DNA of 23,888 nucleotides from IMG/VR virus record IMGVR_UViG_3300043122_000217, positions 1 to 23,888 of that record. One strand, given 5' to 3'. This document shows positions 1 to 23,888 of this stretch, piece by piece. The position numbers were made by a program, and so were the translations under genes. Under the pieces are notes generated by a model. The model was given only the letters and a program-made list of their open reading frames with translations, ran no database searches and was not told the DNA's origin. Source of the DNA: a virus. Every line of letters starts with the position of its first letter. Within the stretch, counting starts at the first letter, position 1.

Positions 1-356
1 TGAACCAATTAAATTTATTCAAAAACAAAGAATTTAACATTAATCAAATAAAAGCTGAACCTATTTTCAAAAGAGAAAAATTTGCTGATTATAAAATTAA
101 CATTCAAGATGCAGTTAATGAGTCCGAAATTAAGAACTGGATTGAAAATCACAATGATCATAAAGAATTGAAAAACAGAATAATTAACAATCCTAATAAA
201 GCTCATATCAGGATTAAACATGATGGAGAGGGGAATGTTAAAGAAATTTATTTGAAGGATTACGGCGGTGGGTATTTGTGCTGCATGAATTATAAAAATA
301 AAAGTAGTTGGCCGAGATTACTTGAAATGATTAAGGGAGCTGATAAAGATGTCTGA
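1..356 (+). CDS. Hypothetical protein, 5' end at or beyond window edge
   Basis: The frame is open from base 3 to the TAA-less edge of the window on its left and ends at the stop at 354-356. A TTG at 168 would give only 62 residues, but the frame upstream of it is open and reads as normal protein (for example an Asn/Lys/Glu-rich stretch), so the gene clearly starts earlier. Bases 1-2 are TG, so if the missing base is A, G or T the start codon may be just one base outside the window, giving about 118 residues. The C-terminal part has a Gly-Gly-Gly-Tyr-Leu-Cys-Cys run. It overlaps the next gene by 8 bp, so the two are co-translated. I recognise no family. Its position ahead of a late-gene activator suggests an accessory gene at the end of the early or middle region. 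Confidence 0.6.
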   Translation, partial: NQLNLFKNKEFNINQIKAEPIFKREKFADYKINIQDAVNESEIKNWIENHNDHKELKNRIINNPNKAHIRIKHDGEGNVKEIYLKDYGGGYLCCMNYKNKSSWPRLLEMIKGADKDV

Positions 357-594
357 TTTAAAAGTTTATTGCACAAAAGATTGGTATTTTAGTTATTTGC
401 TTACCGGCAGAGTTATAGCTTGTAGTCCAGGTACTAGAAATAATTTGTTGCTTGAAGATAGAGAGAAGCACAAAGATCTAAATGTGAGGTTATCAATTGA
501 TAAGAGAAGCCATGAAATAAGCGAAATTAATGAAGAATGGATGGGGAAAGAATTAAAGCCTGAAGGTAATTGGTACGACATCATAAAAAGATAA
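349..594 (+). CDS. Hypothetical small protein
   Basis: This encodes 81 residues and starts at an ATG preceded by GGGAGCTGAT with good spacing, which lies inside the end of the previous gene. The protein is polar and charged with no membrane segment and no motif I recognise; it has two Cys (in VYCTKD and ACSPG) and two Trp-containing stretches (DWYF near the N-terminus and GNWYD near the C-terminus). It sits in a tight cluster of small genes (8-bp overlap upstream, about 15 bp downstream). The function is unknown. Small orphan proteins like this are typical of the region between phage replication genes and the late regulator. Confidence 0.6.
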   Translation: MSDLKVYCTKDWYFSYLLTGRVIACSPGTRNNLLLEDREKHKDLNVRLSIDKRSHEISEINEEWMGKELKPEGNWYDIIKR

Positions 595-609
595 TTGGAG
601 CTGATCAGG

Positions 610-789
610 ATGACAATGGGAGAGCAGATAGAGAAAAAACAGCCTCAAATATATAATTTTCTGATTGATTGCTTTGATTTGAGTCTGAGAAAGACAGAGA
701 GAGTAGAGCCGGTTGAATTTGCAGAGGATGACCCAGTGTTTGCAAGCTATAAATACATGATGGAAGCTAAAAGTGGGGTGAAGATGTAG
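610..789 (+). CDS. Hypothetical small protein
   Basis: This encodes 59 residues from the ATG at 610. A longer reading from TTG at 595 is possible, but GGAG at 597-600 sits 9 bases before ATG 610 and would lie inside the coding region of the longer form, so 610 is preferred. The protein starts MTMGEQIEKKQ and is acidic, with an internal Arg/Lys segment. No family is recognised. Its stop TAG (787-789) overlaps the GTG start of the next gene, the putative late regulator, by one base, so translation of the two is probably coupled. Confidence 0.5.
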   Translation: MTMGEQIEKKQPQIYNFLIDCFDLSLRKTERVEPVEFAEDDPVFASYKYMMEAKSGVKM

Positions 790-1274
790 TGGAGAACTAT
801 TGTTCAAGAGTGATTTTTGATTTTGTTAATTACCGGGAATATAAAAGCAGGTGTGAATACATTCAATTTGAAGCTGAAATAGATGGTAATTTTTTAGAAG
901 ATTTAGCCGGGAAGGGGCAGGGGATAGATTATTCAAGACCTAGAGTGCAATCTTCAAATCATTATGATCCGACAGCTCAGCCAGTTATGGAGTCTGTTGA
1001 AAAAGAGCAAGAGCTCAAAGAAGAGTACAAAAGAAAAATTAAACTTGTAAAAAGAGTGGAAAAAGCTTATAAGGGTTTAGATCCAATAGAGCAGCTGCTT
1101 ATGGATATTAAGTATAAAACAGGCCGTATTGTTGAAGACAGCGAAGTTTATACTCACCCTAATTTCCCTTACGGTAGAACAAAATATTATGAGATTAAGG
1201 ATGAAGCAATGGAAAAGGCAGCAAGAATTGTTGGATTTATAAAGAAAAAGAGAGAAAAAGTTGCAAATAATTAA
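789..1274 (+). CDS. Probable ArpU/RinA-like late transcription regulator
   Basis: This encodes 161 residues from GTG 789, which overlaps the upstream stop codon (TAGTG); GGGGTGA lies about 7 bases before it. The N-terminal half is variable with a charged linker. The C-terminal half (about residues 75-161) is helical, begins with a DPIEQLLMDIKY segment and ends with GRTKYYEIKDEAMEKAA, which resembles the sigma-region-4-like helix-turn-helix of ArpU, RinA and related phage late activators. Those proteins turn on packaging and structural genes. The position supports this: it is the last gene before the regulatory gap that precedes terS, and that gap has three direct repeats one helical turn apart. 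The family call rests on pattern and position only; a generic HTH protein is the alternative. Confidence 0.5.
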   Translation: MENYCSRVIFDFVNYREYKSRCEYIQFEAEIDGNFLEDLAGKGQGIDYSRPRVQSSNHYDPTAQPVMESVEKEQELKEEYKRKIKLVKRVEKAYKGLDPIEQLLMDIKYKTGRIVEDSEVYTHPNFPYGRTKYYEIKDEAMEKAARIVGFIKKKREKVANN

Positions 1275-1287
1275 AAAAGAACAGCTT

Positions 1288-1315
1288 GCGAACTGTTTGT
1301 GAACTAATGGCGAAC
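1288..1315 (+). promoter_or_regulatory. Three GYGAAC direct repeats, 11-bp period
   Basis: GCGAAC at 1288, GTGAAC at 1299 and GCGAAC at 1310 are spaced exactly 11 bp start to start, so all three face the same side of the helix. They begin 13 bp after the stop of the putative late activator and lie about 20-50 bp upstream of a TATTAT box at 1337-1342 that lacks a good -35. This is the expected layout of an activator-dependent promoter. The binding protein is inferred, not shown. Confidence 0.45.
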
Positions 1316-1336
1316 ACGAAGGCACAAAAAGTGTGC

Positions 1337-1342
1337 TATTAT
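1337..1342 (+). promoter_or_regulatory. Candidate -10 box (TATTAT), activator-dependent
   Basis: TATTAT lies just after a short GCACA/TGTGC inverted repeat (1322-1326 and 1332-1336). No TTGACA-like element is found 17 bp upstream; instead the third GCGAAC repeat ends at 1315. A weak -35 with upstream direct repeats fits activated late promoters. This is one of two -10 candidates in this gap. Confidence 0.3.
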
Positions 1343-1361
1343 GAACATAATAAGCAATTAT

Positions 1362-1389
1362 GTGAATTTAGGTAAACATTCACTATAAT
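1362..1389 (+). promoter_or_regulatory. Perfect TATAAT -10 with inverted repeat in spacer
   Basis: TATAAT at 1384-1389 is a consensus -10. It is directly preceded by a perfect 6-bp inverted repeat, GTGAAT at 1362-1367 and ATTCAC at 1378-1383, that occupies the -35/spacer area, so a bound regulator would sit on the promoter. The -35 (TGTGAA) is poor. A transcript from here would begin about 1395 and run straight into the hairpin at 1403-1432. Confidence 0.4.
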
Positions 1390-1402
1390 TTTCCTTTCTA
1401 TT

Positions 1403-1432
1403 GAGGCCCCGGAATATATTTCTGGGGCTTTT
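1403..1432 (+). terminator. Rho-independent terminator
   Basis: Arms 1406-1414 (GCCCCGGAA) and 1420-1428 (TTCTGGGGC) pair over 9 bp with one G-U pair and a 5-nt loop, and are followed by TTTT. It lies 129 bp after the putative activator gene, so it can end the upstream transcription unit, but it is also directly downstream of a TATAAT box and could act on a leader transcript. Confidence 0.75.
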
Positions 1433-1479
1433 ATAATTCATTAATCGACATATACTGATTTAATATACTGGATTAGAAA

Positions 1480-1500
1480 TAGGGGTAGCCATAGCCCCTA
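1480..1500 (+). other. Leader hairpin TAGGGG/CCCCTA
   Basis: TAGGGG (1480-1485) pairs with CCCCTA (1495-1500) around a 9-nt loop. There is no T tract after it. The loop and right arm contain CATAGCC (1490-1496), complementary to GGCTATG (1522-1528) in the left arm of the next terminator, so this hairpin may take part in a switch. Confidence 0.4.
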
Positions 1501-1517
1501 AAATCCTCCTTATTTTT

Positions 1518-1554
1518 CCTCGGCTATGATAATTGATATCTAGTCGAGGTTTTT
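1518..1554 (+). terminator. Terminator or attenuator upstream of the late genes
   Basis: CCTCGGCTA (1518-1526) pairs with TAGTCGAGG (1541-1549) with one G-U pair. A further GATA/TATC stem (1528-1531 and 1537-1540) continues the helix after a one-base bulge, with a 5-nt loop. A TTTTT tract follows at 1550-1554. No gene ends just before it, so it is more likely a leader attenuator than a plain terminator for an upstream gene. Confidence 0.65.
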
Positions 1555-1573
1555 GTTACCTCCATTATTAACC

Positions 1574-1603
1574 TAGAGGGTGGCTAATTAATGCTGCCCT
1601 CTA
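1574..1603 (+). promoter_or_regulatory. Hairpin burying a Shine-Dalgarno site
   Basis: TAGAGGG (1574-1580) pairs perfectly with CCCTCTA (1597-1603), and four inner pairs (two of them G-U) extend the stem to 11. The GAGGGTGG ribosome binding site for the ATG at 1591 forms one arm and the first codons of that gene form the other. The start codon lies in the upper stem and loop. This geometry would block initiation at 1591 unless opened. Confidence 0.45.
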
Positions 1604-1827
1604 AAACAAAGGGGTTGTTAAATGTGTTTGATCCACCAGATCGTATAGAACAATATCTTAGAATTAATTTTCCTGAACATGTGAACGGATATAAGCAAGG
1701 TTGGTTGAAAGTGGAAAGAGTTGATCTAGAAAAAGATGGTCAAAATTTCTTTGTCAGTGAATGCTTTCACCTCTACACTAGAGAAGATAAATACAGCGAA
1801 TGGGAATTATTTGGAACTGTAATTTAG
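1591..1827 (+). CDS. Hypothetical small protein ahead of terS
   Basis: This encodes 78 residues if started at ATG 1591, whose GAGGGTGG site is caught in a hairpin. An in-frame GTG at 1624, with AAAGGGG ending 9 bases before it, would give 67 residues beginning MFDPPDRIEQYL and may be the main start. The protein is soluble, acidic and aromatic-rich (FHLYTRED, SEWELFG) with no motif I recognise. It is the first gene after the regulatory gap and is separated from terS by a G-rich tract and an AT-rich stretch. Function unknown; small genes in this place are often DNA-packaging accessories. Confidence 0.55.
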   Translation: MLPSKTKGLLNVFDPPDRIEQYLRINFPEHVNGYKQGWLKVERVDLEKDGQNFFVSECFHLYTREDKYSEWELFGTVI

Positions 1828-1832
1828 TGAGA

Positions 1833-1862
1833 GGGGAGAGGGGGACTATAGGGGGAGTGGGG
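1833..1862 (+). other. Four-run G tract (G-quadruplex motif)
   Basis: G runs of 4, 5, 5 and 4 lie at 1833-1836, 1840-1844, 1851-1855 and 1859-1862, separated by loops of 3, 6 and 3 nt. This fits the standard quadruplex pattern on the + (mRNA-like) strand and stands out in an AT-rich genome. It lies in the 118-bp gap between the small gene and terS. Confidence 0.5.
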
Positions 1863-1945
1863 AGAGCAGGTTAGTTATATATTTATTTAAAAGTAATAGA
1901 GAATAATTATTATTTAAATTTATAAAGTAATAGGAGGTGTTGTCA

Positions 1946-2506
1946 GTGAAAACTTTGAGATGTATTGGTTTGAAAAATGATGGAAGCAGATGTACCAGAG
2001 AAAAAGAATTTGATGATGATCAAGCTCCAAAAGAATGGAGATGCTGGCAGCATCCAATAGAAAAAAATAAAGATTCTAGTTTAACAGAAAAACAGAAAGC
2101 TTTTGCTGATGAATATATTATCTCAATAAATGCAACTGATGCAGCAATAAAAGCCGGTTATAGTGAAAATAGTGCTTATTCAATTGGAAACGAAAACCTG
2201 AAAAAACCTGAGATTAAAAATTATATAGAAAAAAGGCTCGAAGAAAAAGAAGAGGCCAGGGTAGCCACCCAGGATGAAGTTCTTGAGTACCTGACCAAAG
2301 TAATGAGAGGGGAAGTTGAAGAAGAGACAGTGGTAACTGAGAATATTGGTGACTACATGAGTGAAGCTAGAGTTGTCTCAAAGAAGGTTGGCCCTAAAGA
2401 TAGAAATAAAGCAGCTGAGCTTTTAGGTAAAAGATACTCACTTTTCAAAGATAACATAGACATAGATCTGCAAGGTGGAATTCAAATAATAGATGATATT
2501 GAGTAG
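1946..2506 (+). CDS. terS: Terminase small subunit
   Basis: TerS recognises phage DNA and hands it to the large subunit for packaging. The frame is open from GTG 1937, but that codon lies inside the AGGAGGTG ribosome site (1932-1939), so the start is GTG 1946, giving 186 residues. Residues 1-36 hold Cys6, Cys16, Cys33 and His36, a possible small zinc-binding module. Residues about 47-95 (starting LTEKQKAFADEYI, then NATDAAIKAGYS) match the helix-turn-helix of the Terminase_2 family. A charged helical segment follows, with KDRNKAAELLGKRY near the C-terminus. It overlaps terL by 14 bp. The family call is firm; the Cys/His module is less usual and its zinc binding is inferred. Confidence 0.88.
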   Translation: MKTLRCIGLKNDGSRCTREKEFDDDQAPKEWRCWQHPIEKNKDSSLTEKQKAFADEYIISINATDAAIKAGYSENSAYSIGNENLKKPEIKNYIEKRLEEKEEARVATQDEVLEYLTKVMRGEVEEETVVTENIGDYMSEARVVSKKVGPKDRNKAAELLGKRYSLFKDNIDIDLQGGIQIIDDIE

Positions 2507-3779
2507 TGATAATATGCAAAAGCAAACTAAACTTAGTGATCATGTTATACCGAAGTTTCATGATTTTTGGAAAGCTACCAAAAAAGATAAATATTTATAT
2601 TATGTTTTAAAGGGTGGGAGATCATCTGCTAAATCGTCTCATATTGCTCTCAATAGAATCGTGGCCACAATTAAGAATCCGGTAAATGGTCTTGCTATTA
2701 GAAAACACGCTAAATATATGAGAGAGTCAATTTTTACTGAGTTTAAATGGGCTGCAAGGTTATTGAATGTTGATCATTATTTTAAATTTCAAGTAAGTCC
2801 AATGCAAATCATTTACAGGCCCAGAGGAAATAAAATATTATTTGCAGGTGCTGACGATCCAACAAGAATTAAATCTCTTTCTACTGAAGAATATCCATAC
2901 ACTTGGCTTTGGATTGAAGAGTTAGCCGAATTTAAAACAGAAGATGAAATAGCAACCATAGAAGACTCTATAGTCAGAGAAGAAACAGGCTTTGATTATA
3001 AAGTCTTTTATTCTTATAACCCACCAAAAAGAAAGACTAATTGGTGCAATAAAAAGTTTAATAGTGTTACTTTGCCGGAAATTTATTATGTTCACCATTC
3101 AGATTATAGAGACAACCCTTTTATAGCAAAGCAAACTTTGCAAAAAATAAATATTTTAAAAGAAGAAAACGATAGAAAGTATAGGCATACCTGGTTAGGT
3201 GAACCGATAGGGTCTGGGGTTGTTCCTTTTGAAAACCTTGAATTCAGAAAGATAAGCGATGAAGAAATAAAAAGGTTTGATAATCACAAACAGGGTATTG
3301 ACTGGGGTTATGGAGCGGACCCAACTACTTTTGTTCGCTGGCATTATGACAGCAAAAGGAAAATTATTTATGCAATTGATGAAAAATATCAAATAAAACT
3401 AAAAATCGAAGACTTGGCAAATTGGATGATAAATAAAAAGTATCATAATCATATGAGTATTGCAGATAGTGCTGAACCCAGAAGTATTGCTCAATTAAAA
3501 GATTATGGGATAAAAGTAAAGGGTGCTGAAAAAGGACCAGGGTCTGTTGAACATGGTGAAAAATGGTTAGATGAATTAAATGCGATTGTTATTGATCCTA
3601 AAAGAACCCCTAATATAGCAAGAGAATTTGAAAATATAGATTACCAGGTTGATAGAGATGGAAATATCAAAAATAAATTAATAGATAAAGATAATCATAC
3701 TATTGACCCTACAAGATATGCTCATGAAGACGATATGATAGTTACCGGAAAAGGTATTTATTCAGCTTATTCAAGTTAA
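2493..3779 (+). CDS. terL: Terminase large subunit
   Basis: This is the ATPase-nuclease motor that packages and cuts DNA at the portal. In 428 residues (typical for the PBSX/Terminase_3 group) it shows Walker A at 41-49 (GGRSSAKSS), a Walker B-like strand with the catalytic Glu at 137-143 (TWLWIEE), a coupling motif SYNPPKR at 174-180, and three nuclease acidic residues at Asp270 (GIDWGYG), Asp325 (IADSAEP) and Asp405 (DPTRYA). All key residues are present, so it looks active. The ATG at 2493 overlaps terS; an ATG at 2514 just after the terS stop is an alternative, and neither has a strong ribosome site, so coupling to terS is likely. Confidence 0.93.
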   Translation: MILSSDNMQKQTKLSDHVIPKFHDFWKATKKDKYLYYVLKGGRSSAKSSHIALNRIVATIKNPVNGLAIRKHAKYMRESIFTEFKWAARLLNVDHYFKFQVSPMQIIYRPRGNKILFAGADDPTRIKSLSTEEYPYTWLWIEELAEFKTEDEIATIEDSIVREETGFDYKVFYSYNPPKRKTNWCNKKFNSVTLPEIYYVHHSDYRDNPFIAKQTLQKINILKEENDRKYRHTWLGEPIGSGVVPFENLEFRKISDEEIKRFDNHKQGIDWGYGADPTTFVRWHYDSKRKIIYAIDEKYQIKLKIEDLANWMINKKYHNHMSIADSAEPRSIAQLKDYGIKVKGAEKGPGSVEHGEKWLDELNAIVIDPKRTPNIAREFENIDYQVDRDGNIKNKLIDKDNHTIDPTRYAHEDDMIVTGKGIYSAYSS

Positions 3780-3794
3780 TGGAGGTGATACACT

Positions 3795-5135
3795 TTGGCA
3801 GAAAAAGGAGTTTATAACGTATTAAGACAGGATTTCATGCACTCTCAAAATCCTAACAGTTCCAAAGGTAAATTACTGGGGCCAAATGGTGATCCACTTA
3901 CTCAACAGAGACCAAATGAAGGACCACCACTCTCTAATAAAGAAATAACAGCTCTGTATAAAAGCAATCGTATCTTTCAGAACATTGTAGATATACCAGC
4001 TGAGGATATGACAAGGGAATGGATATCAATAGAAGCCGACAAAAAGGTTAAGGAAGCTATTGAAAATAAACTGACTGAATTAAATGCTCAGCCTAAAATG
4101 CAGGATATGTGCAAATACGAAAGGTTGAGAGGTGATGGTTTCTGCAGTATTGGAGCCAGACAGGCCGGCGAATTGGAGCTTGAAGAGGAGCTAAACCCTA
4201 AGCAGCTGATTGATATTGATTATATTCACGCTTTTTCAGGAAATAAAATACATGACACTGATATTAATGAGGATATGTTCTCTCCGGAGTACGGAGATAT
4301 TGAAAAGTTTAAGATATCTGGTGTTGGTGGCCAGGGAGAAAGAAAAATCCATAAATCAAGGCTATTGCATCTGCAGGTTAGAACTGTAGAGGATGAGGCA
4401 ATGGGAATTCCGCTTATACAGTCAATATTTGACCCGTTAACTATTTTTGATAATGCAGCATGGTCAGTTGGCCAGTTGCTTTATTCTTTGGTCTTTAAGG
4501 TCCTTAAATCAGATGGAGTCGATATAACAGACACTGAAACCAGGCAGAAAGTACAGAGTCAGCTCGAATTTGAGTTTAATACTCTTTCACTTGCACTAAT
4601 TGGCCCAGAGGATGAGTTAGAATTTAAAAGTCCTACAGGTTCATTATCTAGTTTAAAAGATATGCTTGATTTTGTCTGGGACTATTTAGCCGGTGCTGCA
4701 AGAATGCCTAAGAGTCATATCATGGGCCAGCAGCAGGGTACAATTACGGGAGGACAGTTTGACAGCTTAAATTATTATGCAAGAATTGCCGGTCTCCAGG
4801 AGAACTATTTAAGGCCGTTGATAGAACAGCTAATTAATCTGTTGTTTTGGGCTAAAGACAGCGGAGTTGGCAGTGGACGAACTGATCCAGACGGTAAATA
4901 CTCAATTTCTTTCAATCCACTTTGGAAGCTAGACAAAGAAACTGATGCTAATATTAGAAAGACAGTCGCTGAGACTGATGCAATATACATCAAAAATCAA
5001 GTTTATACAGCTGATGAGATAAGAGAAGAGCGGACCAGTAAAAGCAGTTTGATGGAAAAGTTAGACATGTCAGATGAAGAAACAATAGAGCTGGCCCACA
5101 GAGTGAAGGAGGCACATGAAAATGCCACTTCCTAG
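3795..5135 (+). CDS. Phage portal protein (DUF1073 type)
   Basis: The portal ring forms the DNA channel at one capsid vertex. The start is TTG 3795, five bases after a strong GGAGGTGAT, giving 446 residues. The N-terminal region has the portal-like segment with IVDIPAEDMTREW, followed by a GDGFC segment, a long central domain, and an AARMPKSHIMGQQQG stretch before FDSLNYYARIAGLQENYLRP, which matches the conserved C-terminal half of DUF1073 portals. The C-terminal tail has an extended helix ending in charged residues. It overlaps the Mu F-like gene by about 14-20 bp, the usual portal-to-Mu F order. Confidence 0.88.
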   Translation: MAEKGVYNVLRQDFMHSQNPNSSKGKLLGPNGDPLTQQRPNEGPPLSNKEITALYKSNRIFQNIVDIPAEDMTREWISIEADKKVKEAIENKLTELNAQPKMQDMCKYERLRGDGFCSIGARQAGELELEEELNPKQLIDIDYIHAFSGNKIHDTDINEDMFSPEYGDIEKFKISGVGGQGERKIHKSRLLHLQVRTVEDEAMGIPLIQSIFDPLTIFDNAAWSVGQLLYSLVFKVLKSDGVDITDTETRQKVQSQLEFEFNTLSLALIGPEDELEFKSPTGSLSSLKDMLDFVWDYLAGAARMPKSHIMGQQQGTITGGQFDSLNYYARIAGLQENYLRPLIEQLINLLFWAKDSGVGSGRTDPDGKYSISFNPLWKLDKETDANIRKTVAETDAIYIKNQVYTADEIREERTSKSSLMEKLDMSDEETIELAHRVKEAHENATS

Positions 5136-5907
5136 AATACTTTTTCCAGCTAATCATGCAGTTGATTATTATGAAGACCTGCAGGATATAATCGAAAAAA
5201 TGAATAATGATGTCATGGATTTTGTTGATAGGAAAGTCACTCCATATTTACGGAGGAATGACTCTTATAAAAAAGACAGCGAAATGGATGACATAATACA
5301 AGGCCTTGAGGAGCTGAAAGAATCAGCTATTACTCGGGCCTTTTCTGATGCAACAGCAAAAAAGTTAGCTGACAAATTCTCTAAAAGAGTTAAAAATCAC
5401 ACCAATAACGAGGTTAAAGAACAGATCAGATCAGTTATTGGAATGGATCCTCTCAAAAGAAACCAGCAATTAGAGGATGCAGTAAAGGCTGCAGTATCTG
5501 AAAATGTTAGTTTAATTAAATCAATTCCGGAAGAGTACCATAAACAGCTGGATACTATTGTGCTGCAGGGGGTGAGATCCGGAGAGAGTATAGACGATAT
5601 CAAAGATAATATACAGGATATCTATAAAAAAACAGATAGCAGAGCTAAATTTATTGCAAGAGACCAGGCAGGTAGTATGCTGGGTGACTTTACAAAAATA
5701 AGGCACCAGGAGCTCGGACTTAAAGAGTTCATCTGGAGGGATTCAGATGATATTAGGGTCCGGGATGAACATGAAGCATTAAACGGGCATAAATTTACCT
5801 GGGAAGAAGGGGCCAATGGTCTTTTCCCGGGCAAGGATTATAACTGTCGCTGTACTGCTGAAATTGTTGAACAAGAATTGGAGCAAATGTTTGGAAGAGC
5901 AGCATAG
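5122..5907 (+). CDS. Mu F-like minor head protein
   Basis: These proteins sit inside the procapsid near the portal and help head assembly. The C-terminal half has the classic Mu F core: SRAKFIARDQAG, then FIWRDSDDIRVRDEHEALNG, then FTWEE, and finally PGKDYNCRC close to the C-terminus. The ATG at 5116 is only 3 bases from AAGGAGG, whereas ATG 5122 is 9 bases away and gives MPLPRILFPAN, so 5122 is preferred (261 residues). The N-terminal half is helical and probably makes the portal contact. No toxin domain is fused to the C-terminus, unlike some Mu F proteins. Confidence 0.9.
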   Translation: MPLPRILFPANHAVDYYEDLQDIIEKMNNDVMDFVDRKVTPYLRRNDSYKKDSEMDDIIQGLEELKESAITRAFSDATAKKLADKFSKRVKNHTNNEVKEQIRSVIGMDPLKRNQQLEDAVKAAVSENVSLIKSIPEEYHKQLDTIVLQGVRSGESIDDIKDNIQDIYKKTDSRAKFIARDQAGSMLGDFTKIRHQELGLKEFIWRDSDDIRVRDEHEALNGHKFTWEEGANGLFPGKDYNCRCTAEIVEQELEQMFGRAA

Positions 5908-5924
5908 AAAGGGGGTGATTACAG

Positions 5925-7055
5925 ATGCCAAAGAGGTTTGATGTGATAGGAATTAACAATCTTAATAAAAATTCATCTGGCTTTCTTACTTATGACCTTG
6001 TGGCTGCACAAACTGGAGTTTTCCCTTATTTAGACCCAGAGACAGGAGATATAGTCTATGAATTAAAGCATCCTGATGATCTGTTAACTGAAGAGGTTTT
6101 AGGTCAATTAAAAAACTTACCAGTTACTGACGATCACCCCTGGGAGCTGGTCAATCCGGACAACTCGAAAGAGCTGGTTAAAGGAATGACATCAGATACA
6201 GCTCGAATAGTTGGAGAAAAGTTAACCGGCAGAGCAACAGTATTTGATTCAGGTTTAATCGGTAAAGTTCTCAATGGCAACAAAAAGGAATGCAGCTTAG
6301 GTTTTGAGTGTGAAATTGTTGAAGAATCAGGAACGTATCAGGGCCAGAAATACGATCGCAGACAGACCAACTTTAATTTAAACCACCTGGCAATGGTTGA
6401 AAAAGGACGTTGCGGACCTGATTGCAGTGCCAGATTGGACTCAAAAGATTATGCCTATCAGGTCAGAAAAGACAGCGATATTTTGAATGATAAGTCAAAG
6501 AAGAAGCAAAACAAAAGGAGTGATCAGAAATTGAAAACTATTAAATTAGACGGTAAAGAGTTTGAAGTAGCTGAAGAAGTTGCAAGCAGAATTGATACTT
6601 TAAAATCTGAAAATGAAGAACTGACTAAAAATGTTGGCCAGTTAGAAGGTAAGTTAGATGGTAAAGATGATCAGGTTTCTAACCTGCAAAAGAAAGTTGA
6701 TGAATTGGAGGGCAATCAGTTATCTGATAAGAAAATTGATGAAGCCGTCAGTGAAAGACTTGAACTTCTGAAGAAAGCTGACAAGTTTTTGGATGAAGAT
6801 TATGAGGTTGAAGGCAAATCTGATAAAGAAATCAAAATCGACTGCATCAAAGCTGTTAATGAAAAGTTTGACGGCGAAGATAGACCAGACGAATACATTG
6901 AAGCTCGTTTTGATGTATTAAGTGAAATGCTGGATGAAGGTCAGGGCAGCTATGGAGATAAAAATCTTAAGTTTAAGAAAAAAGACTCCAGCTCCCGCAG
7001 TGACGCTATTGAGAAAAAGCGTCAAAAAAGATTAAACATGAGAGGTGATGAATAA
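5925..7055 (+). CDS. DUF2213 prohead protease-like protein with C-terminal scaffold
   Basis: The protein has 376 residues behind a strong AAAGGGGGTGATT site. Residues 1-170 match DUF2213, a prohead-protease-like family. His71 (in VTDDHPW) and Ser124 (in ECSLGFECE) are candidate catalytic residues, following the His/Ser arrangement of herpesvirus-like capsid proteases. The rest (about 203-376) is highly charged, with a coiled coil at about 225-275 and a basic tail, as expected of a scaffold that is digested after assembly. An internal ribosome site and TTG at codon 203 suggest that the scaffold part is also made alone. It overlaps the cement gene by one base (TAATG). The catalytic residues are inferred from pattern. 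Confidence 0.82.
   Translation: MPKRFDVIGINNLNKNSSGFLTYDLVAAQTGVFPYLDPETGDIVYELKHPDDLLTEEVLGQLKNLPVTDDHPWELVNPDNSKELVKGMTSDTARIVGEKLTGRATVFDSGLIGKVLNGNKKECSLGFECEIVEESGTYQGQKYDRRQTNFNLNHLAMVEKGRCGPDCSARLDSKDYAYQVRKDSDILNDKSKKKQNKRSDQKLKTIKLDGKEFEVAEEVASRIDTLKSENEELTKNVGQLEGKLDGKDDQVSNLQKKVDELEGNQLSDKKIDEAVSERLELLKKADKFLDEDYEVEGKSDKEIKIDCIKAVNEKFDGEDRPDEYIEARFDVLSEMLDEGQGSYGDKNLKFKKKDSSSRSDAIEKKRQKRLNMRGDE
6531..7055 (+). CDS. Nested in-frame capsid scaffold protein (predicted internal start)
   Basis: TTG 6531 is in frame with the protease gene and is preceded by AAGGAGTGATC at 6515-6525, the best-looking ribosome site inside any gene in this window. Translation from there gives 174 residues starting MKTIKLDGKEFEVAEEV, with a coiled coil in the first third and a Lys/Arg-rich C-terminus. 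It is just the scaffold portion without the protease. Phage lambda C/Nu3 is the known precedent for a protease gene with an in-frame scaffold nested at its 3' end. The site sits in the Lys/Gln-rich linker between domains, as expected for a real second start. Expression is inferred. Confidence 0.65.
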   Translation: MKTIKLDGKEFEVAEEVASRIDTLKSENEELTKNVGQLEGKLDGKDDQVSNLQKKVDELEGNQLSDKKIDEAVSERLELLKKADKFLDEDYEVEGKSDKEIKIDCIKAVNEKFDGEDRPDEYIEARFDVLSEMLDEGQGSYGDKNLKFKKKDSSSRSDAIEKKRQKRLNMRGDE

Positions 7056-7531
7056 TGGATGCTAAATTAAATGCAGGTCAATTAGCAACAGGAAGAAGCG
7101 GACACGCTGATTCAATGGCAGGCGAAGGTGATATTCCTTTCGGTACTGCTGTTAAATATGGTACTGATCCAGAAAAACAGGTTGCTGTTTGGGATGGAAG
7201 TGCTGCAGCTGATGTCTTAGCTGGAATTGCTCAATATTCTGTAGGTGGTGACTTAGATAACTCTAAATATGCAGATGGTGACAGTGTTACTGTTGCCAGA
7301 AAAGCAGTGATGTGGGTTAAGTTATCCGATTCTGCAGCTGATGTAACTAGAGGCGATAAAGTAGCCGTCAGAGATGATGGTTTATTTGATAAAGCACCAC
7401 TAACTGAAGCAACTAATGGTGTGTATGGTGTTGAAATTGAGGATGCAGAGTTCAAATCAGCCGGATCTGCCGGTGATGTTGTCAAGGTAGAGTTTAACTT
7501 ACCTTCTCAGACAACTACTAAACAACTTTAA
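7055..7531 (+). CDS. Head decoration (cement) protein
   Basis: This encodes 158 residues and starts at the ATG that overlaps the previous stop (TAATG). It is rich in Gly, Ala, Asp and Val with alternating beta pattern (for example GTAVKYG, VAVWDG, VLAGIAQYS, VAVRDDG), which resembles the structural cement proteins placed between protease/scaffold and major capsid genes. Its likely role is binding the capsid surface to stabilise the expanded shell. No Cys is present. The call rests on composition, beta pattern and position. Confidence 0.7.
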   Translation: MDAKLNAGQLATGRSGHADSMAGEGDIPFGTAVKYGTDPEKQVAVWDGSAAADVLAGIAQYSVGGDLDNSKYADGDSVTVARKAVMWVKLSDSAADVTRGDKVAVRDDGLFDKAPLTEATNGVYGVEIEDAEFKSAGSAGDVVKVEFNLPSQTTTKQL

Positions 7532-7548
7532 GGAGAGGTGATTAAATA

Positions 7549-8469
7549 ATGAAAGACTTAGGATCTGGCGTTACTAGACAGGACGCTTTACTAACTAATG
7601 ATGACTTAGATGCAATTGATAATACTGTATATGAAGCCAAAGAAAGAGAATTAACTGCCAGAACAATGGTGGGTTTGAAAACTGACATCCCGGAAGGTGC
7701 AGAAACCTATAGTTACGATAAGGTAACTAAAAAAGGTGCTGCTAAAATATTTGCTTATGGTGCAGATGATGTACCTTTAGTAGATGCAGATATTGAAAGA
7801 CACCACCAGGGTATTTATGGTATCGTAGTAGGATTTACTATTGACCTTCAGGAAAAGAGAGCTGCAAAGATGGCTAATAGACCAGTTGAAACTACTAAGG
7901 CTACTGCAGCTAGAAGAGCTATTTCTGAAAGAGAAAATGACTTTTTCTTCTCTGGCTCTACTGAGCATAATGCAGAAGGCCTGACTAACTTTACTGGTAT
8001 TCAGACTTACACTGTTGCTCAAAATAGTGGTGCAACATCTACAAACTGGAAAGATAAAACAGGCGAAGAAATAGTTGAAGATATCAGACAAGCCAAAAAG
8101 AAAGTTAATCTAAAGCCTGGAATGGCTGCTGATACTTTAGCAATTCCAGATGATCAGTACGAGGACTTAGACAGACCATTTAATTCTGACAATCCTCAGC
8201 TAACTATCCGCAGATATCTTGAAAATCAAGGCTGGTTTGACAGAATTATTTCTGTACCAGAGCTTGCAGGAAAAGGAGATAGTGGCACTGACTGCTTTAT
8301 GGTTTATGATAGTTCTCCAGATGTAGTTGAAATGGGGCTACCGTTAGACATCTATAGACATGCTCCATATAACAAGGAAAACCTTAGTTCGCAGGTTAAC
8401 CTTGAAGAAAGAACTGCTGGGGCTATTGTTAGATATCCACTCGGAATCTGCAGAGCTGACGGAATTTAA
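7549..8469 (+). CDS. Major capsid protein (DUF2184, HK97 fold)
   Basis: This is the shell protein. It has 306 residues, within the usual range, and a strong AAGGAGAGGTGATT ribosome site, as expected for the most abundant protein. The N-terminal arm is followed by ARTMVGLKTDIPEGAETYSY, a pattern shared with DUF2184 and encapsulin-like capsid proteins, then the ERENDFFFSG segment and LTNFTGIQTY. The C-terminus ends with TAGAIVRYPLGICRADGI, typical of the family. It follows the protease, scaffold and cement genes in the canonical order. Confidence 0.85.
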   Translation: MKDLGSGVTRQDALLTNDDLDAIDNTVYEAKERELTARTMVGLKTDIPEGAETYSYDKVTKKGAAKIFAYGADDVPLVDADIERHHQGIYGIVVGFTIDLQEKRAAKMANRPVETTKATAARRAISERENDFFFSGSTEHNAEGLTNFTGIQTYTVAQNSGATSTNWKDKTGEEIVEDIRQAKKKVNLKPGMAADTLAIPDDQYEDLDRPFNSDNPQLTIRRYLENQGWFDRIISVPELAGKGDSGTDCFMVYDSSPDVVEMGLPLDIYRHAPYNKENLSSQVNLEERTAGAIVRYPLGICRADGI

Positions 8470-8499
8470 GAATTAATAAAAAAATGAGGAGGTAATTGT

Positions 8500-8844
8500 A
8501 TGTTAACGATAATTAACCATTTCGCTCAAATTAAACATGTTGGAAATGTATCGTTGAATATTGGCCCGAATGAAGTTGAGGATGAAGACTGGGAAGCTGT
8601 AAAGACTCATCCAATAGTAAAAGGTTGGGTGAAAGAAGGTAAGGTAGAGGTTAAAGACGGCACAATTGAAGATTTGTCAGAAATTACTCCAGTTGATAAA
8701 GCTGTTGAGCTCGTTGAAACAACAATGGATAAAGAAAAGCTTTTAAAGTGGGCTGAGACTGATGATAGAAAGACCACTCAAAAAGCTATTGAAGATCAGA
8801 TTGCTTACTTAGAAGATGATGGTAAAGATAAAGGCGATGAGTAA
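8500..8844 (+). CDS. Hypothetical head-region protein
   Basis: This encodes 114 residues from ATG 8500 behind GAGGAGGT. The N-terminal half looks beta-rich (IKHVGNVSLNIG, WVKEGKVEVKDG). The C-terminal half is helical and acidic (DKEKLLKWAETDDRKT and onward), which could be a small helical domain of the HeH/LEM kind. It lies between the major capsid gene and the DUF4054-like gene, where many phages carry a small protein of this size. I do not know its function; a capsid-associated or head-completion role is inference from place. Confidence 0.65.
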   Translation: MLTIINHFAQIKHVGNVSLNIGPNEVEDEDWEAVKTHPIVKGWVKEGKVEVKDGTIEDLSEITPVDKAVELVETTMDKEKLLKWAETDDRKTTQKAIEDQIAYLEDDGKDKGDE

Positions 8845-8846
8845 TC

Positions 8847-9182
8847 ATGCCTCAAACTACTGTATCTAAGGTGAGGAGTATTGCTTCTCACCTTTCTAAG
8901 TTATCTGATCAATCTATTGAGCTTTACATTGAGGATGCAGTTATAGAGCTTGAAGACTGGGAATATGATGATAAATACCAGGAGAAAATGGAAAGGTATT
9001 TGGCTGCTCATTTTGCCACTTTGGATCATCCGAAAGCAATCAGCGAGGAAGTTAAAGGTCTGGGTTCTAAAGATTATGCTGATAAAACAGGAACAGAAGG
9101 GTTAGAAAGCACCGAGTACGGCAAAGAGCTTTTAAGAATTATGAAAAAGAGCCAGGGACCCACATTTATGGTGTTTTCATAA
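8847..9182 (+). CDS. DUF4054-like head-completion protein
   Basis: This encodes 111 residues, mostly helical: SDQSIELYIEDAVIELED, then a segment with MERYLAAHFATL, and a C-terminal part with GSKDYADKTGTEGLESTEYGKEL. The YLAAHFATL helix followed by a small-residue stretch and TEYG is the pattern of DUF4054, a small adaptor family placed right after the major capsid gene. It probably joins the portal ring as a head-tail connector. The start follows the previous stop by 2 bases with only a weak ribosome site, so translation is probably coupled. Confidence 0.72.
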   Translation: MPQTTVSKVRSIASHLSKLSDQSIELYIEDAVIELEDWEYDDKYQEKMERYLAAHFATLDHPKAISEEVKGLGSKDYADKTGTEGLESTEYGKELLRIMKKSQGPTFMVFS

Positions 9183-9796
9183 TGGCAAAACTTAAAATTA
9201 CTGATAATAATAATATGCCTAATTTAATTGAAGAAATTAATAAACTTAAGAACTCTAAAATTGAGGTTGGTGTATTCGGCGGCAAAAACTCTCAAATCCT
9301 AATGATTGCCAGGGTAAATGAGTTCGGTGTAACAATAACCCCTAAAAAAGCAAAAGCTCTTACAATACCCCTTAATGAAGAGGCGGCTGGTAAAAGTGCA
9401 AGAGACTTTGATAATTTGTTCCTTATGGATTCTGATGATGATGGTGATGGAATACTGGCCATGGAAGTAGGAGACAGAATCAGACCAATGTATGCACTCG
9501 TTAAGAAAGTTGAGATTCCAGAGAGGTCATACATTAGAGAAGGTTTCGACAAGAATGTTAGGAAAATACAAAAGCATACTGAACAAGCAATAAGGGCTGT
9601 AATAGCAGGTAGAATGAATGCTGATAAGGCCCTTAATTTGTTGGGTGCTGAGTTTGCTTCTTTCATTCGCAAATATATGGTCGAATTAAAGTCTCCCCCT
9701 AACTCAGCAGTAACCAAGAAGAACAAAAAGGGTGCAAATAACCCGTTAATTGACTCGGGTAGGCTAAGACAGTCAATAACTTATAGAGTGAGGTGA
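9182..9796 (+). CDS. Virion morphogenesis / neck protein
   Basis: This encodes 204 residues and starts at an ATG overlapping the previous stop (TAATG). The N-terminal part has IEVGVFGGKNSQILMIARVNEFG, shortened here to VGVFGG...NEFG, which is the signature of HK97-gp10-like and Mu gpG-like neck proteins. It is followed by RPMYALVKKVEIPERSYIRE, a conserved PERSYIR-type segment, and a C-terminal LIDSGRLRQSITYRVR, again typical of this superfamily. An unusual Asp-rich loop (SDDDGDG) interrupts the middle. It likely works at the head-tail junction or on tail completion. Confidence 0.75.
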   Translation: MAKLKITDNNNMPNLIEEINKLKNSKIEVGVFGGKNSQILMIARVNEFGVTITPKKAKALTIPLNEEAAGKSARDFDNLFLMDSDDDGDGILAMEVGDRIRPMYALVKKVEIPERSYIREGFDKNVRKIQKHTEQAIRAVIAGRMNADKALNLLGAEFASFIRKYMVELKSPPNSAVTKKNKKGANNPLIDSGRLRQSITYRVR

Positions 9797-9800
9797 TAAC

Positions 9801-10178
9801 GTGGATTTTTCAGGATTTATAAGAGATTATTTAACTCCTGTCACTTTGAAAAGAGGTGGCAAAAAATTTGTAAATGGTGAATATGTTGATGATGGTGCTT
9901 CTGATGAATATAGCATAGAAATAGCAATAATTCACTTAACAACAGAGGAGCTTAACGAATATGATGGTGGTTTTTACACTATCCAGGACTTAAAGTTATT
10001 TGTTCCGGAAGATAATACTGGTGTTAATACTGAAACTGATGAAGAAATTCCCTTAATTCCAAAAGAGGGAGACATTATTCGCTTTCAAAGCAATGATTTT
10101 GAAGTGCAGAATCCACAAAATAACACTCACTTATCTGATTTCCATAAGTTTTTAGCTAAAAAGGTTGTGGTTAAATGA
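9801..10178 (+). CDS. Head-tail joining protein
   Basis: This encodes 125 residues from a GTG start placed 3 bases after AGGTGAT. The protein looks beta-rich, with LTPVTLKRGGKKFVNGEYVDDG near the N-terminus and GDIIRFQSNDFEV in the second half, a layout that fits the small beta-barrel head-closure proteins. There is no catalytic motif. It overlaps the next gene by the ATGA quartet. The assignment depends on position between the neck protein and the tail-terminator-like gene. Confidence 0.6.
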   Translation: MDFSGFIRDYLTPVTLKRGGKKFVNGEYVDDGASDEYSIEIAIIHLTTEELNEYDGGFYTIQDLKLFVPEDNTGVNTETDEEIPLIPKEGDIIRFQSNDFEVQNPQNNTHLSDFHKFLAKKVVVK

Positions 10179-10732
10179 TTGATTTATACACTTTTAGGAC
10201 CAATCTGCAGCCAGAAATAAAGAGTTATTCAGGGATTCCGCAGCTTATTAGAGCTGATCAGGATGTTAAGTCCGAAGATTTAATTTATCCGAGAATAACT
10301 TATAAAATGTCTTCTCCTTACGATATAAACGGGAATGCTCAGTCAATGTTCATAAAAAAAGAAGTGGTTCAGAGTGATGATCCTAATTTTGATGAGGATA
10401 TCGAATACTCTTATTACTCAAATCCGAGAGTGACGATATCATTTAACGCTTTTGGCAAAGATGTGAGCCAATACATTTCAAAATTAATTGAGTGGTTTAG
10501 AATACCTAAACTGGGCCAGCGATTTCTTGATCAGTATGATGTGGTGATTATCAATGTAACAAATATGCAGGACAGGACCACTTATTTACAGACTGATTAT
10601 GAAGATAGAAAAGGTTTTGATGTAGTTCTGCAGTTTAATGATGAAGTTAAGATAATTGAAAAGACATTCGAAGAGGTTGAACTTGAAGTAGAATTTTCTG
10701 ATGATGAAGATATTTTAGACGTAAATTTATAA
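10175..10732 (+). CDS. Neck / tail terminator protein
   Basis: This encodes 185 residues starting at an ATGA overlap with the preceding gene. The central part, NPRVTISFNAFGKDVSQYIS, followed by a DRTTYLQTDYEDRKGFDVVL segment, fits the neck-terminator (LIC_12616-like) family. Those proteins cap the tail tube and join it to the head in contractile-tailed phages. The C-terminus is a long acidic beta/helix tail (EEVELEVEFSDDED). It directly precedes the sheath gene, which is the usual place for a tail terminator. Confidence 0.7.
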   Translation: MIDLYTFRTNLQPEIKSYSGIPQLIRADQDVKSEDLIYPRITYKMSSPYDINGNAQSMFIKKEVVQSDDPNFDEDIEYSYYSNPRVTISFNAFGKDVSQYISKLIEWFRIPKLGQRFLDQYDVVIINVTNMQDRTTYLQTDYEDRKGFDVVLQFNDEVKIIEKTFEEVELEVEFSDDEDILDVNL

Positions 10733-10750
10733 AGAGGGAGTGATCTTTAA

Positions 10751-11776
10751 ATGGGAGATCCTGTTGTTGTAAATGTATATGATGAAACAGGAGCTGTAGC
10801 TCAAAAAGGATTCGGTACTGGTTTGGTTTTTGACCCAACTGTTACCAATCCATTAGAAATAGTTTCAGACACTGGAGAGATCCAGAACTGGACCAGTACT
10901 GATTTAGCGTATAAAAAAGTTAATGCTATGTTAAGTCAGCAGCCAAAGGTTCAGGAAGTTATGATTTACGGTGTTGATGTTGCGACAGAAACAAGCACAA
11001 TCACTGATGAGCTAGATAAATTAATAACTCAAAATAATGATTGGTACGCTTTGGCTATCGCAAGTAACACTGAAGCCGATGTTCAAGAAGCTGCTAACTG
11101 GGTAGCTTCAAAAGAAAAAATAATGTTTGGTGATTTGGGTAAAGATGCAGCTGTAGCTGATATCGAAACCTTTATGCAGGGAATAGAAAACCAGAACTTT
11201 GCTCTATTCGCTCATGATGGTGGTGTAAATGATGAAGAGCAGTATCTTGATGCAGGTGCTTTAGGTAGAATCCTGCCAATGACTCCTGGTAGTTATACTC
11301 TTAAGTTTAAAACTATCAATAATACTGCTAAAGCTACTTATTTGCCAGCTGATACAGCAGCATTGCAAGCTGTTAATGCAAATATTTATAAAGAATGGGG
11401 CGGCTCTTTATATGTCGCAGAAGGTGTAATGAGTAATGGTGATTTTATTGATACAACTGTTGCAAAACACTGGTTTGCTGCAAGATATAGAGAAGAGATA
11501 TTCCGCGTATTAAAGACCAGCCAGAAAGTCGGCCAGGATAATGCAGGAATCGGTCTTTTTGTTGATGCAGCTAAGCAGGTTAATAAAGTGGCTGCTAGAA
11601 ATGGAGCTGTTGCTAAAGATGCTGACGGTAATTTCATGTCAACAGTAACTTATCCTACCAGAAAAGACTTGCTGAAAAATGATTTAGCAAACAGAGTTCT
11701 AAAGGGCGTTAAATCGACAGTAACCTATTCTGGAGCTTGGCACAATGTAGAATTAGATTTCTACCTAACACTGTAA
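10751..11776 (+). CDS. Tail sheath protein (DUF3383 type)
   Basis: The sheath contracts to drive the tube through the host envelope; its presence makes this a contractile-tailed (myovirus-type) phage. The 341 residues, behind a GAGGGAGTGATC site, show an N-terminal FGTGLVFDP segment, a central DALAIASNTEADVQEAANW-like part (YALAIASNTEADVQEA) and a C-terminal SGAWHNVELDFYLTL tail consistent with DUF3383 sheaths. No Cys is seen. It is followed by the tube gene 14 bp downstream, the expected order. Confidence 0.85.
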   Translation: MGDPVVVNVYDETGAVAQKGFGTGLVFDPTVTNPLEIVSDTGEIQNWTSTDLAYKKVNAMLSQQPKVQEVMIYGVDVATETSTITDELDKLITQNNDWYALAIASNTEADVQEAANWVASKEKIMFGDLGKDAAVADIETFMQGIENQNFALFAHDGGVNDEEQYLDAGALGRILPMTPGSYTLKFKTINNTAKATYLPADTAALQAVNANIYKEWGGSLYVAEGVMSNGDFIDTTVAKHWFAARYREEIFRVLKTSQKVGQDNAGIGLFVDAAKQVNKVAARNGAVAKDADGNFMSTVTYPTRKDLLKNDLANRVLKGVKSTVTYSGAWHNVELDFYLTL

Positions 11777-11790
11777 AGGAGGTATTATAA

Positions 11791-12201
11791 ATGGTCAATT
11801 ATGATCCAACCAAAGTAATAACAATTGTAGATAATTTTGTTTTGACTGGATTTGCTGAAGACTCAATGGTTGAGATATCAAGAATGTCTGAGAAAAGAAC
11901 TTCTCATGTTGGAGCTCAGGGAGAAGTTACATTTTCAAAGTCTGCTGATGATAGAGCGAAGGCTACAATTACATTAAAAGAGACCAGCCCGGCAAACGAA
12001 AAGCTGTATGGTTTATATAAGTCAGATGAAGAATTTGGCTTTTCTACAGTTGATCAGAACTTTGACGGTGATGTTTCTGGAACAGGTAGTAGATGTGTAG
12101 TTCAAAACTTACCTGATAATGTAAAGTCCAATGAGCCCGGAGATAGAGAATGGGTTCTGCTTGTAGCTGACTATGAGGAAGCATTCGAGGGGGTATTATA
12201 A
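11791..12201 (+). CDS. Tail tube protein (DUF3277 type)
   Basis: This encodes 136 residues behind AAGGAGGTATT. Features of DUF3277 tube proteins are visible: an N-terminal YDPTKVITIVDNFVLTGFAEDS segment (residues 4-25), a TSHVGAQGEVTFSKSADDRA centre and KATITLKETSPANEKL. The predicted all-beta fold forms stacked hexameric rings inside the sheath. The gene sits between sheath and tail-chaperone genes, the standard order in contractile tails. Confidence 0.85.
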   Translation: MVNYDPTKVITIVDNFVLTGFAEDSMVEISRMSEKRTSHVGAQGEVTFSKSADDRAKATITLKETSPANEKLYGLYKSDEEFGFSTVDQNFDGDVSGTGSRCVVQNLPDNVKSNEPGDREWVLLVADYEEAFEGVL

Positions 12202-12204
12202 ATA

Positions 12205-12696
12205 ATGGGTAAAGAAGGTAACAAAAAAACAATAGCTGTAGGGGATAATAAATATACACTGCAAAACCCTGGTGTCAGATGGTACATAAAACATCAGGAC
12301 AAATGTCGGGACCGCTATGGATCTACATCCAGAAAGAAATATATCGGCGGTCTTTTAGATAATGTAGTGATTAACCCGCTTAAGATAGATGACTTTGATG
12401 TTAAGGCTGAAAAAGAGAAAAAAGTAACTGTAAACGGTGATGAATATACAGTTAAGTACATCGGAAATAAAGAAATTTTAGAAATTGAAGATAATTCTAA
12501 AGATGAAGCCGGGCAGTTTTCTCAGGAAGTTTACATTGATAACTTAATGGCCGAAGCTTTAAAAGAAGATATCACCATGGATGACTTTGAAAAATTAAGT
12601 AATGTTCAGGACTTAATTGAAGAAATAGAAAACTATAACAGGTCTAAGGAACTGAAAGAGGTTGTAAAAAGTATAGAAACGTTTCTTGGAGCCTAA
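12205..12696 (+). CDS. Tail assembly chaperone, short form
   Basis: This encodes 163 residues with the start 3 bases after the tube stop, behind GAGGGGGTATT. It occupies the slot between tube and tape measure that normally holds the paired chaperones (G/GT type) that coat the tape measure during assembly. The sequence begins with a beta-rich part (TIAVGDNKYTLQNPGVRWYI) and ends with acidic helices. Its last codons read ACG TTT CTT GGA GCC TAA; the next gene is open in the +1 frame from 12677, so a +1 slip on TTT-C at 12682-12685 would make a longer fused form. The function is inferred from position and frame layout. Confidence 0.7.
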   Translation: MGKEGNKKTIAVGDNKYTLQNPGVRWYIKHQDKCRDRYGSTSRKKYIGGLLDNVVINPLKIDDFDVKAEKEKKVTVNGDEYTVKYIGNKEILEIEDNSKDEAGQFSQEVYIDNLMAEALKEDITMDDFEKLSNVQDLIEEIENYNRSKELKEVVKSIETFLGA

Positions 12697-12913
12697 GTAT
12701 AGCTCTATAAACAAAAAAGGTGAGTTAATAGTAAACCATGATCGGTACAAAAGGCAGATAAAAGGGCTTCTTAAAGATTACTGGGCTCTGGTTTTTAAGA
12801 TGCAGTCTGAGGAAGAAGTTGCAAAATGGGATTTAGATCATTTTTTAGAAGCCAGGGCTGCTTTAGAAGTTTTCAATGATGAAATGAAAAATAGTTCTGA
12901 AGGAGGGCGGTAG
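12686..12913 (+). CDS. Tail assembly chaperone, downstream frame (probable +1 frameshift product)
   Basis: This 75-codon frame lies in +1 relative to the short chaperone and overlaps its end. Its only canonical start, TTG 12686, has no ribosome site, and no other ATG, GTG or TTG appears until about 12800. The frame opens after a TAG at 12674-12676, so it can be entered from the upstream gene at 12677-12693. A +1 slip at TTT-C (UUU to UUC, both read by one tRNA-Phe) would join the two as a 'GT'-type fusion. The product is basic then acidic, with LLKDYWALVFKM and EVAKWDLDHFLEARAALEVF helices. It ends 2 bp before the tape measure gene. Confidence 0.6.
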   Translation: MEPKYSSINKKGELIVNHDRYKRQIKGLLKDYWALVFKMQSEEEVAKWDLDHFLEARAALEVFNDEMKNSSEGGR

Positions 12914-12915
12914 AT

Positions 12916-15285
12916 ATGCCAGCAGGAGGAGCACAAAGGTTTTTGGGTTTTCAAGTTGGCTTTGGAATAAATGATAGGCCACTTACCCAGGCTGATAGAA
13001 GAGTTGATAGCTTTAAAAACAATGTAATAAGAGCTACTGATAGAATGGGAGCTCTGGAAAGAAAAGCAGTAACTGCCGGCCGGGCTATATCTGCTGCCTT
13101 TCATGATGCTAAAAAGCAAATAAGTAATGGTGTTGCGGTGTTAGAGCGGTACCGATATCAATTAGGTATAGCAGCTGGAATGGGCTTTGCTGCTATAGGA
13201 AGATCGGTGTTCAGTGCCGCGGATGCCAATGAAACTGTAAATAAATTTAATGTTGTTTTTGGAGAGGTTGCTAACCAGACGAGAAAATGGGCTGATGAAT
13301 ATGCTCAAAGTATTGGACGCTCTGAATATGCTACTTTAGGCTGGTTAAACAGTTTTCAGGATGTACTGGTGCCAATGGGTTTAGCTCGGGATGAAGCTGC
13401 AGGTCTTTCAAAAGAAATGGTTACTTTAGCAGCTGACTTAGGATCTTTCAACAATGTGGCAACAGCAAGAGCTGCTGAAGCTATGCAGTCTGCCCTGGTG
13501 GGTAATCATGAGGCTGTCAGAATGCTAGGTATCCAGTTGAGTGAAGCTCAATTAAATTTAGTTGCTCAAAGAGAAGGATATCAAAAGAATTTCAGAGATT
13601 TAGACAATCTCACAAAAATGCAGTTAAGATTTAATGAAATGATCAGACAGTCTGGAGATGCAGTAAACGATGCAACCAGAACTGCAATGGAATTTAACAA
13701 CCAGTGGCTAAGATTTAAAGGTAATATTCGCGATGTATCAATCGCAATGGGTTTTAGTTTTATACCATCATTTAATAAAGGATTGATTGTTACTAATAAA
13801 TTTCTTGAAAAGCTAGAAGAAAGCGAAAAACTTCAGGCTGCTACTAGATTCTTTGCAATAGGTGTTGCAATAACTGGAATAGCAGCGGCTATTGGTGGAG
13901 TAAGTGCAGCATGGCCCTTTATAGCTGGAATATTTTCTATAAGTAGTTTTGGTATAGCTGCAGCAGTGACCGGAATTGTTTTAGCAATAGAAGATTTATG
14001 GGTAGGTTTAAACGGTGGAGAAAGCACTTTGCTGCCTATAATTAATAAGTTTTTAGCATGGGCCGGAATAAACAAAGATTTAAAAGGTGTATTAGTTGAT
14101 GTAGGTAATGCAGCACTCTGGACCTGGGAAGCTATCAAAGCATCATTTGCTTATATAGAGCCACTGGTTCAGTCAACTGTAATTGGAGCTGTAAGGATAT
14201 TTGAAGGCGCTTTTAAGATGCTTTTCTCACCAATTAAAATGATATCAGGTTTAATTAAAGGGATAGTAACCGGTGATTTCGCAATGTACTGGGACGCTGT
14301 TGATCAGTTTTACAGCGGCATAGCTGATATATTTGAAGGAATAAAAACTATTGTTTCTGCAAAATTATATTTTATAGGTAATTTATTTTTGGATATTTTC
14401 AAATTGAGTCATATACCAGATATTGCTGGAGCGATTAAAGAAAAAATTATAGCTGCAGCAAACTATGTTAAAGATAACCCGCTGACTTTAGTTAGGTTTT
14501 TAATACCACCTGTTAACCTACCAGATATAATTAATAAGATTTATGAAGCAGGCAGGCAGTTTATTAAAGATAAAACTGAAATAGAACTGCCGGCTATTAA
14601 ACTACCGACTCTTCCTGATTTGGTAGGCGGAATAAAATCAATCTGGAATAGCGGAAAGAATTTTGTTAATAATTTAGTTTCTTTCGATTTGCCGGGCTTG
14701 AGCATGCCGGATATACCAGATCCAATAGCAAAAATTGATGAATGGGCCAGTAAAATCAAAAGTAAATTAAGCAATATAGACTTTGGGTCTGCTTTAAAAA
14801 CTGCTATTGAAACAGCAATGGATAAACTGCCAGGCTGGATGCAGGGAATGGCTAAAAAGATAATGGACTATCTGCCTCAATCACCTGCTAAAATTGGACC
14901 ATTGAGCCAGTTAGACAGGGTAGGACCAGGACTCACTCAAACTATTGGAAAAGGTGTCGATAAGTCCAGAGAGCAAGTTACTGGACCATTAAGCAATATG
15001 TGGACTGAGTCAATGATTGCTGAGCCTAAAACTATTGTAAGAGATTACAGCCCGATGAAAGGCATTTCTGACAGTGGATTTGGTCAATCTCAAAGCGTTA
15101 CAAATAATAATTATAATCAAAGCAATAAAAGTAGTAACAGTAAATCAGAAAAGAAAGTAATAATTGAGAACCTTAATCTTGAAGGCTCAAATAATACAGT
15201 TCAGGATGCTCAAAAGATAATTAAAATAATAGAGCAGTATTTTGACGGAGAGGCAACAGCTGCGGTAGGTGATTCAGTTGGCTAG
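12916..15285 (+). CDS. Tail tape measure protein
   Basis: This 789-residue protein sets tail length. At about 0.15 nm per residue the tail would be near 118 nm (a rule of thumb). The start is ATG 12916 behind GGAGGGCGG. The N-terminal 280 residues are helical and resemble tape-measure domains (NDRPLTQADRRVDSFKNN; YAQSIGRSEYATLGWLNS). A hydrophobic block at about residues 305-360 contains probable membrane-inserting helices (RFFAIGVAITGIAAAIGG and onward). The C-terminal part has SPAKIGPLSQLDRVGPGL, a motif common in tape measures, followed by a Ser/Asn-rich stretch. No peptidase or lysozyme domain is obvious. Confidence 0.9.
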   Translation: MPAGGAQRFLGFQVGFGINDRPLTQADRRVDSFKNNVIRATDRMGALERKAVTAGRAISAAFHDAKKQISNGVAVLERYRYQLGIAAGMGFAAIGRSVFSAADANETVNKFNVVFGEVANQTRKWADEYAQSIGRSEYATLGWLNSFQDVLVPMGLARDEAAGLSKEMVTLAADLGSFNNVATARAAEAMQSALVGNHEAVRMLGIQLSEAQLNLVAQREGYQKNFRDLDNLTKMQLRFNEMIRQSGDAVNDATRTAMEFNNQWLRFKGNIRDVSIAMGFSFIPSFNKGLIVTNKFLEKLEESEKLQAATRFFAIGVAITGIAAAIGGVSAAWPFIAGIFSISSFGIAAAVTGIVLAIEDLWVGLNGGESTLLPIINKFLAWAGINKDLKGVLVDVGNAALWTWEAIKASFAYIEPLVQSTVIGAVRIFEGAFKMLFSPIKMISGLIKGIVTGDFAMYWDAVDQFYSGIADIFEGIKTIVSAKLYFIGNLFLDIFKLSHIPDIAGAIKEKIIAAANYVKDNPLTLVRFLIPPVNLPDIINKIYEAGRQFIKDKTEIELPAIKLPTLPDLVGGIKSIWNSGKNFVNNLVSFDLPGLSMPDIPDPIAKIDEWASKIKSKLSNIDFGSALKTAIETAMDKLPGWMQGMAKKIMDYLPQSPAKIGPLSQLDRVGPGLTQTIGKGVDKSREQVTGPLSNMWTESMIAEPKTIVRDYSPMKGISDSGFGQSQSVTNNNYNQSNKSSNSKSEKKVIIENLNLEGSNNTVQDAQKIIKIIEQYFDGEATAAVGDSVG

Positions 15286-15811
15286 ATTATACAATGATGA
15301 TTTTGATATAGAAATAGAGGTTGCTCCAGAAGAATCTATTAATTTAAAAAATGAAGTTACTGAAAAGCCGGTTGAGGATAAAACAGAAATAGCTGATCAT
15401 ATTAATCACCAGCCAGTTGAAATTAATCATACATTCGTTATAGCCGGAGATGAAGCAGAAGATCAGCGGGATAGACTAGAAGAAGCGAGCCAGTATGATG
15501 AAGTTTTTAATTATATGGATGTTAAAGATTATAGATTATATGAAAACATGGTTATTTTGAGCATAAATTTTGATACTGATGCTCAAATAGCAAATGGTTA
15601 TCAAGGCAGCATTTCCTTAAAACAAGTTCAGGTAGCTGAGCAGGAGACTATATTTGTTAATTTAGGAACTGATCCTTCAACCGGCAATGAAGTGCAGCAA
15701 AATGCTACAGAAACAGAAGAACGCTCAAATAAAACTGAAAATGTAGATGAACAAAGCACTGATCAGTCAATTCTTACCTCAATGATTTCTCCTTTCGGCG
15801 GTGATGAATAA
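15278..15811 (+). CDS. Dit-like or hub-associated baseplate protein
   Basis: The open frame starts at GTG 15269, but AGGTGAT (15267-15273) is the ribosome site, so TTG 15278 is the better start, giving 177 residues beginning MARLYNDDFDIEIEV. It overlaps the tape measure by 8 bp. The protein is very acidic with a central beta region (YENMVILSINFDTDAQIANG) and a long polar C-terminal tail with Thr, Glu, Asn and Gln (residues about 135-177), and looks partly disordered. Its place between tape measure and plug matches the Dit/DUF6046-type hub proteins of contractile tails, but the motif support is weak. Confidence 0.5.
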   Translation: MARLYNDDFDIEIEVAPEESINLKNEVTEKPVEDKTEIADHINHQPVEINHTFVIAGDEAEDQRDRLEEASQYDEVFNYMDVKDYRLYENMVILSINFDTDAQIANGYQGSISLKQVQVAEQETIFVNLGTDPSTGNEVQQNATETEERSNKTENVDEQSTDQSILTSMISPFGGDE

Positions 15812-16146
15812 TGGAAGTTAAATATTTACCTGTAGAAAAAGAAAATATTAAACAGGTCCCGGACAGATTTTTGACTGATGTAGCAGGAACTGAACTTATA
15901 TTTGAAATAAGTTGGAATCATCAAGGATTTTTTGTTATGTCAGTTTTTGATTCTACCGGGGAGGCTATACTTGAAGGTAAAAAAATAACTTACGGCACGA
16001 ATATGTTCGACAATATTATTGATGACAGGCTGCCTGACGGTATCGGAATAATACCACTTGATAAAACAATGGCCGCAGAAAAAGAAGGAGTTACTTACAA
16101 TAATTTTTATGACAGCGTGAAGCTATATATAGCTGGTGATTACTAA
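15811..16146 (+). CDS. Baseplate plug protein (Pam3 gp18-like)
   Basis: This encodes 111 residues and starts at a TAATG overlap. The pattern LIFEISWNHQGFFVMSVFDS, followed by ILEGKKITYGTNMF, a short LPDGIGIIPLD segment and a C-terminal VKLYIAGDY closely follows the small all-beta plug proteins (Pam3 gp18 / DUF6983 type) that lie between the Dit-like protein and the hub in simple contractile tails. It probably seals the baseplate channel. The family recognition is from memory of the pattern and has not been searched. Confidence 0.72.
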   Translation: MEVKYLPVEKENIKQVPDRFLTDVAGTELIFEISWNHQGFFVMSVFDSTGEAILEGKKITYGTNMFDNIIDDRLPDGIGIIPLDKTMAAEKEGVTYNNFYDSVKLYIAGDY

Positions 16147-16937
16147 TGTCAAAAGCTTTTGGAAGAAGAGTAATATTTACTCTAGAAAATAAAGAGATAA
16201 AATACCCTGATTTAGATTTAGAATTTGAAGTTAATTTTAATACTGACTCAGATGGCAATGTCGGCCATGTAAGATTTTTTAATATCAGCAACAAAACAAT
16301 TGATCTTCTTAAAAAAGATACTAATTTCACTTTAAGAGCTGGCTACAAAAATGATGTTGGTCTGCTCTTGCCTGGAGTTATATCTCATACTCAAACATCG
16401 TGGGATACAACAGATAAGATTACTGAAATTGTAGTCGGCGATAATACTTCGGATTGGTTGAATACTACAGTTAATCAGACCTGGAGAGCTGGTATTAGAG
16501 CCAGAGATGTTGCTGTTGATTTAATTGATATGCTCCCTTTTGGAGTTGGAGAAATTAATTTAGCCAATAATATTGATTATCCTAAAGGAAAGACTTTTTC
16601 TGGCACCGTTAAGACCGCTCTCGAAGAAATAGCAAAAGATGCAGCTACTAAATTGCATGTTGGTAGAAGTAAAATTTATTTGAGACCTGAAGAAGTTGGA
16701 ACCAGAGAGATTGTTAACCTCAATAAAAGGACCGGATTAATAGCTTCTCCGCAAAAGATTGATGAGGACGGAGAAGAAGGATATAAAGTACAATCTCTTT
16801 TAAATTATAGAATATGGGCTGACAGTATCATCAGTATAGAAAGCAAAACTATTTCCGGTCTATTTAGAGTAAAAAAAGGGCTGCATAAATTATCAAGCAG
16901 TGATTTCATTACAGAAATGGAGGTTGTTAAAGCGTGA
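16146..16937 (+). CDS. Baseplate hub protein (gp27/gpD-like)
   Basis: This encodes 263 residues starting in a TAATG overlap. The N-terminal third is a beta domain that carries LEFEVNFNTDSDGNVGHVRF and FTLRAGYKNDVGLLLPGVI, typical of gp27-like late-control D domains. The middle has TWRAGIRARDVAVDLIDML and TFSGTVKTALEEIAKD, helix segments common to the family, and the C-terminal half returns to beta (GLIASPQKIDEDGEEGYKV). It links tube and spike. It is followed by the spike gene with a 4-bp overlap. Confidence 0.8.
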   Translation: MSKAFGRRVIFTLENKEIKYPDLDLEFEVNFNTDSDGNVGHVRFFNISNKTIDLLKKDTNFTLRAGYKNDVGLLLPGVISHTQTSWDTTDKITEIVVGDNTSDWLNTTVNQTWRAGIRARDVAVDLIDMLPFGVGEINLANNIDYPKGKTFSGTVKTALEEIAKDAATKLHVGRSKIYLRPEEVGTREIVNLNKRTGLIASPQKIDEDGEEGYKVQSLLNYRIWADSIISIESKTISGLFRVKKGLHKLSSSDFITEMEVVKA

Positions 16938-17707
16938 GAGGATCTAAGTTAATGAAGAAATTAATTGATCAGGAATTAAAAGAGCTGCATGTAGCTTTAC
17001 CAGCTAAAATAGAAAAGTATGATCCGGAAACTATGATAGCTGAAATTACTCTTTTATCTAAAAAAATATTAAATGATGAAGAAGTTACTATCCCAAAAAT
17101 AATAGAAGTACCTGTTGGTCATTTAAACGCTGGCTCTTTTATAATTAGACCTCCATATCAAAAAGGCGATGTAGTCCAGGTGCTTTTTAATGAAAGGGCG
17201 CTGGATAAACTATTGATTACTGGTGACCCAGAGAGTGTTAAGTATAAAAGGAAACATGCTTTTGATGATGCTGTAGTTATTAAAGGTCTCAAATCCGAAC
17301 AGGAAAACGAATTAAATTCTAATTATGGAGAAGACTTGTTATTTGAAAATCAAGAAGCTGACAGCCGAATAGTTATGATGAAAGATGGTAGCCTGTTGGC
17401 TGAAACTAATGGAGATACTGATATCAAAACTACTGGCAACACTACAATCCAAACTGATGGAGATACTAAAATTGATACTACTGGTGTTACAGACATTATT
17501 TCAGATAGTCCCGCTACAGTGACAGCTCCGACAGTTACTGTGAACGGAGAAGTTCATCTCGGAGGTTCCGGTGGTGAAGGGCTAAGTATGGGAGATACAC
17601 TTAAAGCCTGGTTGGATGGCCATAAACACCCAGGGGATAGTGGCGGTACTACTGGAACTCCTACTTCAGCAAGCCCTGACACAAGTGGAAAAGTGTTTAC
17701 AAATTAG
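16934..17707 (+). CDS. Baseplate central spike (gpV / Gp138-like) with HxH tip
   Basis: The spike pierces the host envelope at the start of infection. GTG 16934 has GGAGGT 10 bases upstream; an in-frame ATG at 16952, with AGAGGA 9 bases away, would shorten it by 6 residues. The N-terminal OB-like domain matches Gp138-type (HVALPAKIEKYDPETMIAEI; FIIRPPYQKGDVVQVLF). A region of short GDT/GNT repeats (about residues 155-185) looks like the rising beta-helix. Near the C-terminus His230 and His232 (GHKHPGDSGG) form the HxH motif that in P2-type spikes binds iron at the tip. Assembly is expected as a trimer. Confidence 0.85.
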   Translation: MRGSKLMKKLIDQELKELHVALPAKIEKYDPETMIAEITLLSKKILNDEEVTIPKIIEVPVGHLNAGSFIIRPPYQKGDVVQVLFNERALDKLLITGDPESVKYKRKHAFDDAVVIKGLKSEQENELNSNYGEDLLFENQEADSRIVMMKDGSLLAETNGDTDIKTTGNTTIQTDGDTKIDTTGVTDIISDSPATVTAPTVTVNGEVHLGGSGGEGLSMGDTLKAWLDGHKHPGDSGGTTGTPTSASPDTSGKVFTN

Positions 17708-17721
17708 GTGGTGGTTTAATA

Positions 17722-17925
17722 ATGCAAAAAGATAAAAAAGGTCATTTGATTGCAGGTTTTTTTATAAGTTTATTATTAAATTTTTGGTTTGCTGCATTGG
17801 CCGGAGCGGCTAAAGAGATTTATGATTATTTAAATCCGAAGAACCATACTGTTGAATTAGCTGATTTTTTATTTACTGCAGCAGGCGGTTTGATAGCAGC
17901 TTTAATTAAGTCGGTGATTATATGA
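17722..17925 (+). CDS. Small two-helix membrane protein
   Basis: This encodes 67 residues behind AGGTGGTGG. Two hydrophobic segments, about residues 8-30 and 46-66, flank a charged loop with AAKEIYDYLNPKNHTVELAD. The pattern of HLIAGF, then GAAKEIYD, then DFLFTAAGG recalls YfiM-type (DUF2279-like) small membrane proteins. It sits between the spike and the wedge gene and overlaps the next start (ATGA). It is too hydrophobic for a baseplate part. A holin-like or membrane-docking role is possible but there is no endolysin nearby to support lysis. The function is unproven. Confidence 0.6.
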   Translation: MQKDKKGHLIAGFFISLLLNFWFAALAGAAKEIYDYLNPKNHTVELADFLFTAAGGLIAALIKSVII

Positions 17926-18287
17926 GAAGTTTTTATTTTGATAAAGAAAACGGAACTACGAAATTTGACGAACTACACGATATAGAAGAAGCTACTGGAA
18001 AAATGGAACTTGAGCAAGCTCTTTGGATAAGAATAATGACTAATCAAGGAGAATGGATATTTGATTTAGATTTTGGTCACCCCTGGTTAAAACTTTTCAG
18101 AGAGAAAGCGACGGCCAGAAAGCACAGATCCGAACTTATCAAAACAATCTATAAAGAAGATAGAGTTAAAGAAATTTTAGAAATCAATGTTGATACTTCA
18201 GACCAAAAAAATAGAAAGCTTAAAATATATTTCAAAGCTTTAACTACTGAAGGTTTAATTGAATCGTCAGGGGAGGTGGAATTTTAA
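17922..18287 (+). CDS. Baseplate wedge protein (gp25-like)
   Basis: This encodes 121 residues starting in an ATGA overlap. The sequence has ALWIRIMTNQGEWIFDLDFGHPW followed by RHRSELIKTIYKEDRVKEIL-like text (RKHRSELIKTIYKEDRVK) and a C-terminal beta stretch (NRKLKIYFKAL). This fits the gp25/GpW-like lysozyme-fold wedge proteins that stand next to baseplate J. It forms the start of the wedge that surrounds the hub. It ends in the TAATG that starts the J gene. Confidence 0.8.
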   Translation: MRSFYFDKENGTTKFDELHDIEEATGKMELEQALWIRIMTNQGEWIFDLDFGHPWLKLFREKATARKHRSELIKTIYKEDRVKEILEINVDTSDQKNRKLKIYFKALTTEGLIESSGEVEF

Positions 18288-19456
18288 TGTCTGATGAATT
18301 TGGTGTAACAGAAAAAGGGTTTAAGAAAAAAACTTATCAAGATATTGTTGAGTCTTTAGAAGAAAAATCAAAAAGTTATTTTGGAGAAGATGTAAATGTT
18401 TCATCATCCTCTGTAAATGGTTGGTTTATAAGGCTATTCGCTTTCAGTTTATCTTTGATTTGGTCTGTGGCTGAAAAAGTATATAATTCAGCTTATGTAA
18501 TTTTGGCTGAAGATCAAAGTTTAGATTATGCCGTATCTAATCTAAATGTTAAAAGAAAAGGAAAAAGAAAATCAGAAGTTCCACTTACTGTAATAGGAAC
18601 CCCTGGCACTGAGATAGATAAGGGTTGGACTGTTGAAACTGAAACTGACAGCTCAATTAAATTTGAGACTAAATATAATACCACTATTCAATCAAATGGA
18701 GAAACAGAGGTTCAGCTGATAGCAAAAGAAGCTGGTGAAAAAGGTAATGTGCCGGCAAATACTATTACTGTTATTACTCAGCCTATTTCAGGAGTTAACT
18801 CTATTACAAACCCAGTAGCAGCTGATTTCGGAAGGGATAGGGAAACTAATCATGAGTTAAGAAAAAGATATTTTAACCAGCTCGGCCAGAACTCAAGTGA
18901 TGTAATTGCAGCTATAACTGCTGCAGTCTCTGATATAAATGAAGTTAGACAGGTAAAAGTTTTTGAAAATGATACAGAAACAACAAATTCTTTGGGTATG
19001 CCTATGAAGTCAGTATTTGCTGTAGTGTTGGGAGGTTCAGAAGAAGATATTGCTCAGGCTATTTATACTGCAAAAGCGGGTGGAATAAGAGCATATGGAG
19101 ATATAGTCACTGATGTATATGATGAGGGTGGAACAGCCCACAAAATTGGATTTTCAAGGCCTACTGATGTAGACACATACTACACAATAGATCTTATAAC
19201 TAATGATGATTACCCGGTAGATGGTGATGATTTAATAACTGAAGCTATTGTTGGATATTTAGATGAATTGATAATAGCTGATGATATTATCCACTCTAAA
19301 ATTACTCATGAAATACATGGAGCCTGCAGCGGTATTATTGATTTTGAATTATATATCGGCACCACTGCAAGTCCAACCACAAAAGAAAATATTGAGATTT
19401 CAGGATTGGAAGTTGCAATTACTGATCCAACTAAGGTTGTGATCAACCATGTCTAA
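18287..19456 (+). CDS. Baseplate J-like wedge protein
   Basis: This encodes 389 residues, in the normal range, behind GGGAGGTGG and starting in a TAATG overlap. The N-terminal region (GFKKKTYQDIVESLEEKSKS) and the central run with GTEIDKGWTVETETD, EAGEKGNVPANTITVI, ISGVNSITNPVAADFGRDRE and HELRKRYF are the textbook pattern of baseplate J/gp47 proteins. The middle segment VFAVVLGGSEEDIAQAIYTA follows the family as well. J-like proteins form the inner wedge ring that triggers sheath contraction. Confidence 0.92.
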   Translation: MSDEFGVTEKGFKKKTYQDIVESLEEKSKSYFGEDVNVSSSSVNGWFIRLFAFSLSLIWSVAEKVYNSAYVILAEDQSLDYAVSNLNVKRKGKRKSEVPLTVIGTPGTEIDKGWTVETETDSSIKFETKYNTTIQSNGETEVQLIAKEAGEKGNVPANTITVITQPISGVNSITNPVAADFGRDRETNHELRKRYFNQLGQNSSDVIAAITAAVSDINEVRQVKVFENDTETTNSLGMPMKSVFAVVLGGSEEDIAQAIYTAKAGGIRAYGDIVTDVYDEGGTAHKIGFSRPTDVDTYYTIDLITNDDYPVDGDDLITEAIVGYLDELIIADDIIHSKITHEIHGACSGIIDFELYIGTTASPTTKENIEISGLEVAITDPTKVVINHV

Positions 19457-20375
19457 AATATTAGAAGCAATGAAAGAGAAGTTTATAAGCTTCATTACTA
19501 AAAATGAGGATTCCGATCTTATTAAAAAGCTAAGAATGTTAGCTGAAGAAATGGAGATTGTTCAAACTGCTTTTGACGATATAGAGGAAGTCAAAAATCT
19601 AAATGATGCTTACGGCAAAACACTTGATCATTATGGTGCGAATGTCGGAGAATCAAGAAAAGGTAATGATGATACTTTATACAGGCTGTTAATTAGAATT
19701 AAAATAGCAGAGAACACCAGTGACGGCTCAATACCTCATATAATAGATGCTTTAAGTCTGGCAATAGATAGGCCACCCGAGGACATTTATGTTCAGGAAG
19801 GGTGGTCTTTTGTTACGGAAGAGCAACCTGCATCTATATTCTTGTCTTTCCCTTCGGAAGTTTTTAGTGATTATAACATCACTTACGAAAGATTTATTAA
19901 TCTATTTAATAATGTTGTAGGCGGTGGAATAAGCACTGATTTCTTTTTAATCGAAGAGGATGACATCAATATAGTTGCCACAATGCCCTATACTGAAATG
20001 TCTACTTTGCCGTATTGCGACACTGTAAAAACTGGAGAATGGACTGATCAGTTCACTGGTGAAATTTATTTAAGCAATGTATATGAGAAATACTCTACTC
20101 AAAAACAGGAATATCCATTTTTGGCCGGCTTATATTCTGGCAGTACAGAAATTGATTACCCGCAAGGAGTTATTGACAGGATGAATGTGCAAGAAATTTA
20201 CAGCACTGCTGATCAAATATTACCCTTTACAGCTAATTTAATTTCTGGAGGATATGAAGAAAGCAACAGAGGTTATAGTTTTAAATCAATACTTAACTTT
20301 AATATCAGCTTTGAAAAGTACGCTAAAGATTATAATTACTGCAATACCTTTAGATGCGGGGAGGTGGCAATATGA
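19449..20375 (+). CDS. Baseplate gpI-like protein
   Basis: This encodes 308 residues, overlapping J by 8 bp. The N-terminal half, with NLNDAYGKTLDHYGANVGES and TLYRLLIRIKIAENTSDG, is characteristic of the P2 gpI-like/DUF2612 baseplate proteins that follow J and connect wedges to tail fibres. The C-terminal part (about 190-308) is less conserved and ends in CNTFRCGEVAI; a pair of Cys-containing motifs (TLPYCDT, YCNTFRCG) is notable. The last bases overlap the next gene's start in ATGA. Confidence 0.82.
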   Translation: MSKILEAMKEKFISFITKNEDSDLIKKLRMLAEEMEIVQTAFDDIEEVKNLNDAYGKTLDHYGANVGESRKGNDDTLYRLLIRIKIAENTSDGSIPHIIDALSLAIDRPPEDIYVQEGWSFVTEEQPASIFLSFPSEVFSDYNITYERFINLFNNVVGGGISTDFFLIEEDDINIVATMPYTEMSTLPYCDTVKTGEWTDQFTGEIYLSNVYEKYSTQKQEYPFLAGLYSGSTEIDYPQGVIDRMNVQEIYSTADQILPFTANLISGGYEESNRGYSFKSILNFNISFEKYAKDYNYCNTFRCGEVAI

Positions 20376-20668
20376 TCACAAGTGCAGGCCTCAATAAATT
20401 AGCACGAGAAACTGACAGTTTTATTAGTCACGGCACTTATACTGTCAATGGCCAGAAAAAAGAAACTGACATTTATAAAGTTAAAATAGATGGCAGCAAA
20501 CTTAGAATCTTTCTCTATTTAAATGAAGCCGAGGGAGTTGGGGACCTAACCAATTTTGAGCTCATTGATGATGAAGGAAGTATTTTTGCTGATAAACCAG
20601 ATCAGATAGAAAAAGGAGATTTAAAAGGTTTATTGATCGCTTTTGATTTTGATATCCAGGAGGTGTAA
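20372..20668 (+). CDS. Tail-fibre-region protein (unrecognised)
   Basis: This encodes 98 residues from ATG 20372; the longer start at 20354 is rejected because GGGGAGGTGG (20358-20367) is the ribosome site. The protein begins MITSAGLNKLARETDS, a pattern seen at the N-terminus of phage fibre-related proteins, and has KVKIDGSKLRIFLYLNEAEG followed by a beta-rich end. No catalytic motif is visible. It overlaps the baseplate gene and begins the group of three small genes that leads to the DGR variable protein, so a fibre-attachment or adaptor role is likely but inferred. Confidence 0.62.
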   Translation: MITSAGLNKLARETDSFISHGTYTVNGQKKETDIYKVKIDGSKLRIFLYLNEAEGVGDLTNFELIDDEGSIFADKPDQIEKGDLKGLLIAFDFDIQEV

Positions 20669-20675
20669 ATAATAA

Positions 20676-21137
20676 ATGATATATGATGAAAATTATACTC
20701 CACTCGAGTGGATAGATCATGTAGTGGATGCAGATGGTAATGTTATACAGCAGGGTACAGTTATAAGTAAAAAGAAAATGGAAAGAATTGAATCCGGTGT
20801 TCAAACAGCTTTAGGACCATCCGGGATACTTGCTTTCCAGACTCTGCAGTTTGTTCAGAAACTTAACCAGGAATTTGAGAAAATAAAAAAGCAAAAAATA
20901 ATGCAGGGAGAAGTGACTGTCACTGCTGATAATTATACAGCTGTAGCTTTAGATGGTTTTGTGCAGTATGATGCACCTGATTATCAAGTAGTTACTGAGC
21001 TTGTATCTGGTGACCCTGGCTTTGTTGGTGACATAAAGGTTTATGACAAGACATCAAATGGATTTAAAGTTAGTTTTACCGGTAGTGAAGATGAAGCGAC
21101 TATCAAATGGACTTTAATTAACTTTGATGTCAAATAA
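20676..21137 (+). CDS. Probable short tail fibre / adaptor protein
   Basis: This encodes 153 residues behind AGGAGGTG. The N-terminal part, NYTPLEWIDHVVDADGNVIQ followed by GTVISKKKMERIESG, is a common start of phage fibre proteins that dock on the baseplate, and a coiled-coil-like helix (QTLQFVQKLNQEFEKIKKQK) follows. The C-terminal 65 residues look beta-rich with an aromatic/Val pattern (DGFVQYDAPDYQVVTELVSG). It lies before the DGR variable protein and may trimerise to carry it. Confidence 0.65.
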   Translation: MIYDENYTPLEWIDHVVDADGNVIQQGTVISKKKMERIESGVQTALGPSGILAFQTLQFVQKLNQEFEKIKKQKIMQGEVTVTADNYTAVALDGFVQYDAPDYQVVTELVSGDPGFVGDIKVYDKTSNGFKVSFTGSEDEATIKWTLINFDVK

Positions 21138-21153
21138 GGAGGTGCAGCAATAG

Positions 21154-21528
21154 ATGATAATTAACGAATTGAATACTGGAGAAAAAGCTGACTATTCCCT
21201 AAATGGGAATTTTTTAGTTTTGAGTGTTTTAGATAAAAGCATTGGCCTTGATTTAGAGGTAATGCAGGATGATGAAAAGAAAACTGTCGATATTTACACA
21301 AATAAAACAGGTAATCTGGTGGAAGGTATCGATAAATGGTATGTAGCAAACATAACTATTCCTGCAGCTGAATATGAAATGCAGGGCACTGGAGAAGTGG
21401 ACGAAGATGGAAAAACAGTTTACGAAAAGGTCAAAAAACCTTTTAATGTAGACGAAGTAGTGCTCGATTTATGGGCTCTACCTAATTATATTCTTAAACA
21501 AAATCAAAAAGAGGAAGTGATTAATTAA
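21154..21528 (+). CDS. Hypothetical protein preceding the variable protein
   Basis: This encodes 124 residues behind AAGGAGGTG. The fold seems beta-rich (YSLNGNFLVLSVLDKS, KTVDIYTNKTG, WYVANITIPAAEYEM) and the C-terminus is acidic with VDEVVLDLWALPNYI. It ends in a TAATG overlap with the variable protein gene. I recognise no family. Its tight coupling to the DGR target gene suggests that the two proteins work together, for example as a chaperone or tether for the receptor-binding tip. Confidence 0.62.
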   Translation: MIINELNTGEKADYSLNGNFLVLSVLDKSIGLDLEVMQDDEKKTVDIYTNKTGNLVEGIDKWYVANITIPAAEYEMQGTGEVDEDGKTVYEKVKKPFNVDEVVLDLWALPNYILKQNQKEEVIN

Positions 21529-22556
21529 TGGAACCTTTTGTATTTAGTATAAAAGATAGTTACAGAGCAGCTGTTGAAGCTCAAACCGGAGGAAGAAACA
21601 CAGTTCTATATGATGATCAGGGAAATCCTTCTGTTATGTATAGGCTGCCTAAGTTTAATTTAGATGATGTTGTAGACACCTGGCCAAACGAACCGCATCC
21701 AGCTTTCATTGTTAACGGTGTGGTTAAGGATGAAATTTTCATTTCAAAATATCAAAATATTATCAAGAACAGCCGGGCTTATTCAATCCCTAATCAGGAC
21801 CCAGCAACATCAATTAATTTTGATACAGCGAGAGCTGCATCATTTGCTAAGGGAACTGGCTGGCATCTTATGACCAATGCAGAATGGGCTGCTATTGCAC
21901 TCTGGTGCAGGAAAAATGGTTATGAGCCCAGAGGTAACAATGACTATGGTCAGGATATAAGTGCTCCGCATGAAAAAGGTGTAGAAACTTATGGTGGTGG
22001 AGACCCTTACAAAACATATAGGGTAGCAACCGGATCTGGACCTGCTTCATGGTCTCACGATGGAACTCTAGCAGGCATATTTGATTTAAATGGAAATGTT
22101 CATGAATGGGTCGATGGCTTAAAGCTAGTTGACGGTAAAATTTGGGTTCATGATGAAAATGATTTTCAGACTGGTAATGCTGCTGGAGATAATACAGGCT
22201 GGTTAGATCTCGGAGCTTATATGGATGTAGACGGCACTACATTACAGCTTGATAGTGTAATTGACAATGTAATGGACGAAGCAAGTAGCGAATATATCTC
22301 TCATATTTTTGAGAATATGACCGCTGATACTGGCTTTACAGTTCCTGAAAGACTAAAATATTTGGCTGTATTCCCGGAAGGCACAGGATATAACGGAGAT
22401 TATATTTATGTTAGAAACTACGGTGAGCGTTTGCCGGTCCGTGGTGGCAACTGGATCAACGGCTCGATAGCCGGTGTCTTTCAGTTGTACCTGCACAATG
22501 AGCGTTCGAACGCGTTCAGCGGCATTGGCTTCCGCTCCGCTTTTGTTTCTCTATAA
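21528..22556 (+). CDS. DGR variable protein, FGE-sulfatase/C-type-lectin fold tail tip
   Basis: This encodes 342 residues and probably the receptor-binding protein of the phage tail. The N-terminal 60 residues are likely an attachment domain. From about residue 65 it shows the FGE-sulfatase/CLec-type pattern: EIFISKYQN, then SFAKGTGWHLMTNAEWAAIA, then LAGIFDLNGNVHEWVDG, and at the end the RLPVRGGNW signature that opens the variable repeat. Residues 301-338 are encoded by the VR. Diversified residues (VR versus TR) include 304, 310, 314, 321, 323, 330, 331 and 332, which in this fold lie on an exposed ligand-binding face. Related TR codons are mainly AAC. The reading frame continues only 4 residues past the VR. 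It overlaps the previous gene by one base (TAATG). Confidence 0.88.
   Translation: MEPFVFSIKDSYRAAVEAQTGGRNTVLYDDQGNPSVMYRLPKFNLDDVVDTWPNEPHPAFIVNGVVKDEIFISKYQNIIKNSRAYSIPNQDPATSINFDTARAASFAKGTGWHLMTNAEWAAIALWCRKNGYEPRGNNDYGQDISAPHEKGVETYGGGDPYKTYRVATGSGPASWSHDGTLAGIFDLNGNVHEWVDGLKLVDGKIWVHDENDFQTGNAAGDNTGWLDLGAYMDVDGTTLQLDSVIDNVMDEASSEYISHIFENMTADTGFTVPERLKYLAVFPEGTGYNGDYIYVRNYGERLPVRGGNWINGSIAGVFQLYLHNERSNAFSGIGFRSAFVSL
22427..22541 (+). repeat. DGR variable repeat (VR)
   Basis: This 115-bp segment aligns without gaps to the TR at 22996-23110 (offset 569). It differs at 22437, 22456, 22468, 22488, 22494, 22512, 22515, 22516, 22519, 22521 and 22522. Ten of these eleven are A in TR; only 22512 (G here, T in TR) is not. 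The last 19 bases are identical, which is where homing starts in studied DGRs. Confidence 0.95.
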
Positions 22557-22576
22557 ATCTGAACTCTAAAATCTGT

Positions 22577-22602
22577 TAGGGGTGGGCGATAGCCTTCCCC
22601 TA
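22577..22602 (+). other. VR-proximal hairpin with GATA tetraloop
   Basis: Arms 22577-22587 and 22592-22602 form an 11-position stem with one T-T mismatch and one G-T pair, closing on the 4-nt loop GATA (22588-22591). It starts 35 bp after the VR and 20 bp after the variable-protein stop. Phage DGRs studied in Bordetella phage BPP-1 and relatives need a hairpin or cruciform with a GRNA tetraloop just downstream of VR for efficient homing; GATA fits GRNA. Confidence 0.7.
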
Positions 22603-22623
22603 CATTACTTGAAGGATGATAAT

Positions 22624-22965
22624 TTGGAAAATCTAATAGTATATCAAAAGACTTATGACATGATCCAGTATGGTTACCAGGCATTAAAACAATTCCCTCG
22701 CAGTGAAAAGCATACTTTTGCTGCAGAGATAAAAGAAGCAATGATAAAACTTTTAAAATTAATAATTATAACCAACAAAAAATATTACAAAAAGACTACA
22801 TTAAGAGAAATGGATACTCAATTAGAATTGATAACTACTTATATAAGATTAGCCAAAGATTTAGAATTTCTTCCTTTTAAAAAGTACGGCATCTGGTCTG
22901 GAAAACTTGATGAAGTAGGCAAGTTAATTGGTGGCTGGATGAAAACAATAGAAAAGCAAAATTAA
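22624..22965 (+). CDS. avd: DGR accessory protein (Avd, four-helix bundle)
   Basis: Avd binds the DGR reverse transcriptase and RNA and is needed for mutagenic homing. TTG 22624 with AAGGATGAT at 22612-22620 gives 113 residues (MENLIVYQKTYDMIQYGYQ). A longer reading from GTG 22582 is unlikely because that codon lies inside the VR hairpin. The sequence is all helical, with a basic Lys/Arg-rich helix (IIITNKKYYKKTTLREMD), TYIRLAKDLEFLPFKKYG, and a short final helix (KLDEVGKLIGGWMK), as expected for the bAvd pentamer-forming family. It lies in the canonical place between variable protein and TR. Confidence 0.85.
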   Translation: MENLIVYQKTYDMIQYGYQALKQFPRSEKHTFAAEIKEAMIKLLKLIIITNKKYYKKTTLREMDTQLELITTYIRLAKDLEFLPFKKYGIWSGKLDEVGKLIGGWMKTIEKQN

Positions 22966-22980
22966 AATTTTATAAATTTT
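22964..22980 (+). other. AT-rich palindrome between avd and TR
   Basis: AAAATTT (22964-22970) and AAATTTT (22974-22980) are perfect 7-bp arms around TAT. It overlaps the avd stop region. It could be the 5' boundary of the TR RNA or a weak promoter area (TATAAA-like), but no convincing -35 is seen. Confidence 0.35.
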
Positions 22981-22995
22981 CGGTAGTAGGCCGAT

Positions 22996-23110
22996 GCGTT
23001 TGCCGATCCGTGGTGGCAACTGGAACAACGGCTCGAAAGCCGGTGTCTTTCAGTTGAACCTGAACAATGAGCGTTCGAACTCGAACAACAACATTGGCTT
23101 CCGCTCCGCT
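22996..23110 (+). repeat. DGR template repeat (TR)
   Basis: This 115-bp copy is the donor for mutagenic homing into the VR. It has 27 adenines, 10 of which are changed in the present VR. In the VR frame it encodes nine AAC codons plus AAT and AAA, the usual design that lets adenine mutation reach many residues without stop codons. GC is about 54% by hand count, far above its flanks. An ORF across it is incidental. Confidence 0.95.
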
Positions 23111-23133
23111 CTATTTATATTTTTAGGCCAGAA

Positions 23134-23158
23134 GTTAGCAACCTACTTGGTTGTTATC
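23134..23158 (+). other. Hairpin just downstream of TR
   Basis: GTTAGCAACC (23134-23143) pairs with GGTTGTTATC (23149-23158) around a 5-nt loop (TACTT), with one T-T mismatch and one G-U pair. It starts 23 bp after the TR end. The place fits a structural element of the DGR RNA spacer. Confidence 0.55.
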
Positions 23159-23289
23159 CAGTGCCAGCAACATAAATAAAGGGGCCTACTTCCATCCTGA
23201 GAAACAAATTTGTCCCTCCAGGAAAAAATTTAAATTGTTAGTTAGGCAGCAAGTATTGAAATATAGAAAGTTGTCACGGCTGACACCCT

Positions 23290-23324
23290 AAAACCTGCTC
23301 TAAATAAGAGTGGGTTTTTCTTTT
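23290..23324 (+). terminator. Terminator-like hairpin before the reverse transcriptase
   Basis: AAAACCTGCTC (23290-23300) pairs with GAGTGGGTTTT (23308-23318) over 11 positions including two G-U pairs, with a 7-nt loop (TAAATAA), followed by T-rich sequence. It may end the TR RNA or reduce read-through into the reverse transcriptase gene. Confidence 0.5.
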
Positions 23325-23353
23325 CACCCAAATACAGAGAAAGTGGTGATAAT

Positions 23354-23888
23354 ATTCCAAAAAAATTTAGAAATTTATATCCAAAAATATACGATTTTGA
23401 GAATTTATATTTAGCTTATATAGAAGCAAGAAAGAAAAAAAGATTTAAAAATGAAGTCTTGCAGTTTACCAGGCAGTTAGAAAGCAATCTTATCCAGCTA
23501 CAGAATGAACTAATCCACAAAACTTATAAGCAAGGTAAATATCATCAGTTTTATGTTTACGAACCAAAGCAAAGACTGGTTATGGCTTTACCTTTTAGGG
23601 ACCGAGTAGTTCAATGGGCCATATATAGACAGATTTTCCCTATTTTCGACAATATATTTTATGAGCATAGTTGTGCTTGCAGAGAAAATAAAGGGACTCA
23701 TTATGCTGCAGATCAGTTAAGACACTGGATGAGAAAACTAGACAGGCAACCAGGCGAAACCTATTTTCTGAAAGCTGATGTAGCAAAATACTTTTATAGA
23801 ATAGATCATCGAGTTCTTTTTGAACTTATTAAAAGAAAGATAGATTGCAAAGATACACTAAGATTACTCTGGAGAATAATTAAAAGCG
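23354..23888 (+). CDS. DGR reverse transcriptase (3' end cut off by window)
   Basis: It copies the TR RNA into adenine-mutated cDNA. The 178 visible residues show the DGR-type N-terminus (RNLYPKIYDFENLYLAYIEA), then FYVYEPKQRLVMALPFRDRV, then HSCACRENKGTHYAAD, and LKADVAKYFYRIDH with the first catalytic Asp (residue 142). The YxDD motif lies beyond the window. The frame is open only after the TAG at 23264-23266, and no ATG, GTG or TTG occurs before the conserved N-terminus. ATT 23354, 3 bases after GGTGAT, gives IPKKFRNLYPK and matches the spacing of GTG 9801. GTG 23343 or 23346 plus a -1 slip on seven A's (23359-23365) is the alternative. Confidence 0.9.
   Translation, partial: MPKKFRNLYPKIYDFENLYLAYIEARKKKRFKNEVLQFTRQLESNLIQLQNELIHKTYKQGKYHQFYVYEPKQRLVMALPFRDRVVQWAIYRQIFPIFDNIFYEHSCACRENKGTHYAADQLRHWMRKLDRQPGETYFLKADVAKYFYRIDHRVLFELIKRKIDCKDTLRLLWRIIKS

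Follow-up and report, generated by a model that had tools for sequence, protein, structure and literature searches.

A near-cognate start codon proposed for the reverse transcriptase of a diversity-generating retroelement in a Halanaerobium phage

The reverse transcriptase (RT) of a diversity-generating retroelement (DGR) in a Halanaerobium phage appears to be translated from a near-cognate ATT codon, and near-cognate codons recur at the homologous position in other DGR lineages. We take this start and its recurrence together as a regulatory variant for which we know of no prior description, and as a moderately surprising one. The DGR itself is a further member of a well-known kind, with ordinary anatomy. 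The stretch of DNA analysed, called the window below, is the entire IMG/VR record IMGVR_UViG_3300043122_000217 (23,888 bases), the end of which falls inside the RT gene.

Results

Anatomy of the DGR and phage context

We located the DGR parts within the final 2.4 kb of the window, in the following order.

21528..22556, + strand: DGR variable protein, 342 aa, TaqVP-like C-type-lectin/FGE fold (phrog, Pfam, profile, AlphaFold2/Foldseek)
22427..22541, + strand: VR, at the 3' end of the variable-protein gene (115-nt repeat of TR)
22577..22602, + strand: target hairpin/cruciform with a GATA (GRNA) loop, downstream of VR (fold z about -3)
22621..22965, + strand: avd, with a probable weak TTG start (bAvd PF22296, phrog_3206, start comparison)
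22996..23110, + strand: TR, 115 nt (repeat comparison)
23115..23283, + strand: RT-14 structured RNA (RF02921), directly 3' of TR (63.7 bits, E 8.4e-7, above the gathering score)
23290..23327, + strand: intrinsic-terminator-like hairpin and T tract, between the TR RNA and RT (fold, conservation)
23338..23350, + strand: putative Shine-Dalgarno of RT, AGAAAGTGGTGAT (7 nt spacing to ATT)
23354..23356, + strand: proposed near-cognate RT start codon ATT (ATT/ATC in 21/21 distinct clade members)
23354..23888, + strand: DGR reverse transcriptase, of which 178 codons precede the end of the contig (phrog_1423, RVT_1)

A sequence-only reading of this DNA had given the gene order as variable protein, hairpin, Avd, TR and RT, with the RT cut at the window end; coordinates and order both hold, and the record does stop inside the RT, after 178 codons. 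Three features are additions to that reading: an RT without a canonical start, a structured RNA of the RT-14 type, and the terminator-like hairpin. Its proposal of a contractile phage is likely to be right, because the neighbouring genes encode a baseplate J protein and additional proteins of tail and baseplate, and a DUF3383 protein occupies the position at which the sheath is usually encoded. The phage had also been read as looking like a halophile-type Bacillota phage, in agreement with which Halanaerobium saccharolyticum MA284_T2 carries an RT of 99% identity. No near match to the window phage was found in the named-phage and plasmid collections, and a literature search of partial coverage found no paper joining a DGR with Halanaerobium. 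The Halanaerobium phage of the window is apparently undescribed.

The variable protein matches phrog_2889 (1.5e-132), the tail protein phrog_5302 (3.4e-17) and FGE-sulfatase (5.1e-5). When a profile of 34 of its relatives was used, PDB 5vf4 (TaqVP) was matched over the full length (E 3.2e-111). TaqVP has a C-type-lectin fold and comes from a Thermus aquaticus prophage DGR (PMC6328139). The AlphaFold2 model of the variable protein (pLDDT 91) found 5vf4 in Foldseek with E 8e-41, Mtd and TvpA being far behind; the two proteins share the fold over their full length (TM 0.92, 39-40% identity), although TaqVP belongs to another phage and another host. The VR thus lies at the C-terminus of a CLec-fold target, that is, at the 3' end of an FGE/CLec-type gene as had been read from the letters. 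From its position after the baseplate genes, its TaqVP fold and the analogy to Mtd, this protein is likely a host-attachment protein.

Downstream of the VR, the target hairpin carries its GATA loop 35 nt after the repeat, the published distance from VR to GRNA-loop hairpin being 4-34 nt (PMC3240598); the homologous hairpin in L008 has a fold z of -4.1. The accessory protein Avd is present, with matches to Pfam bAvd PF22296 (1.6e-33, 115.8 bits vs a cut-off of 40) and phrog_3206 Avd (6e-38). The RT matches phrog_1423 (1.2e-59), RVT_1 (6.6e-9) and, by profile, the RT of 8ub7 (1.8e-72). These searches support the identities that had been proposed for RT, Avd and target. A near-identical contig, L003, encodes the full RT of 370 aa with IGNLTSQ and the catalytic YxDD in the form YMDD, and other relatives too have complete RTs with YMDD, so in near-identical contigs the DGR-type RT is intact rather than disrupted downstream.

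Activity in nature

VR and TR of the window differ by 11 mismatches over 115 nt, 10 of them at TR adenines. When the VR was compared with its own TR in seven relatives with both repeats, 83 of 183 TR adenines differed vs 6 of 622 non-adenine positions (Fisher p 1.6e-53), and in the cultured H. saccharolyticum MA284_T2 all 16 VR-TR differences fall at TR adenines. The window and contig 3300036466_000336 (L038) can be aligned collinearly, without a gap, along 10,361 bp. They differ at 12 positions, every one of them inside the 115-nt VR and 9 at TR adenines, while their TRs are identical. Mutagenic retrohoming can be read from this natural variation, and the comparison of the window with its sister contig shows DGR activity in nature cleanly. 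Since the RT proved unbroken and the VR variation adenine-biased, the two points on which the earlier proposal hung, we consider the DGR to be a working one; judged by its adenine-biased VR replacement and the intact RT in near-identical contigs, it is complete and active in nature.

Two relatives deserve mention for their repeats. The TR of an H. saccharolyticum prophage (L072:5642-5757) has a C where other TRs have A, and its own VR has the same C, possibly a back-transfer from VR to TR. In L015:5518-5826, which lacks avd and the other repeat, a single repeat copy leads directly into an RT-14-like RNA and RT, and the frame of the variable protein continues into the region of that RNA; this looks like a collapse by VR x TR recombination, or an assembly collapse.

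The RT start codon in the Halanaerobium clade

We looked for ATG, GTG and TTG in frame near the RT N-terminus of the window, and none was present. The frame has an ATT directly before PKKFRNLYPKIYDFENL and 7 nt after AGAAAGTGGTG. This ATT, or ATC in relatives, is located behind a good Shine-Dalgarno (SD), exactly where other DGR RTs start. Among the 21 distinct N-termini of the Halanaerobium clade, 17 have ATT and 4 have ATC at the homologous start, and none has ATG, GTG or TTG. The first two bases of the codon are invariant and the third has changed at least three times, only between T and C; the proline codon that follows varies (CCA/CCT/CCG). Many members have an in-frame stop 2-4 codons upstream of the ATT (TGA GAT AAT ATT CCA; TGA TTA TTT ATT CCT; TAA GGA GAT GAT ATT ATC CCA), which leaves hardly another start candidate. 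In L379 and L140, an in-frame TTG/GTG lies just upstream of the RT start, abutting or overlapping the SD. Codons 2-36 of the RT show a pN/pS of about 0.33, indicating purifying selection, which argues that this N-terminus is translated. We infer that RT translation starts at ATT 23354, AUU/AUC being the codon used. An assembly error was rejected because the codon class is shared by independent contigs and by two copies in a cultured genome, that of H. saccharolyticum MA284_T2, where one clade DGR RT starts with ATT and the other with ATC (G001:C6, G001:C32).

The avd gene probably starts at TTG 22621 and not at GTG 22582, because the latter falls within the target hairpin and L008 does not preserve the GTG frame. 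The codon homologous to this TTG is ATC, ATT or ATA in several relatives. Within the Halanaerobium clade, near-cognate avd starts are ATC in L134, L136 and L138, ATT in L073 and L379, and ATA in L139; these members and L032, L359 and L339 have ATC/ATT/ATA, and none of ATG, GTG and TTG, at the homologous avd start.

Recurrence of near-cognate starts

The RT comparison took in DGRs other than those of Bacteroidota and comprised 199 distinct N-termini, eight of them not aligned DGR N-termini. For the 183 RTs full enough for the tree, the homologous start is ATG in 114, TTG in 35, GTG in 9 and near-cognate in 25. The near-cognate label needs 7 changes on this tree, all forced by well supported branches, and such RT starts are seen in about six DGR lineages besides the Halanaerobium clade: ATT in L108 and L245, ATC (or ATT) in L322, ATC in L325, ATA in L237/L238 and GTA in L319. 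In 27 of 28 near-cognate cases the codon stands 6-9 nt from the SD core. By a start-agnostic criterion, which asks that ATG, GTG and TTG all be absent from the in-frame stop up to the conserved start, 18 of 194 RT genes qualified, as did about 9 of 186 for Avd, vs none of 38 variable-protein genes and none of 116 from three neighbouring tail genes (together 0/154). Against this control the Fisher values are 2.5e-5 for RT and 0.005 for Avd, figures that are descriptive because the rows are phylogenetically related. BPP-1 and BalMu-1 have ATG start codons, and no paper joining a DGR with an AUU start was found in a literature search of partial coverage.

RNA elements between TR and RT

The window RNA right after TR matches the Rfam RT-14 RNA (RF02921) over its full length; unlike the Rfam RNA, that of most clade members here is followed by a separate terminator-like hairpin and then by RT. 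In the window this hairpin has a 12-pair stem followed by TTCTTTT (-13.4 kcal/mol), and in diverged relatives every pair is kept, with both-side changes between subclades. It lies only about 35-45 nt upstream of the RT start, and there is therefore little room for a separate promoter.

Upstream of the RT start (window 23325-23350, and most but not all relatives), a TCACC is complementary to the GGTGA of the RT SD, and in L139 and L140 the SD could instead pair with AUUCCU at the RT start. SD sequestration of RT is thus possible; convincing covariation was not seen.

Discussion

AUU and AUC belong to the rarest class of start codons and are weak; IF3 discriminates against these near-cognates, and infC itself uses AUU/AUC. 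In H. saccharolyticum (L205) and a Halanaerobiales MAG (L206), infC has none of ATG, GTG and TTG at the expected start, and the start region reads ATC after a Shine-Dalgarno, AGGAGGTG. Because infC reads AUC where a start is expected, the host lineage probably initiates at AUC. In Streptomyces, sigR has an IF3-repressed GTC start that keeps its amount below that of the anti-sigma factor (PMC5472188). Both infC and sigR have a near-cognate start behind a strong SD, as is proposed for the DGR RT; in sigR it serves stoichiometry (PMC5472188). They are, however, cellular regulators with experimental proof, whereas the RT start is proposed here from sequence comparison.

We propose that the RT-Avd complex would copy the TR RNA (TR and RT-14 RNA) into adenine-mutated cDNA, which would replace the VR of the C-type-lectin tail protein and diversify host attachment. 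Translation of the RT would begin at a near-cognate AUU, replaced by AUC in some relatives, behind its good Shine-Dalgarno, and in most members the terminator-like hairpin would end the TR RNA unit ahead of RT. RT would then be made through transcriptional read-through and inefficient, IF3-discriminated initiation, with plentiful TR RNA and Avd and very little RT as the likely net effect. Such a balance is suggested by the near-cognate start together with a terminator-like hairpin that leaves little promoter room. RT synthesis would be throttled by its start codon, with IF3 control a possibility, and low RT may be of benefit and linked to the IF3 level. We regard this explanation as a whole (an active phage DGR with a near-cognate RT start, a hairpin and low RT) as probable. 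A stronger version is that near-cognate AUU/AUC/AUA/GUA starts in RT, and in some lineages in Avd, are a selected brake that evolved repeatedly and ties the mutator dose to IF3 and the host translational state, fixed in Halanaerobium phages with a terminator between template RNA and RT; to this we give a little less than an even chance.

An ordinary phage DGR may need little RT, and its weak start could then be neutral slack, tolerated and not selected. TTG in 35 of the 183 RTs would fit such tolerance, as would ATG being predominant elsewhere (114/183). However, although ATG is a single substitution away, none of the 21 distinct sequences, which reach down to about 60% identity, has reverted to it, while neighbouring third positions turn over freely and G is present in 64% of codons; the strong SD and its exact spacing are retained, and the pattern recurs in Avd and not in structural genes. 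We hold neutral slack to be rather unlikely. The hairpin could likewise belong to the TR RNA as a structural or RNA-processing element and not be a transcription terminator, a possibility that we take seriously while doubting it: the T tract is poor or degraded in some members of the subclade of about 60% identity (TTGAATATTT) and no separate hairpin is present in L015, L139 or L140, but most members show a perfect 8-12 pair stem with the T tract directly after it.

Very improbable, in our judgement, is a canonical RT start elsewhere, be it the internal TTG 23459 or a GTG that lies upstream or out of frame and would need frameshifting. Out-of-frame GTG codons do occur within the SD, and codons 2-4 of the RT in the window include an A7 run; yet the frame and stop of these GTGs differ among members, the GTG frame of L136 stops before the RT start, the A-run is absent in L140, and in-frame stops stand immediately upstream of the ATT. 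Starting at TTG 23459 was rejected because it would delete the conserved NLYPKIYDFENL block, which is under purifying selection. The near-cognate ATT remains our preferred start for the RT.

A close parallel is the DGR of Bordetella phage BPP-1 (mtd-avd-TR-brt; L399), which is alike in its cassette order, its adenine mutagenesis, its CLec target at the phage tail and its GRNA-loop hairpin downstream of VR. Unlike the element described here, BPP-1 starts both brt and avd with ATG, its RT is about 37% identical, and Mtd resembles the window target only distantly in fold. The window DGR also agrees with the catalogue of Roux et al. 2021, in which phage DGR clades diversify attachment proteins and saline lakes are enriched (PMC8144416); start codons and Halanaerobium are not mentioned in its main text (PMC8144416).

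These results matter for how such genes are annotated and for how they may be controlled. Automatic gene callers allow only ATG, GTG and TTG starts, and because of this RT and Avd genes with near-cognate starts would be truncated or would have their starts misplaced. The means by which phages limit the amount of a dedicated mutator are, to our knowledge, not well understood. Fixed and recurrent starts of the rarest class on DGR RT and Avd point to translational dosing of targeted hypermutation.
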